Part shown: positions 1 through 64,000 of the stretch, piece by piece | Position numbering within the stretch: the first letter of the stretch is position 1 | Layout of the letters: each line of letters opens with the position of its first letter | Notes under the pieces: model-generated | The model's database searches: none | What the model was told of the DNA's origin: nothing | The model's input: only the letters and a program-made list of their open reading frames with translations | Made by a program: the position numbers and the translations under genes | From: Solirubrobacter phytolaccae | GTDB lineage: Bacteria; Actinomycetota; Thermoleophilia; Solirubrobacterales; Solirubrobacteraceae | Reading direction: 5' to 3' | NCBI RefSeq assembly: GCF_027587195.1 | Contig: NZ_JAPDDP010000025.1 | Coordinates: 1 to 64,000 of the forward strand | DNA length: 64,000 nt

Positions 1-491
1 TTGGCCTCCGACTTGGCGAGGCCGGGCGGGGCGACGGCGGGCGCGCTGTGGGTGGGCCCGGCCTGGGCGACGAGCGACGCGCCGGCTCGCCTTCGCCGCG
101 CGTGCGCGCCGAGGCCCAGGTCGCGCTCGGTGCCGCGCTGCGCCGCGCTGGCGACAAGACGGCTGCGCGTGAGCAGCTCGCCCGCGCCCGCGACCTCGCC
201 GCGCGCGCCGACCTCACCGCGCTCGCCACGCACGCGGCCGAGGAGCTGCTCAAGGCCGGCGGCCGCCCGCGCCGGGTCGCGGTCGAGGGCGTCGCCGCGC
301 TCACCCCGGCCGAACGCCGCACCGCCGAGCACGCCGCCCGCGGCCTCTCCAACCGCGAGATCGCCGAGACCCTGTTCGTGACCCGCAAGACCGTCGAGTT
401 CACGCTCGGCAACGTCTACGCGAAGCTCGGCATCCGCTCCCGCACCGAGCTCGCGAGCGCGCTCGACTCGGGTGCGGACAACCGCACCTAG
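1..491 (+). CDS. LuxR-family transcriptional regulator, C-terminal part (5' end outside window)
   Basis: The reading frame is open to the left edge (first complete codon at base 3), so this is the 3' end of a longer gene. The visible part has an alpha-helical, alanine/arginine-rich stretch of the TPR-like kind found before the DNA-binding domain in large AAA/LuxR regulators. A LuxR/GerE helix-turn-helix follows, with the motifs LTPAERR, GLSNREIAETL and TRKTVEFTLGNVYAKLG, and the gene stops shortly after LASALDSG. The role would be DNA-binding transcriptional control. The signal domain and any ATPase domain lie upstream and cannot be judged. An internal GTG at 48 is in frame but is unlikely to be the true start because the frame stays coding-like upstream. 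Confidence 0.8.
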   Translation, partial: GLRLGEAGRGDGGRAVGGPGLGDERRAGSPSPRVRAEAQVALGAALRRAGDKTAAREQLARARDLAARADLTALATHAAEELLKAGGRPRRVAVEGVAALTPAERRTAEHAARGLSNREIAETLFVTRKTVEFTLGNVYAKLGIRSRTELASALDSGADNRT

Positions 492-551
492 GGGCGATTC
501 CGGGGCGGGTCCCCATTCCGAGGGGGTGCGGCGATCGGGAGTCTGGATCGC

Positions 552-1853
552 ATGCTCCGACTCCTCACCGCCGCAGCCCTCGCCGGGGCGCTCGTCGTAC
601 CGGCAAGCGCGGCCGCCGACTCGATCGTGTACATCGACCAGGGCAACGTCTGGTCCGCCAAGGGCGACGGCTCGCACAAGGTGCAGCTGACCGAGGGCGG
701 TGGCTGGCACTCGCCGACGCAGGCCGACGACGGGACGGTCGCGGCCGTCCAGGGCGGTGGGCCGATCAGCGTCATGGCTCGCGACGGCCGGCCGCTCCGG
801 ACGATCACGACGACCTACCAGAAGTCGAGCAACGCGGGGCAGTTCACGCCGCGGCCGATCGAGCTGTCCTTCTCGCCCGACGGCTCCAAGCTCGCGTACG
901 TCTACACGGGCTACTTCTGCAACGTGGTCGCGACCTGCGGCGTGGTCACCTCGACGTTCTACACGCGCGCCGACGTCACGACCGCCACGCCCGTGGACGT
1001 GTACGGCAACCAGTTCGACGTCGCGCATCCCGAGTGGATCACGAACGAGCGCACGCTCGTGTTCGGCGGTCACGGCTCGCAGGTGTCGATCGACGACCTC
1101 GGTCCCGGCGACTACTCGCACCAGGCGTGGATGACGCCGAACGCCGACCAGGGCGACGGTGAGCTCTCGCGCGACAACAAGAAGCTCGCGACCACGTTCT
1201 TCTACGGCAAGGACACGCTGATCGCCTTCTTCGCGGTGAGCGGCGATCCGAAGACCCAGACGCCGCCCGCGCAGCCGCAGCTCGCGTGCCAGACGAGCGC
1301 GGGTGACGAGCAGCACGCCGACCCGTCGTGGTCGCCCGACAGCCGCAGCGTCGCGTTCCAGAGCGCGAAGGGCATCGAGATCGTCAGCTTCAGCTCCGTC
1401 GTCGCCGGCACGTGCGACGTCGCCGGCGAGCGCATCCTGACCGCGACCGGCAGCGAGCCCGACTGGGGCCAGGCCGATCCGCCCGCCGCGCGCTACGCGC
1501 CGCTCACCGGCACCACGCCGACGCCGACGCCCACGCCCACGCCCCCGGGCAGCACCCCGAATCCCGCCCCGCCCGCGAACCCCGGCAAGCCCACGCTTAC
1601 GATCTCCACTGCCAAGGCCACCCGCGCTGTGCTGCGCAAGGGCCTGACGATCAAGGTCAGCGTCCCCGCCACCGGCAAGGTCACCGCGAAGCTCGTCGAC
1701 GGCAAGAAGACCGTCGCCACCGCCAAGGCCACCGCGCGCACACCCGGCGCCCTGACCCTGCGCCTCAGCAAGACCAAGTCGCGCGCCAAGCGCCTCACCC
1801 TCGCCGTCACCGCCGGCGGCGTCACCGTCAACCGAAAGCTCACGATCCGATGA
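552..1853 (+). CDS. Secreted TolB/PD40-like beta-propeller protein
   Basis: 433 residues with a signal peptide (MLRLLTAAALAGALVVPASAAA) followed directly by DSIVYIDQGNVW, the first strand of a WD40-like PD40 propeller. Blade signatures recur, for example LSFSPDGSKLAYV near 110 and PSWSPDSRSVAFQS near 260. A Thr-Pro/Pro-rich linker (about residues 318-350) leads to a C-terminal beta-sandwich-like segment rich in Lys/Thr (TLTISTAKATRAVLRKGL), a tail type shared with the protein at 8953-10149. The family is extracellular or periplasmic with no assigned catalysis; a binding or scaffold role is an inference. The stop overlaps the start of the next gene as ATGA. Confidence 0.8.
   Translation: MLRLLTAAALAGALVVPASAAADSIVYIDQGNVWSAKGDGSHKVQLTEGGGWHSPTQADDGTVAAVQGGGPISVMARDGRPLRTITTTYQKSSNAGQFTPRPIELSFSPDGSKLAYVYTGYFCNVVATCGVVTSTFYTRADVTTATPVDVYGNQFDVAHPEWITNERTLVFGGHGSQVSIDDLGPGDYSHQAWMTPNADQGDGELSRDNKKLATTFFYGKDTLIAFFAVSGDPKTQTPPAQPQLACQTSAGDEQHADPSWSPDSRSVAFQSAKGIEIVSFSSVVAGTCDVAGERILTATGSEPDWGQADPPAARYAPLTGTTPTPTPTPTPPGSTPNPAPPANPGKPTLTISTAKATRAVLRKGLTIKVSVPATGKVTAKLVDGKKTVATAKATARTPGALTLRLSKTKSRAKRLTLAVTAGGVTVNRKLTIR
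1512..1545 (+). repeat. ACGCC(C/G) microsatellite encoding Thr-Pro linker
   Basis: A run of six-base units, acgccg then acgccc, encodes alternating Thr-Pro residues in the linker of the propeller protein. It looks like a coding low-complexity linker that could vary in copy number by slippage, not a regulatory element. Confidence 0.6.
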
Positions 1854-2260
1854 CCCGCACCTTCCTCGGCGCGACGACCGCCGCCGCCGCGCTCGCCCTC
1901 ACCGCCGCCCTGCAGCTCACGCACGAGCAGTCGAGCGAGTCGACCACGATCGGCGGCACCCAGCACCTGATCGTCGCGCTGCTCTCCATCACGCTGCTCG
2001 CGCTCGTCCCCGTCATCCACCGCCTCGGCAAGCTGGGCGCGCCACGCGTCGCGCTCGTCCCGATCGTCGCGCAAGTCATCCTCGGCGCCCTCGCCACCGT
2101 CTCCAACGTCAAGGGCGAGGACCCGAGCTTCTTCGCCGCCGTCGCCGCCCCCGCCAACCTGGCGATCCTCGGCGGGTGGATCGCGCTCGCGGTGATCCTG
2201 CGCCGCCGCGAGGCGATCCCCACCTGGCCTTCGCCCTGCCGCTGGCCTACGTCGGGATGA
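1850..2260 (+). CDS. Small integral membrane protein, apparently frameshifted near its 3' end
   Basis: The ATG overlaps the stop of the propeller gene (ATGA), implying translational coupling. The product as read is 136 residues with hydrophobic segments at about 7-23, 42-57, 65-83 and 100-118, so it is a small multi-pass membrane protein of unknown function. After the basic segment RRREAI near base 2218 this frame becomes non-membrane-like (PTWPSPCRWPTSG) and stops. The frame one base back reads on as HLAFALPLAYVGMIPASQAG, which looks like another transmembrane helix. A single missing base in the CCC run at 2218-2221 would join the two. It may be a sequencing error or a real mutation. Confidence 0.55.
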   Translation: MTRTFLGATTAAAALALTAALQLTHEQSSESTTIGGTQHLIVALLSITLLALVPVIHRLGKLGAPRVALVPIVAQVILGALATVSNVKGEDPSFFAAVAAPANLAILGGWIALAVILRRREAIPTWPSPCRWPTSG

Positions 2261-2376
2261 TCCCCGCGTCGCAGGCCGGCGGCGGGTTCGTCAGCGCTTT
2301 GCTCTGGCTGGCGATCGCGGCGCGCGAAGCGTCACCCGCGTGGTCGTCACGAGCGGTTTCGCACCCGGCGGCCTGA
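2218..2376 (+). pseudogene. Displaced 3' segment of the membrane protein gene (other side of frameshift)
   Basis: Read in the frame starting with the codon CAC at 2221, this stretch encodes a hydrophobic helix (LAFALPLAYVGMIPAS) and a second one (FVSALLWLAIAA). It then runs into the 3' end of the convergent giant gene and stops at 2376. There is no start codon with a ribosome-binding site of its own, so it is best explained as the missing C terminus of the gene starting at 1850. Confidence 0.5.
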
Positions 2377-5300
2377 GCGTCACCACGAGCTGCACCTTCA
2401 GCTTGCGCTGCTTCTTGAGCTTGGAGCGCATCGCCTTCCCGAGCTTCACCTTGACCGTCTTCGACTTGCCCGGCTGGAGCTTGAACGAGCTCCGGCCGAG
2501 CACCGCGGACGTCTTGCCCACCTTGCGGCAGCCCTTCGGGTCGCAGATCTGCACGTCGCCCGTGCACGCGTTGGAGGCGTCGCGCGGGCACGTGATCGTG
2601 ACCGGCACGTAGCCGCGCGGGTCCGGCTCGCAATTGCTCCGGCAGGTGGTCCGCGGGCGGTCGTTGCCCCGGTTGGGACGCGACGGACCGGGTGTGGGAG
2701 CGGGCGGCGGCGGCGCGACGTACGTCATGACGAACGTCTCGGTCGCCGGCGCCGACACGTTGCCGCCCTCGTCGGTGCCCGTGTAGGTGAGCGTGATCTC
2801 CGCCGACGCGGGCTCGGCGTAGCTGAACGTCGTCCCGGTCAGCGTCCCCCGGTCCGGCGGGGTGACGATCTGCGTCGTCACGGGCCCGCCCTCGGGGTCG
2901 GCGCACTCGAGCCGCGCCTCCGTCTGGAAGGGCACGCGGTAGTCCGAGCGGCGGGACCTGCACACGGGCGCGAGGTCGTCGACCTTGACGGTCAGCACCG
3001 CCTCGTCGGACCGGTCGTGGCCGTCGCTCGCGCGGAAGCGGATCGCGTCCTCGCCACGCACCGCACCCGCCGCGTATCGGCCTGCGCCGTCGGCATCGAC
3101 CGTCAGCTGCCCGAGCTTCGGCGGGCCGGTCACCTCGACCGTGACGCCGTCACCGTCCGGGTCGCTGCAGCGCAGCGCCACGTCCACCCCACCGCCCGGC
3201 TTCGCGTACGCCGTGCCGCCGGCGCAGACCGGCCTGCGGTTCTCCGGCCCGCGCTCGGAGAAGCGGACGAACCGCGCGAGCACGCCGTCGCGCGCCGTCC
3301 AGACCTCGCCGGCCCGGAACGCGAACCCACCGCCCGCGTTCCCGTCGCCGCAGCGGCTCGTCTCGGTCTCGGCGATCACGCACTCACCCCCGGTGAGCGC
3401 GCCGCCCACGCCGCGGTGCAGCGCCAGCACGCCACCGCCGCGTGCGCCCGCGTAGAGGTCCTTGCCGTCCGGTGAGAGCTGCAGGCCGCGGAGCCCACCG
3501 AGGGCCTCCACCCGCACCGGGCACGCCGTCTCGGCGAGCCCCGCGTCCTGCACGCACCCCTCCCTGACCCCCAACTCGTGTGACAGCACCGCGACGCGAT
3601 CCTCGCCGCTGACGTAGACCGCCTCGGGCGTCACCTCCACGTCGCCGGCGCCGCCGAAGTCCGTCGCGCACGCCGCGCACGCCGTCGGCCACAGCCGGCC
3701 GTCGTCGTCACGCTGCAGCGCCATCAGCCCGGCGTCGGTGCGCACGAGCCACTTCCACCCCGGCCCCGAGCCGAACGCCGCCTCGGCGTCGTTGCCCCAG
3801 CTCGCGTTCAGCGGTAGGCACGGCGCCTCGGCGAACTCGCCCTCGTCGTAGCAGCGGTCGTCGGACAGCGTGCCGTCCCCGGCGCGCGCGAAGGTCACGA
3901 TCCGCCCCGTCGCCCCGTCCTCGGCGTCGGGAACGGCGAGCAGCTGCGACCCGTCCGCGCGCAGCTCGGTCCGGCCTTCGGTGACCCGGTCCAGGTTGTC
4001 GATGGCGTCCAGCCCCGGGCAGCTCGAGATGCCGTTGTAACACGCGACCTGCGTGAGCTTGCCGGTCTGCGGATCGCGCTCGTGGACCTGCAGCCCGGTG
4101 GCGCGCCCCGTCCCCGCGTGGCGCGTGAGCAGGTAGAGGAAGCGCCCGTCGGGGCTGAACGTCGACGCCACGATCCACACCCGCGAGCGCATGCGCCCCT
4201 CGCAGCCCGCGATGCGCTCGAGCAGCGCGATGCACTGGCGCACGGCCGGCGTCTCGCCGTGCTCGAGCACCACGAGCCGGTCCTCCCCGATCACGTACAG
4301 GAACCGGTCGTCGGGCGAGAGCACCGTGGTCGGCTCCCCCAGCCCGGGCGCGGTGTTCTGGCACGCGCTGAGCGGCCCGCGGTCCTCCGAGACGCAGCCG
4401 AGGTAGTCGAGCTGCCCGGGCTGCGCGGGAGCGTCGTCATCGGCGATCACGACCTCCGCCGCGGTCCGGGCCAGCGTCCCACCCTCGGCCGTCAGCGCCA
4501 GCGTGAAGCGCTCGGTCTCCTCGACCAGGCGGTCGCCGCGCACGGACACGTCGATTGCCGCCGACTGCTGGCCCGGCTCGATGCGCACGGCGCCCTCGGC
4601 CGCCGTGAAGTCGTCCGCGGTCGCGGTCCCCGGCACCGTCGCGTAGCGCACGGTCACCGGCCGTCGCCACGTGCGCGGCAGGGTGAGCTTGACCCGCGCC
4701 TTGACGGCTGCGCGGTTACCCTCCTGCACCCGCGCGTCGGCCACGCCGACGACGATCTCGGTCGGCAGCGGATCGAAGTCCAGCACGACGCGGTCGTCCT
4801 CGAAGTCACCGTCGTTGCCGGGAGTCGAGTCGGGATCGGCCTGGTCGGCGTGCTCGATCTCCGCCTTCAGGGCGCGCGCCCCCTCGGTCCCGGGAACGGC
4901 CTTCAGCGCCAGGGTGGCGGAGGAGCGCTTCGCGAGCGACTCGACCGACCACACGCCGTCGGCGTACGTGCCGGCGGAGGCCTCCGCGGACGCGAGCGTC
5001 CAGCCCTCCGGCACCGGGACCCGCACCCGCAGCCCGGTGGCCGGGAGCGGGAAGTCGTTGTGCAGCGTCGCCGTCAGCGTCACCGGCCGCCCGATCGCCG
5101 GGTCCGGGTCGTCGGCCTCGACCTTCAGCGACAGGTCACGCTCGGTGATCAGCTCCAGGCACGCGTCGCCGATCCCGTCCGCGTCGGCGTCCTCCTGCCC
5201 CGGGTTCGCCCGCTGCGTGCAGTTGTCCTTGGTGTTGACGGTCCCGTCGTGGTCGCTGTCGGTGACGGCCATCAGCCGCGCGAGGTCGCTGTCGAGCCCG

Positions 5301-8300
5301 TCCGCACGGCGCGCGGCCGCGTCGTAGCTCGTCTGCACGGAGCGCATGTCCAGCTGCAGGTTCGACCAGTCGTCGTAGCCCTCGAGCTCGTCGAGCCGGC
5401 TCTCGGGCTTCTGGCACTCCTGCATGCTCGTGTCGGGCGTGCCGTCGGGGTCGTTGATCGAGGCGCTCACGCCCACGTCGTCCGTGTCGCCGTCGTGGTT
5501 CCAGTCGATCGGGCGGATCACGGACTCCAGCTCGGGCCGGCAGACGTCGAAGTCCGTGTCGTAGACCATGCGGACGGTCTCCAGCCACGCCGGGTCGCCC
5601 CCGGCCCGCAGGCCGTCGGGTTCGCTGAGCGAGCGCTCGTCCAGGGTCGGCAACGCCCGCCGCGAGTAGTCGAGCGGCCGCTGCCAGGAGAAGTTCGGGA
5701 ACGTCAGCGACGGGTTCATCACGCTCAGGTAGTTGGGCGCGAACTCGCGGCCCGCGTGCTCGAGGCCGAGCGTGTGCCCGAGCTCGTGCATGAGCACGGA
5801 AGCGTGCACGCGCGCGCGGCAGAGGTCCGGGCGCACGCAGTGGCTGACGCCGCCGGCCATGTCCTGCACGTGCGGATCGCCCCACTTGGCGACGCCGATC
5901 GCCAGCGCGTCGCCGCCGGCGGCCTGCCCGGCGTCGTAGCCGGCGAGCTCGTCCGTGAAGACGGCGTAGCGATAGGCGAGGCCGCGCGCGCCGAGGCGGG
6001 CGAAGCAGTAGCGCGCGTCGCGTTCCCACTGGGTGCCGAAGCTCCCGTCGCACTCGTCGACGAGGTTGCCGTAGCGCAGGTCGCGCAGGTCGTCGCGCTT
6101 CTCCGGGCCGCGCTCGGCGACCCGCAACGGCTCGTCGAGCCGGTCGAGCTCCTCGTCGAGCTCCAGGTGCAGGCGGATCGGGTGCGGCGCCTCCTCGAAG
6201 GCCTCTTCGACCATGTCCAGCGCGAGCCGGGACGGCGCGGCGTCGGCGCCGAGCCCCCAGAAGGCACCCTCCGTGTAGTCGATCTCGACATGGACGTCAC
6301 GCTCGTGCTCGTCCGCGTCGTAGAGCTCCATGTCCACGGTGCCGTCGGCGTCGTAGTCGATGCCGTCGGTCTCCCAGTCGTCGCAGAGCGCGTCGCCGTC
6401 CTGGTCGGAGGTGCCGTCGTGCGCCGAGCACACCAGCGAGGCCTCCGAGGTGCGGCCGTAGCGGTCGATGACGAGCGCCATGTAGCTCGCGTGCGGTGCC
6501 TGGGTGCGCAGCACGAAATTGCCGCGCTCGTCCGGGAAGGCCGTGCCGATGAAGGTCCCCGAGCGGGCGCGCTCGGCCTCCGGCGCCTGTGCGTCGGTGA
6601 GGCCGTAGAGGTCGACCCGGGCCTCGTGGTCGAACCCGGCGGTCAGCTCGCCCGTGATCGCGACCTCGTCGGTCTGCGGATCACGCATGCCGCGCACGCC
6701 CGCGGCGGTGTTGAGGAGGTCGTCGGCATCGAGCGGGTCGAGCGCGTCGGGCCCTTCGCGGCCGAGGTCCACGGCCTGGCCTTCGTTCTCGACGAACTGG
6801 TTGCCGCGGACCGTGACGGGTTCCTCGTCGCCGGGAATCTCCACGCCAGGTCCGCCGTTGCGCGCGATCACGTTGCAGCGCTCGACGCACCCGCTCAGCG
6901 GATGCTCCTCGGCGCCCCAGCCGATGACGATCTCCTCCGCGAGCGTGCCGACGCTCACCCCGGCGAACGCGTTGCCGTCGATCTCGTTGCGCGTCAGCTG
7001 CACGCGCTTGGCACCCAGCAGGTCGACGCCGTCGCTGCCGTTGTCATCGATGTCGTTGTCGTCGATGGTCGTGTCGACGGCGTCATAGACATGCACGCCG
7101 TCGCCACGGTTCTGGCCGACGGCGTTGCCGCGGACGACCGTCTCGGCCACCTCTTCCTCGATCTCGATGCCGTGGCTGCGGTTGTCGGTGACGAAGTTGT
7201 GCTCGATCGTGATCCTGCTCGGGACGTCGGCGCCCTCGACGCTCTTGGCGACGATCCCGGGACCGTCGTTCTCCTTGACCTGGTTCGCGCGGATGACGAG
7301 CTCGCTCGCGTTCTCGACGGCGCCGATTCCCGGCCCGCCGTTGCCCGCGACCACGTTCTCCTCGATCACGTTGCCCGTGCCGCCGCTGAGGATCCCCGCC
7401 TCGTCGTTGCCGATCGGCCGGTTGTCGTAGCCCGGGCCGATCTTGTTCCCCTGCACGCGGACGTGCTCGGCGTGCTCGAAGAGCATCACGCCCCGCTGGT
7501 TGCCGGAGATGACGTTGCCGTGGCCGGGCGTGCCGACCCGGACGTCCACGGGCGACTCGGGCAGCCCCTCGTCCTCGCCGACCGCGACGCCGACGTCGTT
7601 CGGCAGTGCCTTGAAGCCGGGCAGGTCGGTGCCGACGAGGTTGCGCTGGAGCTTGACGTCCTCCACCCCGCCGAACACGCCGATCCCGACCTGGCTGCCC
7701 GAGCTGAGGTTGCCCTTCGTCGCCGTCTCGCCGCCGATCGTCGTGCGCACCGGGTGGTCCCCGTCGGTGTCGGCGATGACGACGATCCCGGCCTTGGCCT
7801 TGCGCAGCGGGTTGCCCATGTAGTCGACGGTGGCGCCACCGGTCGGGTCGGTGCCGACGAGGTTGCCCTCCACGCGCGTGTCGGTCGACGCCGCGCGCAC
7901 GGCGATGCCCGCTTCGGCGCTGCCGGCGACGATGTTCCCCCACGCCTCGTCGCCGCCGCCGACCAGCGTGTCGTGGGCGCTCAGGACGTCGATGCCCGTC
8001 CGGTTGCCGGCGCTCTTGCCCATCGCGTCCGTGCCGAGGCCGGTCGCGGTCAGCCCGATCCAGTTGTTGAAGACCGACGTCTTGGTGGCCTCGATGACGC
8101 GCACGGCCTGGTCGCTACCGACGATCAAGTTGCCGGCGACGAGCGTGTTGTCGGCCGCGCCGAGCGACGCGTTCGCTGTGACCAGGATGCCGTTGGCCTC
8201 GTTGCCGATCACGGCCAGGCCGGACGGGTCGCTGCCGACGTAGTTGCCGTGCACGAGGTTCGCGATCGAGCGCGAGCCCGTGACCAGCATGCCGTTCCAG

Positions 8301-8956
8301 CTGCCGCTGATCGTGTTGCGGGTCCTGGCCGTCGCGCCGCCGATCGTCGCCTGGATCGTGCTCTGCACGTAGAGGCCGACGATCGCCATGGCGCCGGTGT
8401 CCACTCCGAGCGAGTCGAGCCCGAGGCGGTTGCCCTGCACGAGCGTCGAGTCGGCGCCGGTGAGGCCGAGCTGGACGCTCGGGAAGCCGTGGATCGCGAG
8501 CCCGCGGATCTCCGAGTTGGGCGCGCGGACGTCGAGCCCGTACGGCCGGACGACCCGGATCGACCCGCCGTGGCTGCCCGGGTCGGGGATCGGCACGTCC
8601 GCGCCGTCGATCTCCACGACCGGCATGCCCTCCTCGGGATGGGCCGCGGATGCCGACCAGCCGTCGATCAGCACCGCGTCGGTCACGGCGGGCAGCGCCG
8701 TGCGCGGCTTGATCCGGGCGAGGATCAGGTCCAGGTCGAACTCGATCGTGTCCTTGCCCGGCTGCACGTTCGCGGTCTGGATCGCGGCGCGCAGCGTGCA
8801 GTCGCCCTCGCCGGGCTCGGTCTCGCACACCCCGGTGCCGTTGGTGTGGTCGGCGTCGTCGAGGGTCCCGCCCTGGTTGACGACGATCGTGTCGGCCGCT
8901 GCTGCCGGCGCGGTCAGCGCGAGCAGGGACAGCGCCAGCAGCAGCGCGCGCTTCAC
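2291..8956 (-). CDS. Giant secreted multidomain protein: CSLREA, parallel beta-helix, metalloprotease-like, DUF11, Calx-beta, propeller
   Basis: 2,221 residues. The GTG at 8956 was chosen because it gives a clean signal peptide (MKRALLLALSLLALTAPAAAA) and a GTGA overlap with the upstream gene. Order: CSLREA-like motif around residues 22-65 (CTLRAAIQTAN); right-handed parallel beta-helix repeats about 90-740 with many GN.I.G/V.GN steps; a segment with the zinc-protease motif HELGHTLGLEH at 1057-1067 and a Met-turn-like SVMNPS near 1080; a thrombospondin type-3-like Asp-rich stretch (1229-1269); a DUF11-type domain (1274-1355); a Calx-beta domain (1398-1507); a seven-bladed-propeller-like region (about 1516-1906); two Ig/cadherin-like domains (to about 2085); and a basic C-terminal domain shared in style with the neighbouring propellers. 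It is likely a surface or released protein; adhesion plus proteolysis is inferred. Confidence 0.85.
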   Translation of the reverse strand: MKRALLLALSLLALTAPAAAADTIVVNQGGTLDDADHTNGTGVCETEPGEGDCTLRAAIQTANVQPGKDTIEFDLDLILARIKPRTALPAVTDAVLIDGWSASAAHPEEGMPVVEIDGADVPIPDPGSHGGSIRVVRPYGLDVRAPNSEIRGLAIHGFPSVQLGLTGADSTLVQGNRLGLDSLGVDTGAMAIVGLYVQSTIQATIGGATARTRNTISGSWNGMLVTGSRSIANLVHGNYVGSDPSGLAVIGNEANGILVTANASLGAADNTLVAGNLIVGSDQAVRVIEATKTSVFNNWIGLTATGLGTDAMGKSAGNRTGIDVLSAHDTLVGGGDEAWGNIVAGSAEAGIAVRAASTDTRVEGNLVGTDPTGGATVDYMGNPLRKAKAGIVVIADTDGDHPVRTTIGGETATKGNLSSGSQVGIGVFGGVEDVKLQRNLVGTDLPGFKALPNDVGVAVGEDEGLPESPVDVRVGTPGHGNVISGNQRGVMLFEHAEHVRVQGNKIGPGYDNRPIGNDEAGILSGGTGNVIEENVVAGNGGPGIGAVENASELVIRANQVKENDGPGIVAKSVEGADVPSRITIEHNFVTDNRSHGIEIEEEVAETVVRGNAVGQNRGDGVHVYDAVDTTIDDNDIDDNGSDGVDLLGAKRVQLTRNEIDGNAFAGVSVGTLAEEIVIGWGAEEHPLSGCVERCNVIARNGGPGVEIPGDEEPVTVRGNQFVENEGQAVDLGREGPDALDPLDADDLLNTAAGVRGMRDPQTDEVAITGELTAGFDHEARVDLYGLTDAQAPEAERARSGTFIGTAFPDERGNFVLRTQAPHASYMALVIDRYGRTSEASLVCSAHDGTSDQDGDALCDDWETDGIDYDADGTVDMELYDADEHERDVHVEIDYTEGAFWGLGADAAPSRLALDMVEEAFEEAPHPIRLHLELDEELDRLDEPLRVAERGPEKRDDLRDLRYGNLVDECDGSFGTQWERDARYCFARLGARGLAYRYAVFTDELAGYDAGQAAGGDALAIGVAKWGDPHVQDMAGGVSHCVRPDLCRARVHASVLMHELGHTLGLEHAGREFAPNYLSVMNPSLTFPNFSWQRPLDYSRRALPTLDERSLSEPDGLRAGGDPAWLETVRMVYDTDFDVCRPELESVIRPIDWNHDGDTDDVGVSASINDPDGTPDTSMQECQKPESRLDELEGYDDWSNLQLDMRSVQTSYDAAARRADGLDSDLARLMAVTDSDHDGTVNTKDNCTQRANPGQEDADADGIGDACLELITERDLSLKVEADDPDPAIGRPVTLTATLHNDFPLPATGLRVRVPVPEGWTLASAEASAGTYADGVWSVESLAKRSSATLALKAVPGTEGARALKAEIEHADQADPDSTPGNDGDFEDDRVVLDFDPLPTEIVVGVADARVQEGNRAAVKARVKLTLPRTWRRPVTVRYATVPGTATADDFTAAEGAVRIEPGQQSAAIDVSVRGDRLVEETERFTLALTAEGGTLARTAAEVVIADDDAPAQPGQLDYLGCVSEDRGPLSACQNTAPGLGEPTTVLSPDDRFLYVIGEDRLVVLEHGETPAVRQCIALLERIAGCEGRMRSRVWIVASTFSPDGRFLYLLTRHAGTGRATGLQVHERDPQTGKLTQVACYNGISSCPGLDAIDNLDRVTEGRTELRADGSQLLAVPDAEDGATGRIVTFARAGDGTLSDDRCYDEGEFAEAPCLPLNASWGNDAEAAFGSGPGWKWLVRTDAGLMALQRDDDGRLWPTACAACATDFGGAGDVEVTPEAVYVSGEDRVAVLSHELGVREGCVQDAGLAETACPVRVEALGGLRGLQLSPDGKDLYAGARGGGVLALHRGVGGALTGGECVIAETETSRCGDGNAGGGFAFRAGEVWTARDGVLARFVRFSERGPENRRPVCAGGTAYAKPGGGVDVALRCSDPDGDGVTVEVTGPPKLGQLTVDADGAGRYAAGAVRGEDAIRFRASDGHDRSDEAVLTVKVDDLAPVCRSRRSDYRVPFQTEARLECADPEGGPVTTQIVTPPDRGTLTGTTFSYAEPASAEITLTYTGTDEGGNVSAPATETFVMTYVAPPPPAPTPGPSRPNRGNDRPRTTCRSNCEPDPRGYVPVTITCPRDASNACTGDVQICDPKGCRKVGKTSAVLGRSSFKLQPGKSKTVKVKLGKAMRSKLKKQRKLKVQLVVTLRPPGAKPLVTTTRVTLRAPRSPARAKR

Positions 8957-10149
8957 TTGAGCGTCAGGGTCTTGGTGACGGCGCCCGCCTTCAGCGTCAG
9001 CTTCACGGACCGCTTGCGCTTGAGGTCCTTCGCCGCCTTCTTCGTGAACTTCAGCGTCACCTTGGTCGTGCCGGTACCGCTGGCGACGACCTTCTTCTTG
9101 TAGCTCGCGGTGACCTTCGTCTTGGCGGTCGCGTTGGCGAGCGTGACGGTGATGCCCTGCTTGAGCGCGGTCTTGAGGCTCTGCTTGGCGGTGCTGAGCG
9201 TCATCGGCTTCGCGGCCGGCGGCACCGGCACCGGCGGGGCGGGCGGCGCGGGGGGAGCGGGCGGCGGCGGGGTCTGCGGCACGGGAACGGCCGCGGGGCT
9301 CCAGTCGGGGTTGTAGGCGCCGGGGATGATCAGCCGGCCGTCCGGCGGCGCGATGCAGCCGCCGCTGAGGTTCGGCATGTCGCCGCGCCAGATGCCGTCG
9401 CCCTCGCCCCACACCAGCGCGCGGGCGTCCGGCGAGAACGCGGGGCCGGTGAACTTGCCGCCGCTCGGGTTCTCGTACTGGAAGCAGCCGTCGACCGCGC
9501 CCGTGCCGGGCTCCCCGGTGAAGCGGAAGACGGTCAGGATCGTGTCGTTGGTGATGCCGGCGAACAGGTCACCCTTGATGTCCACGTCGGCGAGCGGCGT
9601 GCGGCCGGGGTGCGTGAACCACGGCGTGCCCTCGTTGTTGGGCGAGCCGACGGCGCGGACGATCGTGTCCTCGGCCAGCGCGTTCGGCTTCTCCGAGTGC
9701 ACGAGCCACGTGTTGTCGATCCACGACGGCCACGTCCAGCCCGTGTGCAGCGGGCGGCTCTGGATGCTGCCGTCGGTGTTCGAGTAGGCGACGGCGGGAT
9801 AGCCGTTGATGTCGCGGAGCTCGTAGGCGACCTTCGTGCCGTCGGGCGAGACGGCCGGCTCCCACGGACCGAACCAGCCGATCCCGAGCGGCGTGTTGAT
9901 CTCGTTGAGCACGGCACCGGTGGTGCGGTCCAGCCGGTACAGGTCGCGGTCGCTGACGGCGACGAGCGTGCCGTCGTCACCCTGCGAGACGGCCTTGTAC
10001 GCGCCGCTGGTGGTGATCCGGGTCTGGTTGGAGCCGTCCGGCGACGCGATCCAGACGTCGCCGCCCTTGATGTAGGAGATCGAGTCGGCCTGGGCGGTGG
10101 CGGGGAGCGCCAGGGCCGTGAGCACGAGCGCGAGTGGGGAAAGTCGCAT
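8953..10149 (-). CDS. Secreted TolB/PD40-like beta-propeller protein (paralogue of 552-1853)
   Basis: 398 residues with a signal peptide (MRLSPLALVLTALALPATAQA) followed by DSISYIKGGDVWIASPDG, closely resembling the start of the mature propeller at 552-1853. PD40-type strands follow (AVSPDGTKVAYEL, AFSPDARALVWGEG), then a Pro/Ala/Val-rich linker (about residues 293-318) and a C-terminal Lys/Thr-rich beta domain ending KTLTLK. It lies immediately upstream of the giant protein gene, whose GTG overlaps this stop, so the two are probably co-transcribed. The function is unknown; extracellular location is supported by the signal peptide. The two paralogues flank the giant gene, suggesting local duplication. 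Confidence 0.8.
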   Translation of the reverse strand: MRLSPLALVLTALALPATAQADSISYIKGGDVWIASPDGSNQTRITTSGAYKAVSQGDDGTLVAVSDRDLYRLDRTTGAVLNEINTPLGIGWFGPWEPAVSPDGTKVAYELRDINGYPAVAYSNTDGSIQSRPLHTGWTWPSWIDNTWLVHSEKPNALAEDTIVRAVGSPNNEGTPWFTHPGRTPLADVDIKGDLFAGITNDTILTVFRFTGEPGTGAVDGCFQYENPSGGKFTGPAFSPDARALVWGEGDGIWRGDMPNLSGGCIAPPDGRLIIPGAYNPDWSPAAVPVPQTPPPPAPPAPPAPPVPVPPAAKPMTLSTAKQSLKTALKQGITVTLANATAKTKVTASYKKKVVASGTGTTKVTLKFTKKAAKDLKRKRSVKLTLKAGAVTKTLTLK

Positions 10150-10206
10150 GCCGCCGACTATCCGTCGGCGACCGGGGTGCCGTCGTCGGCAATGCGGTGT
10201 GGACGG

Positions 10207-12042
10207 CTACACAGAAAGGGGCAGGACGGCCTGGACGGTCCAGCCTCCGTCCGGGCGCGGCCCGCTCGCGAACGTGCCGCCGCAGTCCTGCACGCGCCGC
10301 GCCATCGAGTCCAGCCCGCGCCCGCCGCTCGGGAGGTCGTGGGCGTGGCCGCCGTCGTCGCTCACCGCCAGCTCCAGCCGGTCCGCGCGCGCCTTCAGGC
10401 TCACGCGCACCGCCGCGCCGCCCGCATGCTTGGCGGCGTTCGTCAGCGCCTCCGCCGCGACGCAGACGACGGTGTGGCGGAGCTGCGGCGCAAGCTCGGT
10501 CTCCGGCGGGCGCAGCTCGAGCTCGACGTGCTGGCCGGTGGCGCGCGCGGTGTCGGTCACGCGTTCGAGCTCGGCGGTGAGATCGGTCTCGTGGCCGAGC
10601 ACGGTGGCGAGCCGCTGCAGCTCGACGACGCCCTGGCGCGCGGCCTCCTCGAGTGGCCCGAACGCGGGCTGGAGCCCCCGTTTGCGCTGGGCCTTGGCCA
10701 CGCCCGCCTGGATCGCGACCGCCGTCAGCGCGTGCCCGACGAGGTCGTGCAGCTCGTGCGCGAGCCGGACGCGCTCGCGGCGGACGGCGCGCTGCCGGAG
10801 GGCGGCGAGCGCGTCCGCGGCGTCGGCCAGGCTCCTCCCCACCTGCCGCTGCTCGGCGGCGACGTCGCGCAGGAGCACGGCGAACAGCCAGTTCGTGAGG
10901 TACACGACCGCGGTGGCGATGAACGCGAGCGCCGGCCAGTCCATCGTCGGGTCCAGGCCCTGTGAGACGAGCAGCCCGGTGGTGACGATCACGAGGCTGG
11001 CGACGGCACGTGCCGGGCGGGCGGAGGAGCCGGCCACGAGCAGCGTGAGCACGGCCGAGAAGTCGGCGGTGCGCGCGGCGACGGGGATCCCGCTGTCGAG
11101 CGAGCAGACGATCGCCGTGATCACCACCAGCACGGACGCGACGATCGGCGCGCGCGGGGCGAGCAGGGGGATCAAGGCGAAGGCGACCGCGTAGACGCTG
11201 ACCGTGTCGGCGGCGAGCATCTCGATCACCGCCGCCACGAGCACCAGCGCGCACGCGATCCACAGCGGCGAGATCGCGCGCAGCCGGAGCGGCGCGTGCT
11301 CGGGCGTGATCGGCGGGGGCGGCTCCGGGTCGCCGAGCGAGCGGATCGTCGCCTGCATCTCGGCGAGCGCGTCCGCGGCCTGCGCACGGATCGTCTCCAG
11401 GCGCTCGGGCGCGTGCCGCGAGGCCTCCACCTCGCGCGGGAGCGCCTCGATCACCGGCTCGATGCGCTGCTCGAGCAGGCTCCACATGCGCAGCTGCTCG
11501 GCCGTGGCCGCGTCGCCGGGCCCGGTGGCGAGCGCCGTGACCAGCCGGTCGCGGTCGGCCAGGATCTCCGCGAGCCGCTGGTGCCGGTGGTGCAGCATCG
11601 CCCCCGCCGCGATCGCGCCCAGGTACAGCGTCGTGTCCTGATAGAGCGCGACCCACGGCTGCATCGGCAACGTGAGGCGCCAGGCCATGTGGGCTGCGAG
11701 TAGCGCCACCAGCACCCACACGCGCCGCGTCGGGAGGAGCACCGCGGCGGCGAAGAAGGCGGCGAACGGCGTGAGCAACGAGGTCGCCGTGCCGAGCATG
11801 GTCACGAACCGCGTCTCCTTGAGCACGAGCAGCTCGAGCAGGATCAGCCCGACGACGAGGGCCGGCGCGCGCGGCAGCACGAGCAGCGTGCCCAGCACGA
11901 GCGCGTACATCGCGAGCCGCGGGCCGACCTCCACCCCGCGCTCGCGCAGGAACAGCTCGACGATCCCGAAGGCCAGCAGCACGGCCGCGATCGCAGGAAT
12001 CGGGAGCTTGAGCGTGGTCCGCACCGGCCGCGAGTGTTGCAC
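10207..12042 (-). CDS. Sensor histidine kinase (HisKA_3 family) with two membrane modules
   Basis: About 611 residues from GTG 12042 (605 from GTG 12024). A first cluster of hydrophobic helices (about residues 10-170) is followed by a soluble helical segment rich in Glu/Arg, then a second membrane cluster (about 265-410). The kinase core follows: RVRLAHELHDLVGHAL, in which the His of ELHD is the predicted phosphoacceptor, and a HATPase_c domain with the N-box-like EALTNAAKHA and the G-box-like GGRGLDSMARRV. It should autophosphorylate and pass phosphate to a NarL-type regulator. The divergent regulator at 12603 is the obvious partner. Two separate membrane bundles in one kinase are uncommon; the second may sense a membrane signal. 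Confidence 0.85.
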   Translation of the reverse strand: MQHSRPVRTTLKLPIPAIAAVLLAFGIVELFLRERGVEVGPRLAMYALVLGTLLVLPRAPALVVGLILLELLVLKETRFVTMLGTATSLLTPFAAFFAAAVLLPTRRVWVLVALLAAHMAWRLTLPMQPWVALYQDTTLYLGAIAAGAMLHHRHQRLAEILADRDRLVTALATGPGDAATAEQLRMWSLLEQRIEPVIEALPREVEASRHAPERLETIRAQAADALAEMQATIRSLGDPEPPPPITPEHAPLRLRAISPLWIACALVLVAAVIEMLAADTVSVYAVAFALIPLLAPRAPIVASVLVVITAIVCSLDSGIPVAARTADFSAVLTLLVAGSSARPARAVASLVIVTTGLLVSQGLDPTMDWPALAFIATAVVYLTNWLFAVLLRDVAAEQRQVGRSLADAADALAALRQRAVRRERVRLAHELHDLVGHALTAVAIQAGVAKAQRKRGLQPAFGPLEEAARQGVVELQRLATVLGHETDLTAELERVTDTARATGQHVELELRPPETELAPQLRHTVVCVAAEALTNAAKHAGGAAVRVSLKARADRLELAVSDDGGHAHDLPSGGRGLDSMARRVQDCGGTFASGPRPDGGWTVQAVLPLSV

Positions 12043-12111
12043 CGAAGTGTTGCCATCACATCCACCTTTCGGTGTGGGTGAACGGCTCCGGCGTGGGTTA
12101 GCGTCGAAGGC
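12043..12111. promoter_or_regulatory. Divergent intergenic region between sensor kinase and pseudo-kinase/response regulator genes
   Basis: These 69 bases separate two divergent starts and must carry both promoters. On the minus strand a purine-rich AAAGGTGG lies 18 or more bases before the candidate GTG starts. On the plus strand GAAGG sits almost directly before the GTG at 12112. I see no strong dyad. Confidence 0.4.
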
Positions 12112-12606
12112 GTGACGCGCCTTCCCAGCGGCCCGCGGCTCACGCTCGCGGCGGATCTCAACGACCTCATCACCCACCGCGTCGCCGCCGTCCAGGTGCA
12201 GGCCGCGGCGGCCGAGCGCCTGCTCGGCGCCACCGCCGGCTGCGGCGCCTCGACCGCGATCCGCGCGGTCCGCGGGCTCACCGCGGAGGCGATGGACGAG
12301 CTGCGCCGGCTCGCCCGCCTGCTCGACGACGGCGCGCCCGTGTCGCTGTCGCCGATGCCGAGTGACGTGCCCGGCGTGGAGTCGGCGCTCCCCGGCGGCG
12401 TCGCGGTGTGCGCATACCGCTGCGTCGAGCTGCTCGCCGGCCAGGACCTCACGTTCACCGTGCAGGACGCGTGGCTGGAGATCCGCTGGCGCGGCGAGCT
12501 CGACGGCCACCGCGAGGGCAGCCTGCGCGCGTTCGTCAAGCCGTGCGCCGGCGCCGTCCGCCGCCGCGGCGACGCCTGGTCGATCCGACTCCCGCTCGAG
12601 CCGTGA
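12112..12606 (+). CDS. Degenerate histidine-kinase-like protein (H-box His replaced by Asn)
   Basis: 164 residues. Its N terminus RLTLAADLNDLITHRVAAVQ aligns by eye with the HisKA_3 H-box pattern (R.RIA.ELHD.V.H.....). The acceptor His position reads Asn (DLND for ELHD). The rest resembles a shortened kinase ATPase domain with no visible N-, G1- or G2-box and ends in a GDAWSIRLPLE beta-strand typical of kinase C termini. It is therefore probably catalytically dead and may modulate the kinase/regulator pair as a dimerisation partner. The gene overlaps the response regulator (GTGA), so the two are translationally coupled. Confidence 0.6.
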   Translation: MTRLPSGPRLTLAADLNDLITHRVAAVQVQAAAAERLLGATAGCGASTAIRAVRGLTAEAMDELRRLARLLDDGAPVSLSPMPSDVPGVESALPGGVAVCAYRCVELLAGQDLTFTVQDAWLEIRWRGELDGHREGSLRAFVKPCAGAVRRRGDAWSIRLPLEP

Positions 12607-13277
12607 TCCGGGTCCTGATCGCCGACGACCAGGCCCTGCTGCGCGGCGGCCTGCGCGCGATCCTCGACGCCGAGGAGGACATCGAGGTCGTCGCCGAGGC
12701 CGGGGACGGCGCGGTCGCCGTCGACGAGGCGCTGCGCGTGCACCCGGACGTGGTGCTGATGGACATCCGGATGCCGCGGCTCGACGGCCTCGAGGCCACC
12801 AAGCGGCTGCTCGCGAGCGGCAGCCGCGCCCGCGTGCTCGTGATCACCACCTTCGACCACGACGAGTACGTCTTCCACGCGCTGCGGGCCGGCGCCGCCG
12901 GGTTCCTGCTCAAGTCGGCGTCGGGCGAAGCGCTCGCGAACGCGGTCCGCACGGTCGCGGGCGGCGAGTCCCTGCTCGACCCCGCGATCACGACGCGGCT
13001 GATCGAGCACTTCCTCGCACGCCCCGACCTGGACGCGGCGCTGACCGCGCGCCTGGACGGCCTCACCCCGCGCGAGCGCGAGATCCTGCAGCTGCTCGCG
13101 CGCGGGATGTCGAACGCCGAGATGGGCCGCGAGCTGTTCCTCTCGGAGACCACGGTCAAGTCGCACGTGACCCGCGTGCTCGGCAAGCTCGGGGTGAGCT
13201 CCCGCGTGCAGGCGGTCGTCGTGGCCTACGAGACGGGGCTCGTCCGCCCGGGGTCGGCCACCGCCGCGGCCGGCTGA
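12603..13277 (+). CDS. NarL/FixJ-type two-component response regulator
   Basis: 224 residues from GTG 12603, which overlaps the preceding stop. The receiver domain (1-120) has the acidic pocket D8/D9, the phospho-acceptor D54 in VLMDIRMP, the conserved Thr in VITTFD and the Lys in FLLKSA. A LuxR/GerE helix-turn-helix fills about 155-215 (LTPREREILQLLARGMSNAEM, SETTVKSHVTRVLGKLG). It should bind DNA when phosphorylated, most likely by the divergent sensor kinase at 10207-12042. The last 52 bases overlap the tail of the convergent gene at 13226-15118. Confidence 0.92.
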   Translation: MIRVLIADDQALLRGGLRAILDAEEDIEVVAEAGDGAVAVDEALRVHPDVVLMDIRMPRLDGLEATKRLLASGSRARVLVITTFDHDEYVFHALRAGAAGFLLKSASGEALANAVRTVAGGESLLDPAITTRLIEHFLARPDLDAALTARLDGLTPREREILQLLARGMSNAEMGRELFLSETTVKSHVTRVLGKLGVSSRVQAVVVAYETGLVRPGSATAAAG

Positions 13278-15118
13278 GGCGTCCGCGCCGGGTTGGGCTC
13301 GGCCTTGCGCAGGAGGATCGATTGCTGGTCGAGCACGCCGGCCTGCGCGGTCAGCCGCCGCTCCTTGAGGAACCACAGCAACCCGATGATCGACGGGAGC
13401 GCGAGCGCCAAGGTAATCCCCAGCTCGTCGCGATCGAACAGCAAGACGGTCAGCGAGAGCGCGGCCAGCACCCCGGCGACGCAGCGCGTCTGGAACCGGC
13501 GCCGGCGCGGATCGCCCTGCGCGGACTGCGGCATCGGCTGCCCCTCCAGCCTCGAGCTTCCGCTCACGCGGCGCACGAGGACGTTCCATTCCGGCTCGTT
13601 GACGTAGCGCAGGCTGCGGAGCGCCGGATCGTCCCAGGCCAGCCACCCCGGCTGGAGCTCTCCTCCGGCTTTGTCGATCGCGGTGCCGAGGTACTCGTAG
13701 GCGCGCCGTCGCAGGGCCCGGGACGCGTCCGAGTCGATCGGGTCCACACCGTCTTGGTGCGGCTCGAGCCGCAGCTGCCGCGCGTGCAGGAGCGCGAACA
13801 CGCAGCCCGCGTTGTAGTGGGCGTTCCAGCCGGCCGTCAGCCGCATCACCCCGAGATGCCACCAGCGCACCTTCAACTCGGTCTGCCACGTCTCGTCGTC
13901 CGGAGTGAGCTGCGGGACCGCGAGCGCCTTGCGCGCGACCGCGATCGTCCGCCGGAGCTGCAACCGCTCCCTGCCGGTCGGCTCGTAGCGATGGCGCAGA
14001 CGCCGGCCGTGGGCGAGCACGTGAAAACGGGCCGTGAGCAGGAACGCGGCTTCCAGCTCATCCTCGGCGAGCTCGTACAGCGCCGGGCTCGGATCGTCGT
14101 CCACCGGGATGCCGACGATCTCGCAGAGCGCGCGCCGGTCAGCCTCGGCCTTGAGCAGCCGGCAGTCGCCGGCGAGCCGGCCGAGGGCGATGCCGGCCCG
14201 GTAGCGGGCGGAAACGAGATCGGATCGCGCGACGCCGATGTCGAGGTAGCTCCGGGCGATCTCCGCCTGCTTTCTGGCGAGCTTCACCAGCACGCGGTCT
14301 GAGGGCGCCCAGCCCCACCGCTGGGTTTTTTGGCTGCGACCAGCGGCGGCGTGCTCGCTCAGATTCGCGAGCTGGAGCCGGACGAGCAGGTTGGACGGCT
14401 CCGCTGCGTGCGCGGCTTCGAACGCATCCCGCGCGTCCCGCGGGTGATGGTCGCGCAGGCAGTAGACGCCTTTCATGTAGGTCAGGAACGCCTCCGTCTC
14501 GGTCCACAGGGACCACTGCGGGAACGCGTGCCCGGCGTTGCGCGACATGTCGAGCACGACCTCGGCCGCCACGCGGCAGATCGCCGCCTCGGCGGACGGG
14601 AGCCCTTGGACCGTCTCGAGTTGCGCCTGGCCGGTCGTCGCGGGCTGCAGCCAGTACCGCGCGCCGAACGTCTGGTTGCGCTTGGCCGTCGCCGGTGCGG
14701 AGAACACCGTGACCGCCAGCTTGTAGTCGACCGGGCGCGGCGGGCTCGGCACCAGGCTCAGCGCCTTCGCCATCCACTGCGCCTGCGGATGCCCGCTGGA
14801 CTCCACCGCGGCGATCAGGTTGGCCTGCGGCGCCCCGGACGGGACCTGCGGCGGCGGGGTGAGACCACCCTTCGCGAGCCGCTCGCGCAGGAGGCTCGTC
14901 AGGACCAGGTCCGGCGCGTCGTGCTCGACCGGCGCCACCTCGACCGCGCCGAGCCGCGTCGTCGACGTGACGCTCGCCCAGATCCAGTAGATCGCCCAGA
15001 CGATCACGACGACGAAGACGAAGTCGATCGCGCTCAGCGCGGACGCCCACGCCTCGACCGCGTCGACGACGGGCGCCACCGCGTCCTCCACCTCCGACCA
15101 GAGGGACGCGACCAGCAT
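13226..15118 (-). CDS. Membrane-anchored TPR-like protein of unknown function
   Basis: 630 residues from ATG 15118 (a GTG one codon earlier, at 15121, is also possible). The start overlaps the stop of the collagen-like gene. One N-terminal membrane helix (about 30-52, IDFVFVVVIVWAIYWIWA) precedes a long helical soluble region. That region has a TPR-like unit near 225-260 (KGVYCLRDHHPRDARDAFEA, then AEPSNLLVRLQLANL) and other Ala/Leu/Arg helices. Two further hydrophobic segments near 565-600 form a C-terminal hairpin, so the central domain probably faces one side of the membrane. I recognise no enzyme motif. With its coupled partner it may form an envelope-associated complex (inference). Confidence 0.6.
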   Translation of the reverse strand: MLVASLWSEVEDAVAPVVDAVEAWASALSAIDFVFVVVIVWAIYWIWASVTSTTRLGAVEVAPVEHDAPDLVLTSLLRERLAKGGLTPPPQVPSGAPQANLIAAVESSGHPQAQWMAKALSLVPSPPRPVDYKLAVTVFSAPATAKRNQTFGARYWLQPATTGQAQLETVQGLPSAEAAICRVAAEVVLDMSRNAGHAFPQWSLWTETEAFLTYMKGVYCLRDHHPRDARDAFEAAHAAEPSNLLVRLQLANLSEHAAAGRSQKTQRWGWAPSDRVLVKLARKQAEIARSYLDIGVARSDLVSARYRAGIALGRLAGDCRLLKAEADRRALCEIVGIPVDDDPSPALYELAEDELEAAFLLTARFHVLAHGRRLRHRYEPTGRERLQLRRTIAVARKALAVPQLTPDDETWQTELKVRWWHLGVMRLTAGWNAHYNAGCVFALLHARQLRLEPHQDGVDPIDSDASRALRRRAYEYLGTAIDKAGGELQPGWLAWDDPALRSLRYVNEPEWNVLVRRVSGSSRLEGQPMPQSAQGDPRRRRFQTRCVAGVLAALSLTVLLFDRDELGITLALALPSIIGLLWFLKERRLTAQAGVLDQQSILLRKAEPNPARTPQPAAAVADPGRTSPVS

Positions 15119-15759
15119 CACAGCGTCTCCGGAAGTGGAGTGCGCGTCGGCTCGGGCGCGGTCGTGCCGTCCGCGCCCTTCGGCCCCCGCTCACCCTTCC
15201 GGCCTCTGGCGCCTCTCGCGCCCTTCTCACCCCGCTCGCCCTTCTCGCCCTGGATCACCACGGGTGGCGGCGGCTCGGTCTCGTCGGGCTTCTCGCTCAG
15301 CAACCCCGCCGCGGGGCAGGACGTGATCGTCTTCAACGGCTCGACGGCCAGGATCGCCGCGTACGCCTTGCTCGCCGCCTCGGTCGCGCCATGCACCTCG
15401 AGCTCAGCCGCGCGGCGACACATGCACCGGACCAGATACACCATGCCGTCGTTGGCGCATCGGTTCGTGGGCGAGTCGACGAGCATGCGCTGGTACCCCT
15501 TGAGCGCCTGCGCATACAGGTGCTGCTTCGCCGCGGTCTTGGCTGCCGCGCACCTCCGCGCGGCCATCTCGCCGCCGCACGCCGACGGATCCTCATCCCG
15601 TATCTCCGTGAACCGCTTCTCGGCCTCGGCGACCGTGCCCTCCTTGACCGGCTCGCACGACACCGCGGCACCGGTGTGCAGGCTCAGCAGCAGCGCCGCG
15701 ATCACGATGGCGATCAGTGGCACGACGAGATGGCTTGGAGCCAGACGCACACCGCCCAC
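15118..15759 (-). CDS. Membrane-anchored protein with collagen-like Gly-X-Y repeat
   Basis: 213 residues. A signal-anchor (about 10-30) is followed by a Cys-containing helical domain (30-150; Cys in VSCEPV, SACGG, RRCAAA, NRCAND and RCMCRRA) that could be disulphide-bonded or TPR-like. A perfect collagen-like run of about ten Gly-X-Y triplets follows (GEKGERGEKGARGARG, then more), ending in a Pro/Thr tail. Bacterial collagen-like stretches form trimeric stalks, so a trimeric envelope protein is inferred. The stop overlaps the start of the next gene (TGATG), so the two are co-expressed. Confidence 0.65.
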   Translation of the reverse strand: MGGVRLAPSHLVVPLIAIVIAALLLSLHTGAAVSCEPVKEGTVAEAEKRFTEIRDEDPSACGGEMAARRCAAAKTAAKQHLYAQALKGYQRMLVDSPTNRCANDGMVYLVRCMCRRAAELEVHGATEAASKAYAAILAVEPLKTITSCPAAGLLSEKPDETEPPPPVVIQGEKGERGEKGARGARGRKGERGPKGADGTTAPEPTRTPLPETL

Positions 15760-15844
15760 CTTTCGCTCGGTGACAGATCAGCAGTCGAGAGTTCCAGCCT
15801 AAACCGGACGCACTCGCAAATGCAAGGCGCGCCCCCGGATGCCG

Positions 15845-16720
15845 CTAGCCGCGCGGACCGGCCAGCCGGGTGAGCAGCGACTCGGCCGTGTCGGTGGCGT
15901 TCACGCGGACGCGCTTGAGCGCGAACGGGTCGTCGCCGCCGCGCGCGACCCCTTCCTCGACGGTGGTCGCCGCGAGGTAGCCGGCGGCCTCCGTCGCCGT
16001 GCGCACGCGGGCGTCGTTGCGGCTGGCCGGGTAGGCGAAGAAGTTGACGGGCACGCCGAAGCGCTCGCGGAGCAGCGCGCGCGAGTCCTCGAGCTCACGG
16101 GCGAGCGTGGCGTCGTCGAGCGTCGTGAGATCCGGGTGGGTGAGCGTGTGCGAGTCGAGCTCCCAGCCCGCCTTGATCAGCGACCGGATCTGGTGCTCGG
16201 TGAGCCCGCCCGGGCCGATCGACTTGGTCGTCAGGTACAGCACGCCCGGCCAGCCGAGCTTGCGCAGCACCGGCTTCGCGTGCGTGTAGTGCGAGAGGTA
16301 GCCGTCGTCGAAGCTAATCACGATCGGCTTGCGTGGCAGCGGCCCGCCCCGCTGCCAGCCGTCCCACGCCTGCTGGAGCGTGATCGCCGTGTACCCGGCG
16401 GCGTCCAGCGCCCGCATCTCGTCCGCGAAGACGTCCTCGTCGACCCACAGCTCCGCGTTCGCGACGCCCGCGGGCGCCTTGGCGATCACGTGGTACATGA
16501 GGATCGGCACCGCCATCGCGCGCGCTTTCGCGCCCGTGATCTCCCCCACGACCGGCACCGCCGCCTTCTTCTTGCCGCGGTGGGCCTTGCGCGGCTTGGC
16601 GGTCGGGGTCGGAGCCGCCGACCGTGCTGCGTCCGGCGCGGGCGAGCGCAACGTCAGGACCGCGAACAGGACGGACACGATCGCGAGGGCGCCCACGGCC
16701 GTCAACCGGCTCAACCACAT
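15845..16720 (-). CDS. Polysaccharide deacetylase (carbohydrate esterase family 4), membrane-anchored
   Basis: 291 residues from ATG 16720; a GTG at 16738 would add six residues. An N-terminal hydrophobic anchor is followed by a basic Pro/Lys linker, then the CE4 NodB-homology domain. Visible motifs are MYHVI, the Asp-Asp motif in VISFDDGYLSHY, the metal-binding HxxxH in DSHTLTHPDL, and FFAYPAS. The enzyme removes acetyl groups from a cell-wall or capsular polymer such as peptidoglycan or poly-GlcNAc; the exact substrate cannot be told. All metal-binding residues appear present. It stands ten bases downstream of the IclR gene on the same strand and may be read through from it. Confidence 0.85.
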   Translation of the reverse strand: MWLSRLTAVGALAIVSVLFAVLTLRSPAPDAARSAAPTPTAKPRKAHRGKKKAAVPVVGEITGAKARAMAVPILMYHVIAKAPAGVANAELWVDEDVFADEMRALDAAGYTAITLQQAWDGWQRGGPLPRKPIVISFDDGYLSHYTHAKPVLRKLGWPGVLYLTTKSIGPGGLTEHQIRSLIKAGWELDSHTLTHPDLTTLDDATLARELEDSRALLRERFGVPVNFFAYPASRNDARVRTATEAAGYLAATTVEEGVARGGDDPFALKRVRVNATDTAESLLTRLAGPRG

Positions 16721-16730
16721 TGCGTTGAGC

Positions 16731-17474
16731 CTATGCACTCATTCGGAGGGATCGCCCGAGCGCGAGCGCCGCGGTGCGGACCGCCGGCGCCATCAGCTCC
16801 GGGCTGGAGCGCGAGCGGCGCGCCACGGCCAAGGCGAGCGCGGCCACCGTGGTCCCGTCGCGCACCACGGGCGCGGCGACGCCGAGCACGCCCGCGCGTG
16901 ACTCCTCGCGGTTGATCGCGATCCCGCGCTCCCGGACGGCCGCCAGGTCGGCCCGCAGCCGCTCCGGATCGGTGATCGTGCCCGGCCCGTGCCGCTCGAG
17001 CCCGTTCGCGCACAGCGCCTCCGTCGCCTCGGGGGAGGCGGCGAGCAGGACCTTCCCGGCCGCGGTCACGTGCGCCGGCAGCCGGCCGCCGACCCGCGAC
17101 GGCACCGGCGGCCCGATCCGCCCGGCGAGCTGCTCGACCCACACGGTGTCCGTGCCGTCGAGCACGGCGAGCGAGACGACCTCGTGGGTCGCCGCGTACA
17201 GGTCGCCCATGAACGGCAGCGCGAGCTCCCGCAGCGAGCCGCGCACCGGCACGAGCTGCCCGAGCTCGAACAGCTTCAGCCCCGGCCGCACGCCCTGCGG
17301 CGTGCGCTCGAGCGCGCCCCAGGCGGTGAGCCGCGTGACGACGCGGTGCACGCTCGCCAGCGGCAGCCCGGTGCGCCGCGCGAGCTCGCGGATCGTCAGC
17401 GGCTCGGGCTCGAGCGCGTCGAGCACGGCCAGCATGTTCTCCTGAGGTGAACGCACGGCCGCACAGGCTCGCAT
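16731..17474 (-). CDS. IclR-family transcriptional regulator
   Basis: 247 residues from ATG 17474 (other in-frame starts lie just downstream, so the start is uncertain). The N-terminal winged helix (about 12-70) reads LAVLDALEPEPLTIRELARR and TGLPLASVHRVVTRL. The C-terminal IclR effector domain includes HVTAAGKVLLAA and REESRAGVLGVAAPV. It probably controls the divergent RidA gene only 21 bases away and possibly itself. The ligand is unknown; IclR proteins usually sense small acids. Confidence 0.85.
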   Translation of the reverse strand: MRACAAVRSPQENMLAVLDALEPEPLTIRELARRTGLPLASVHRVVTRLTAWGALERTPQGVRPGLKLFELGQLVPVRGSLRELALPFMGDLYAATHEVVSLAVLDGTDTVWVEQLAGRIGPPVPSRVGGRLPAHVTAAGKVLLAASPEATEALCANGLERHGPGTITDPERLRADLAAVRERGIAINREESRAGVLGVAAPVVRDGTTVAALALAVARRSRSSPELMAPAVRTAALALGRSLRMSA

Positions 17475-17495
17475 CCGCCCGGCACGCTCCGCGGC

Positions 17496-17876
17496 ATGCC
17501 CACGCACGTCGCCTCCCCCTCTCCGTACGCCCCGACGATCGGCTTCAGCGCGGCGGTCCGCGCCGGCGACTGGATCCACGTCGCCGGCACCACCGCGGTC
17601 GACGGCGACGGCGCGATCGTCGGCGGCGACGACCCCGCCGCCCAGACGCGCGAGGTCCTGCGCAAGCTCGCGGCCGCCCTCCACGAGGCCGGCACCTCCC
17701 TCGACCGCGTCGTCCGCACGCGCATCTACCTCACCGACGCGGCCGATTGGGAGCCGGTCGGCCGCGCCCACGGCGAGGCGTTCGCCACGGTCCGCCCGGC
17801 GGCGACGATGGTCGTCGCGGGCCTGCTCGACCCGCGCATGCGCGTGGAGATCGAGGCGGTCGCCTACGCGCCCTGA
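17496..17876 (+). CDS. RidA/YjgF/UK114-family protein
   Basis: 126 residues, the usual length for the family, starting at ATG 17496. Typical features are SPYAPTIGFSAAV near the N terminus, VAGTTAVD, RTRIYLTDAADW and the C-terminal VEIEAVAYAP. RidA proteins form trimers with active sites at subunit interfaces and hydrolyse reactive enamine/imine intermediates; the catalytic Arg usual in RidA proper is plausible at R in VVRTRIYLTD. It is divergent from an IclR regulator, which suggests a role in degrading an amino acid or related compound rather than general housekeeping. Confidence 0.85.
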   Translation: MPTHVASPSPYAPTIGFSAAVRAGDWIHVAGTTAVDGDGAIVGGDDPAAQTREVLRKLAAALHEAGTSLDRVVRTRIYLTDAADWEPVGRAHGEAFATVRPAATMVVAGLLDPRMRVEIEAVAYAP

Positions 17877-17981
17877 TGTCTCCACGCGCACAACCCGAAA
17901 TCCGGAGCACCGCTCGTGCGGCGCGACCGGGCGCCACGCGCGCGCACCCTTGACCGATCGGGGTTAGCGTCGCGACTACCC

Positions 17982-20900
17982 ATGACGCGTCCGATGAGCG
18001 ATCAGGGTGAATCGCGTCAAGCGCCACGGCACCACGCCCCGATCATCGGCCGGCGGCGTGAGCTCGATCTCTTGCTCGACGCGCTCGGCGGCGCCGTCGC
18101 CGGACGGGGCGCGCTGATCCTGGTCGCGGGCGAGGCGGGGATCGGCAAGACGCGGCTCGTCGAGACGCTGGCCGAGGCGGCGGGCGAGCTGGGCGTCAGC
18201 GTCCTCTGGGGCGAGGCGTGGGACGCGGGTGGCGCGCCCGCCTACTGGCCGTGGACGCAGGCGCTCCGCGACCTGCTCGCCGAGCGTCCCGCCGAGGAGC
18301 TCGTGCGCGACCTGGGGTCCGGAGCGCCGTTCGTGGCGCAGATCGCGCCGGACGTGGCGGGCGTGTACCCGGCGGTCGAGCCGGCGCCGACGATCGACAG
18401 CGACGCGGCGCGCTTCGCGGCGTTCGACGCGACCGCCTCGTTCCTGTCGGCGGCGGCGGCGCGGCGGCCGATCGTGCTCGTGCTGGAGGACCTACACGCG
18501 GCCGACACCGCCAGCGCGCGATTGCTGGAGTTCGTCGCGCCGCGGCTCGGGCGCGCCCGGATCCTCGTGCTCGTCACCTGCCGCCTCGGGCCGACCGCGA
18601 CCGAGAGCGAGGTGACCGCGGCGCTGACGAACATCCGCAAGGCGCAGCGCCTCACGCTCGAGGGGCTCAGCCGCGACGACGTGGAGGTGCTGGCGGCGTC
18701 GCTGGCGCCCGGGGTGACGTCGGCGCGGCTCGTGGAGCGCCTGCATCGCCTCACCGACGGCAACCCGCTGTTCGTCGACGAGGTGCTGCGCCTGCTCGCC
18801 GCGCGGGGCGCGCTCGACGCGCCGAACGCGCTGCGGCTCCCGGTCCCGCGGGCGATGCGCGACACGATCCGGCGGCGCCTGGAGCCGCTCGCCCCCGAGG
18901 TCGTGGACACGCTCACGACCGCCGCGGTGATCGGCCCGGAGTTCCGGCTGGAGACGCTCGCGCGCACGCTCGGCGCGGACCGCGAGGCGCTGCTGCGCCG
19001 GCTCGACGCGGCGGTCGTCGCGGGGCTCGTGGAGGAGCGGTTGGGCACGATCGGCGCCTACCGCTTCAGCCACGCGCTGGTCCGCGAGACGCTGCACGCC
19101 GAGCTCTCGACCCCGGACCGCGTCGCCTGCCACGCGCGGGTCGCCGAAGCGCTGATCGCCATCTACGGCGACCGCGCGGAGGCGCCGCTGAGCGTGCTTG
19201 CCTACCACCTGCTGCAGGCCGCGCCCGCCGGGGACGCCCAGCGCGCCGCCGACTACGCCGAGCGGGCCGGCCACCAGGCGCTCGACGCGATGGCCTACGA
19301 GGACGCGATCGACCTGTTCGGCCAGGGCCTGACCGTGGTCGAGGACGACCCGCGCGCGCCCGAGCGCCGGGGGCGGCTCCTGCTCGCCAAGGGCCAGGCG
19401 CAGATCGGCGCCGGGCTGCTCGCCGACGGGCGCGAGACGCTCCGCGCGGCCGCCGGCGCCGCGCGGGACCGCTACGACCCGGAGCTGCTCGCGCGCGCCG
19501 CGCTGGCGTTCGCGCCGTGGGGGCTGGCGACGGCGACCAGCGACGAGGAGGGCCTGATCCCGTTCCTGCGCGAGGCGCTCGACGGCCTGCCACCCGGCGA
19601 CGGGACGCTGCGCGCGCGGGTGCTCGCGCGGCTCGCCGCGGCGCTGTACTGGACCGAGGAGGCCGAGCAGCGGCGCGCGCTGGCGGAGGAGGCGCTCGCG
19701 ATCGCGCGCCGGATCGGCGACCCCACGACGCTCGCCTACGTGCTCTCCGACGCGCACCGCGCGACCTGGGATCCCGACTCGCCCACGCGGGCGCTGAGCT
19801 GGGTGGACGAGGTGTCCGCGCTCGCCGACCGGATCGGCAACGCCGAGCTCGGGCTGGCCGCCCGCTCGTGGCGGATCTCGCTGCTGCTCGAGCTCGGCGA
19901 GCTGGCCGACGTCGACCGCGAGATCCAGACGTTCGCGGAGGCCGCGCAGACGCTGCACCAGCGCCGCGCGCGGGCCCAGTCGCTGCTGCACCGCTGCGCC
20001 CGCGCGCTGCTCGCGGGCCGCTACGAGGAGGGCCAGCGCCTGCGCACGGCGGCCGACGCGGAGTGCCAGGACCTGATCGAGCACGACCCGATCCTCGGGA
20101 TGCGCCTGGGCGCGCTGGAGTTCGTCAAGCGCGAGGCGCAGGGCACGCTCGCGGAGATCGGCGACCTGGTCCGCTGGTTCTCGGAGGCGCAGCCGAGCAT
20201 GCCGGTGTGGCGCTGCGGCTACCTGTGCGTCCTGCTCCAGGCGGGCGCGGAGGACGAGCTGCGCGTCGAGTACGACCGGCTCGCCGCCCGCGGCTTCGCG
20301 ACGCTCCCCCGCGACAACCTGTGGCTCCCGGCGCTCGCGCTGCTGACCCAGGCGTGCGCGCACCTCGGCGACGCGCGTGGTGCGGGCGAGCTGCGCGCGA
20401 TGCTCGCCCCCTACTCCGGCCATAACGTCGTCACCCCCGACGTCGCGTTCCTCGGGCCGGTCGACCGTTACCTGGCGCTGCTCGCCGCGACCGAGGGCGA
20501 CCACGACGCCGCCGCCCGGTACCTCGTCACGGCGGGTGCGCTCGCGCGGGAGATGGGCGCGCGGCCGACGACCGCGCGCCTGGCGCTCGACGAGGCGCGG
20601 ATGCTCGCCACGCGCGACGCGCCCGCCGCCAGGCGGCTCGCCGAGACCGCGGCGGCGGAGGCCGACGCGCTCGGCCTGGAGCAGCTGGCCGCGGACGCCC
20701 GCGGCCTCGCGGAGCGACTGGCCACGGACGTGCCGGGACCGGAGTCGGCGCACGCCGGAGCCGGCGCCACGCCCACCGGCGGCACACCCGCCAGCGCCGC
20801 AATGGCGGCCGGGGCCGCAACGGGCGACGCCACCACCAACGGCGGCACACCCGGCAGGGCCGCCCCCGCCGGCGGCGCGCTCGGCGGCGCCGCACCCGGC

Positions 20901-21494
20901 GCCCCGTCGTCCCTGCGCTTCCGCCGTGCCGGCGACATGTGGGAGCTCGGCCCGCCCGGCGCGACGTTCTTCGTCAAGGACACGCTCGGCCTCCGGCATC
21001 TGGCGCGACTGCTCGCGCACCCCGGCCACGACTTCCATGCGCTCGACCTCGCGCGGTCGGCCGCGCCGGCCGCTACGCAGACGAGCCCGGACGAGGAGCT
21101 GACCGTCGGCGCGCGCGGACAGGAGGACCTCGGCTCGGTCCTCGACGACCGCGCCAAGGCCGAGTTCGCCGAGCGCATCCGCGACCTCGAGGAGACGATC
21201 GAGCAGGCGGAGGGCTTCCACGACCTCGAGCGCGCCAGCCGCGCTCGCGAAGAGCTGGCCGCGCTCACCGACGCGCTGAGCTCCGCGGTCAGCCGCAGCG
21301 GCCGCGACCGCCGCCCGGGCTCGCACGGCGAGCGCGCGCGGATCAGCGTCACCAAGGCGATCCGCACCGCGATCGGCCACGTGGAGGCCAAGGACGCCAC
21401 GCTCGGCCACCACCTGGGCAGCTGCGTGCACACGGGCATGCACTGCGCCTACCGCCCCGGGCCCGACGCTCCGCGCTGGCAGGTCGAGCCCTAG
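17982..21494 (+). CDS. Large AAA-type ATPase regulator without a recognisable HTH
   Basis: 1,170 residues from ATG 17982. The AAA_16 domain has its Walker A at 50-57 (GEAGIGKT), a Walker B-like VLVLEDLHAAD near 165 and the sensor-like DGNPLFVDEVLRLLAARG. A long TPR-like helical region follows (about 400-915), then an Ala/Gly/Thr/Pro low-complexity linker (about 925-970) and a C-terminal domain (LRHLARLLAHPG, a coiled-coil-like helix, then VTKAIRTAIGHV) that is common in actinobacterial signalling ATPases and cyclase-like regulators. No LuxR-type helix-turn-helix or cyclase domain is visible, so it may act through another partner. Its stop shares a CTAG with the stop of the convergent GMC oxidoreductase gene. 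Confidence 0.75.
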   Translation: MTRPMSDQGESRQAPRHHAPIIGRRRELDLLLDALGGAVAGRGALILVAGEAGIGKTRLVETLAEAAGELGVSVLWGEAWDAGGAPAYWPWTQALRDLLAERPAEELVRDLGSGAPFVAQIAPDVAGVYPAVEPAPTIDSDAARFAAFDATASFLSAAAARRPIVLVLEDLHAADTASARLLEFVAPRLGRARILVLVTCRLGPTATESEVTAALTNIRKAQRLTLEGLSRDDVEVLAASLAPGVTSARLVERLHRLTDGNPLFVDEVLRLLAARGALDAPNALRLPVPRAMRDTIRRRLEPLAPEVVDTLTTAAVIGPEFRLETLARTLGADREALLRRLDAAVVAGLVEERLGTIGAYRFSHALVRETLHAELSTPDRVACHARVAEALIAIYGDRAEAPLSVLAYHLLQAAPAGDAQRAADYAERAGHQALDAMAYEDAIDLFGQGLTVVEDDPRAPERRGRLLLAKGQAQIGAGLLADGRETLRAAAGAARDRYDPELLARAALAFAPWGLATATSDEEGLIPFLREALDGLPPGDGTLRARVLARLAAALYWTEEAEQRRALAEEALAIARRIGDPTTLAYVLSDAHRATWDPDSPTRALSWVDEVSALADRIGNAELGLAARSWRISLLLELGELADVDREIQTFAEAAQTLHQRRARAQSLLHRCARALLAGRYEEGQRLRTAADAECQDLIEHDPILGMRLGALEFVKREAQGTLAEIGDLVRWFSEAQPSMPVWRCGYLCVLLQAGAEDELRVEYDRLAARGFATLPRDNLWLPALALLTQACAHLGDARGAGELRAMLAPYSGHNVVTPDVAFLGPVDRYLALLAATEGDHDAAARYLVTAGALAREMGARPTTARLALDEARMLATRDAPAARRLAETAAAEADALGLEQLAADARGLAERLATDVPGPESAHAGAGATPTGGTPASAAMAAGAATGDATTNGGTPGRAAPAGGALGGAAPGAPSSLRFRRAGDMWELGPPGATFFVKDTLGLRHLARLLAHPGHDFHALDLARSAAPAATQTSPDEELTVGARGQEDLGSVLDDRAKAEFAERIRDLEETIEQAEGFHDLERASRAREELAALTDALSSAVSRSGRDRRPGSHGERARISVTKAIRTAIGHVEAKDATLGHHLGSCVHTGMHCAYRPGPDAPRWQVEP

Positions 21495-23899
21495 GGCTTG
21501 GACACGATCTCGTCGGCCGCGTACGCCGCCAGCGCCATCACGGTGAGCTGCGGGTTGACGGTGATCGACGTCGGGAACACCGACGCGTCGCACACGTAGA
21601 GCCCGGTCGCGCCGTAGACGCGGAAGTGCTCGTCGACGACGCCCTTCGCCGGGTTGCGCGAGATCGGGTTGCCGCCCTGCGGATGCGCGGAGTTCACGAG
21701 CAGCTCGCTCTCGTCGCCGATCATGGTCTCCAGCAGCTCGAGCTCGTCCTCGCCGTGCACCTCGACGCCGTGGAAGGTCGCCGGCATCACGCGCTTGGCG
21801 TCGAGCCTGAGCCCGATCTCGCACGCGAGCTGCACGCCGTGCTTGATCCGCAGGAAGTCCTCGTCGGTCGGCGAGTAGTCGAGGTTGAGGCCGCCGCGCG
21901 TGAACCCGGGCTTGACGCTCCCGTTCGACGCGGTCCCCACGACGACGCCCAGGCACGTCATGTTCGCGTAGCCGCGCATGTTGTCCCAGTGCTGATCGAA
22001 CCAGCCGGGCATGAACAGCGACTGCGTCACGATCGGGTTGAACCAGGTCTCGAGCGCGAGCCCGGGACGCTTCGGGTTGGGCGGCTCGTAGTAGTGCGAG
22101 ATCTGCGCGCCGCGCTCGGAGTGCACCGGCTCGCCGAAGTCGAGCGTCACGGGCGACGCCATGTTGAACGCCAGCGCCTTGCCCGCGCGCCCGCCGCCGA
22201 GCCCGCTGCGCTGCAGGATCACGCTCGACGCCAGCGCGCCCGCGCTCAGCACGACGGCCTCGCTCGCGCGGATCTCCACCCGCCGGCCGCCGGGCAGCCG
22301 CGCCCGGACCGTGCGCGTGAAGCCGCCGCGCGTGAGCACCTTCTCGACGAAGCAGTCGGCGAGCACCTGGACCGAGCCCGGGTACTTGCGCTGCGCCTCG
22401 GGCAGGGTCCAGTCGAGCGCGGACAGCTTCTTGCCGAACTGGCAGCCGAGGTTGCAGTAGCCACAGCCGAGGCAGCCGGTGATGTTGCAGTCCGCGACGG
22501 TCAGCTCCAGCGGCCGGTCGACCGCGGGCTTGCGGTTGAGGATCGAGACCATGTGCTCGGCCCCGGGGTTGCGCCGCGACGGCGGGCCGAGCGGCCCGAT
22601 CTTCAGGAACGTGCGCACGTGGTGGAAGGCGGCAGCGAGCCGGACGGGGTCCAGGCCCGCCTCACCCTCGCCGTTCCAGCGGTCACGCACGCTGTCGGGC
22701 AGGTCGAAGCAGACGCTGTTGTTGACGACCGTGCTGCCGCCGACGCACATGCCCTGCGCGACCTGGAAGCGGTAGTCCTTGGTCAGCGTCAGCGCGCCGT
22801 CGCGGTAGAGCTTGGCGAGCTGGTCGGCCTCGTTCTCGGTGAACGCGCTCGGGTCCACGTGCGAGCCGCGCTCGAGCACGAGCACCCGCTTCCCGCGCGC
22901 GGCGAGCTCGTGCGCGAGCATCGCGCCCGCGGCGCCTGAGCCGACGATCACGATCTGGGCCTTGATGACGTCGCCGACGTCCGCCGCGGTCATGCACTCG
23001 ACGCGGCGCCGGCTGCCGTTGACGTGCGGCACCACGACCGAGGGCGGGGTGCGCCGCGAGAACGGCACGTAGCCCGCCGCCTCTGCCGCGCGCGGGTCGG
23101 CGTAGTAGCCCATGAAGGACAGCTGCTGCGCCGTGCGGATCATCGCGCGGCGCAGGTCGCGCACCGCGCGCGGCGTCAGCCAGTCGCGCGTCTGGTCGAG
23201 GAAGCGCCGCTGCACCCACGTCTGCCGGCGGTCGGCGGACATCAGGTGGAACGGCGGGTGCAGCGTCAGCAGCGGCCAGTAGGCGAGCGCCTGCAGCGAC
23301 GCCCACAGCTTCCACTTCTCGGTCGCTCGGAAGCTCGCGAGGTAGCGGTCCACGCGCTCCCCCACCTCGGCCGGCGCGACCGTCGGGTCCTTGCGCAACA
23401 CCAGCACTTCGGCGAGCGCGGTCAGCGCGCGGTAGCCGCCGGGCCACAGGAACTGGAGCCCGTAGCGCGAGCGCACCGCCAGCCACGAGGCCACGCTGAA
23501 GCCGACGGCCATGAAGACCGCCGCGGCGAACCACAGCCAGCGGAACGCGACCGCGTCGGGCGCGAACCACCCGACGTTCATCGTGTGCGAGATCTCGTTG
23601 CTGCCCACGCCGGCCAGCAGCAGCCCCGCCATCACGACGTGCACGCCGACGATCAGCGGGACCAGGGACGCGGCGAAGCGGCGCACGTCGCGGGCGACGG
23701 CCACGCCCAGCGCCACGAGCAGGAAGTCCTTGGCCACCGAGTTCACGACGTACGGGAACTCGGCGTCGTGCATCAGGCCCGCGTCGACGTAGAGCGCGCC
23801 GAAGCCGAACGAGACCGCCGCGAGCAGCCACGCCAGGCCGGCGAGCCATTTCTCCGACCGACTCAGCGAGGGCCGCTCGCCCCGTTGCAGCGCGCTCAT
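21491..23899 (-). CDS. GMC-family FAD oxidoreductase fused to an N-terminal membrane domain
   Basis: 802 residues from ATG 23899, which overlaps the upstream stop (ATGA). Residues 1-160 hold about four membrane helices. A middle helical part (160-300) resembles the extra domain seen before bacterial long-chain alcohol oxidase-type GMC enzymes. The FAD-binding start IVIVGSGAAGAMLAHELAARG follows near 313, and the C-terminal GMC signature is DASVFPTSITVNPQLTVMALA. A Cys-rich motif, CLGCGYCNLGCQFG, lies near 480, as in alcohol/steroid-type GMC relatives, possibly for metal or structure. It is predicted to oxidise a hydrophobic alcohol at the membrane. It is coupled to the hydrolase gene, so the two may act on one lipid-like substrate. 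Confidence 0.8.
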   Translation of the reverse strand: MSALQRGERPSLSRSEKWLAGLAWLLAAVSFGFGALYVDAGLMHDAEFPYVVNSVAKDFLLVALGVAVARDVRRFAASLVPLIVGVHVVMAGLLLAGVGSNEISHTMNVGWFAPDAVAFRWLWFAAAVFMAVGFSVASWLAVRSRYGLQFLWPGGYRALTALAEVLVLRKDPTVAPAEVGERVDRYLASFRATEKWKLWASLQALAYWPLLTLHPPFHLMSADRRQTWVQRRFLDQTRDWLTPRAVRDLRRAMIRTAQQLSFMGYYADPRAAEAAGYVPFSRRTPPSVVVPHVNGSRRRVECMTAADVGDVIKAQIVIVGSGAAGAMLAHELAARGKRVLVLERGSHVDPSAFTENEADQLAKLYRDGALTLTKDYRFQVAQGMCVGGSTVVNNSVCFDLPDSVRDRWNGEGEAGLDPVRLAAAFHHVRTFLKIGPLGPPSRRNPGAEHMVSILNRKPAVDRPLELTVADCNITGCLGCGYCNLGCQFGKKLSALDWTLPEAQRKYPGSVQVLADCFVEKVLTRGGFTRTVRARLPGGRRVEIRASEAVVLSAGALASSVILQRSGLGGGRAGKALAFNMASPVTLDFGEPVHSERGAQISHYYEPPNPKRPGLALETWFNPIVTQSLFMPGWFDQHWDNMRGYANMTCLGVVVGTASNGSVKPGFTRGGLNLDYSPTDEDFLRIKHGVQLACEIGLRLDAKRVMPATFHGVEVHGEDELELLETMIGDESELLVNSAHPQGGNPISRNPAKGVVDEHFRVYGATGLYVCDASVFPTSITVNPQLTVMALAAYAADEIVSKP

Positions 23900-24852
23900 G
23901 AGCCCACCACCCGCAGCGTCGCCGGCAGCAGGTGGGTGCGCAGGAACTCGGCCTGGTCGCGCGCCGCCGCCGCGAACGTGCGCCCGTAGTAGAGCGCGAA
24001 GTGCGTCGACGGGTAGCGCCGCAGCGTGCCGCGCTCGGAGAGCTTGAGCGCCGGCCCGGGCGGGATCACGTTGTCCCCGTCGGCGACGCACACGAGCAGC
24101 GGGCAGCGCACCCGCTTGCCGGCCCTCGTCGCGGAGTAGAAGGTCGTGGTGAGCGCGAACCGCGCGCACACCGCGTTGCGCCACGTGCTGTCGAGCGGCG
24201 TGATCCGGTCCAGCCCGGAGAGCGCGTCGGGCGTGGTCGTCACCGCGCGCGTGTACGGACGCCCGGCCGACTTGATCAACACCGGCTTCAGCCCCAGCAG
24301 CGCGCCCACCTGGTCGCGCAGCCCGGCGCCCAGCAGCCGCGCGCTGCGCGCGATCGGCATGCTGCGCAGCTGCGCCGGCCCGCTGATGAGCGGCGCCTGG
24401 GTGACGACCGCGCGGATCTCCGGATCGGCCGCCGCGACCTTGAGCACGTGCCCACCGGAGTTCGACGTGCCCCAGAGCGCGATCCGCTGCGCGTCGACGC
24501 TGTCGAGCCCACGCGCGTACGCGACCGCGGCACGCCAGTCCTCGACCTGACGGCGGTTGCTCATCAGCTGCCGCGGCTCGCCGCCGCTGGCGCCGAAGTG
24601 CCGGTAGTCGAACACGAACGCGGCCAGGCCTTCGCGCTGGAAGCGCTCGGCGTAGCGATCGAGCGCTTGCTCGCGGACGCCGTCGAAGCCGTGCGCCAGG
24701 ATCACGCACGGCGCCGGGCCGGGTCCGCGCCCGGGATAGAGCCAGGCGGCGCAGTCGGTCCCACGCACGCGGAAGGTGAGCTCGAGCCGCTGCGGCGCGC
24801 GACGCGCCTCGGGGAGCTCGTGAGGCTGAGGTACGGCACGACTGGCGGTCAT
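23896..24852 (-). CDS. Alpha/beta-hydrolase family protein
   Basis: 318 residues from ATG 24852, preceded by AGGGG; ten more residues are possible from an upstream start. The fold signs are VILAHGFDG (oxyanion-hole HG), FVFDYRHFGASGGEPR, the nucleophile elbow GTSNSGG, the acid in VCVADGDNVIPP and the His in PSTHFALYYG. This gives a complete Ser-Asp-His triad. The substrate is unknown; an ester or peptide hydrolase is likely. It is coupled by ATGA overlap to the membrane GMC oxidoreductase, so ester cleavage followed by alcohol oxidation is a reasonable inference. Confidence 0.8.
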   Translation of the reverse strand: MTASRAVPQPHELPEARRAPQRLELTFRVRGTDCAAWLYPGRGPGPAPCVILAHGFDGVREQALDRYAERFQREGLAAFVFDYRHFGASGGEPRQLMSNRRQVEDWRAAVAYARGLDSVDAQRIALWGTSNSGGHVLKVAAADPEIRAVVTQAPLISGPAQLRSMPIARSARLLGAGLRDQVGALLGLKPVLIKSAGRPYTRAVTTTPDALSGLDRITPLDSTWRNAVCARFALTTTFYSATRAGKRVRCPLLVCVADGDNVIPPGPALKLSERGTLRRYPSTHFALYYGRTFAAAARDQAEFLRTHLLPATLRVVGS

Positions 24853-25018
24853 TGCCCCTGTTCCCGTTACCTGCGAGTGCACATCGTTCCCTGCATGCCT
24901 CTTAGAGGGCCTCAGGGGGCCGGGCGATACAGGAACCGGTGCACGGAGGCGGAGGGAACGACGTGCGGTCGGTTCTCACGCCTGCTGGGAGAACGCCCCA
25001 TCCCCCAGCCGGAGCCCC
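24853..25018. promoter_or_regulatory. Divergent region before hydrolase and ECF sigma factor genes, with small hairpin
   Basis: This 166-base gap is the longest in the window. It holds a GTTCTC/GAGAAC inverted repeat (24972-24977 with 24989-24994) just before GGAG (25011-25014) and the sigma-factor start. Two GGAAC motifs (around 24932 and 24955) resemble ECF-type -35 elements, but I cannot fix a matching -10. Autoregulation is only a possibility. Confidence 0.3.
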
Positions 25019-25654
25019 GTGCCCATGCTTCATCACGCCAGGCCCTACGTCGACGAGCTGCACTCAGAACGTGCCTCCCGTCGCGCGCTCCCCACCGACC
25101 CCGCCGAGCTCGAGCGCCTCGTCCGTGACGCGGCGGACGCCGACGACGCGGCGTGGAACACCCTCGTCCGCGGCTACGGACCGCGGCTGCACGCCGTCGC
25201 CCGCGCGCAGCGGGTCGGCAGCCACGACGCCGAGGACGTCGTCCAGATGACGTGGCTGAAGCTGTTCACGCACATCGGCACGGTGCGCGAGCCGGCCAAG
25301 CTCGGCGGCTACCTGCAGACGATCACGCGCCACACCACGTGGCGTCACGTGTCCGCGACCCGCCGTGAGCAGCTCGAGCCCGACGCGATCGACGCGGCGG
25401 TCGACGACCGCCAGCCCGGCCTCGAGGAGGGGCTCATCGCCGAGGAGCGCAGCGCGGTCCTGGCGGCGGCCCTGGAGTGCCTGCCCCCGCGCGAGAAGCG
25501 GCTGATGCAGATGCTCGTCCGCGAGCCCGAGCCGACCTACGCGGAGATCTCCGCCGAGCTCGGGATGCCGATCGGCAGCATCGGGCCGACCCGCGCCCGG
25601 TGCCTCGAGCGGTTGCGGCGTGACCCGCGGCTCGCGGCCGTCGCGCTCAGCTGA
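25019..25654 (+). CDS. ECF-type RNA polymerase sigma factor
   Basis: 211 residues from GTG 25019; the ATG two codons later (25025) is equally possible and both follow GGAG. Region 2 reads AAWNTLVRGYGPRLHAVAR and DAEDVVQMTWLKLF. Region 4 reads ALECLPPREKRLMQMLV, TYAEISAELGMPIGSIGPTRARCLERLRR. This is the usual two-region ECF layout. No anti-sigma factor or zinc-binding partner sits next to it. It ends eight bases inside the convergent phenazine-cluster tail gene, so a role in that cluster is possible but unproven. Confidence 0.88.
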   Translation: MPMLHHARPYVDELHSERASRRALPTDPAELERLVRDAADADDAAWNTLVRGYGPRLHAVARAQRVGSHDAEDVVQMTWLKLFTHIGTVREPAKLGGYLQTITRHTTWRHVSATRREQLEPDAIDAAVDDRQPGLEEGLIAEERSAVLAAALECLPPREKRLMQMLVREPEPTYAEISAELGMPIGSIGPTRARCLERLRRDPRLAAVALS

Positions 25655-25937
25655 CGAGTGGGCTCGTGGCGGCGGGCAATGCCGCCGCCACGAGCCGGAC
25701 CAGGTGGTCGACCGTGACCAGCGCGAGGATGCGCCGGCCACGGTCGAACCAGCCCGTCGGATCGAGTTCGAGGCCGAGTGCGCGCTCCACCGCCCGCACG
25801 ATCTCGAACAGCTCCTCACGGTCGGCGCCGTAGTCGTCGACCAGCGAGTTCTCCAGGCGCACCTCGTCCTCCAGCAGGCCGAGGTGGTCGCAGACCGCCG
25901 CTCGCACGGCGAGAAAGGGGCAGAGGAGTGCGCTCAT
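25647..25937 (-). CDS. Acyl-carrier-protein-like protein lacking the phosphopantetheine serine
   Basis: 96 residues from ATG 25937, overlapping the reductase stop (ATGA). Size and helix pattern match an ACP: LENSLVDDYGADREELFEIV followed by RAVERALGLELD and TVDHLVRLV. In a normal ACP the D-S-L motif carries 4'-phosphopantetheine on Ser; here that position reads Arg (GADREEL), so it should not be a covalent carrier. It is the last gene of the minus-strand phenazine tailoring operon, directly after the acyl reductase, and may be a structural or docking subunit. ACP-like identity is by eye. Confidence 0.55.
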   Translation of the reverse strand: MSALLCPFLAVRAAVCDHLGLLEDEVRLENSLVDDYGADREELFEIVRAVERALGLELDPTGWFDRGRRILALVTVDHLVRLVAAALPAATSPLVS

Positions 25938-27319
25938 GGCCGGCGGATCACGCTCTTGGTGCGCATCAGGAACTCAGCCAGGTAACCGTCGTGCGGCAGC
26001 TCGGGCGCCATGTGCAGGGTGCGCTCGTCGCCGACGTAGACGTTGGCGATCGTCGGCTCCTCCACGAGGGCGTCGACGAGCGCGTCATCGTCGGTGCAGA
26101 CGGTGAGGACGAGCGTGTCGCGCAGCGCGGCGGCGCCGTCGGCGCGCGTCCAGGGCGCGACCCACACGCACGGGAACGGCAGCTCGCACGCCGCCTGCGG
26201 CGCGTCCGCGCGTTCCAGCTCATGCACGGCCGGCCGCAGCACCGCGCTGCCGTCGCCGAGCGCGTCGACGATCCCGTCGCCGCCGAGCCACGCCTTCGCG
26301 TTCGCCGCGGCCGCGTCCAGGTAGACGGCGAACGTCTTGGCGGTCGCCAGCGGCTGGACGGGCAGCACGGCGTCGGCGTGCTCGGGCGGGAGGCTCGGGA
26401 GCGCGCTCAGGCGCTCGGCGAGCGCGGCGCACAGCGGTGCCGGGTCGCCCTCGACGAGGACGGTCGTCGCGTTCACGCAGCCGACCCCGCCGTGCCCGGC
26501 GATCGAGTCCACGATCGTGTCCAGGTGCTCGCGCCAGTCGGCGTCGCGGGTGATCAGGAGCTTCGAGCGGCCCGGGCCCTGCGTGACGACGCGCGGGTCG
26601 CGGCCGTACTTGGCGACGACGTCGGCGCCACCGTAGGCGAGGCCGAGGTCGGCGCCGCGCACGATCGCGTCGGCGCCGTCGTGGTTGGTCGGCAGCAGCG
26701 CGACCTGGTCGTCGCCGAACCCGGCGGCGCGCAGCGCGAGGATCAGCCGGTGCGGCGTGAACGGCTCGCGCTGGGACGGCCGGACCGCCACGCGGTAGCC
26801 GAGCGCGAGCGCCTCCGGCCACAGGCTGTGGGCGCCCGGGTGGTTGCCGGCCGCGAGCACCGCGAACACGTCGCCGCGGCGCGTCCAGACGGCGCGGCCG
26901 CTGCGGGTGAGCGGGTCGCGCCAGTCCGTCACGGCCCCGGCGGGCCGCGCGTGCTGGACCGTGTAGTGGGCCAGGCGCAGGCGGTTCGCCAGCGTGCCGA
27001 CGGTGTGCTCGACCGTCGTGATCGGGAGCCCGCCGACGCGGCTGACGGCGTACGCGTAGTCGGCGGGCGTGTGGCCGGCGATCGTCGCGTGCTCGAACAG
27101 GTCGGCGGCCTTCGTGAGCATGCCGACGCGCTCGTCGGCCGGGACCGTCGTGGCCTTGCGCAGCGCGGCCAGCGTGCGGTTCACGAACAGCGACGGCACG
27201 AGGCTCAGCTCCGCGACCACAGCGCCCGCCACGTCGGTGACGGGCAGCGGGATGTGGCTGACGAACAGGCCGTTGGCCCCGAGCGCCGGCAGGTCGACGG
27301 TGGGCGCGAGCGCCGTCAC
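25934..27319 (-). CDS. LuxC/EhpG-like acyl reductase (aldehyde dehydrogenase fold)
   Basis: 461 residues from GTG 27319, one base into the upstream stop (TAGTG). An aldehyde-dehydrogenase-like fold is indicated by VLAAGNHPGAHSLWPEALAL, the nucleotide-site-like GLAYGGADVVAKYG, and a candidate catalytic Cys in HGGVGCVNATTVLV. The family includes LuxC fatty-acyl reductase and, in griseoluteic acid biosynthesis of Pantoea, EhpG, which works with EhpF. In this cluster it is predicted to reduce an activated phenazine carboxylate to the aldehyde with NADPH. No luxAB is nearby, so a bioluminescence role is unlikely. Confidence 0.65.
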   Translation of the reverse strand: MTALAPTVDLPALGANGLFVSHIPLPVTDVAGAVVAELSLVPSLFVNRTLAALRKATTVPADERVGMLTKAADLFEHATIAGHTPADYAYAVSRVGGLPITTVEHTVGTLANRLRLAHYTVQHARPAGAVTDWRDPLTRSGRAVWTRRGDVFAVLAAGNHPGAHSLWPEALALGYRVAVRPSQREPFTPHRLILALRAAGFGDDQVALLPTNHDGADAIVRGADLGLAYGGADVVAKYGRDPRVVTQGPGRSKLLITRDADWREHLDTIVDSIAGHGGVGCVNATTVLVEGDPAPLCAALAERLSALPSLPPEHADAVLPVQPLATAKTFAVYLDAAAANAKAWLGGDGIVDALGDGSAVLRPAVHELERADAPQAACELPFPCVWVAPWTRADGAAALRDTLVLTVCTDDDALVDALVEEPTIANVYVGDERTLHMAPELPHDGYLAEFLMRTKSVIRRP

Positions 27320-28380
27320 TAGTACACCCCTTCGATCACGGCTTCCCGCTCGAAGGTCATGACCGGACGGAGGTTCGCGACCGAGTCGCCGATCTGCCCC
27401 GGCGCGGCCGGGACGCGGATCGCGAGGTCGCGCTCGAGGTTGTTGGGCAGCAGGAACGACCGGCTGACGTGGCTGACCACGACCTGGCCGCGTTCGCCGT
27501 AGGCGACCGTGTCGCCGGTGTCCGGGTCGACGACGTCGAAGGTGACGTACGGGGCGAGCGGGTCGAAGACGCACGAGGTGCCGGCCGGCAGGTGCGGACG
27601 CTCGCTCGCGACGCCGAGCATCATCGTGCTGCCGTAGTTGCCGTGCAGCGCGACGCCCGGGAACACCTCGGTCTTGTAGAGCTCACGCGAGTCGGGGTCG
27701 AGCTGCGTGCCGCCCCAGCTGATCAGGCGCACCTTCTCGTTGACGAGCGCGACGAGGTCATCGCGTAGCGCCAGGCGCTCGAGCAGCGGCGGCGTGATCA
27801 TCAGCACGCCGATGTCCTGCGTGCGCAGCACGTACTCGGCCTGCTCGATCAGGTGGTCGGCGTAGGCGCCGACGTCCGGGCCGCGGCCCTCCGCGATCAG
27901 CCGCTTGACCCAGCGCGGGTCGAGGTCGATCGTGAAGCCGTGGCCGCCGAAGCCGGCGGCGGAGCGGCGGAACAGCTCGCCGACGATGTGCGGCCCGGTG
28001 GGCACGACGCCCAGCCAGTCCTTGCCGGGCTCCAGGCCGTGTGCGGCGTAGTTCGCGCGCATCGCGGCGAGCATCCGGTCCAGCCAGTCGCGCATCAGCA
28101 CGACGCGCTTGGGCGCGCCGGTCGTGCCGCCGCTGTCGAAGAAGCCGACCACGTCGGGGTTCGGGCCGTAGCCGCGCGGGATCAGGTCGGCGACGCGCAC
28201 GTCGCGCAACTCGGCGGCCACGTTCGGGAACCGGCGCAGGTCCGCGTGGCTGCGCACGTCGGTGCGCGGGTCGAAGTCCAGCGTCGCGGCCCGCTCGAGC
28301 CAGAACGGCGAGCCGGTCTCGGGGTTGAAGTGCCACTCCATGGCGGCCTGGATGAACGTGTCGGGATCGGTCTCGGTCAT
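27319..28380 (-). CDS. EhpF/LuxE-like ATP-dependent acyl-activating enzyme (ANL superfamily)
   Basis: 353 residues from ATG 28380. The ANL phosphate-binding loop is FDSGGTTGAPKRVVLM near 86. Further family signs are ISWGGTQLDPDSRELY, the adenylate-site GNYGSTMMLG, and a C-terminal part shorter than in full acyl-CoA ligases. The enzyme should form an acyl-adenylate. EhpF of the Pantoea griseoluteic acid cluster, an ANL protein of about this size, activates phenazine dicarboxylate, so the same role is proposed. Coupling to the reductase downstream (one-base overlap) supports channelled activation and reduction. Confidence 0.65.
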   Translation of the reverse strand: MTETDPDTFIQAAMEWHFNPETGSPFWLERAATLDFDPRTDVRSHADLRRFPNVAAELRDVRVADLIPRGYGPNPDVVGFFDSGGTTGAPKRVVLMRDWLDRMLAAMRANYAAHGLEPGKDWLGVVPTGPHIVGELFRRSAAGFGGHGFTIDLDPRWVKRLIAEGRGPDVGAYADHLIEQAEYVLRTQDIGVLMITPPLLERLALRDDLVALVNEKVRLISWGGTQLDPDSRELYKTEVFPGVALHGNYGSTMMLGVASERPHLPAGTSCVFDPLAPYVTFDVVDPDTGDTVAYGERGQVVVSHVSRSFLLPNNLERDLAIRVPAAPGQIGDSVANLRPVMTFEREAVIEGVY

Positions 28381-29768
28381 CGGGTCTCCTCGGCGGCGTC
28401 GAGGCGCCGGACGGCGGGCACGGGGGCGCGGCGCCGGCGCCGGTTGGCGCGCAGCACGCGGCGGACGGTGGATGGGCGGAACAGCACGGTCGGCGGGGCG
28501 ACGAGCCAGCACACCTGCATGAAGCGCTCCGCGACGGCCCAGTCGTCCTCGGCGGCGCGCAGGACGCGGCCGATGTAGGCGTTGGCGAGCCGCGCCGGCA
28601 GCGGCCGCGGGCCTTCGACCTCGGGCAGCGCCAGGTCGCCGCCGACGGCGAGCTGCCAGGCGATGTCGGTGCGCTTGATCGCGGTCTTGAAGTAGCGCCG
28701 CTCGAGCTTGCGCGGGCCGGCGGCGAGGCAGTCGCGGAGCGCGATCGCCTGCAACGCCGCGGTCGACATCCCCTGCCCGTAGGCGGGGTTGAAGCTGCAC
28801 AGCGCGTCGCCGATCACGATCAGCCCGGTGGGCAGGCGCTTGACGCGGTCGTAGCGGCGCCGCACGCTGGCGCGGTAGCGGTGCGCGACCGGGTCGTCGA
28901 GCCACTCGGCGTCACGGACCGCGGCCATCGCGGAGTCCGGGAGCACGCCCTCGGCGAAGCGCAGGAACGCGTCGGGGTCCGTCGGCGGGTGGAAGCCCTT
29001 GTAGCCGATCAGGGTGAGGATGTGGTGGTCGTCCTCGGCGGCGAAGAACGTGCCGGTCGGACGGCCGGGTTCGGCGCCGACGATGATCACCTTCTCGCGG
29101 CCGAGCGCGCCCGGCCGCAGCCGCAGGTGGCGGCTGACGTAGCGGATGTCGACCTCGAGGCGCTCCTCGGGCGGCGCGGCGTAGCCCATCGCCGCCAGCC
29201 ACTTGGCGGTGCGGCCGGTGCGGCCGGTGGCGTCGACGACGAGGTCGGCGGAGAGCCGCTCCTCCTCGGCCCCGGCGCGCTGGACGGTCGCGCCGGTCAC
29301 GCAGTCTCCGTCGCGCTCGAGATTCACGAGCTTGCAGCGGTCGACGAGCTCGACGTTCGCCCGCTCGAGCAGCGCCGTGCGGATGCGCCACTCCAGGTAC
29401 GGACGGCTGGGCTGGTAGCTCGGGGTGGGACGCTCGTAGGGGCCGTCGGAGCAGAGCTTGTGCCCGCCGGGTGCGAAAGAGAGCTCGTCGGGCTCGTGCA
29501 GCGTCGTGACGCCGTCGGGCTCGAAGGTCTCCAGCAGGCCCGGGAACAGCTCGTCGACGACGCGGGTGCCGGCGACCAGGAGGCCGTGGGCGTGGCGGCC
29601 CTGGGGCACGCCCTGGCGCGGATCCGCCGTGTCCTGGAGCGCGTCGCGCTCGATCACGGTCACCCGCGTGAACGCGTCCGCGAGCACGCGCGCGGCCAGC
29701 AGGCCCGCCATGCTCGCCCCGAGGACCACGGCATGCTCACCGATGGTTGTCTGTCGCTGTGTGCTCAT
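28377..29768 (-). CDS. FAD-dependent monooxygenase (PHBH-like fold)
   Basis: 463 residues. The N-terminal dinucleotide motif is VVLGASMAGLLAARVLADAF (one Gly of GxGxxG is changed: GASMAG). The second FAD motif is LIVIGDALCSFNPAYGQGMS. DLVVDATGRTGR represents the usual DG-like region. It resembles class A flavin hydroxylases and tryptophan-halogenase-like relatives. In a phenazine cluster, hydroxylation of the ring (oxidative decarboxylation or ring OH) is the expected role; which position is not predictable. It is translationally coupled to the EhpF-like gene by ATGA. Confidence 0.75.
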   Translation of the reverse strand: MSTQRQTTIGEHAVVLGASMAGLLAARVLADAFTRVTVIERDALQDTADPRQGVPQGRHAHGLLVAGTRVVDELFPGLLETFEPDGVTTLHEPDELSFAPGGHKLCSDGPYERPTPSYQPSRPYLEWRIRTALLERANVELVDRCKLVNLERDGDCVTGATVQRAGAEEERLSADLVVDATGRTGRTAKWLAAMGYAAPPEERLEVDIRYVSRHLRLRPGALGREKVIIVGAEPGRPTGTFFAAEDDHHILTLIGYKGFHPPTDPDAFLRFAEGVLPDSAMAAVRDAEWLDDPVAHRYRASVRRRYDRVKRLPTGLIVIGDALCSFNPAYGQGMSTAALQAIALRDCLAAGPRKLERRYFKTAIKRTDIAWQLAVGGDLALPEVEGPRPLPARLANAYIGRVLRAAEDDWAVAERFMQVCWLVAPPTVLFRPSTVRRVLRANRRRRRAPVPAVRRLDAAEETR

Positions 29769-29794
29769 GCCGTGGTCGCTCGCTCAGCCGGCGC

Positions 29795-30169
29795 TCAGGC
29801 GAAGACGGGGCCGAGGTCGATGAAGATGCGGTAGTCGTCGATGCGCTCCGGCCCGCGCCGGAGGATCGACACCGCGGGGACGGTGATCTGGCTGTCGTCG
29901 AGCCGGGTGTAGGTCACCTCGGACTCCACGATCAGCGTGTCGCCGTCCTCCCAGACCTCGACGGTCTCGTGCTGCAGGGCCTTGATCATCTGGAAGAACC
30001 CGGAGAGGCCCTCGACGACGGCCGCCGGCCCGAAGATCGGGTCCTGGCTGCCGATCCGCATCCGCGCGTTCTCCGACAGCCTGGAGGCGAACCCCTCGGC
30101 GTTCTTGGCGTCGATGTCGGCGAAGATGCCGCTGATGAACGTGTCCGTGTCGGACTTGAGGCTGGTCAC
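29795..30169 (-). CDS. SnoaL/NTF2-like protein
   Basis: 124 residues from GTG 30169, which has a strong AAGGAG ribosome-binding site seven bases upstream. The NTF2-like cone fold is indicated by FISGIFADIDAKNAEGFASRL, EGLSGFFQMIKAL and ESEVTYTRLDDSQI. Such proteins are cyclases, isomerases or simple ligand binders. Here it probably acts on a phenazine intermediate or shields a product. PhzA/B, encoded on the other strand, has the same fold class but clearly different sequence. Confidence 0.55.
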   Translation of the reverse strand: MTSLKSDTDTFISGIFADIDAKNAEGFASRLSENARMRIGSQDPIFGPAAVVEGLSGFFQMIKALQHETVEVWEDGDTLIVESEVTYTRLDDSQITVPAVSILRRGPERIDDYRIFIDLGPVFA

Positions 30170-30202
30170 GGTGTGCTCCTTGAGGTGAACTGCGTTTGAC
30201 GG

Positions 30203-31009
30203 TTAAGCGGCGGCGGCCACGTCGGCGGCGATGCGGTAGTGCATCCACACGTGTGGCTCGCAGTAGTGGCCGCGATCGGCCTCGACGTCGAGCTCGACGG
30301 GCACGAGCCCGCCGGGCACCACGTAGCTGCCGCTCTGGGGGAACGACATGCCCGTCCACTGCTCCCACTGGGCGCGGGAGCCGGTGACGGTGGTCCAGGC
30401 CCGCGGGATCGCCACGGGCTCGGCGCCGAGCTGGTGATGGACCCGGATCCACGGGTCCTGCGACTTGCCGTCGCCGCGGCGCCACTGCACGTACGCCGCC
30501 ATGTCGCTCAGCGGGTAGCGCGCCTTGTGGGTCGGGCGGATCGGCGCGAACAGGTCAGGGAGGCCGCGCTCGGCGGCGATCCCCGCCATCGTCATCAGCA
30601 CCTGCCGGCTGCGTCCCTGGCCCTGGTGCTCGACGTGGACGACGGCCTGCAGCGCGCCGAGGGTGGTGGGCGGCAGCCCGGACGCACGCGTCGAGCGGGC
30701 GCGCTCGGCGAGTGCCGTCGCGCTGTCGGGCAGCGTGGCGACGTTGCCGTCCCAGCGGAACGGGACGCTGTTGCCGTGCGCGATGACGGCGCCCGAGTCG
30801 GGGTCCAGGAGCGCGAACTGGTACTCCGGGAACTCCGCGTAGATGCGCGGCCACTCGCGCTCGAACGCGCTGTGCAGCACGAAGGCCGGGTAGGCCTCCG
30901 AGTCGGCGGCGATCAGACCTTCGACGAGGTCGGGCCGCTCGGCCACCGTCACCACCCGGAAGGGAAGGTCACGGCGGCGCGACGTGAGGTTGGCTGTCTC
31001 TGGACTCAT
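30203..31009 (-). CDS. GNAT-family N-acyltransferase-like protein
   Basis: 268 residues from ATG 31009 (GTG 31012 is directly in front). The acetyl-CoA loop is recognisable as VVHVEHQGQGRSRQVL. Additional elements are a long N-terminal extension and a C-terminal domain with several Trp and His residues (DPWIRVHHQLGAEPVAIPRA). It may transfer an acyl group to a tailored phenazine or to a self-protection target; neither can be fixed from sequence. It lies 33 bases before the SnoaL-like gene on the same strand. Confidence 0.6.
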   Translation of the reverse strand: MSPETANLTSRRRDLPFRVVTVAERPDLVEGLIAADSEAYPAFVLHSAFEREWPRIYAEFPEYQFALLDPDSGAVIAHGNSVPFRWDGNVATLPDSATALAERARSTRASGLPPTTLGALQAVVHVEHQGQGRSRQVLMTMAGIAAERGLPDLFAPIRPTHKARYPLSDMAAYVQWRRGDGKSQDPWIRVHHQLGAEPVAIPRAWTTVTGSRAQWEQWTGMSFPQSGSYVVPGGLVPVELDVEADRGHYCEPHVWMHYRIAADVAAAA

Positions 31010-31057
31010 CACTTAACCAGAGACAACGTGAGTTTGAGGTAATACAAAGTTTCACCC

Positions 31058-32551
31058 TCAGGCGCGGTTGGTGTGAGCGCGCGGGTAGCCGGGCGCGATC
31101 GTCGCGAGCGCCCACGCCAAGCGTGAGCGCGTCTCGCCCGGGCGGATCACCTCGTCGACCGCCCCGAGCCGGGCCGCGGCCTGCGCGCCGAGGTGCTCGG
31201 CGGCGTAGCTCTCGGCCAGCCGGCGCTGCTCGGCGGCGGGGTCCGCGGCGGCGGCCAGCGCGCGCCGGTGCACGACGCCGACGGCCTGCTCAGCGCCCAT
31301 GATCCCGAGCTCGGCGCGACTCCACGCGAGGTACAGGTCGGCCCCGAGGTCCTTGGAGTTCATCGTGATGTACGCGCCGCCGAAGGCCTTGCGCAGCACG
31401 ACGGTGAACCGCGGGACGGTGGAGGCCGCGAACGCGTGCAGCAGCTCCGCGCCGTGGCGGATCACGCCGCGCGACTCCTGCGCGGAGCCGGGCAGGAACC
31501 CGGGCGTGTCCACAAGGACGACGAGCGGGATCCCGAACGCGTTGCAGGTGCGCACGAAGCGCGCGCCCTTCTGGGACGCGTCGGCGTCGATCACCCCGCC
31601 CAGGTGCTTGGGCTGGTTGGCGACGATGCCCACGGGACAGCCCTCGATCCGGGCGAAGGTGGTGACGAGGTTGGGCGCCCAGTCGACCGAGGACTCCAGC
31701 CGCGAGCCGGCGTCCACGATGCCGTCGATCGCCGCGCGCACGTCATAGGCGCGCCGGCTGTCGAGGGGGACGACGCCGCCGGGGTCCGGCCCACTGGGCT
31801 CGGCAGGCAGCGCGGTCGGGGGCGACTCCCACGCGTTCGCGGGTAAGTAGCTCAGCAGCTGGCGGACGAGGAAGATCGCGTCGATGTCGGTCGCGACGGT
31901 GAAGTGGCACACCCCGTTGCGCCCGTGCACCTTCGGCCCGCCGAGCTCCGCGGCGGTGACCTGCTCACCGGTCACCTCGCGCACGACCGCCGGGCCGGTG
32001 AGGAACATGCTCGCCGCCTCGGTCATCACCACGAAGTCGGTCAGCGCGGGCGAGTACGACCCGCCGCCGGCGGAGGTGCCGGTGATCACGGAGATCTGCG
32101 GCACCTGACCCGACAGCGCGACGTGCTCGGAGAAGATCCGCGCGTAGCCGTTGAGCGCCTCGAGCCCCTCCTGCATGCGCGCGCCGCCGGACTCCACGAA
32201 GCCGATCACCGGCACGCGGGTGCGGCGCGCGAGCTGCTGCACGCGCACGATCGTGTCGGCATGCTGGGCGCCGAGCGAGCCGCCGGCGTAGGCGGAGTCC
32301 TGCGCGAAGCCGAACACCGGGCGTCCTGCGATCCGCAGCGCGCCGCCGAGGACGCCGTCGCCCTCGCGCGCCTTCTCGCCCATCCGGATCGAGGTCACGC
32401 GCGAGCGGATCAGCTGGAGCGAGTTCTCGTCGCCCAGCAGGCGCAGGCGCTGCAGTGGCCGCAGCGCCTTCAGGTCGTCGCGGGGGATGTCGTCGGCGTC
32501 GGCGACGTGACCGTCGGCGATGGCGCTGAGGTCAGGGTGTGAGTCTTTCAC
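31058..32551 (-). CDS. Acyl-CoA carboxyltransferase (AccD/PccB-type beta subunit)
   Basis: 497 residues from GTG 32551. It has both halves of a carboxyltransferase: N-terminal FVESGGARMQEGLEALNGYA and TGTSAGGGSYSPAL, then C-terminal LVDTPGFLPGSAQESRG and RKAFGGAYITMNS. It would transfer CO2 from biotin to an acyl-CoA such as acetyl- or propionyl-CoA, but no biotin carboxylase or biotin carrier gene is in the window, so it must borrow one. A likely purpose is supplying malonyl- or methylmalonyl-CoA to the phenazine tailoring steps; carboxylation of another ligand is possible. Confidence 0.85.
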   Translation of the reverse strand: MKDSHPDLSAIADGHVADADDIPRDDLKALRPLQRLRLLGDENSLQLIRSRVTSIRMGEKAREGDGVLGGALRIAGRPVFGFAQDSAYAGGSLGAQHADTIVRVQQLARRTRVPVIGFVESGGARMQEGLEALNGYARIFSEHVALSGQVPQISVITGTSAGGGSYSPALTDFVVMTEAASMFLTGPAVVREVTGEQVTAAELGGPKVHGRNGVCHFTVATDIDAIFLVRQLLSYLPANAWESPPTALPAEPSGPDPGGVVPLDSRRAYDVRAAIDGIVDAGSRLESSVDWAPNLVTTFARIEGCPVGIVANQPKHLGGVIDADASQKGARFVRTCNAFGIPLVVLVDTPGFLPGSAQESRGVIRHGAELLHAFAASTVPRFTVVLRKAFGGAYITMNSKDLGADLYLAWSRAELGIMGAEQAVGVVHRRALAAAADPAAEQRRLAESYAAEHLGAQAAARLGAVDEVIRPGETRSRLAWALATIAPGYPRAHTNRA

Positions 32552-32555
32552 TGTG

Positions 32556-33134
32556 TCATCCGGTCATGGCGGTGGGTGTGTCGTCGACGGAGGTCAACGC
32601 GGGCGCCACCGCCAGGCGGGCGGCGACGCTCACCGCGCGCTGCGCCTGGTAGCGGGCGGCGTCCAGCGCGAGCGGCCCGGGCTGTTGGCCCAGGCCGACG
32701 ATGTGCGAGGCGCCGTGGGGGTTGCTCGACTGCAGGTGCACGGGCACCGGGATCGGCGCCGTGAAGCCGGGCGGGACGATGATCCCGCCCCAGTGGCTGA
32801 AGATCGTGGAGAAGTTGACCAGGGTCGTCTCCTGGCCGCCGTGCGTGCTGGCGCTGGCGACGAACGCGCCGTACACCTTCTCGGCGAGCTTGCCGGCGAG
32901 CCAGAGCTTGCCGGTGCCGTCGATGAAGCGGTTCAGCTCAGCCGCGATCGTGCCGTAGTGGCTGGGCGTGCCGAACAGGACGACGTCGGCCCACTCGAGG
33001 TCGGCGTTGGTGGCGTCGGCGACCGGCAGCAGCCGCACCTCGGCCCCGGCGTCGGTGGCACCCGCGGCGGCGGCTTCGGCGAGCGCCTGCACGTTGCCGG
33101 TCACGCTGTAGTAGATCACTGTCACTCGGGTCAT
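32556..33134 (-). CDS. WrbA-like flavodoxin/NAD(P)H:quinone oxidoreductase
   Basis: 192 residues from ATG 33134. The FMN phosphate loop is IYYSVTGNVQALAEAA. Other family motifs are FGTPSHYGTIAAELNRFID, SASTHGGQETTL and a loop HGASHI. WrbA-type proteins reduce quinones by two electrons. In this cluster the enzyme may reduce redox-active phenazines, protecting the producer, or reduce a biosynthetic intermediate. It is the first gene of the minus-strand arm, facing the phz core operon across a shared promoter region. Confidence 0.8.
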   Translation of the reverse strand: MTRVTVIYYSVTGNVQALAEAAAAGATDAGAEVRLLPVADATNADLEWADVVLFGTPSHYGTIAAELNRFIDGTGKLWLAGKLAEKVYGAFVASASTHGGQETTLVNFSTIFSHWGGIIVPPGFTAPIPVPVHLQSSNPHGASHIVGLGQQPGPLALDAARYQAQRAVSVAARLAVAPALTSVDDTPTAMTG

Positions 33135-33244
33135 CACCGAGCAGGAGACACCCGCCGCCAGCGCTGATACGAAACATCTCGGTATCACCGTCGCGCCGCC
33201 ACGTCTCACCTGAGTTGCGTTCACTCAAAAGAAAGCTCAGGGCA
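33135..33244. promoter_or_regulatory. Bidirectional phenazine cluster promoter region with two dyads
   Basis: This 110-base gap separates the two arms of the phenazine cluster. A perfect dyad TGATAC-N11-GTATCA occupies 33165-33187. A second dyad TGAGT-N7-ACTCA occupies 33211-33227, just upstream of phzB. Both are typical of sites for dimeric repressors such as TetR, MarR or HxlR types. No cluster-located regulator gene is obvious, so the binding protein is unknown. Confidence 0.45.
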
Positions 33245-33721
33245 ATGGCCGTTGACACAGTGAAGTCCGCGGACGCGGTTCGCGATCACAACCGCGCGCT
33301 CGTCGCGCAGTACATGAACACCCGTGGCCAGGCGCGTCTGGAGCGCCATCTTCTGTTCACGGAAGACGGCGTCGGCGGGCTGTGGACGACCGAGAGCGGT
33401 GAGCCGATCGTCATCCGCGGGCGCGACCGCCTGGGCGAGCACGCCGTGTGGTCACTGCGCTGCTTCCCCGACTGGGTGTGGACCAACGTCGAGATCTTCG
33501 ACACGCAGGACCCGGAGCGCTTCTGGGTGGAGTGTGACGGTGAAGGGCGGATCGTCTACCCCGGCTATCCCGAGGGTCACTACCGCAACCACTTCCTGCA
33601 CGCGTTCGAGTTCGAGGGCGGGTTGATCAAGCGCCAGCGCGAGTTCATGAACCCGTGCCAGCAGTTCCGGGCGCTGGGACTCACCGTCCCCACCGTCCGC
33701 CGCGAGGGCATTCCCACCTAG
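33245..33721 (+). CDS. phzB: PhzA/PhzB-type phenazine biosynthesis protein
   Basis: 158 residues from ATG 33245, matching the normal PhzA/B length; a start at 33215 would add ten residues. Family hallmarks are DHNRALVAQYMNTRGQARLERHLLFTEDG, FPDWVW, YPGYPEGHYRNHFLHAFEFEGGLIK and EFMNPCQQFRALG. The protein is a SnoaL/NTF2-fold dimer that catalyses condensation of two aminocyclohexenone units into the tricyclic ring precursor in phenazine formation. Only one PhzA/B copy is present, as in many actinobacteria, unlike the duplicated phzAB of Pseudomonas. It opens the plus-strand core operon. Confidence 0.93.
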   Translation: MAVDTVKSADAVRDHNRALVAQYMNTRGQARLERHLLFTEDGVGGLWTTESGEPIVIRGRDRLGEHAVWSLRCFPDWVWTNVEIFDTQDPERFWVECDGEGRIVYPGYPEGHYRNHFLHAFEFEGGLIKRQREFMNPCQQFRALGLTVPTVRREGIPT

Positions 33722-33736
33722 GCACGGAGAGCAGCA

Positions 33737-34927
33737 GTGAGAACCCAAGCCGCAGACCTCATCGTCGACATCGAACGCTGCGAGGCGCTTCAGCAGCCCC
33801 TATGGGAGGACCACGGGCACGTCCGCCGGGTGCGGGCGATCCTCGCCGCCCGTCCCCCGCTGGTCGTCGCCGAGCAGGTGGACGCGCTGCGCGAGCTGCT
33901 GGCGCAGGTCGCCGCGGGCGAGGCGCTGGTCGTGCAGGCCGGTGACTGCTCGGAGGACCCGGCGGACAACACCGCCGCGATCGTGGCCCGCAAGGCCGCC
34001 GTCCTCGACCTGCTCGCCGGCACGCTCAAGCTCGCCACGCAGCAGCCCGTCGTGCGGGTGGGGCGGATCGCCGGCCAGTTCGCCAAGCCGCGCTCGAAGC
34101 CGTATGAGCAGGTGGGCGCGGTCGAGCTGCCCGCGTACCGCGGGCACATGGTCAACGACCCGGACCCGGAGCTGGGCCGGCAGGCCGACCCGCTGCGGAT
34201 CCTGGCCGGCTACATGGCCGCCGGCGGGATGATGGAGCATCTCGGCTGGCGCGGCGCGGGCCGCCCGGGCCCGCGCATCGAGGCCCCGGTCTGGACCAGC
34301 CACGAGGCGCTGCTGCTCGACTACGAGCTGCCGATGATCCGGACGCTCGCCGACGGGCGCCGCTGGCTCTCCTCTACGCACTGGCCGTGGGTCGGCGACC
34401 GCACCCGCCAGCTCGACGGCGCCCACGTGGCGCTGCTGGCCGCGATCAGCAACCCGGTGGCGTGCAAGGTCGGCCCGAGCCTGGCCGCGGACGAGCTCGT
34501 CCGCCTGTGCGAGCGGCTCGATCCCCACCGCACGCCCGGCCGGCTGACGCTGATCGCGCGGATGGGCGCGGGCACGGTGCTCGAGCGGCTGCCTTCGCTG
34601 CTGGCGGCGGTGCGCCGCGCCGGGCACCCGGTGGTCTGGCTGTGCGACCCGATGCACGGGAACACGATCGCGACGCCGTCGGGCTTCAAGACCCGGCTGG
34701 TCGGCACGATCGCCCAGGAGGTCCGCGAGTTCCGGCAGGCCGTGGACGCGGCGGGCGCGGTCGCGGGCGGCCTGCATCTGGAGACCACGCCCGACGACGT
34801 CACCGAATGCGCCGACGACGCGTCCGCGCTCGGCTCGGTCGGCGAGCGCTACACGACGTTGTGCGACCCGCGGCTCACGCCGTGGCAGGCGGTCGCCGCG
34901 GTGTTGGCCTGGACGGCGGGCGCATGA
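33737..34927 (+). CDS. phzC: Class II DAHP synthase, phenazine pathway (PhzC)
   Basis: 396 residues from GTG 33737, preceded by a GGAG. Class II DAHP synthase motifs seen are [10 protein letters not shown] (metal-site Cys), [40 protein letters not shown] and [10 protein letters not shown]. The enzyme joins phosphoenolpyruvate and erythrose 4-phosphate to feed the shikimate pathway. The pathway-specific copy boosts chorismate supply. It overlaps phzD by four bases (ATGA). Confidence 0.93.
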
Positions 34928-35547
34928 GTGGCCTGCCGACGATCGCGCCGTACGCGCTCCCCACCCGCGAGCGCCTGCCGGAGAACCACGCCCGCTGGAC
35001 GGTCGCGCCCGAGCGCGCGGTCCTGCTCGTCCACGACATGCAGGACTACTTCGTCCGCGCGCTGCCCGATCCGCTGCGCACGAGCGTCGTGGCCAACGCG
35101 GCGCGGCTGCGCGAGGGCTGCGCCGCGCGGGGCGTCAAGGTCGCGTACACCGCGCAGCCCGGCCGGATGAGCACGGGCCAGCGCGGGCTGCTGATGGACT
35201 TCTGGGGCGCGGGCATGCGGACCGACGCCGCCGACCGCGAGGTCGTCGGTCCGCTCGCCCCCGCCCCCGGTGACTGGCGGCTGGTCAAGTGGCGCTACAG
35301 CGCGTTCTTCCGGTCCGACCTCGGAGCGCGCATGCGCGCGTGCGGCCGCGACCAGCTGATCCTGTGTGGCGTCTACGCCCACGTCGGGCTGCTGGCCACG
35401 GCGCTGGAGGCGTTCGCCAACGACATCCAGGTGTTCCTGGTCGCCGACGCGGTCGGGGACTTCTCCGAGGCCGATCAGCAGCTCGCGCTCGACTACGTCG
35501 CCCGCCGCTGCGGCATGGTCCTCACCTGCGACGAGGTGCTCGGATGA
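34924..35547 (+). CDS. phzD: Isochorismatase-like hydrolase PhzD
   Basis: 207 residues. The catalytic Asp is D38 in [10 protein letters not shown], the same number as in Pseudomonas PhzD. The Lys in LVKWRYSAF and the loop [13 protein letters not shown], with Gly where cysteine hydrolases have Cys, are also typical. It hydrolyses the vinyl ether of 2-amino-2-desoxyisochorismate to trans-2,3-dihydro-3-hydroxyanthranilate (DHHA) plus pyruvate. Four-base overlaps link it to phzC and phzE. Confidence 0.95.
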
Positions 35548-37382
35548 GCGATCTGCTCGACCGGATCCTGGCGTTGGAGGAGGGTGCGTTCGCCGTGCTG
35601 CACCGCCCGCACAGCGGCTGCGCGGACACCGTCGACGTGCTCGCGGGCGACGCCGTCGAGCTGGCGTCGCTCGCCGACATCCCGCTCGCCGAGGACGTCC
35701 TCGGCCCCGGCCACGACGTGCTCGTGGTCGTCCCCTACCGCCAGATCTCCGAGCGCGGCTTCACCGCCCGCGACGACGGCGCGCCGCTGATCGCCATGGC
35801 CGTCGCCGACCAGCAGCAGCTCCCGCTCGGCGACGTCCTCACCCGCATCCCGGACGTGTCGACCGCGCTGCAGGGCGGCGCCTTCGACTGCGACGACGCC
35901 CGCTACGCCGCCACCGTGCGGCGCATCATCGCCGAGGAGATCGGCACCGGCGAGGGCGCGAACTTCGTGATCAAGCGCTCGTTCGTGGCCGACATCGGCG
36001 ACTACTCGCCGCTCGGCGCCCTCGCGCTCTTCCGCCGGCTGCTGCTGCGCGAGCAGGGCGCGTACTGGACGTTCGTGATCCACACGGGTGAGCGGACCCT
36101 GGTCGGCGCCACGCCCGAGCGCCACATCACGCTCAACGGCGGGACCGCGGTGATGAACCCGATCAGCGGCACCTACCGCTACCCGGGCACCGGGCCGACG
36201 CTCGAGGGCGTCAGCGAGTTCCTCAGCGACACCAAGGAGGCCGACGAGCTGTACATGGTCGTCGACGAGGAGCTGAAGATGATGGCCCGCATCTGCGACT
36301 CCGGCGGCCGCGTGGTCGGCCCGTTCCTGCGGGAGATGGCGAGCCTCGCGCACACGGAGTACTTCATCGAGGGCGAGACCTCGATCGACGTGCGCGAGAC
36401 CCTGCGCGAGACGATGTTCGCGCCGACCGTGACCGGCAGCCCGCTCGAGAGCGCGACGCGGGTCATCCACCGGCACGAGCCCGACGGGCGCGGCTACTAC
36501 AGCGGCGTCGCGGCGCTGATCGGCCGGGACGCGGCGGGCGCGCGCACGCTGGACTCGGCGATCATGATCCGCACCGCAGACATCGACCCGGCCGGGCGGA
36601 TGCGGCTGAGCGTCGGCGCGACGCTCGTGCGCCACTCCGACCCGGAGGCCGAGGTCGAGGAGACGCGCGCGAAGGCCGCGGGCATGCTGCGCACGTTCGA
36701 GCCGGTGAAGTTCTCCGAGCATCCGGACGTGCAGTCGGCGCTGCGGCGGCGCAACACGGGGATCGCGGGGTTCTGGCTCAACGGCGGGCGCGCGGCTTCG
36801 CGGGCGGTGCCGTCGCTGGCCACGCGCACGGCGCTCGTGATCGACGCCGAGGACACGTTCACCGCGATGCTCGACCACCAGCTGCGCTCGCTCGGCTTGA
36901 CGGTCACGGTCCGGCGCTTCGACGAGCCGTACGCGCTCGACGGGCACGACCTCGTCGTGATGGGGCCCGGGCCGGGCGACCCGCGCGCGCTGCGTGATCC
37001 CAAGATCGCCCACCTGCACAAGGCGGTGGGCGTGCTGCTGGCCTCGCGCCGGCCGTTCCTGGCCGTCTGCCTCAGCCATCAGGTGCTGTCGCTGCGCCTC
37101 GGGCTGCCGCTCCTCCGGCGCGACGTGCCCAACCAGGGCGTGGCGCGGGAGATCGACCTGTTCGGCGAGCCGCGGCGAGTCGGCTTCTACAACACGTTCT
37201 GCGCGCGGAGCGACGCGCCGTGGGTGGGCGACGTCGAGGTCGCGCGCGACCCGGCGACCGGCGAGGTGCACGCGCTGCGCGGGCCGACGTTCGCGTCGAT
37301 GCAGTTCCACCCTGAGTCGCTGCTCACGGTCGACGGGCCGAAGATCGTCGGCGCGTTGCTCGAGGGGGTGCTCGGGCGATGA
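35544..37382 (+). CDS. phzE: 2-Amino-2-desoxyisochorismate synthase PhzE (fused TrpE/TrpG-like)
   Basis: 612 residues. The N-terminal chorismate-utilising domain (1-400) shows [38 protein letters not shown], and the acidic [17 protein letters not shown]. The C-terminal class I glutamine amidotransferase domain (about 430-612) shows the oxyanion [10 protein letters not shown], the nucleophile Cys in [14 protein letters not shown] and the His/Glu in QFHPES. It converts chorismate plus glutamine to ADIC, the committing step. Both active sites look intact. The gene overlaps phzD and the following small gene. Confidence 0.95.
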
Positions 37383-37636
37383 TCGTCGACATCGCGTTCT
37401 GGGACGTCGACGACGTGGACGCGCTGCACGCGGCGACCGCGGTCGAGGAATGGCGCGGGATCGACGGGCTGCGGCTGAAGCTGTGGATCGTGGACCGCGA
37501 ACGCGGACGCTGGGGCGCGATCATGCTCTGGGACGGGGAGCGGCCGGCGTCGTTGCCGCCCAACCGCGCCGCGGAGCTGATCGGCCGTCCCGCCGATCAC
37601 CGGCTGACGTTCGACGTCGCCGAGGTCGCGCCATGA
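37379..37636 (+). CDS. Small protein of dimeric alpha/beta-barrel type between phzE and phzF
   Basis: 85 residues; ATG 37379 overlaps the phzE stop and the stop overlaps the phzF start, so it is a real operon member. The sequence (IDGLRLKLWIVDRERGRWGAI, then MLWDGERPASLPP) resembles YdhR-like or antibiotic-biosynthesis-monooxygenase-like ferredoxin folds, but no catalytic residue can be named. It is not one of the standard phz core proteins. Possible roles are a small oxygenase or a cyclisation helper acting on the unstable intermediates. Confidence 0.6.
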   Translation: MIVDIAFWDVDDVDALHAATAVEEWRGIDGLRLKLWIVDRERGRWGAIMLWDGERPASLPPNRAAELIGRPADHRLTFDVAEVAP

Positions 37637-38472
37637 CCCGCGCCTACACCGTGGTGGACGCGTTCGCCCGCCGGCCGCTCGAGGGCAACCCGGTGGCCGT
37701 GTTCGTCGCGGCCGACGGGCTGAGCGGCGAGCTGATGCAGCGGATCGCGCGTGAGCTGAACCTGTCCGAGACGACGTTCGTGCTCGCCGCCGAGGGCGAC
37801 GGAGACTTCCGCGTGCGGATCTTCACCCCGGTCAACGAGCTGCCGTTCGCCGGGCACCCGACGCTGGGCACGGTCGTCGCGCTGCAGGCGATCCACGGCT
37901 TCGATCGTGTGCGGTTGGAGACCGCGATGGGGCTCATCGCCTGCACGATCGACGGCGACCGTGTCGAGATGCGCCAGCCGCTCCCGACGTGGCGGGCGTT
38001 CGACGAGCCCGACGCGTTGCTCGCGGCGCTGGGCGTCGCGGCGTCCGTGACCCCGGTGGAGATCTACCGCAACGGTCCGCGCCACGTCTTCGTCGGCGTG
38101 GAGAGCGTGGACGCGCTGTCGGCGCTGCACCCGGATCACCGCGCGCTGTCGCGGTTCGAGGACGTGGCCGTGAACTGCTTCGCCGGTGCGGGCCAGGCGT
38201 GGCGCGCCCGGATGTTCTCGCCCGCATACGGCGTCGTCGAGGACGCCGCCACCGGCTCGGCCGCCGGCCCGCTCGCCGTCCACCTCGCCCGCCACGGCCT
38301 CGCGTCCTGGGGTGCCGATCACGAGATCGTCCAGGGCGTGGAGATCGGCCGCCGTTCCGTCATGCACGCGCGGGCCGAAGGTGCGGGCGACCGCGTGCTC
38401 GATGTCGCCGTCGGCGGCCACGCCGTCGTGGCCGGGCGCGGCGAGCTCTACCTCCAGGAGATCGCACGATGA
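37633..38472 (+). CDS. phzF: DHHA isomerase PhzF
   Basis: 279 residues with the diaminopimelate-epimerase fold. Typical signs are VVDAFARRPLEGNPVAV, the catalytic Glu E46 in LNLSETTFVL (E45 in Pseudomonas), FTPVNELPFAGHPTLGTV, and EDAATGSAAGPLAVHLARHG. PhzF isomerises DHHA to the ketone that condenses to the phenazine skeleton. Position and four-base overlaps fit the core operon. Confidence 0.95.
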   Translation: MTRAYTVVDAFARRPLEGNPVAVFVAADGLSGELMQRIARELNLSETTFVLAAEGDGDFRVRIFTPVNELPFAGHPTLGTVVALQAIHGFDRVRLETAMGLIACTIDGDRVEMRQPLPTWRAFDEPDALLAALGVAASVTPVEIYRNGPRHVFVGVESVDALSALHPDHRALSRFEDVAVNCFAGAGQAWRARMFSPAYGVVEDAATGSAAGPLAVHLARHGLASWGADHEIVQGVEIGRRSVMHARAEGAGDRVLDVAVGGHAVVAGRGELYLQEIAR

Positions 38473-39107
38473 CCGCAGCGCGGTTCGAGACCCTCACCGC
38501 GGGGGTCGAGCTCGAGTTCCCCGAGTACGAGACGCCGCCGGCCGAGCCGCTCGGCCTGGTCCGTGCGTGGGTCGCGCGGGCGTGCGAGCTGGGCGTCCGC
38601 GAGCCCAAGGCGCTCGCGCTGGCCACCGCCGACGCGTTCGGCCGTCCCTCCAGCCGCATCGTCACGATCATCGCCATCACCGACGCGGGGCTGCTGTTCG
38701 CCAGCCACGCCTGCAGCCAGAAGGGCCGCGAGCTGTCCGTGAACCCGTGGGCCTCGGGCCTCCTCTACTGGCGCGAGACCGGCCAGCAGCTGATCGTCTC
38801 CGGCCCGGTCGTGCCGCTCTCCGGTGGGGAGTCCGACGACCTCTGGTTCGCCCGCCCGGTCGCCTTGCACCCCGCGACGACCGTCTCACGCCAGAGCGAG
38901 CCGCTGCACGACGTGGCGGCGATGCGCGCGGAGATCACCTCCCTCGAGCCGTGCGCCGCCCCGCTCCCCCGCCCGGAGCGCTTCACCGGCTACCGGCTCG
39001 AGCCGGCGACCGTCGAGTTCTGGTGCGCGAGCGGCGACCGCCTGCACCGGCGGCTGCAATACACGCGCGTGCGCGGCGGCTGGGAGACCACGCGCCTGCA
39101 GCCCTAG
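38469..39107 (+). CDS. phzG: FMN-dependent oxidase PhzG
   Basis: 212 residues of the pyridoxamine-5'-phosphate oxidase-like split barrel. Family signs include ALALATADAFGRPSSRIVTII, FASHACSQKGRELSVNPWASGLLYW and FWCASGDRLHRRLQYTR. PhzG oxidises the hexahydrophenazine dicarboxylate to the aromatic dihydro form, completing the core. It is the last gene of the operon and shares a CTAG with the convergent gene's stop. Confidence 0.93.
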   Translation: MTAARFETLTAGVELEFPEYETPPAEPLGLVRAWVARACELGVREPKALALATADAFGRPSSRIVTIIAITDAGLLFASHACSQKGRELSVNPWASGLLYWRETGQQLIVSGPVVPLSGGESDDLWFARPVALHPATTVSRQSEPLHDVAAMRAEITSLEPCAAPLPRPERFTGYRLEPATVEFWCASGDRLHRRLQYTRVRGGWETTRLQP

Positions 39108-39841
39108 AGGCGGTCGGCGAAGAACTTCAGCACGAGCGGCGTCTTCTGCTCCTTGCCCTTGACCACCGTGATCTTGTGGCGCCTGAGCAGCTTGTCGAAC
39201 GCGGCCTTCGCACGCGGCGCGTCCTTGCGGTCCGCCTTGATCGAGAGCTCGATGAAGCGCGTCGTGTCCGGCAGCGTCCACTCCTCCACGCACAGCGTGT
39301 ACGGGAACCCGTCGAGCTTGTCGAGCTCCCACTTGCGCGCGTCGACCGGGCCGAGCACCTTCAGCTCGTCGAGCTTGACGCCCTTCGCGTACAGGTGCAG
39401 CAGCTTCTCCTGCTGGCTCGAGAAGAGCGCGCCGACGGGACGCCGGCCGGCCTCGACCGCCTCGGCGTGCCCGTGCTTCGGCGTGCCCTCGCCCTTCGCC
39501 GAGCACATCGGTCCTTTCCCGGAGACGTCGAGCTCGACGACCACGCCCTTGCCCTCCCGCCACGGCGCGTGCCGGTCGAGGCTCGCCGGCCGGACCTTGA
39601 CGGTCGAGTCGTCGTCCTCGCCCTGCGTGACCCGGGCGCGCAGCACCAGCCCGGCGTTGAAGAGCTTGAGCTTGCGGGTGTCGTAGAAGTACACCTTGCG
39701 GCGCTTGGGTCGCCCGAGCACACCCCCGAAGAACTCGGGCACCTTGGCCTCGTCGGCGGTCTCGAGCGTGTACTTGAACTCGACCCCGTCGATGTCTTTC
39801 GAGAGATCGCGCAGGTCGATCGTTCCGGCAGTCGGGGACAT
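39104..39841 (-). CDS. CYTH-like domain protein
   Basis: 245 residues from ATG 39841, which has an excellent GGAGG five bases upstream. The N-terminal GVEFKYTLETAD and the strand KVYFYDTRKLKLFNAGLVLRA, followed by the Lys/Arg pair VKVRPAS, fit the CYTH (adenylyl cyclase/triphosphatase tunnel) superfamily. The usual ExExK is not perfectly present, so catalysis is uncertain. A Cys in GPMCSAKGEG stands near the middle. Substrate may be an inorganic or nucleoside polyphosphate; unknown. The gene meets phzG tail to tail and is probably not part of the pathway. Confidence 0.6.
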   Translation of the reverse strand: MSPTAGTIDLRDLSKDIDGVEFKYTLETADEAKVPEFFGGVLGRPKRRKVYFYDTRKLKLFNAGLVLRARVTQGEDDDSTVKVRPASLDRHAPWREGKGVVVELDVSGKGPMCSAKGEGTPKHGHAEAVEAGRRPVGALFSSQQEKLLHLYAKGVKLDELKVLGPVDARKWELDKLDGFPYTLCVEEWTLPDTTRFIELSIKADRKDAPRAKAAFDKLLRRHKITVVKGKEQKTPLVLKFFADRL

Positions 39842-39982
39842 GGTCCCTCCGTTCGCTGAGACAGCATCCTCCTGCAATCGGGCAACCGTGTGAAGGGCGG
39901 CTTCGGGTCGACAGTTGTCGCTTCAACACGCGGCATCTGTCGCTGGTCGTCACGCGGCGTGCGCGGCAAGCTCGTGGGACCT
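39842..39982. promoter_or_regulatory. Divergent intergenic region, CYTH protein and aldolase genes
   Basis: A 141-base gap with both promoters. I see no strong dyad and no RNA structure. Confidence 0.3.
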
Positions 39983-40948
39983 ATGACCGCATCGATCTTC
40001 AACGGCACCCTCCCGGCGCTCATGACGCCCTGCAAGGAGGACCGCACGCCGGACTTCGACGCGCTCGTGCGCAAGGCGAAGGCCCTGATGGACCACGGCA
40101 TGACCGCGATGATCTACGCCGGCTCGATGGGCGACTGGCCGCTGCTGACCGACGCCGAGCGCATGGAGGGCGTCGAGCGCCTCGTCGGCGCCGGCATCCC
40201 GGTCATCGTCGGCACCGGCGCGGTGAACACCCGCAGCGCCGTCGCCCTCGCCGCGCACGCGAACGAGGTCGGCGCCAACGGCCTCATGGTGATCCCGCGC
40301 GTGCTGTCGCGCGGCACCGTCCTGTCCGCGCAGAAGGCGCACTTCAGCGCGATCCTCTCCGCCGCCCCCGAGCTCGAAGCCGTCATCTACAACAGCCCGT
40401 ACTACGGCTTCGCGACGCGCGCCGACCTGTTCTTCGCGCTGCGCAAGGAGCACGCCAACCTCGTCGGCTTCAAGGAGTTCGGCGGCGACGACGACCTCCG
40501 CTACGCCGCGGAGAACATCACCAGCGCCGGCGACGACGACGTCCTGCTCGCGATCGGCGTGGACACCGCCGTCTTCCACGGCTACGTCAACTGCGGCGCC
40601 GCCGGGGCGATCACCGGGATCGGCAACGTCCTCCCGGTGGAGGTGCTGCACCTCACCAACCTGTGTCTGGCGGCAGCCCGCGGGGAAGCGGAAGCACGTC
40701 AGCGCGCCTTGGAGCTCGAACAGGCGATGGGCGTGCTCTCGTCCTTCGACGTCGGCCCCGACCTCGTCCTGTACTTCAAGCACATGCTCGTCCTGCGCGG
40801 CGAGACCGAGTACACGCTGCACTTCAACGAGACCGACGAGCTCACCCCGAGCCAGCGCGGCTACGTCGAGAACCAGCTCGCGCTGTTCGACGCCTGGTAC
40901 GCCGACTGGAGCCAGCTGCCCGGCGCGGTCCAGACCTACAAGCCCTGA
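39983..40948 (+). CDS. Dihydrodipicolinate synthase / N-acetylneuraminate lyase family aldolase
   Basis: 321 residues from ATG 39983. The TIM-barrel Schiff-base aldolase motifs are IYAGSMGDWPLLTDAER (carboxylate-binding loop), the catalytic Tyr in VIYNSPYYGFATR and the Schiff-base Lys in LVGFKEFGGDDDLRY. The loop following the barrel differs from true DapA, so lysine biosynthesis is not assured; a sugar-acid, hydroxyproline or other keto-acid aldolase is equally likely. It is a stand-alone gene. Confidence 0.75.
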   Translation: MTASIFNGTLPALMTPCKEDRTPDFDALVRKAKALMDHGMTAMIYAGSMGDWPLLTDAERMEGVERLVGAGIPVIVGTGAVNTRSAVALAAHANEVGANGLMVIPRVLSRGTVLSAQKAHFSAILSAAPELEAVIYNSPYYGFATRADLFFALRKEHANLVGFKEFGGDDDLRYAAENITSAGDDDVLLAIGVDTAVFHGYVNCGAAGAITGIGNVLPVEVLHLTNLCLAAARGEAEARQRALELEQAMGVLSSFDVGPDLVLYFKHMLVLRGETEYTLHFNETDELTPSQRGYVENQLALFDAWYADWSQLPGAVQTYKP

Positions 40949-40964
40949 TGCACCTTTAGGAGCG

Positions 40965-41046
40965 AACCACTACTGGACACTTGCGGCGGTGAAGTCAAGT
41001 TGAGAGGCTTTCTCCGTGCACTCCCGTCGCAAGTCGAGTAGTGGTT
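40965..41046. repeat. Imperfect long inverted repeat before the TIR-GAF gene
   Basis: AACCACTACTGGACacTTGCG at 40965-40985 and CGCAAGTCGAGTAGTGGTT at 41028-41046 are inverted complements apart from a two-base bulge and one mismatch, with a 42-base spacer. The spacer holds a small GAGAGGCTTTCTC hairpin. It could be a structured leader RNA, a terminator for the aldolase gene, or a protein-binding site. No homologue is recognised. Confidence 0.6.
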
Positions 41047-41057
41047 GACCGTCAACC
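41043..41057. promoter_or_regulatory. Perfect palindrome GGTTGAC-C-GTCAACC at the TIR-GAF start
   Basis: Seven-base arms flank one base; the palindrome covers the TTG start (41045) and ends just before a GGAGG (41058-41062). It is an operator candidate, or a hairpin that could block translation initiation. Confidence 0.5.
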
Positions 41058-42067
41058 GGAGGTCTTCGCAGCGCGTGTTCATCGGCTCGTCGTCCCAATC
41101 GGGATTGCCGGTGGCTGACGAGCTCCAGGCGCTGCTCTCGCCCTATTGTCGGCCGACGATCTGGAATCAAGGCGTTTTCGTCCTAAGCCGGGGCACGCTC
41201 GAGGCGCTGGAGCACGCCGCCGACGACTACGACTTCGCCGTGTTGGTGATGGCGGCGGACGACGAGATCACGCAGGCCGGCAACACGATGCCGAGCGTCC
41301 GCGACAACGTCCTCTTCGAGCTCGGCCTGTTCACCGGAGCGCTGGGATCGCGTCGTACGTTCATGGTGTGGTGCCGCGATGATCCGCCCAAGATCCCGAC
41401 CGACCTCGCCGGGATCACGGCGGCCACCTATCCCGCGCCTGGCCGCGACGACCTTGCCTCTGCGCTCGGCCCCGTAGCGCTGCAGATCCGAAAGGCCATG
41501 GACCTCGCCGGCCCGCGTCGACCGCTGCTGGTCGGCAAGGAACGGACGATCGAGGCGCTGCTGCAGCGAGACATCCGAGCACTCGGCAAAGAGCTCCGGA
41601 TCAACGAGGATGACATCGGCGTGCATCTCTGGCTGCTCGACGAAGACGCACGACCGCCGGTCATGCAGCGTGTGCTGCGGGTCAACAGCTCGTCCGCGCC
41701 CGCGACGGCTTCGTTCTCGTCCTGGAGGCAAGGCCGGGGTCTCGTCGGAACCGCGTGGGAGCAGGACGACGACGTCTGGGCCGATCTCGGCGCCGCGCCT
41801 CTGGCCGGGCTCAGCCGGGCCGATTTCGAAGCGTTGCCGGCGGCGGATCAGCTCGGCATGGACTGGGAGATCTACGAGCGGAGCCGCCGGTACTTCAGGC
41901 TCGTTTACGCCGTTCCGATGCAGGACCGTACGTTCACTCCCGTCGGCACGTTGAGCGTGAACATCGATCGTGACGTCACCGCACCACAGCACGAGCTGGT
42001 CAAGACCGTCCGCAGTGCTGCCAGAGGCATGGCGCATACGTGCCGGCTGGTCCTCGACCTCGCCTGA
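41045..42067 (+). CDS. TIR-like (Cap12/PF10137) nucleotide-binding domain plus GAF domain protein
   Basis: 340 residues from TTG 41045; a GTG at 41075 follows a GGAGG but would begin within the first beta-strand. Residues 10-125 match the predicted nucleotide-binding TIR-like family of CBASS/Pycsar effectors: RVFIGSSSQSGLPVADELQ, YDFAVLVMAADDEI and RDNVLFELGLFTGALGSRRTFMV. The conserved Glu in LFELG is the candidate NAD-hydrolysing residue. The C-terminal half (about 160-335) looks like a GAF sensor domain (LWLLDEDARPPVM, GRGLVGTAWEQ, VYAVPMQDRTFTPVGTLSVNID). A cyclic-nucleotide synthase is absent nearby, so the trigger is probably sensed by GAF or by the WD40 partner. Confidence 0.7.
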   Translation: MTVNRRSSQRVFIGSSSQSGLPVADELQALLSPYCRPTIWNQGVFVLSRGTLEALEHAADDYDFAVLVMAADDEITQAGNTMPSVRDNVLFELGLFTGALGSRRTFMVWCRDDPPKIPTDLAGITAATYPAPGRDDLASALGPVALQIRKAMDLAGPRRPLLVGKERTIEALLQRDIRALGKELRINEDDIGVHLWLLDEDARPPVMQRVLRVNSSSAPATASFSSWRQGRGLVGTAWEQDDDVWADLGAAPLAGLSRADFEALPAADQLGMDWEIYERSRRYFRLVYAVPMQDRTFTPVGTLSVNIDRDVTAPQHELVKTVRSAARGMAHTCRLVLDLA

Positions 42068-42194
42068 TTGGCTCATCGGCCGTCGGACCGGTCTACTCAG
42101 GCTGTCTTGCTTTCTTGCTCTTGAGCGGTAAGACTTCCGCGCTCCATCGCTCGAACGGCTCGGTGGCCGGGATCGACTTGGGAACGGACTCTCG
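42068..42194 (+). promoter_or_regulatory. Intergenic region between TIR-GAF and WD40 genes
   Basis: 127 bases, with more A/T than surrounding DNA. It may hold a second promoter; no clear terminator or coding sequence is seen. Confidence 0.3.
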
Positions 42195-44006
42195 ATGCTC
42201 GCGCCGCAGACCTTTCACGTCAGCCCTCCGTCGGCTTCGAGCGCCGTGTGCAGCGTCGCCATGTCCGAGGGCGGTCATGTCGTGCTGACGGGATCATTCG
42301 ACAGGACCGTGGCAGTGTGGAAGACGGGAAGCGTCCCGTCGCCAGTGCGACGGCTCCGAGGGCACCAAGCGGCCGTGACAGCGGTGGCGTGCGACTCCGA
42401 TGGCAGCGAGCTCGTGTCGGGTGGACTCGACGGACGCTTGCTGCGGTGGTCGTCGCACTCGCCGGATCGCCACGAGACGCTCAGGGAGCACTCGCGTGGT
42501 GTCACGGCGCTCGCGATGGACCGCACGAGCGGCGATATCGCGGTTGGGTATGACGACGGCGAGCTCCACGTCCAGAGCCGTGAGAGCCATGAGTGGCTGC
42601 AACTTGGCGGAAGTCGCCAGCGAGTGGTCGGAGTCTCGGTGTCCCGGGCGCAGGACTCGCTGCTCGCGATTCGGGCCGACGGCACCATCCAGATGTGGGA
42701 GCTCTCGTCGGGAGCGCTGCTGTCCGCCACCGCACATCACTCACCGCTCACGGCGGCAGCCGTGGAGTGGGTTGGCGGCCTCGTCGTCGTCGGAGACACC
42801 AACTACCGGTTGTCGGTGTACGAGCTTCGCCGGCCGCGTCCGGCGGGTGAGCTCGTCGGACACTCGGGTTGGATAACGGCAATCGGTGTTCAAGGTGGGC
42901 ATGCGATCTCCGCGGCCACCGACGGCACGATTCGTTCGTGGGATCTGCGAACCACGGCCACACGATCCGTGGTTCGCCCCAGCGCGCCGGTCGGCGCGTT
43001 GGCCGTCGATCGCGAGGGAAGGGTCGCCGCCGGTACCGACGAGGGCGATGTGGTCCTCACGACGATCCGGGAGGATGCCGCGGCGGCGCGCACCGGCTGG
43101 CGACGACCTGTCCACCACGCAGCGCCCGTATGGGCGGTGAAAGCCGTGTCCGGAGACGTGGTGGCAACCGGCTCGGCGGACTTCTCCGTCGGGATCTGGG
43201 CCGCTCAGGATGCACGTCCGCTCCGTGTGCTCGAGGGTCATACGGCGTGGGTGAACGCCGTCGCCGGATTCGCCGCCGGCACCCGCGTCCTGTCTGGCTC
43301 CAGCGACTCGACGCTCCGCGTCTGGGACATCGGCTCCGGCGCTCTGCTCGGCACGCTTCATGGCCATGACGGATGGATCAACGCCGTCGCGGTCTCTCCC
43401 GACGGCGAGATCGCCATCTCTGGAGCGTCGGACCAGGTTGCGAGCGTATGGACGCTCGAGCCGAGGCGCAGGTTGATCACGCTCGTCGGGCATTCGGCGG
43501 CCGTCACGGGCGTGGCACTGTCGAAGAGCAAGGCGGTGGCAGCCACGTGCTCGGCGGACGGGACCGTCCGGCTGTGGCGAACCGCCGATGGTGCAGCGCT
43601 CCGAGTGATCGGTTGCGCGCACGAGACGCTGACTCCGTTCACGTCGGTCCATTTCGTGTCGGACTCAGGCGCGCTGGTGGCATCGAGCCTCGACGGCCGG
43701 ATCTGGACCACGGACGAGGACTGCGTCTCGCTGCGTCTTCTGGCGCAGGTGCCTGGACGAGTGTGGGGGCTGGCGGTGCTCGCGGATGGTCGGCACGTCG
43801 CGGTGCCGTCGATCGACGGGCGTCTCCGGGTGCTGTCGGCGGATTCCGGGGCGCAGATCGCATCGTGCGATCTCGGCACCCCGCTGACGGCGTGCGCAAC
43901 CGTCCCGGGCGCCTCGCACCTGGTGGTCGCCGACCGCCACGGCGGCCTGCACATCTCACCTACACCGTCGACTCCCGAACTGAGCCCGAGTGCCAAAGCC
44001 GATTGA
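42195..44006 (+). CDS. Long WD40-repeat protein
   Basis: 603 residues from ATG 42195. About 13-14 WD40-type repeats run the whole length, for example GGHVVLTGSFDRTVAVW, GGHAISAATDGTIRSWDL, GTRVLSGSSDSTLRVWDI and GEIAISGASDQVASVW, enough for two seven-bladed propellers. There is no fused kinase, peptidase, STAND or other effector domain, so it is likely a scaffold or sensor for the radical SAM/TIR partners. Its last 17 bases overlap the radical SAM gene, indicating co-expression. Confidence 0.85.
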   Translation: MLAPQTFHVSPPSASSAVCSVAMSEGGHVVLTGSFDRTVAVWKTGSVPSPVRRLRGHQAAVTAVACDSDGSELVSGGLDGRLLRWSSHSPDRHETLREHSRGVTALAMDRTSGDIAVGYDDGELHVQSRESHEWLQLGGSRQRVVGVSVSRAQDSLLAIRADGTIQMWELSSGALLSATAHHSPLTAAAVEWVGGLVVVGDTNYRLSVYELRRPRPAGELVGHSGWITAIGVQGGHAISAATDGTIRSWDLRTTATRSVVRPSAPVGALAVDREGRVAAGTDEGDVVLTTIREDAAAARTGWRRPVHHAAPVWAVKAVSGDVVATGSADFSVGIWAAQDARPLRVLEGHTAWVNAVAGFAAGTRVLSGSSDSTLRVWDIGSGALLGTLHGHDGWINAVAVSPDGEIAISGASDQVASVWTLEPRRRLITLVGHSAAVTGVALSKSKAVAATCSADGTVRLWRTADGAALRVIGCAHETLTPFTSVHFVSDSGALVASSLDGRIWTTDEDCVSLRLLAQVPGRVWGLAVLADGRHVAVPSIDGRLRVLSADSGAQIASCDLGTPLTACATVPGASHLVVADRHGGLHISPTPSTPELSPSAKAD

Positions 44007-44982
44007 CACCGATCGCTTCTCGAAGACCCTACGCGAGCGACTGTTCGATCCAGCGACGCGTGAGGTCCTCATCGCCTATCTGCCGGATTCGCATGAGGCC
44101 GAGGACGCGTACACGAAGATCAACTGCGCGGGTTACGGGCGCATACGCACGTATGAGAACTACACGCTCCATCTGAGGACCCGCGACCACGGAGCGCGGC
44201 CGATGTTTCGTGGCCACCCGCCTCAGCAGCAGCTGCGCACACAGGTCTTTCAGCTCGCCGGCTGCAACTGGCGCTGCTGGTACTGCTTCGTCGATGACGA
44301 CCGGCTCTCGGGCAACCGCAAGGTCTCGCGCTTCTTCACGGCCGAGCAGCTCGTCGAGATGTATCTCGGTCAGCCGCATCCGCCGGGTGTGTTGGACTTG
44401 TCCGGGGGCCAACCGGACCTCGTCCCCGAATGGACGCTGTGGACGATGCAGGCCCTCGAGGAGCGCGGCCTGCGCGGAGCGACATACGTGTGGTCGGACG
44501 ACAACCTGAGCACCCGGTACCTCTGGGAGCATCTCTCGTCCAGCGAGATCGAGTACATGGCGACCTTCCCACGCCATTCGCGGGTCGGCTGCTTCAAAGG
44601 CTTCGACCCGGCCTCGTTCGCGCACACCTCCGGCGCCGAGCCGGAGCTCTTCGACCGCCAGTTCGACGTCTTCCGTGATCTGCTCGCAGAGGGCTTCGAC
44701 CTGTACGCCTATGCGACGTTCACAGGCCCGCTCCCGAGCGATCCCGGCTCGGCGGTGGCCTCGTTCGTCGATCGACTGCAGGAGATCCACCCCAACCTGC
44801 CCCTGCGGACCGTACCGCTCCGCATCCACCCCTTCGCGACGACGCAGCAACGGCTGAATCCTTCGAGACGCTCCGCCCTCACCACCCAGCACGAGGTCTA
44901 CGACCACTGGGACGCCGAGCTCGCTGCCCGGTTCAGCGATGAGCTCCTCCAGCTCCCGAGCGATGAGGTCGTCCTTGCGTAG
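43990..44982 (+). CDS. Radical SAM enzyme of unknown substrate
   Basis: 330 residues from GTG 43990, overlapping the WD40 gene. The 4Fe-4S cluster motif CX3CX2C is C92-C96-C99 in LAGCNWRCWYCFVDDD, and the SAM-binding GGE-like motif is LDLSGGQPDLVPEW. The sequence resembles activase-type radical SAM proteins more than viperin. No SPASM or B12 domain is visible. The enzyme probably makes a radical modification of a protein or small molecule. It contacts a degenerate glutaredoxin (coupled) and may require it as a specificity or cluster-delivery partner (inference). Confidence 0.75.
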   Translation: MPKPIDTDRFSKTLRERLFDPATREVLIAYLPDSHEAEDAYTKINCAGYGRIRTYENYTLHLRTRDHGARPMFRGHPPQQQLRTQVFQLAGCNWRCWYCFVDDDRLSGNRKVSRFFTAEQLVEMYLGQPHPPGVLDLSGGQPDLVPEWTLWTMQALEERGLRGATYVWSDDNLSTRYLWEHLSSSEIEYMATFPRHSRVGCFKGFDPASFAHTSGAEPELFDRQFDVFRDLLAEGFDLYAYATFTGPLPSDPGSAVASFVDRLQEIHPNLPLRTVPLRIHPFATTQQRLNPSRRSALTTQHEVYDHWDAELAARFSDELLQLPSDEVVLA

Positions 44983-45331
44983 CCCATCCGGTCGCACCGC
45001 GATCGACGTGCGTGCGACGGTGGCCACCGCATCTGCCGTGCTCTTCATGGCAGGCACGCCACAGGACCCGCGAAGTCCGGCGTCGTACCGCGCTGTCGCG
45101 GCACTGCGGCTCGCCGAGATCGACTTTCTCGCGATCGACGTGGACGCCGACCTCGCGACGCAGCGAGCGCTCGTCGCTGTGAGCGGCTCGTCGACGACAA
45201 CGCAGTTCTTCGCCGCTGGGGAGTTCATCGGCGGGTGCGAGGTGCTCATCGAGATGTACCGGACCGGCGAGCTTCAGCGGCTACGAGACGCATCGGCGGG
45301 CCGTCATGCGACACCTGCGCTGAGCGGATAG
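44963..45331 (+). CDS. Monothiol-glutaredoxin-like protein without the CGFS cysteine
   Basis: 122 residues from ATG 44963 (ATG 44939 would overlap more). Grx4/GrxD-type landmarks are present: VLFMAGTPQDPRSPASYRAV, the FDV-like FLAIDVDAD, and GEFIGGCEVLIEMYRTGELQ. The active-site CGFS reads SPAS, so the Fe-S/GSH cysteine is gone; the Cys of GGCE is the family's conserved non-catalytic one. It should not do thiol redox or bind [2Fe-2S] the normal way. It overlaps the radical SAM gene by 20 bases and may be a structural partner. Confidence 0.65.
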   Translation: MRSSLRSPSGRTAIDVRATVATASAVLFMAGTPQDPRSPASYRAVAALRLAEIDFLAIDVDADLATQRALVAVSGSSTTTQFFAAGEFIGGCEVLIEMYRTGELQRLRDASAGRHATPALSG

Positions 45332-45340
45332 AGCGCCGAC

Positions 45341-45383
45341 GCGGGGTTCTGATGGCTTCGCGACCGACGGCGCGAGACCCCGC
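45341..45383. terminator. Bidirectional nested-hairpin terminator between convergent operons
   Basis: GCGGGGT (45341-45347) pairs with ACCCCGC (45377-45383), and TCGCG (45358-45362) pairs with CGCGA (45371-45375) inside. It sits exactly between the glutaredoxin-like stop and the ABC transporter stop. No U-tract, as is usual in high-GC actinobacteria. Confidence 0.5.
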
Positions 45384-47108
45384 TCACCCGACCATCCGGA
45401 CGTCCCGTCCGGCCTCCCACGCGGCCCACAACCCGGCGTACACGCCGCCGGCGGCGACCAGCTCGGCGTGGGTGCCGCGCTCGGTGATGCGCCCGTGCTC
45501 CATCAGCACGACCAGATCGCAGGCCGCGGCTTGGGAGAGCCGGTGCGCGATCACCAGCCCGGTACGGCCCGCCAGGGCGGCGTCGGCGGCGCGATCGAGC
45601 AACGTGGCGTCGGTGGAGCCCGCTTCGGCGGCGGCCTCGTCGAAGATCGCCAGCTCGGGATCGGCGAGCACCAGACGGGCGAGCGCGACCTGTTGCGCCT
45701 GCGCGGCGGTCAGCTCGTGCCCGCCGCCGCCGAGGTCCGTGTCGAGGCCATCGGGCAGCCGGTCGAGCAGTCCCGCAGCCCCGGTGACCTCCAGCGCGGC
45801 CCGCAGGAGGTCGTCGGTGGCGTCGGGTGCGGTGAGGGTGAGGTTCTCGCGCAGCGTGCCCGCGAACACGTGCGCTTCCTGGGTGATCATCACCGTGCGT
45901 TCCGGCCGTTTCACGGTCCCGGCGGCGGGTGGATGGATGCCGGCGATCACGGCCGCGAGGGTCGTCTTGCCGGCCCCGGACGGGCCGACGACGGCGACAC
46001 GCTGGCCGGCCGGGATGTCGAGGGTGATGTCGTCGAGCACGAGCGGACCGTCGCCGTAGCGGAACTCGACCTTGCGGAGCTCGACCGCGGTGCCGGTCCG
46101 CGACGCAGCGGGCGTGTCCGGGGCCGCGGTGGTGACGACGCCGACCATGCGGTTCAGCGATGCGAGCGCGGACTGCAGGGTGTCGACGACGAACATCAGC
46201 TGGTTCACCGGCCCGAGCAGCCGCAGGACGAGCAGCATGGCCGTGGTGGCGCCGCCGACGGTGGACGTGCCCGCCTCGATCAAGACGAAGCCGACGACGA
46301 GGATGACGGCCAGGCTCAGGCACTCGCCGAGGTTCAGGCGGGTGTTGAACATGCTCTGGACCGTGCGGGCACGCAGCGCTTGCACCGCGACGCTCCAGGA
46401 GGCGGTCATCACGGCGTGGTGGCGCTGCTCGCCGAGCCCGAAGCCGAGCACGGTGGCGTAGCCACGCTGGGATTCGACGATCTGCTGCGCGCGGGCGCTC
46501 ATCGCCGCTCGCTCGGCGCGATACACCGCCGGCCCGGTGCGCAGGTACCAGCGCAGGGCGAGCCCGTAGACGGGCAGGACGACGGCCAGCGCGACGGCGT
46601 AGGGCCATTCCAGCGCCGCCAGCCCACCCAGGGACACGACGATGCTGAACGCGGTGGCGGTGACCACGGGGACCACCACGGGCGCGGCATCGGCCACCGC
46701 GGTCACGTCGTCGCTGGACCGCGAGATCAGATCCCCGGTGCCGGCGCGCTCGACCCGGTGCTGCGGCAGCGTCAGGGCGCGGGCGACCAGCCGCTCGCGC
46801 AGGCCGGCGAGGATGGCGTGGTACGCGCGGGTGGCCAGGACGATCGTCGCCGCCGTGCCGATCGCGCCCAGGACGGCCGACACCACCAAGGCGGCCGTGA
46901 CGGTCAGCACGGTGCCGAGATCGGCGGTGCGCTCCTGCACCCGGTCGATCAGGAATCCGATCGCGACCGGCCCGATCAGGTCGATCGCGGTGCTGACGAC
47001 GCCCAACACCACCACCGCGGCGAGACGGACACGGTGCCCACGACTGAGCCGCCAGACCTCCCTCGCCGTCTCACGGTCACCCGCGATCGGAAGCGCGTCA
47101 TCGGTCAC
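45384..47108 (-). CDS. ABC half-transporter (permease-ATPase) with intact Walker sites, IrtB-like
   Basis: 574 residues from GTG 47108. Six membrane helices (about 25-310) precede an ABC ATPase domain with intact Walker A GPSGAGKTT and a Walker B-like LAIFDEAAAEAGS with its Glu. The signature is degenerate (LTAAQ for LSGGQ). It forms a heterodimer with the coupled gene at 47105, whose Walker A is degenerate but whose signature is LSGGQ. So one composite catalytic site is complete, as in IrtAB or TM287/288. In the siderophore operon it probably handles iron-siderophore transport. Confidence 0.85.
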   Translation of the reverse strand: MTDDALPIAGDRETAREVWRLSRGHRVRLAAVVVLGVVSTAIDLIGPVAIGFLIDRVQERTADLGTVLTVTAALVVSAVLGAIGTAATIVLATRAYHAILAGLRERLVARALTLPQHRVERAGTGDLISRSSDDVTAVADAAPVVVPVVTATAFSIVVSLGGLAALEWPYAVALAVVLPVYGLALRWYLRTGPAVYRAERAAMSARAQQIVESQRGYATVLGFGLGEQRHHAVMTASWSVAVQALRARTVQSMFNTRLNLGECLSLAVILVVGFVLIEAGTSTVGGATTAMLLVLRLLGPVNQLMFVVDTLQSALASLNRMVGVVTTAAPDTPAASRTGTAVELRKVEFRYGDGPLVLDDITLDIPAGQRVAVVGPSGAGKTTLAAVIAGIHPPAAGTVKRPERTVMITQEAHVFAGTLRENLTLTAPDATDDLLRAALEVTGAAGLLDRLPDGLDTDLGGGGHELTAAQAQQVALARLVLADPELAIFDEAAAEAGSTDATLLDRAADAALAGRTGLVIAHRLSQAAACDLVVLMEHGRITERGTHAELVAAGGVYAGLWAAWEAGRDVRMVG

Positions 47109-48799
47109 GAGGCGGCCTCGGGGACGTCGACGACGCGGTCGCAGCGGCTGAGCAGCGCCGGTGAGGAGGCGATCAGCAGCGTCGAGCGTCCCGTGCGGAC
47201 GCCGGCCAGCCGCCCGGCGATGGTCTGCTCGGTCACCGAGTCGACCGCGGTGGTCGGGTCGTGCAGCACGAGGATGGGTGCGCCGGTCGCCAGGGCGCGG
47301 GCGAGCGCGACCCGTTGCCGCTGGCCGCCGGAGAGACGGTTGCCGTTCTCGCCGACCGGGCGGTCGAGGTCGGCCGCGAAGTCCTCGCAGGCCGCGGCCC
47401 GCACCGCCGCGTCCAGCAGCCCCGGCTCACCCGCAGGCAGCGTGAGGTTCTCGCGGAGGGTGCCGGTGAAGAGCGTGGCGCGGTGGGGCGCGACGGTGAC
47501 GCGGGAGCGGTAGTGCGCCGCGGCCAGAGCGTGCGCCGGCCGGGCATCGAGGCGCACCTCGAGGCGATCACCGAGCTCGGGGTTGAGCAGTGCGCCGGCG
47601 ATCCGGGCGGCGGTCCCGTCATCGGCGCGCACCCCCACGAGCTCGCCGGGCGCCACCCGGATCGGCACGCCGAGTCCAGCCACCTCCAGCACCGGCAGCT
47701 CCACGACGGGCGCCGGTGTGACCTCCACGGGCGCGACCGGGCGCCTGTCATCCACCGCCGCGAGGATGCGTGCGGCCGACGCGCGAGCGCCCGCGAGGTT
47801 GGGGATCGAAGCGCTCGCGATCGACTCCATCTGCGGCAGCAGCGCCTGGGTGAGACCGACCGCGGCGATCAACCCGCCGATCCCCAGCTGCCCGTCCACC
47901 GCGAGCCAGCCCGCGAGCCCCGCGACCGCGGCGACGAACACGCCGTTGACCGCACCGGAACCCGCGAGGAACCGTCCGAGCAGCGCTGCGTTGCGCTGGG
48001 CGCCGGCGAGCGTCTCCCGGCTGGCCTGTCGATAACGCCGGGTCGCCTCCGCCTCGGCGCGGACGCCTTTGACCACCCGGTATCCGGCGATCAGGTCGGT
48101 GGCCCGTCCCACCGTGCCGGCGAGCAACTCCTGGTACGCGCGGGTGTCGCGGGAGAGCCGTTCGCTCAGCCGGCCCATCAGCCACACCGCCTCGGGCGCG
48201 CCGACCAGCACCACGACCCCGAGCAGCCAGTGCGTGACCAGCAGGGACACGGCGATGAACCCGATGGCGGCGATCCGCGCGACCGGCAGGACCACCAGCA
48301 GCCCGGCGTTGGCCAGCCGGGCGACGTCATTGGTCATCACCGAGACGACCCCGCCGTCCGGTTCCGCGCCGCCGCCGGGATGCAGCACCCTTGTCGAGAG
48401 GGTGGCCCGGAGCCGGTGCGCCAGCCGCTGGATCGCGTAGGCGTTGAGCCGGTTCGTGAACCTGGCCGCCGCCGTCAGCGCGACGTACAGGGCCACCAGC
48501 ACACCGATCCACAGCACTAGCGCGCCGGCGTCGCCGGTTCCCAGCGCCCGGTCGATCGCGACCCCCATGACCACCGGGACCGCCGCCTCGCCGACCTGCC
48601 AGACGATCGCCAGCAGCATCGAGGGGACCGTGACCCGCGGGAGCGAAAGGATCACGCGCGCCACGAACCGGCCCGGACGCTCGCCCGGCCTGGTCTCGAA
48701 CGGCTGGACGTCAGACGCTTCGGCGGAGGCCTGCCCCACCACGGGAAGCCACCGCGTCAGCGGCCCGCGCCCGAGCCCGGCGGGGTCGGTGCGGCTCAT
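47105..48799 (-). CDS. ABC half-transporter (permease-ATPase) with degenerate Walker A and B, IrtA-like
   Basis: 564 residues from ATG 48799 (overlaps the esterase stop). Six membrane helices are followed by an ATPase domain. Walker A reads GVRADDGTAARIAG, without the GKS/T lysine. Walker B reads LVLHDPTTAVDS, lacking the catalytic Glu. The signature NRLSGGQRQRVALARAL is perfect. It therefore lends its signature to the partner's Walker A and is non-catalytic itself. No siderophore-interaction domain is fused here, unlike mycobacterial IrtA; that function may be on the SIP protein at 53747. Confidence 0.85.
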   Translation of the reverse strand: MSRTDPAGLGRGPLTRWLPVVGQASAEASDVQPFETRPGERPGRFVARVILSLPRVTVPSMLLAIVWQVGEAAVPVVMGVAIDRALGTGDAGALVLWIGVLVALYVALTAAARFTNRLNAYAIQRLAHRLRATLSTRVLHPGGGAEPDGGVVSVMTNDVARLANAGLLVVLPVARIAAIGFIAVSLLVTHWLLGVVVLVGAPEAVWLMGRLSERLSRDTRAYQELLAGTVGRATDLIAGYRVVKGVRAEAEATRRYRQASRETLAGAQRNAALLGRFLAGSGAVNGVFVAAVAGLAGWLAVDGQLGIGGLIAAVGLTQALLPQMESIASASIPNLAGARASAARILAAVDDRRPVAPVEVTPAPVVELPVLEVAGLGVPIRVAPGELVGVRADDGTAARIAGALLNPELGDRLEVRLDARPAHALAAAHYRSRVTVAPHRATLFTGTLRENLTLPAGEPGLLDAAVRAAACEDFAADLDRPVGENGNRLSGGQRQRVALARALATGAPILVLHDPTTAVDSVTEQTIAGRLAGVRTGRSTLLIASSPALLSRCDRVVDVPEAAS

Positions 48800-49839
48800 G
48801 CCTCGAGCGGGAAGCACCACTGCAGGGCGTCGGCGAACAGCCCTCGCCACCACGCGTAGTCGTGTCCGCCGGCGAACTCCCGGTAGCGGGTGTCGTAGCC
48901 CTTGCCGGTGAGCACGAGGTCCAGCCAGCGGCTGTGGGTGAGCGAGCTCTCCAGCTCGCCGACGTCGTGGAAGATGCGGATCGGTGCCGTGTCCGCGGCC
49001 AAGAAGTCGGCCATCAGCGTCGGTACGGGGGCGCGGCGCTGCAGCTCCGCCAACCCCCATCCGGAGTCAGGGTGATAGCCGCACGAAGGCGACTGGAGGA
49101 TGGCGTTGCCGAACGTCGTCGGGTGATGGAGCGCGGTCCAGGCGGCACACAGCCCGCCGAAGCTCTCCCCGGCCAGCGCCACGTCGCGAGGGTCCCGCGA
49201 GAGCGGGTATCGCTGGTGGAGCCACGGCAGCAGCTCCTCGACCAGCAGCTGGGAGAACGCCGGGTTGCAGAGCAGCTCCTCGTCGCGCTGCAGCTGCTCG
49301 ACGAGGACCACCGCGCAGGGCCGGATCTGGCCCGCCTGGACCAGGGCATCGCGGACGCTCGGCGCGCTGTGGTCCGGCGTGCCGTCCAGGTGAATGACGA
49401 AGGGCAACGCGCGCTCGTTGGACGGGGGCATCGAGACCCAGATGCGGCGTTCGTCGCCCAGCACCGCCGACTCCAGCACCGGGGGCGGCAGCCGTTCGGC
49501 CTGCTCGAGCCAGGGCAGCGGCGCCGCGTCGGGCAGCACGGCCACCGAGGCGCCGGAGAACCGCTCCACCGCGCACTCGGAGAACCGCGGCGGCGGGTTG
49601 AACGGGTCCGGAACCCGTTCGCCGTCCCGTACGAACACGTACGAGAAGCGCAGGTCGGACCGCATCCGCAGCGTGAGCGCGCGAGACGACGTCCCGGGCA
49701 CCGACGTGAACGCGGTGCCGATCGGGTTCAGGCCGATCCTGGGGCCGATGACCACCGAGAGCGTCGTGGCGTCTCCGGGCTCGTCGACGAACGTCACCTC
49801 CACCTCGTCGGCGGTGACCCGCTTGACGGACAGGCTCAC
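48796..49839 (-). CDS. Enterochelin esterase-like siderophore esterase (Fes/IroE type)
   Basis: 347 residues from GTG 49839. An N-terminal Ig-like domain (about 1-110) precedes an esterase-D-type alpha/beta hydrolase. The nucleophile elbow is LAGESFGGLCAAW, the acid is near IRIFHDVGELES and the His is in FAGGHDYAWW. This domain order is that of Fes, which cleaves ferric tri-catecholate siderophore esters in the cytoplasm to release iron. No signal peptide is seen, consistent with cytoplasmic action. It lies in the operon between importer and ABC pair, with four-base overlaps. Confidence 0.82.
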   Translation of the reverse strand: MSLSVKRVTADEVEVTFVDEPGDATTLSVVIGPRIGLNPIGTAFTSVPGTSSRALTLRMRSDLRFSYVFVRDGERVPDPFNPPPRFSECAVERFSGASVAVLPDAAPLPWLEQAERLPPPVLESAVLGDERRIWVSMPPSNERALPFVIHLDGTPDHSAPSVRDALVQAGQIRPCAVVLVEQLQRDEELLCNPAFSQLLVEELLPWLHQRYPLSRDPRDVALAGESFGGLCAAWTALHHPTTFGNAILQSPSCGYHPDSGWGLAELQRRAPVPTLMADFLAADTAPIRIFHDVGELESSLTHSRWLDLVLTGKGYDTRYREFAGGHDYAWWRGLFADALQWCFPLEA

Positions 49840-50645
49840 CGCTGCGCCTTCTGCCGGGTTCGATCGCGGCCGAGCGGCACGACCTGCGGCGTTCCCGCGA
49901 CGGGGTCCGGCACGACCAGGCACCGCAACCCGAAGACCTCCTCGACGAGCTCGGCGGTCACCACCTCCTCGGGCGGGCCGACGGCGACGACCTTGCCGTC
50001 CTTCATGGCGATCAGGTGGGTGCCGTAGCGGGCGGCCTGGTTGAGGTCGTGCAGCACGGCGACCAGGGTGCGGCCGACCTCGTGCAGGTCGGTGAACAGC
50101 TCCATCAGCTCGATCTGATGGGTGATGTCGAGGAAGGTGGTCGGCTCGTCCAGCAGCAGGATGCTGGTCTGCTGCGCGAGCACCATCGCCACCCACACCC
50201 GCTGGCGCTGCCCGCCCGAGAGCTCGTCCACCAGGCGGCTGGACAGGTCGGTGACCCCGGTCTGGTCCATCGCCGTGCGCACGGCCTGCTCGTCGGCCTC
50301 GGTCCACTGCCGGACGAACCCCTGATGCGGGTACCGGCCCCGAGCCACCAGGTCGGCGACGGTGATCCCGTCGGGGGCGATCGAGGTCTGCGGCAGCAGC
50401 CCGACCCGCCGTGCCACCTCCTTGGTCTTGAAGGACTGGAGGTCGGCGCCGTCCAGGATCACCTGACCGGCCGACGGCTTCAGCAGCCGCGACAGCCCGC
50501 GCAGCAGCGTGGACTTCCCGCACGCGTTCGGACCCACGATCACCGTGAACGAGGCGTCCGGGATCGACACCGACAGGTCCTCGCTGATGACGCGCTTGTC
50601 GTAGCCGATCGTCACACCGTCGACATGGAGCCGCGAACCGTTCAC
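49836..50645 (-). CDS. Iron-siderophore ABC transporter ATPase (FepC/FecE type)
   Basis: 269 residues from GTG 50645 (GTGA overlap). Walker A GPNACGKST, Q-loop LLPQTS, signature DELSGGQRQRVW, Walker B LLLDEPTTFLD and the H-loop HDLNQAARYG are all intact. It energises the two FecCD-type permeases encoded next to it. Confidence 0.93.
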   Translation of the reverse strand: MNGSRLHVDGVTIGYDKRVISEDLSVSIPDASFTVIVGPNACGKSTLLRGLSRLLKPSAGQVILDGADLQSFKTKEVARRVGLLPQTSIAPDGITVADLVARGRYPHQGFVRQWTEADEQAVRTAMDQTGVTDLSSRLVDELSGGQRQRVWVAMVLAQQTSILLLDEPTTFLDITHQIELMELFTDLHEVGRTLVAVLHDLNQAARYGTHLIAMKDGKVVAVGPPEEVVTAELVEEVFGLRCLVVPDPVAGTPQVVPLGRDRTRQKAQR

Positions 50646-51697
50646 AACCGCTTCCTCGCTTCGATGAACAGCAGCCAGCCGAGGTACCCGCCGCCGAGCA
50701 TGACGGTGATGATCCCGACCGGCAGGGTCGTCGGGGCGACGTGCTGGGCGAGATAGTCCGCCGCCAAGCACAGCAGCGCGCCCACGAAGGCGGCGGGCGC
50801 GAGCGTGATCCCGGCGGTGCGGGCGAGCCGGCGGGCGATCTGCGGCGCGACCAGGGAGATGAACGCGATCGGCCCCGAGGCGGCGGTGACGGTGGCCGTC
50901 AGCGCCACGCCGACGACGATCAGCCACAGCCGAGTCGCCGAGACCCGCACCCCCTGCGACGCAGCCGCGTCGTCCCCCAGCTCCATCTGCCGCATCGGCC
51001 GGCCCAACCTCGCCGCCAGCAGCAGGAGCACGGCGATGCAGGCGCCGCCGATGGCCACCTGATCCCAGGACACCCCGTTGAGCGACCCGGCGTTCCACGC
51101 GGCCGCGGACATCGCCTGTTCCAGCTCGGCCTTGAGGATCATCCAGGTGTTGAGCGAGTGGAGCATCGCCGAGACGCCGATGCCGACGATGATCAGCCGG
51201 AACCCCTGCACGCCCCGCCGGTAGGCGAGCACGTACACGGCGACGGCGGTGGCCATCCCGCCCAGCAACGCCCCGCCGACCAACTGCCAGTAGGTCCCGT
51301 TGACGGCCAGGATCACGATCAGCGCGCCGGTGTAGGAGCCCTCGGCGAACCCGATCAGGCCGGGATCCGCGAGCGGGTTGCGCAGCAGCGACTGGAAGAC
51401 CGCCCCGCTCACCCCCAGCGCGGCGCCGAACACCACCGCCGCGGTCACCCGGGGCAGCCGCCACTCGACCACGATGTCGTGCACGAGCCCGGTCTCCCCG
51501 CCCGTCAGCGCGGAGATCACCTGCCCCGGGCTGAGCTGGTACGAGCCGGTCATCAGCGCGAGCACCGCCAGGCAGGCGAGCGCGACCGCGAGCACCGCGC
51601 AGACGATCACCGAGCGCCACTCGAGCCGGAGCGCGAACCGCCGGCGCCGGACGGTAAGCACCCGCCGTCCAAAGTCCACCCCCGCGCCGGTGGTCAT
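50642..51697 (-). CDS. Iron-siderophore ABC permease (FecCD family), second subunit
   Basis: 351 residues from ATG 51697. About nine to ten membrane helices and the family signatures PRVTAAVVFGAALGVSGAVFQ, RNPLADPGLIGFAEGS, AWNAGSLNG and GPIAFISLVAPQIARRL. It pairs with the permease at 51694 to form the channel. Confidence 0.92.
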   Translation of the reverse strand: MTTGAGVDFGRRVLTVRRRRFALRLEWRSVIVCAVLAVALACLAVLALMTGSYQLSPGQVISALTGGETGLVHDIVVEWRLPRVTAAVVFGAALGVSGAVFQSLLRNPLADPGLIGFAEGSYTGALIVILAVNGTYWQLVGGALLGGMATAVAVYVLAYRRGVQGFRLIIVGIGVSAMLHSLNTWMILKAELEQAMSAAAWNAGSLNGVSWDQVAIGGACIAVLLLLAARLGRPMRQMELGDDAAASQGVRVSATRLWLIVVGVALTATVTAASGPIAFISLVAPQIARRLARTAGITLAPAAFVGALLCLAADYLAQHVAPTTLPVGIITVMLGGGYLGWLLFIEARKRL

Positions 51698-52737
51698 AGC
51701 CCACTCGCCTTGTTGCGCCGCGCCAGCGCGATGAGCACGGGGGCGCCGACGAAGGCGGTGACGATGCCGACGGGGATTTCACCCGGATGCATGACCACCC
51801 GGCCGAGGATGTCTGACGCCAGCAGCAGGCTCGGGCCCAGCAGCGCGCTGTAGGCGAAGATCCAGCGCTGGTGCGGGCCGACGATCCAGCGGGCCACGTG
51901 CGGGACCATGAGCCCGACGAGCACGATGGGGCCGGCGATGGCGGTCGCCCCTCCGGCGAGCAGGGTGAGCGCGATGATCGCGAGGACGCGGGTACGCCCC
52001 AGGTGGACCCCCTGGGCGACGGCCAGATCGTCGCCCAAGGCCATCGCGTTGAGCGGGCCCGCCACCGCGAAGCTCAGGACGAGCGCGACCGCGAAGAACG
52101 GCAGGATCGGCCACACCACGTCGAGTGGGCGCGCCACGATCGAGCCGGCGTTCCACGACCGCATCGCGTCGAAGGCGTCCGGATCGGTCAACTGGAGCGC
52201 CTCCCGGGCACCCCCGAGCACCGCGGCTACGCAGACGCCGGCGAGCACCACGACCACCGCCGACGAGCCCTGCCGCGTCGACCCGAGGGCGAGCACCATC
52301 AGCGTGACGACCAGCGCCCCCGCGAACGCGAACCACATGTAGCCCTGGGGGTCGCGGACGCCGAGCACGCCCACGGCGACCGTCACCGCGAAGGACGCGC
52401 CGGCGTGGACGCCGAGGATGCCCGGATCGGCCAAGAGGTTGCGGGTGAGCGCCTGGATCAACGCCCCCGAGACCCCGAGCGCCATGCCGACGACCAGCCC
52501 GACGATCGTGCGCGGCAGCCGGAAGTCGCGGATCGAGAACTGATCAATGTCGCTCGAGGGATGGACCAGGGCGTCCCACACCACCGACGGCGCGATCGCC
52601 GTCGAGCCGATCATCACGCTCAGCACCAGCAAGGCCAGCAGCACCAGCAGCGCCAGCACCAGGCCGAGCAGGCGCGAACGACGTCCGGGCACCGTCACGG
52701 TGCCCGGAGCTTCAAGCCGTGGGAAGAGGGCCGTCAC
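51694..52737 (-). CDS. Iron-siderophore ABC permease (FecCD family), first subunit
   Basis: 347 residues from GTG 52737, which overlaps the binding-protein stop (GTGA). FecCD signatures are RLPRTIVGLVVGMALGVSGALIQ, RNLLADPGILGVHAGAS, RSWNAGSIVARP and GPIVLVGLMVPHVARW. About nine to ten membrane helices. Confidence 0.92.
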   Translation of the reverse strand: MTALFPRLEAPGTVTVPGRRSRLLGLVLALLVLLALLVLSVMIGSTAIAPSVVWDALVHPSSDIDQFSIRDFRLPRTIVGLVVGMALGVSGALIQALTRNLLADPGILGVHAGASFAVTVAVGVLGVRDPQGYMWFAFAGALVVTLMVLALGSTRQGSSAVVVVLAGVCVAAVLGGAREALQLTDPDAFDAMRSWNAGSIVARPLDVVWPILPFFAVALVLSFAVAGPLNAMALGDDLAVAQGVHLGRTRVLAIIALTLLAGGATAIAGPIVLVGLMVPHVARWIVGPHQRWIFAYSALLGPSLLLASDILGRVVMHPGEIPVGIVTAFVGAPVLIALARRNKASGL

Positions 52738-53750
52738 TCCTCGGCGGGGAGGGACGCCAGCGCGCGGTCCAGCGAGTCCAGGTACTGCAGGACGGGCCCG
52801 TAGGAGTTGTTGCCGGGGCAGAAGACGCCGAGCGCGCGACCGGCCTTCACGGCCGGCAAGGCCTTCCACGTGTTGGTCTCGACCACCGCCGCGAACGGCT
52901 CCGTCGGCTGGCCCTCGGCGTCGACCGGGTAGGTGATCACGTCGTACTTGGACAGGTCACCGAGCTGCTCGAACGGCAAGGCGGTGTAGGCCAAGGGGTC
53001 CTCGCCTTCGGCCGCCTCCGGGAAGTCCATGCCGACCTCGTCCCGGGCGATCTCCGAGCAACCGATGTCCGCGATGGCGAACGTCCCGGGATCGGAGCTC
53101 TCCCAGCGGGAGATGTCGACGAACGAGGTGCCGTCGATGGTCTCGCGGTAGGTCTCCTGGAGCTTCGCGATCTTGTCCGCGAACCCGGTCTTCTGCGCGC
53201 TCAGCGCGTCGGTCGTGTTGCTGGCCTCCGCGATCGCGTCGGCGAAGGGCTTCCACTCGGTGTCGAGCCCCCAGAACACGGTCGGGGCGATCGCCTGCAG
53301 CTGCTCCTCGATCTTCTCGAACTCGGCGTCGGGGATCTGGGCGAGGATGAGGTCCGGCTTCAGGCTGGCGAGCTTCTCCATGTCGACCTCGTCCGCGCTG
53401 GGCGCGAGGTTCGTGGCGGCCGCATACCGCGCCTGCTGGTCCTCCGGCAAAAGCGCGACGGTGGAGTCCGACTCCGCCGTGAGGCCGATCGGCTCGCCGC
53501 CGACGTCGAGGAACGGCAGCGTCGTGTTGCCGATCGTGGCGACCCGCTGCGGGTCGCCGGGGATCTCGATCGAGCCGTTGTCGGCCTTGACCGTGCGGGT
53601 CTTGGGGGCGACGGGCGCGGTGGTGCTGGTCTTGGCGGCGGCGCTCTCGGAGTCTTCGCCGTCGTCGCCGCAGGCGGTGAGCACGAACGTCGCGCTCAGC
53701 AAGGTGGCGGCCAGGGCAACGCCGCGTCGTCTCAGTGGGTTCATGGTCAT
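52734..53750 (-). CDS. Iron-siderophore substrate-binding lipoprotein (FepB/FhuD type)
   Basis: 338 residues from ATG 53750, which overlaps the upstream stop (ATGA); ATG 53744 is the other option. A lipoprotein signal peptide ends at LTAC with Cys27 as the lipidated residue. The type III periplasmic-binding fold is indicated by GDPQRVATIGNTTLPFLDVGG, LASLKPDLILAQIP and ELTYPV-like strands (KYDVITYPVD). It captures the ferric siderophore outside the membrane for the FecCD permeases. Confidence 0.9.
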   Translation of the reverse strand: MTMNPLRRRGVALAATLLSATFVLTACGDDGEDSESAAAKTSTTAPVAPKTRTVKADNGSIEIPGDPQRVATIGNTTLPFLDVGGEPIGLTAESDSTVALLPEDQQARYAAATNLAPSADEVDMEKLASLKPDLILAQIPDAEFEKIEEQLQAIAPTVFWGLDTEWKPFADAIAEASNTTDALSAQKTGFADKIAKLQETYRETIDGTSFVDISRWESSDPGTFAIADIGCSEIARDEVGMDFPEAAEGEDPLAYTALPFEQLGDLSKYDVITYPVDAEGQPTEPFAAVVETNTWKALPAVKAGRALGVFCPGNNSYGPVLQYLDSLDRALASLPAEE

Positions 53751-55624
53751 GGCTTCTGGTTCGGGGGATCTGCGGGGACGAGTTCGTGGACGGCGGTGCC
53801 CCAGCCCACGGTGTGCGTCGCGCGGCGAACGAGTCCGGCGCGGACGAGGACGGCGTCGAGCTCGGCGGCGGTGCGCAGGCCCGAGCCGTGCACGGTGAGG
53901 GCGAGCAGGTCCGCTTCGCCGTCGCGGGAATCGAGGTCTTCGAGGTCGAACGTGTCCTCGATCAGCAGCACCCGGCCACCCGGGACGAGGTTCTCCGACG
54001 CGCGACGCAGGGCGTGGGCCGCGTCGGCGTCCGGCAGCGTCTTGAAGGCGCGGATGATGAGCACCGCGTCGGCGGCCGGGCTGGGTTCGAAGACCGACTG
54101 CTCGACCACGCTGACCCGCGCGCGCTGCTGCTCGTCGGGAATCGTGTCGGGCAGGTCGCGGCGCAGCCAGTCGGCTTGGGCGGGCAGCGCGCAGATCGTC
54201 ACGCGCAGGCGGTCGTGGGCGGCGACGAACTCGCGCGCTTGGGCGCCCGCACCGCCGGAGTGGATCACCAGCTGCCCGACGCCGCTGAGCAGGTCGGACT
54301 TGGCGATCGGCTCCGCCAGCGCGGCCTGGAACCCGGCCAGGCGTTCCAGGTAGCGATCCTCGTAGTCCTGCTGCGCGCGCACGTCGGCGAAGCTCTGCCC
54401 GGTGACCGTGGCGTAGGCGGAGCGGCCGGTGCGGATCGCTTCGGTGAGCCCGTAGAGGCCGAGGCGCTCGCGGCCCGCCACGCCGTCGGGGTGCAGCGTG
54501 TCCGCGGTGAACTCGTTGGTCAGGACCTCGCCGACCGGTGTCAGGTCGTAGTGCCCCGGTGCCGTCTCGGTCAGCAGGCCCGCGGCGTGCAGGTAGCGCA
54601 GCAGCTTGCCCAGCGCCCGCTGGTTGGTCGTGGTCCTGCTGGCGAGGTCCGCCACGCTCGTCACACCGCGCGAGATCAGCTCCGGGATGTCCAGCTCGAC
54701 GGCGGTGCGGATCGCGATCGGCCGGGTCAGCTCGGCCAGCTGATGGAGCTTCTCGAACGGCGTGATCGACTTCTCGGGGTCGGGGACCGCCCCGTCGAAC
54801 TTCGAGGCGACGACCTCGCCGCGACGCCAGTGTCCGGTGGTCTGGATGTCGTCCTTGGGCAGGCCGCGCTCCTCGACCAGATGGCGGCGCAGGTCTCGCA
54901 CCGCGGTGCGCTCCCCGGCGAGCCACGCGAACGGGCGGCCGTCCCACCAGCGGCTGTTTCGGACCGCGTCCCGCAGGAGCGTCGTCGTGCCCGCCTCGGC
55001 GCCGTCGCGCACCAGCCAGGTCACCTCGACGTTGGGCAGCGGCCGCAGCTCCAGTCGGTGGGAGTCCTCAGCGACCTCGATGAACACCCGCGCCCGTGCG
55101 TCGTCGGGCAGCTCCTCGAGCAAGCGGCCGATGGCGGGGATCGCCGTGTCGTCGCCCGCGACCAGGAGCCAGTCCGCGTCGTGCGGCAGCGACCGCGACG
55201 CGCTCGGGCCGAAGAAGTGGATGCGGTCACCGACCTGCGCGCGGTACGCCCAGGTGGTGCCGACGCCGATGCCGTGCTTGACGAAGTCCACGTCCAGCTC
55301 CCCTGCCCCGGGGTCCCAGCGACGGGCCGTGTAGACCTTCGACAGCGGCAGGGGGTGCCTCGGCATGTCGATGCCCCGCTCCCTCTGCACCGGCAGCACC
55401 GGCTCGTCCTGACCGGGATAGCGGAACACCAGGCGGATGTCGTCGTCGAACCCGGAGGAGTCGAACGCCGGCTGCGGGAAGCCGTTCGCCGAGGTGAACG
55501 CGCGAAGCTGCTCGCCGCCCAGCGTGATCCGGCGCATGCCCGGCGTGAGGTCTGCCACCCGGACGACCTCGACTTCCCGCAGGGTCAGGGAACGCACGGT
55601 GAGCGGGCGCGAGGTCTTCGGCAC
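53747..55624 (-). CDS. Siderophore-interacting protein (ViuB/FAD-binding) fused to an O-methyltransferase-like domain
   Basis: 625 residues. Residues 1-270 form a siderophore-interacting ferric reductase: FAD-binding KVYTARRW, LDVDFVKHGIGVGTTWAYRAQVGD, the NAD(P)-like LLVAGDDTAIPAIGRLLE and the C-terminal GHWRRGE. Residues 290-620 look like an O-methyltransferase with an N-terminal winged helix (TSVADLASRTTTNQRALGKLL). Its SAM motif is weak (LVIHSGGAGAQAREF for the usual DxGGGxG), so methyl transfer is uncertain. The protein would reduce and release siderophore iron. It heads the operon, divergent from the AraC regulator. Confidence 0.8.
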   Translation of the reverse strand: MPKTSRPLTVRSLTLREVEVVRVADLTPGMRRITLGGEQLRAFTSANGFPQPAFDSSGFDDDIRLVFRYPGQDEPVLPVQRERGIDMPRHPLPLSKVYTARRWDPGAGELDVDFVKHGIGVGTTWAYRAQVGDRIHFFGPSASRSLPHDADWLLVAGDDTAIPAIGRLLEELPDDARARVFIEVAEDSHRLELRPLPNVEVTWLVRDGAEAGTTTLLRDAVRNSRWWDGRPFAWLAGERTAVRDLRRHLVEERGLPKDDIQTTGHWRRGEVVASKFDGAVPDPEKSITPFEKLHQLAELTRPIAIRTAVELDIPELISRGVTSVADLASRTTTNQRALGKLLRYLHAAGLLTETAPGHYDLTPVGEVLTNEFTADTLHPDGVAGRERLGLYGLTEAIRTGRSAYATVTGQSFADVRAQQDYEDRYLERLAGFQAALAEPIAKSDLLSGVGQLVIHSGGAGAQAREFVAAHDRLRVTICALPAQADWLRRDLPDTIPDEQQRARVSVVEQSVFEPSPAADAVLIIRAFKTLPDADAAHALRRASENLVPGGRVLLIEDTFDLEDLDSRDGEADLLALTVHGSGLRTAAELDAVLVRAGLVRRATHTVGWGTAVHELVPADPPNQKP

Positions 55625-55626
55625 TA

Positions 55627-55640
55627 TTAGGGGACCCTAA
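55627..55640. promoter_or_regulatory. TTAGGG-GA-CCCTAA dyad, iron-box-like operator
   Basis: A perfect six-base inverted repeat in the 55-base gap between the siderophore operon and the AraC gene. A further TTAGGG half-site lies at 55673-55678, touching the AraC start. The arms recall the TTAGG/CCTAA arms of DtxR/IdeR iron boxes, but the full 19-base consensus is not present. It could also be the AraC protein's own site. Confidence 0.5.
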
Positions 55641-55679
55641 CACCCAAGAGTGTGCGCAGACTGCCATATTGTTTAGGGC

Positions 55680-57230
55680 ATGGCGAGCCCGTTCCCGTTC
55701 CCCGCCGACGCGACCGAGCCGCCACCGATCCCGCCGGCCCGGTCGGACTCGACCGGGCACCCGCGCCGCCCGCTGCTGATCTGGATCCGCACCGGCACCG
55801 CGCACGTGCACATCGACGACGCCGCGGCGTTCCACCTCACCGCCGGGCAAGGAGCGTGGATTCCCGCGGACGGCTGGCACCACCGCGCGATCGTCACCGA
55901 GCCGGGCACCGTCGCCTTCCCCCTCTGGCCCCATCCCGGTGCCGAGTCGCTGGCGGAGCCGACGCAGTTCGAGGTCCCCGACGGCTGGCAGGACTGGCTG
56001 ATCCAGCTCTTCAACCTGGAGGTCACGCCCCTCAGCGGTCGCGGGTTCTCCCAGGACGCGATCACCGACCTCCTCCGCCGCCGTCCCAGCCCGCTGCCGG
56101 AGATCCCGAGAGCCACCGGTGCCAGAGCGGTGGCCGAGGAGCTCAGCCGTGACCCGTCGCTCGACCTCACCGTCGAGCAGTGGGCGACCAGGGCGCACTC
56201 CAGCCCACGCACCCTGCGCCGCGACTTCCTCGCCGACACCGGGATCACCTTCGAGCAGTGGCGACTGCACAACCGGCTGATCGCGGCCGTCGAGCTCCTG
56301 GCCGCCGGCTACGACGTCGACCAGGTCGCCGCGCGCGTGGGCTTCGCCAGCCGCAACGGCTTCACCCGCGCGTTCAAGCAGCAGTACGGAGCCACGCCCC
56401 GGGACTTCAGCAGGGAGCTCTCCGCCAGCTCCGCCAGCGTCGACCTGACCCAGCGCGCCACCTTGGCGCGGCAAACCGACGACCTCGTGCGCATGGTGCG
56501 AGGCGACAGCGCCTTCGCCACCGCACCCGACCTGCTGCCCGCCGCCCGCACACCCCCACACGCCAACGACATGCATGTGCTCAGCTGGATCTACCGCGGC
56601 AGCGGATACCTCGACATCGGCGATCACCGCTACGAACGCCAGCGCGGCGTAGCGACCTGGATCCCCGCGGGCCTGGAGCACGTCACGGGCCTGCGCGAGA
56701 ACTCCGTCTCCCTGCCCCTCGGAGACGCCGGCACCGGTGACCTCCAGCTGACCGAGCCACTCCAGGTCCAGTTCTCCCCCGCCTGGGACGACTACCTGAC
56801 CTTCTGCTCAATCAGCGCCCGGTCCGGACTGCACCCCGACGACTACGACCCCCGGCACATCCTCGACCTCTTCGCCGAACAGGTCGCCACACAACGTGCG
56901 CTCTCGGTCCCGATGCCCACCGACCCACGCGCGCACGCGGCCGCGATGGAATACCTACGCCGCATCGACGCGTCCCCCGAACCAGCCGCGTCCGACCTCC
57001 CCGCCGACGTCCACCGCGCCTTCCGCGACGAGACCGGCATGACCTTCGCCCGCTGGCGCTACGCCGCCCGCATGCGCATCGCCCGCGACCTACTGGCCGG
57101 CGGCGCGAAACCGAGCGCGATCGCCCGTCGCGTGGGATACCGCCACCTCCCGACCTTCAGCACCGCCTTCACCCGCTTCCACGGTCTGTCGCCGCGTGAG
57201 TACCAGGAACGTGAGGCCGAGAAGGCCTGA
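55680..57230 (+). CDS. AraC-type regulator with tandem-duplicated cupin plus HTH modules
   Basis: 516 residues from ATG 55680. Module 1 (about 1-245) has a cupin-like sensor (RTGTAHVHIDDAAAFHLTAGQGAWIPADG) and a double HTH (SSPRTLRRDFLADTGITFEQW, VAARVGFASRNGFTRAFKQQYG). Module 2 (about 265-516) repeats it: RGSGYLDIGDHRYERQRGVATWIPAG and MTFARWRYAARMRIARDLLAG plus VGYRHLPTFSTAFTRFHGLSPREYQ. The first HTH helix of module 2 is poorly preserved. It probably controls the divergent iron operon and responds to a siderophore or iron signal. Confidence 0.82.
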   Translation: MASPFPFPADATEPPPIPPARSDSTGHPRRPLLIWIRTGTAHVHIDDAAAFHLTAGQGAWIPADGWHHRAIVTEPGTVAFPLWPHPGAESLAEPTQFEVPDGWQDWLIQLFNLEVTPLSGRGFSQDAITDLLRRRPSPLPEIPRATGARAVAEELSRDPSLDLTVEQWATRAHSSPRTLRRDFLADTGITFEQWRLHNRLIAAVELLAAGYDVDQVAARVGFASRNGFTRAFKQQYGATPRDFSRELSASSASVDLTQRATLARQTDDLVRMVRGDSAFATAPDLLPAARTPPHANDMHVLSWIYRGSGYLDIGDHRYERQRGVATWIPAGLEHVTGLRENSVSLPLGDAGTGDLQLTEPLQVQFSPAWDDYLTFCSISARSGLHPDDYDPRHILDLFAEQVATQRALSVPMPTDPRAHAAAMEYLRRIDASPEPAASDLPADVHRAFRDETGMTFARWRYAARMRIARDLLAGGAKPSAIARRVGYRHLPTFSTAFTRFHGLSPREYQEREAEKA

Positions 57231-57233
57231 CCG

Positions 57234-58109
57234 TCAGCCCTGGCTCCACAGCGCACGTTCGTCGCCGAGGAGGGCGTCAACGAACGCGATCACATCGGTC
57301 AGCATGTCCGTCCACCGTGCGGGAGGCGGCGAGCGGTATGACATGCGCTCGACCATCGCCGTGTAGGGCCGTTGGCGGTCAGGCATGTGAGCGAGCGCTT
57401 CCGCGAGCGGCAGCACGGGCTGCCCGCGATGTGCCGCAACGGCAGTGATGTGGCCGCGCAACTCAGCGGCGTCGAGCCGGTGACGGCGGCTCGCGACCCA
57501 CAGATCCGCGAAGTCGCGATCGCGGGTGCTCGTCTCGCGCCGCTGCATCGCGGTGACGATCTTCTCCGCGAGATTGAGCGTCAGCGGATAGGCAGCCAGC
57601 TCGATGCCAGGGTGACCGATGACCGACTCGAGGGTGATCACCGTCGAGCGGACCGGGTCCCCGAACGAGAAGTCCAGGGCAAACGGGATCTGCGCCCTCC
57701 CGAGCGTGGCCGTGAGCTTGCACCGCACGCCCTCGTACTCGTCGCCTTCACGCATGACCTCGGTTCGGATCGTGGCTGGGTCAAACGTCACACCATCGGG
57801 CGGATCGGGAACCAGCGCGATGATCTCGGCGACCGCATCGCGCACCGCGTGCTCGCCGTTGGCCATGCCGTGCGTCGCCAGATCCGCGTCCTTGGTCATC
57901 CGCCGGATATCGCTCGCAGCCATCAGCATGCCGCCCTTGAGCACCATGCGGTGCGCATGCGCTGACATCGCCAGCCGCCGCAAGAACGACTCCACCGCGT
58001 ACACGACCAGCAGCGACTGCGTGTTGGATCCATGCTCCGCACGTGCCCGGGCACGCAGCGCTTTGAAAGCCGCAGCCGCAGCGTGATCGCCGGCAGCCGG
58101 ATCGCTCAA
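57234..58109 (-). CDS. abiEii: AbiEii-type toxin (nucleotidyltransferase)
   Basis: 291 residues from TTG 58109 (TTGA overlap with the antitoxin stop). Nucleotidyltransferase motifs are MVLKGGMLM and IRRMTKDADLATHG, with the metal-binding acidic residues in KDADL. DFSFGDPV, NLAEKIVTAMQRRETSTRDRDFADLW follow the family pattern. AbiEii/MenT-type toxins transfer nucleotides to RNA (tRNA acceptor ends) and halt growth, giving phage abortive infection or persistence. It is normally kept in check by AbiEi. Confidence 0.85.
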   Translation of the reverse strand: MSDPAAGDHAAAAAFKALRARARAEHGSNTQSLLVVYAVESFLRRLAMSAHAHRMVLKGGMLMAASDIRRMTKDADLATHGMANGEHAVRDAVAEIIALVPDPPDGVTFDPATIRTEVMREGDEYEGVRCKLTATLGRAQIPFALDFSFGDPVRSTVITLESVIGHPGIELAAYPLTLNLAEKIVTAMQRRETSTRDRDFADLWVASRRHRLDAAELRGHITAVAAHRGQPVLPLAEALAHMPDRQRPYTAMVERMSYRSPPPARWTDMLTDVIAFVDALLGDERALWSQG

Positions 58110-58729
58110 CTGAGTAACGCCTCCAACGCCGGCCCGAGCGCCGGTGCGCCGCCCAGGTCGCGGGCGAGCTCGGTGAGGCGTGCCGGACTCGCAGAGCTCT
58201 GATTCACGTATCGACGCAACGCCTGCAGGCCGACATCACGGCCAACGAGCCGTGGCAGCCGCAGGGCGTCCACAACGGCCCGCTCGCGCGAGTAGATCCA
58301 GAACGGCTCGTCGACATCGGTGCTCGCCTGTTGCCGTTCGAGTTCGAACGTCCGCGCATCAAAGACATGCACCTTGGTCGGCGGCGTCGAAATCACCGGA
58401 CGATGCGCACCGCGCGACACCGCCACATGGACCCTGCCCGGAATCTCATCGGTCAGGTCCCAATAGGCGAGCGCGGAGTTCAAGCAGATCGTCCCGCGGG
58501 GCACTCGCGCTGAGACGATCGCCAGATCCGACAACATCCCCATCCCAGCCCCCGGAAGCTGCAGCACTCCCCGCGCAACCCCCTCCAGCTCGCCACTCGC
58601 GCGCAGGCGGTGCAGGCTGCTGCGACTCGCGCCCGCTTGCACCGCCTCGGAGACTCGAAACGGACGCTCACCGAATCGTGCACGCAGCATCTCGACAATC
58701 GGGACTTGGACCTCATCAGGACGAGTCAA
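58106..58729 (-). CDS. abiEi: AbiEi-type antitoxin (winged-helix transcription factor)
   Basis: 207 residues from TTG 58729. An N-terminal wHTH (FRVSEAVQAGASRSSLHRLR, then EGVARGVLQLPG) and a C-terminal antitoxin domain (PFWIYSRERAVVDALRLPRLVG) fit AbiEi. It binds the operon promoter and neutralises the toxin. It precedes and overlaps abiEii, the standard type IV TA order. Confidence 0.85.
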   Translation of the reverse strand: MTRPDEVQVPIVEMLRARFGERPFRVSEAVQAGASRSSLHRLRASGELEGVARGVLQLPGAGMGMLSDLAIVSARVPRGTICLNSALAYWDLTDEIPGRVHVAVSRGAHRPVISTPPTKVHVFDARTFELERQQASTDVDEPFWIYSRERAVVDALRLPRLVGRDVGLQALRRYVNQSSASPARLTELARDLGGAPALGPALEALLS

Positions 58730-58839
58730 ATCCTACACACCAACCCGATCCGTATGCAGACTATGGTCCATCGAGCAGTCGACGCAGAAATCATTGCCTC
58801 GACTGGCCGCCTCGCGCGACAGATCTGCCGGGTTCCCAT
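58730..58839 (-). promoter_or_regulatory. Intergenic region: abiE promoter side and 3' side of hsdR
   Basis: 110 bases, more A/T-rich than surroundings. It should hold the abiE promoter. No clear AbiEi operator repeats were found. Confidence 0.35.
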
Positions 58840-61800
58840 CTATGTGCCCGCGGCCTGGTCGCTTCGGTAGCGGTCGTATAGAACGCGCATCGCGAGAAAC
58901 GTTGTTCTTTGGCGAAAGTCCTCGTCGTCGAGCACGCCACGGAAGAAGTCGGCTGAGACCTTGCCGGCGTCGAGCGCTCCGTCGATGACGAACGGCTCCT
59001 TCCCGCGCACGAAGTCGTCGAAGTCGTTGCTCGCCGCCTGGCGGCGCAACGTGTCGGACTGCTCGCGGTCGATGTGATCGATGAGCGCCTGTGCGGGGTG
59101 GATGGCGTCCGCGTCGGTCAAGTGCTCGCCGAATCGGTGGTTGAACAGCTCGACGAGTTCGCCGAGCAAGCTCATCGGGATCTCGCCGCCCGCCCCGTGG
59201 CCGGTTCCGTCACCAGAGATCGCGGTGCCTGGTTCAACCTCATCGTCGCCCAACGTGAGGTTCTGCGTGCCGACCTCGGTAAGCCGGTAGTGCGTCAGCG
59301 ACACATCAAGAGACAGACCGCCGTCGACCCGGCGTTCGCGTAGCCGAAGGGCGAGAAAACGCGCGAAGGCGTACAGCTTCTCGCTCTGCTGGGTGAGGTA
59401 CGGCACGACCTGGGCGAGGAAGGCGTAGAAGCGGACAAAGCGATCGAGGTCTTCGCGCAACTGGTCCAGATCGTCGTCTTCGAGGTCCGTCGCGCGATCG
59501 AATGCGCTCTGGGTCAGGCCGGACAGAACAGCGTGGTCCGGCTCGCCTGGGACGAACCACGCCTGCGCGAAGGCATCGACTTCGGCCTCGTAGACAACGC
59601 CGCCGTCGAGCAACTGTTGTTGGGCGTCGAACAGCACGTTGGGATCTGTCGGAATCGCTTCCGTGCGGCCGTAGAACGGCTCAAAGTCCTGACGAATGCG
59701 GTCGGCGTCGTTGACGAAGTCCAGGACGTACGTCTCGGTCTTGAGCGGGTGCGTGCGATTGAGCCGAGAGAGTGTCTGGACAGTGTTGACGCCGGTGAGG
59801 GTCTTATCGACGTACATCGCCACAAGCTTCGGCTGGTCGAACCCCGTCTGGTACTTCTCCGCCACGATCAGCACGCCGTACGCGGGCTTGTCGAACTCGT
59901 CGGGGAGCTTCTTCTCCGGCACTGGGTGGCCGTTGACGACGTTCATCTGCGGCTCGCTGTACTGCTCGCCGACGTTGTCCGCGGCGGGATGCGTGATCGT
60001 GACCTCGCCCGAGAACGCGACCAGCGTCTTCGTCGCTGATCCGCGCTTGGCGATCTCCTTGTCCAGCGTCAGTTTCCACTGGACCGCCTCCTCGCGACTG
60101 GCGGTGACGATCATCGCCTTCGCCTCTCCGGCCATGTGCTGGCGAACGATCGTGTCGTAGTGATCAAGCACCACCACGGCCTTCTGCGCCTTGCGGTACG
60201 GATGGAACGTCGCGTAACGCGTGAGCGCGCTAGACGCTTTGCCCTTGGGCAGCTCGACCTCGCGTTGCGCCCGATCCTCGATGCGCAGCAACTCCTCGTA
60301 GGTCGTGTAGTTGCGAAGCACGTCGACGATGAAGTTCTCCTCGACAGCCTGGCGCATGGAGTACGTGTGAAACGCGTGCTTGTTGCCGTCCGCGCCAACA
60401 CTTCCGAAGACTTCGTTGGTGCGCGGCTTCGGGGTAGCGGTGAAGGCGAAGAACGAGAGGTTGGGCTGTACGCCGCGCGCTGCGAGGCGCCGCAGGACCT
60501 CCGGTACACCATCGTCCTCGTCGTCCTCGTCGACCGGCCGGCTGCCAAGCACGGCCTTCAGATCTACAGCCGACTCGCCGGTTTGCGACGAGTGCGCCTC
60601 ATCCACGATCACGGCGTACGTACGCTGGTTGAGCGTTGCGTTCGTTCCCGTGAGCTGTGCAAGTACGTAGGGGAACTTCTGCAGCGTTGAGATGACGATC
60701 CGCGCCTGCTCGCCCTCGAGCGCCTCTCGCAACTGCGTCGACGACTCGTTGATTTCGCGGACCGTGCCTGGCACCTGCTCGAACGCCTTCACCTGCGCCT
60801 GGAGTTGGCGGTCGAGCACCTGGCGATCGGTGATGACGATCACCTTCTCAAACACCGGCTTCTTGTCGTCGCCGTGCAGAGTCGATAGATCGTGCGCCAG
60901 CCAGGCGATCTCCTTGCTCTTGCCCGAGCCGGCGGAGTGCTGGATCAGGTAGTTCTGGCCGGCGCCGTGCACCCGCGCGTGCGCGGCGCACGACCGCACG
61001 ACATCCCACTGGTGGAAGCGAGGGAAGATCACCGTGGGCTTGGCGCCCTTCTTCTTCGCAGCCGCATCGGGCTGTTCGACGAAGACGAACTTCTCGATCA
61101 GCTCCATCCACGCGTCGCGCTCCCACACGCTCTTCCACACGTAGTCGGTGGGGTGCCCGCTCGAGGGGGACGGTGGGTTGCCCTGGCCGCCGGGTTTGCC
61201 CGCCCCACCCGAGCCTTGGTTGAAAGGCAGGAACCGAGTGTCCGTGCCGGCGAGACGCGTCGTCATGTACGCGAGGTCTGCGTCAAGCGCGAAATGGACG
61301 AACGCCCGTCGGCCGAGCAGGAGGTTTGTAGGCGGCCGATCCTTGCGGTACTGGCGTATCGCGTCGTCGACCGTCTGTCCTGTGTACCGGTTCTTGAGTT
61401 CAGCGGTCGCCGTCGGCACGCCGTTGACGAACATCACCAGGTCCAGGCTGTCGCCCGAGTTGGCGTCGAAGCGCACCTGGCGCACTACCCGGGGGCGGTT
61501 CTCGTCATAGAGCACGCGAGCAGACTTCTCGACCTCCAGCTCCGGCTCAAAGAACGCAAGCTTGAGCTGCACGCCCTTCTCGGAGAGCCCGGCGCGCAGC
61601 ACCTCGACCGTGCCGCGCTTGTCGATCTGTGCTCCCACGCGCTTGAGTAGGCTGGTCCGCGCGTCCTGCTCCGAGCCAGCGATCCCGACCAGTGCGTCCC
61701 ACGCCTTACCCTGCGTCTCTTTTACGAACGCGATCAGGTCGTCGGGGTATAGCCCGAGCGCTGCGTCGTAGTTCTTATGCTCAGTCGGCGCGCCGTCTGT

Positions 61801-61887
61801 GTCCTCGCCGAACCACCCACCGTTCGTGACGAGGTCACGAACGATCAACCGCTCGAACGCGGACTCAGTATGCGCTGCCGCGCTCAT
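58840..61887 (-). CDS. hsdR: Type I restriction enzyme R subunit (HsdR)
   Basis: 1,015 residues. The N-terminal nuclease has the PD-(D/E)xK-type SLDLVMFVNGVPTATAELKNR. The helicase/translocase motor shows motif I HSAGSGKSKEIAWLA, DEAH-box VDEAHSSQTG, motif III SFFAFTATPKPRT and motif VI-like TLSRLNRTHP. A Gly/Pro-rich insert (NQGSGGAGKPGGQG) lies near 225. HsdR uses ATP to translocate DNA and cut unmethylated DNA in complex with HsdM and HsdS. The start overlaps the hsdS stop (ATGA). Confidence 0.95.
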   Translation of the reverse strand: MSAAAHTESAFERLIVRDLVTNGGWFGEDTDGAPTEHKNYDAALGLYPDDLIAFVKETQGKAWDALVGIAGSEQDARTSLLKRVGAQIDKRGTVEVLRAGLSEKGVQLKLAFFEPELEVEKSARVLYDENRPRVVRQVRFDANSGDSLDLVMFVNGVPTATAELKNRYTGQTVDDAIRQYRKDRPPTNLLLGRRAFVHFALDADLAYMTTRLAGTDTRFLPFNQGSGGAGKPGGQGNPPSPSSGHPTDYVWKSVWERDAWMELIEKFVFVEQPDAAAKKKGAKPTVIFPRFHQWDVVRSCAAHARVHGAGQNYLIQHSAGSGKSKEIAWLAHDLSTLHGDDKKPVFEKVIVITDRQVLDRQLQAQVKAFEQVPGTVREINESSTQLREALEGEQARIVISTLQKFPYVLAQLTGTNATLNQRTYAVIVDEAHSSQTGESAVDLKAVLGSRPVDEDDEDDGVPEVLRRLAARGVQPNLSFFAFTATPKPRTNEVFGSVGADGNKHAFHTYSMRQAVEENFIVDVLRNYTTYEELLRIEDRAQREVELPKGKASSALTRYATFHPYRKAQKAVVVLDHYDTIVRQHMAGEAKAMIVTASREEAVQWKLTLDKEIAKRGSATKTLVAFSGEVTITHPAADNVGEQYSEPQMNVVNGHPVPEKKLPDEFDKPAYGVLIVAEKYQTGFDQPKLVAMYVDKTLTGVNTVQTLSRLNRTHPLKTETYVLDFVNDADRIRQDFEPFYGRTEAIPTDPNVLFDAQQQLLDGGVVYEAEVDAFAQAWFVPGEPDHAVLSGLTQSAFDRATDLEDDDLDQLREDLDRFVRFYAFLAQVVPYLTQQSEKLYAFARFLALRLRERRVDGGLSLDVSLTHYRLTEVGTQNLTLGDDEVEPGTAISGDGTGHGAGGEIPMSLLGELVELFNHRFGEHLTDADAIHPAQALIDHIDREQSDTLRRQAASNDFDDFVRGKEPFVIDGALDAGKVSADFFRGVLDDEDFRQRTTFLAMRVLYDRYRSDQAAGT

Positions 61888-63122
61888 GACTCGGCGGCGG
61901 CGAGCATCCGCTCGTCCATCTGCGCGGCTGACACGGCAGCGATGTCGAGTTGGCCGGTGACGGCCTCAGTAATCAAGGCGTCACGATACTCGCTTAGCCG
62001 ACTCTCCAGCTCCTGCAATGCGGACTCCGCAGCCCTCGCCCGTTTGCTCAGCGCATCGATCGCGCGAGCTCTTTCGTGCTGAGTTTCCGCGTCAGGCATC
62101 GGGACGCGGACCGCCCTCAGCATTGCGGCGGTGAGGTGGGTATATCGACCAGGACCGTCCACAGCGAACGCCTGTCGGCCGCTCAGGACGCGAAGCGCCC
62201 AAAGCAGGTACCGCGTCGAATCGTGACCGAACGGTCGAACCCGGTTGAGGGCCATCTGATAGTGGCAATTCGCGACCTCTCCGTTCCACACGGCGCAGCG
62301 GCCGGGCTCTCCGCCTTCGCAGACCAGAAGATCACCGGGACGCAACGAGTACATGTGACGCTCGTAGGTGTCAAAATTCATTACCTTGAGGTCGTCGAGC
62401 TTGAGCCGGTCCCAGTGCACGTTTGCGTTACGCAGGTACGGGAGAGCAGTGTCGTGTACCACGCGGTCCTCATACAGTTTCTTCCCCAGCTGCACGCTGA
62501 ACCGATAGCCGATACGACCTCGTGGATAGTCCTCGAATTCTCGTTCTGCCGCCGCAAGCGCGGGTTCGAGCGCACGAGTAGCGAGCTTCGATGCCACTTC
62601 CCGCAAATCTGCGACGCGGCCCGACTCTCGGTCGAGGAATGACGCGATGTCGACTTGCTGCCTGAGCGGAGGGAGCACCACCCCAATCCGCTTGAATTGG
62701 CTCCAAGCGATGTTGAATTGCGTTGGCGGCATCCATTTTCCGCGCCGCTCGTACTCATTGATGTAAAGCCGAGTACGAAGCAGAAAGTGAAGAAACCTCG
62801 GGTGAGCCTGCGCGCCGATATCTGCGACGAAGTACGCAGGACTGATGATCCCAGTGTGGGACGCGACGCCGAGAGAACCGTGAGGCTTCCCGAGGGGGTT
62901 GACCACGAGTCTGTCTGGCCTCACGACGAGGTAGTTGGACAGTTCCTCAGAGGGCGCTGGGCGATCGTCGAGACCATCCCCTCGAACAACTACGCCGTGC
63001 GGCAAGTTGACACTGAGCATCGGAAGGTCGGTTCGCCCGGCCTCCTTGGAGCGCGTCACCACTTGCCCGAGTCGAAGTGCCCGCCAACCTGGCGGTTCTG
63101 GGCCGTAGCCGAACGGTCTCAT
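61884..63122 (-). CDS. hsdS: Type I restriction specificity subunit (HsdS)
   Basis: 412 residues from ATG 63122. Two target-recognition halves are each followed by a long helix: first TQFNIAWSQFKRIGVVLPPL with QQVDIASFLDRESGRVADLREVASKL, then YTHLTAAMLRAVRVPMPD with QELESRLSEYRDALITEAVTG. HsdS sets the DNA sequence recognised by both the methyltransferase and restriction complexes. Its gene lies between hsdM and hsdR, overlapping both by four bases. Confidence 0.92.
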   Translation of the reverse strand: MRPFGYGPEPPGWRALRLGQVVTRSKEAGRTDLPMLSVNLPHGVVVRGDGLDDRPAPSEELSNYLVVRPDRLVVNPLGKPHGSLGVASHTGIISPAYFVADIGAQAHPRFLHFLLRTRLYINEYERRGKWMPPTQFNIAWSQFKRIGVVLPPLRQQVDIASFLDRESGRVADLREVASKLATRALEPALAAAEREFEDYPRGRIGYRFSVQLGKKLYEDRVVHDTALPYLRNANVHWDRLKLDDLKVMNFDTYERHMYSLRPGDLLVCEGGEPGRCAVWNGEVANCHYQMALNRVRPFGHDSTRYLLWALRVLSGRQAFAVDGPGRYTHLTAAMLRAVRVPMPDAETQHERARAIDALSKRARAAESALQELESRLSEYRDALITEAVTGQLDIAAVSAAQMDERMLAAAES

Positions 63123-64000
63123 CTCAGGACCTCAGCAAGCAGACGGTGGATGTCGCCCTCGAGGTCTCTCAGCTCAGCCTTGATCTGTGCGCTTGGCCGA
63201 GGCGGCGTGTACTTGTAGAAGAGCCGCGTGAACGGGATCTCGTAGCCGGTCTTGCCGGCTGGGTCGGAGCACCAGGCGCCCGGGACATGGGGGCGGACCT
63301 CGCGGTCGAGGTAAGACTCGATGTGCTCGTCGAGTGCGATGTTCTCGCTGTCGCGGCGATCGGCATCCGAGACGGGCTTGCCACGCACGTCGGTGACAAT
63401 CGGAGCATCGGAAGCACGAATCAAGCACGCCGACACGAGCGCTTTGATCACCGGCGCTCCAGGCTTCGGGACGCCCCTCGCGGCGGCCATCCGGAGGATC
63501 GATGCGCGCAGCTCGGCCTCGTCCGCCACCTCGCCGTTGCCGAGTTCGAACATCACCCGCGCGAGACCGCTCCGAGTGTCGTCGTCGAGCTTGGAGAACG
63601 CCCGGTCGTCGGGGAGCGCGTTCCAAGCGGACGTGTCGAGGATGTAACGGCCACGCAAGGGATGCTCGACCGTGATCGTGCGATAGCCGAGGGAAGCTCC
63701 CTCGACGATCTTGACGAGGTCGCCAGTCGTGAACTCGCCGTGGAGGCGGGTGATCTGCTCGATCTGATCCGGGCTGATCTCGCGGCGCTTCTCACCGAGC
63801 GACCGGCGCATCTTCACGAACAGCTCGCGAGCATCAATCAGCTGGACCTTGCCGCGACGCTCCTCGCTCTTGCGGTTCGAGAGCAACCAGACGTAGGAGC
63901 TGATGCCGGTGTTGTAGAAGAGCTGCTCCGGCAACGCGACGATCGCCTCGAGGAGGTCGTTTTCGATCAGGTAGCGGCGGATCTCCGACTCGCCGGAGCC
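63119..64000 (-). CDS. hsdM: Type I restriction DNA adenine methylase (HsdM), C-terminal part (cut by window edge)
   Basis: The frame is open to the right edge; the visible part is 293 residues. It begins inside the N6-methyltransferase domain at SEIRRYLIENDLLEAIVALP, followed by QLFYNTGISSYVWLLSNRK, a family hallmark, and the C-terminal helical part with PRPSAQIKAELRDLEGDIHRLLAE that contacts HsdS. The SAM-binding and NPPF motifs lie beyond the edge. A TTG within this stretch is internal Leu, not a start. Confidence 0.92.
   Translation of the reverse strand, partial: GSGESEIRRYLIENDLLEAIVALPEQLFYNTGISSYVWLLSNRKSEERRGKVQLIDARELFVKMRRSLGEKRREISPDQIEQITRLHGEFTTGDLVKIVEGASLGYRTITVEHPLRGRYILDTSAWNALPDDRAFSKLDDDTRSGLARVMFELGNGEVADEAELRASILRMAAARGVPKPGAPVIKALVSACLIRASDAPIVTDVRGKPVSDADRRDSENIALDEHIESYLDREVRPHVPGAWCSDPAGKTGYEIPFTRLFYKYTPPRPSAQIKAELRDLEGDIHRLLAEVLR

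Follow-up and report, generated by a model that had tools for sequence, protein, structure and literature searches.

We consider it probable that the window, that is, the whole 64,000-nucleotide stretch of Solirubrobacter phytolaccae DNA analysed here, carries a phenazine cluster of the lomofungin/griseoluteic type, gained by horizontal transfer, in which an EhpF-type adenylating enzyme passes its acyl group to the adjoining reductase by a carrier-free route, and an ACP-like protein encoded behind them is a dispensable accessory or a relic. This reading would extend the formyl-phenazine clusters (lomofungin/griseoluteic type) to a lineage in which a single genome out of 146 has a strong PhzA/B match, and it would offer a natural test case for asking whether EhpF/EhpG reduction needs any carrier.

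The phenazine cluster and its EhpF/EhpG-type pair

The three genes that the preliminary description had placed at 25647-28380 are all present, on the minus strand. Read in overlapping frames from 28380 to 25647, they encode the EhpF-type enzyme, the EhpG-type reductase and the 96-aa ACP-like protein, and they form the end of one arm of the phenazine cluster (Table 1). The genes phzBCDEFG (33245-39107, plus strand) are oriented opposite to this EhpF arm; phzB, C, D, E, F and G were all recognised together in the window, by the PhzA/B Pfam match and by orthologues in annotated phz operons or related loci. The product of the minus-strand gene 30203..31012 presumably resembles a GNAT-type transferase. 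Among 146 genomes of the family, that of the window has a PhzA/B match of 281 bits, and only three others match, with 21-26 bits; EhpF is present in one of the seven genomes of the genus. The cluster was presumably acquired by horizontal transfer.

Table 1. Features of the window around the EhpF/EhpG-type pair
Feature	Position	Strand	Basis or remark
Sigma-70 family (ECF-like) sigma factor	25019..25654	+	Sigma70_r2 42 bits, Sigma70_r4 26 bits; perhaps unrelated
ACP-like protein, 96 aa, Arg40 replacing the phosphopantetheine serine	25647..25937	-	PF00550, PDB ACPs, model
Codons 39-40 (Asp-Arg) of the ACP-like gene; Asp-Ser in carriers	25818..25823	-	Helix 40-54 in model
EhpG-type reductase, aldehyde dehydrogenase superfamily, 461 aa, Cys281	25934..27319	-	Pfam Aldedh 59 bits
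EhpF-type acyl adenylating enzyme, 353 aa	27319..28380	-	PDB EhpF match; adenylation core, no C-terminal ANL domain
Flavin monooxygenase, Lomo10 homologue	28377..29768	-	FAD_binding_3; 4-base overlap with EhpF gene
SnoaL-like protein	29795..30169	-	Pfam SnoaL_2 40.7 bits
Protein without Pfam match	30203..31012	-	No family found
Acyl-CoA carboxyltransferase subunit	31058..32551	-	Carboxyl_trans 467 bits
WrbA-like flavodoxin / quinone oxidoreductase	32556..33134	-	NCBIfam 123 bits, below cut-off 141; start = internal ATG
PhzA/B	33245..33721	+	PHZA_PHZB E 1.5e-84
PhzC-like DAHP synthase	33737..34927	+	BLAST orthologues in phz-linked loci; 45% to annotated DAHP synthase
PhzD (isochorismatase family)	34924..35547	+	54% to B. 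ubonensis isochorismatase-family gene
PhzE	35544..37382	+	55% to B. ubonensis anthranilate synthase family gene
Small conserved phenazine-cluster protein, role unassigned	37379..37636	+	Homologues in 24/80 loci and in B. ubonensis and E. coli plasmid phz operons
PhzF	37633..38472	+	59% to B. ubonensis PhzF
PhzG (PNP-oxidase family)	38469..39107	+	47% to B. ubonensis pyridoxal 5'-phosphate synthase family gene

The best PDB matches of the adenylating enzyme are the crystallised EhpF of Pantoea itself, 3l2k/3hgu (phmmer, E 6.6e-85 to 3l2k over residues 5-353), and its Pfam matches do not include the LuxE family. It is 57-74% identical to the EhpFs of phenazine-linked actinobacterial loci, including those of S. 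griseoluteus and of the lomofungin producer S. lomondensis. In an alignment of 91 EhpF rows (lengths 350-356), the C-terminal domain is absent from all 91, and the P-loop SGGTTGAPK and E-R-D are conserved. In the tree, the window EhpF lies inside a 30-row set (support 98/99), 24 members of which, the window included, are phenazine-linked.

The GTG start of the reductase gene falls within the EhpF stop codon (TAGTG). The reductase is 58% identical to that of B. ubonensis, 40% to that of an E. coli plasmid and 34% to the one encoded next to EhpF in Pantoea; with 13.8 bits it is below the cut-off of 21 of the LuxC family (PF05893). The catalytic cysteine, Cys281 in the window, occurs in all 89 reductase rows readable at that column. 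Tight EhpF-reductase coupling is usual, not universal. Of the 89 other loci having both genes, 88 carry them on one strand (L045 has them on opposite strands, and L041 ends before any reductase); they lie about 1.5 kb apart in L051 and L058, and the reductase is upstream in L087, L090, L092 and L095. The initial assignment of an EhpF/EhpG-like pair is thus borne out by the full-length alignment to PDB EhpF (E ~7e-85), the Aldedh match and the position within a phz cluster.

The presence of such a pair inside a phz cluster suggests that carboxyl-to-aldehyde reduction of a phenazine, as first proposed, is the best reading of its function. We infer the substrate, the transfer to cysteine and the identity of the product as follows. 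The Phz enzymes would make phenazine-1,6-dicarboxylate, one carboxyl of which EhpF would convert to acyl-AMP. EhpF, without the C-terminal domain used by ANL enzymes for thioester formation, would pass the activated acyl on to the reductase, at Cys281, where hydride from NAD(P)H would lead to release of the aldehyde, a 6-formyl phenazine, and the Lomo10-like flavoenzyme would then hydroxylate the ring. No carrier would be required in this route.

Carriers were surveyed in the retrieved flanks of the related loci by two means, an HMM of ordinary ACPs made from 51 rows and a regular expression aimed at PCP-type motifs. In 27 of the 80 related loci these flanks contain at least two core phz families, and flavin monooxygenase homologues occur in 10 related loci. 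With these tools, no carrier was detected in the flanks of 18 of the 27 phz-linked loci, including those of S. griseoluteus and S. lomondensis. A small Ser-bearing carrier is located near the pair in at least eight of the 27 (L050, L051, L058, L060, L063, L071, L076 (PCP type) and L113 (ACP type)), plus one weak case (L061, E 0.45); in other branches, then, a carrier often accompanies the pair. Regular-expression rows in L051 and L057 (both minus strand) and in L106 (inside the reductase) were judged spurious and excluded from these counts. Together, the missing EhpF domain (91/91), the reductase cysteine (89/89) and the 18 phz-linked loci with no carrier detected agree with the early suggestion that the route probably does without a normal carrier.

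The ACP-like protein

The third gene had been described as ACP-like with an arginine at the pantetheine serine, and so it proved. Its product is barely over the PF00550 cut-off (21.7 bits; cut-off 20.8) and aligns to PDB ACPs (phmmer; best 7pdi, E 2e-5). In the 7e42 and 2n57 alignments, its 'ddygadree' stands opposite 'DDLGADSLD', which puts Arg40 in the serine column, and in the 7pdi alignment Arg40 faces the modified residue, X. The phosphopantetheine serine at the start of helix II is absent, Arg40 being there, and, judging from this alignment, the protein cannot bear phosphopantetheine. The preliminary description had held that a non-ACP fold would count against it; the protein models as an ACP fold. 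In the AlphaFold model (pLDDT 77.9, pTM 0.70), helix II begins at Arg40. A Foldseek search with it gave carriers or carrier-containing complexes in the top nine rows (E 1e-3 to 5e-3), and comparison with the ACP 2kw2 gave Z up to 13.6; for helical bundles, a Z below about 13 may mean little.

The codon-position GC of the gene (0.79/0.43/0.89) is typical of a real gene. Its start and the reductase stop share four bases (ATGA), an arrangement that usually hints at a functional link. A base-calling error at the serine was considered and found unlikely, because the change of D-S-L to D-R-E affects two adjacent residues and the same D-R occurs in a second species. The intact fold and the D-R motif common to that species also argue against plain decay of the gene.

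This second Arg-bearing homologue comes from one other species of the genus (G438), whose genome has neither EhpF nor PhzA/B. It was recovered by a single-protein search and again by profile A3, and shares the stretch S-L-V-D-D-Y-G-A-D-R with the window protein. Profile A3 (two rows) was run on 399 class, 396 phylum and 232 order genomes (overlapping sets), with at most 10 or at most 18 candidates scored per genome. Except for the window and G438, all its matches with locus sequence and a readable attachment site have Ser; another 14 + 20 matches came without locus sequence, and no site is visible in L186, where a long frame matched by chance, or in L230, which lies at a contig edge. Besides G438, the best profile relatives are specialised type II ACPs of actinobacteria (L191/L219, L162, L169, L229), which have the C-terminal helix region in common with the window protein but retain the serine that it lacks; the L219 ACP adjoins a phosphopantetheinyl transferase and ketosynthases. 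The window protein is probably a specialised host-lineage ACP in which the serine was lost and the ACP fold kept, and which came to be translationally coupled behind the reductase.

No close homologue of the ACP-like protein was found beside 80 related EhpF/EhpG pairs (phmmer, ORFs of 80 + 10 loci; best E 1.9), and the idea that its gene is a standard part of EhpF/EhpG operons was rejected, as nothing significant appeared among those ORFs. A plasmid tblastn search returned one weak ordinary ACP, and the BLAST label 'ACPx' in L053, which phmmer did not confirm, was treated as noise. No serine-less ACP in a phenazine cluster was found in the open-licence PMC literature, which is weak evidence of absence.

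Alternative roles for the ACP-like protein and the pair

The ACP-like protein might be a non-covalent adaptor that docks EhpF onto the reductase and helps to pass or channel the acyl-AMP, with Arg40 where the phosphopantetheine phosphate would sit. The ATGA overlap, the coding periodicity, the modelled ACP fold with helix II from Arg40 and the motif retained in the second species all speak for such an adaptor, which would be a first case of a carrier fold turned into a scaffold for carboxylate reduction; any activity of the protein would make it an ACP fold working in a biosynthetic pathway without the prosthetic arm. However, EhpF/EhpG pairs elsewhere do without such a subunit (0/80 with a homologue alongside), and the sole Arg-bearing relative found sits in a genome devoid of EhpF and PhzA/B. 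We consider the adaptor unlikely, and the earlier inclusion of the ACP-like gene in the route is unsupported by these data. The same G438 genome speaks for another role, in which the protein would be native to the genus as a regulatory partner of the adjoining sigma factor, and the phenazine cluster would have landed beside the two by chance. The sigma gene is convergent to the ACP-like gene, their stop ends overlapping by 8 bases, and both Arg-bearing proteins directly adjoin an ECF-like sigma gene (window; L135 and L136). Yet the two genomes have 110 and 104 Sigma70_r2 matches, with an estimated chance adjacency of about 3% per gene. The sigma gene is convergent in the window and divergent in G438, each of the two sigma factors has closer relatives than the other, and such a neighbour is missing from 21 of 23 related sigma loci. 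The adjacency may be chance, and a regulatory partnership seems doubtful to us.

The pair itself could activate another acid, such as a fatty or benzoic one, which is presumably what similar pairs outside phenazine clusters do: in 53 of the 80 related loci the retrieved flanks show at most one core phz family, and the L099 pair is accompanied by ACP, KS, MaoC and KR genes. We regard this as quite improbable for the window, where the pair is within a phz cluster, beside a Lomo10 homologue, and EhpF belongs to the strongly phenazine-linked tree set. We thus favour the carrier-free reduction of a phenazine, in which the ACP-like protein probably has no role, being an accessory or a relic.

Comparison with known systems

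The LuxC/LuxE fatty acid reductase follows the same logic: one enzyme forms the acyl-AMP, and its partner is an acyl reductase that uses a cysteine. Unlike it, the window has a reductase under the PF05893 cut-off and an adenylating enzyme without a LuxE family match. In the published account of grixazone formation, GriC/GriD, an AMP-binding protein and a reductase, convert an aryl carboxylate to the aldehyde (PMC10179220). The likeness lies in the described function; in sequence, proteins annotated 'arylcarboxylate reductase' are 35-36% identical to the window EhpF.

The D-alanylgriseoluteic acid cluster of Pantoea agglomerans resembles the window in its full-length EhpF homologue without a C-terminal domain (41% identity), its adjoining reductase of the aldehyde dehydrogenase superfamily (34%) and the phz genes around them. 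It has no Ser-less ACP-like gene, but a Ser-bearing carrier is encoded farther along, beside an AMP-binding gene.

L065 is the lomofungin locus of S. lomondensis: both published lomo10 primers match it exactly. Its genes (strain JCM 4866) are closer to those of the window, with 70% identity for EhpF, 69% for the reductase and 60% (59.7%) for the flavin monooxygenase. Lomo10 is the C-7 hydroxylase of lomofungin formation. The published account of lomofungin biosynthesis (PMC4549113) describes a lomo10 mutant accumulating a 6-formyl phenazine, and an EsmB1-like gene (lomo15) beside an aldehyde dehydrogenase (lomo16). A methyltransferase and an acyl-CoA dehydrogenase are encoded in the S. lomondensis locus; the window has carboxyltransferase, SnoaL-like and GNAT-like genes in their place, plus the ACP-like gene. 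Because the methyltransferase is missing and the SnoaL-like and GNAT-like genes are absent from all 80 related loci, lomofungin itself is ruled out as the window product. Griseoluteic acid, the model initially put forward, holds as regards the type of cluster; owing to the Lomo10-like gene, lomofungin serves at least equally well.

Gene arrangement of the window cluster

The EhpF/EhpG pair, i.e., an adenylating enzyme and an aldehyde-forming reductase named after the Pantoea griseoluteic-type cluster, belongs to a known type and adds a member from a lineage that rarely carries it. The serine-less ACP-like gene beside it is genuine and odd, and because of this gene the window cluster counts as a variant. 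The three genes, which the preliminary description had placed at 25647-28380, are present at exactly those positions, on the minus strand, and intact. Since the reading frames overlap (monooxygenase/EhpF-like, 4 bases; EhpF-like/reductase, 1 base; reductase/ACP-like, 4 bases), these four genes look like a co-translated set. On present evidence, the gene overlap is the only tie of the ACP-like gene to the phenazine pathway.

Features of the phenazine region and its surroundings
Feature	Position	Strand	Remark
ACP-like protein	25937-25647	minus
Reductase (EhpG-type)	27319-25934	minus
EhpF-like adenylating enzyme	28380-27319	minus
Flavin monooxygenase	28377-29768	minus	upstream of the EhpF-like gene
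SnoaL-like protein		minus	minus-arm remainder
Protein without Pfam match		minus	minus-arm remainder
Acyl-CoA carboxyltransferase	31058-32551	minus	minus-arm remainder, inside the phenazine arm
WrbA-like flavodoxin		minus	minus-arm remainder
PhzA/B, C, D, E, small conserved protein, F, G	33245-39107	plus	phz arm
Small conserved protein	37379-37636	plus	between phzE and phzF
TIR-domain protein	41045-42067		CAP12/Pycsar effector family; possible anti-phage effector

The EhpF/EhpG-type pair and its proposed chemistry

The solved EhpF structures (3hgu, 3hgv and 3l2k) align with residues 5-353 of the window adenylating enzyme, at an E of about 7e-85. Scanning one genome per species, we took the best 80 of at least 585 relatives, which are 55-74% identical to the window enzyme; a same-strand reductase homologue occurs at all 80 loci, and 27 of them, including those of Streptomyces griseoluteus and Streptomyces lomondensis, carry at least two core phz families in the fetched flanks (phz-linked loci). 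In a tree of 91 EhpF rows, the window falls in a 30-row set (support 98/99), 24 rows of which are phenazine-linked, the window counted, with no resolved nearest position inside that set.

EhpF-type genes also occur in same-class relatives and Ktedonobacteria (L039-L042, L105, L111 and L114-L116), accompanied by the reductase wherever the contig reveals one, and core phz genes are absent from their fetched flanks. In Streptomyces (L099:9893-17736) the pair lies beside MaoC, Ser-bearing ACP, ketosynthase and ketoreductase genes with no phz core; L096 and L112, also Streptomyces, similarly combine the pair with a Ser-bearing ACP and no phz core, genes other than the ACP being read in L099 only. 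The module seems to serve pathways other than phenazine too, as in L099. Homologues of the window carboxyltransferase (48-49%) were found at only 3 of the 80 loci, namely L096, L099 and L112, none phenazine-linked. Homologues of the small conserved protein occur at 24 of the 80 loci, and in phz operons of B. ubonensis and an E. coli plasmid; PMC11278526 points to a protein of this kind, with unknown function, as perhaps belonging to the phenazine core. Besides EhpF/EhpG, the phz operon of E. coli plasmid NZ_CP076707.1 comprises an NRPS and a phosphopantetheinyl transferase annotated as ClbA.

In all 91 EhpF-like proteins nothing follows the adenylation core: counted from the aligned start, they span 350-356 aa. 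Their P-loop and E-R-D residues are conserved. The reductase belongs to the aldehyde dehydrogenase superfamily and, by Pfam's cut-off, does not count as LuxC; Cys281 is kept in all 89 rows with a residue at that column, the 90th showing a gap. In the simplest chemistry suggested by these families, the EhpF-like enzyme would form an acyl-AMP, a thioester on Cys281 would come next, and an aldehyde would be the end product. As the preliminary description had favored, a route without a carrier is most likely, no carrier being detected at 18 of the 27 phz-linked loci; at least eight others have Ser-bearing carriers near the pair, plus one weak case, and every carrier seen near other EhpF/EhpG pairs retains the serine.

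An ACP-like protein with arginine at the serine position

The ACP-like protein scored 21.7 bits against PF00550 and matched PDB ACPs in phmmer. Its AlphaFold2 model (five-row alignment; mean pLDDT 77.9) has a helix beginning at residue 40; ACPs fill its Foldseek list, none reaching E 0.001, and in VIA-align 2kw2 scored Z 13.6, with many other structures at about 10-12. At the carrier-serine column stands Arg40, the substitution noticed earlier. From these results, we conclude that the protein has a predicted ACP fold, yet cannot function as a normal carrier.

Among 146 family genomes, the only further match was a 128-aa protein, likewise reading SLVDDYGADRDEL, in a second species of the genus (genome G438), where neither EhpF nor PhzA/B was found. 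Actinobacterial ACPs that are longer or fused (L191/L219, L162, L169 and L229) share the C-terminal part and keep the serine, that of L219 adjoining a phosphopantetheinyl transferase and ketosynthases. Given these relatives, the window protein is in our reading a specialised ACP of this lineage; its serine would have gone before the phenazine cluster arrived, or independently of that event. The G438 gene could be decaying, since its 3' part shares about 200 bases with a transporter-like frame running the other way. Sigma-factor genes adjoin both Arg-bearing genes; as the two genomes hold 110 and 104 of them, we estimate chance adjacency at about 3% per gene.

Comparison with lomofungin and GriC/GriD

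Because both published lomo10 primers match the S. lomondensis locus (L065) with zero mismatches, this is, judged by sequence, the lomofungin locus. The window monooxygenase shares 59.7% identity with the one encoded there. According to the available part of PMC4549113, lomo10 deletion yields 1-carbomethoxy-6-formyl-4,9-dihydroxy-phenazine, and lomo15 (EsmB1-like) and lomo16 (aldehyde dehydrogenase) are known there from the cluster table, with no test of either reported. GriC/GriD, which act on an aminohydroxybenzoate (PMC10179220), perform the same kind of step as that proposed for the window pair.
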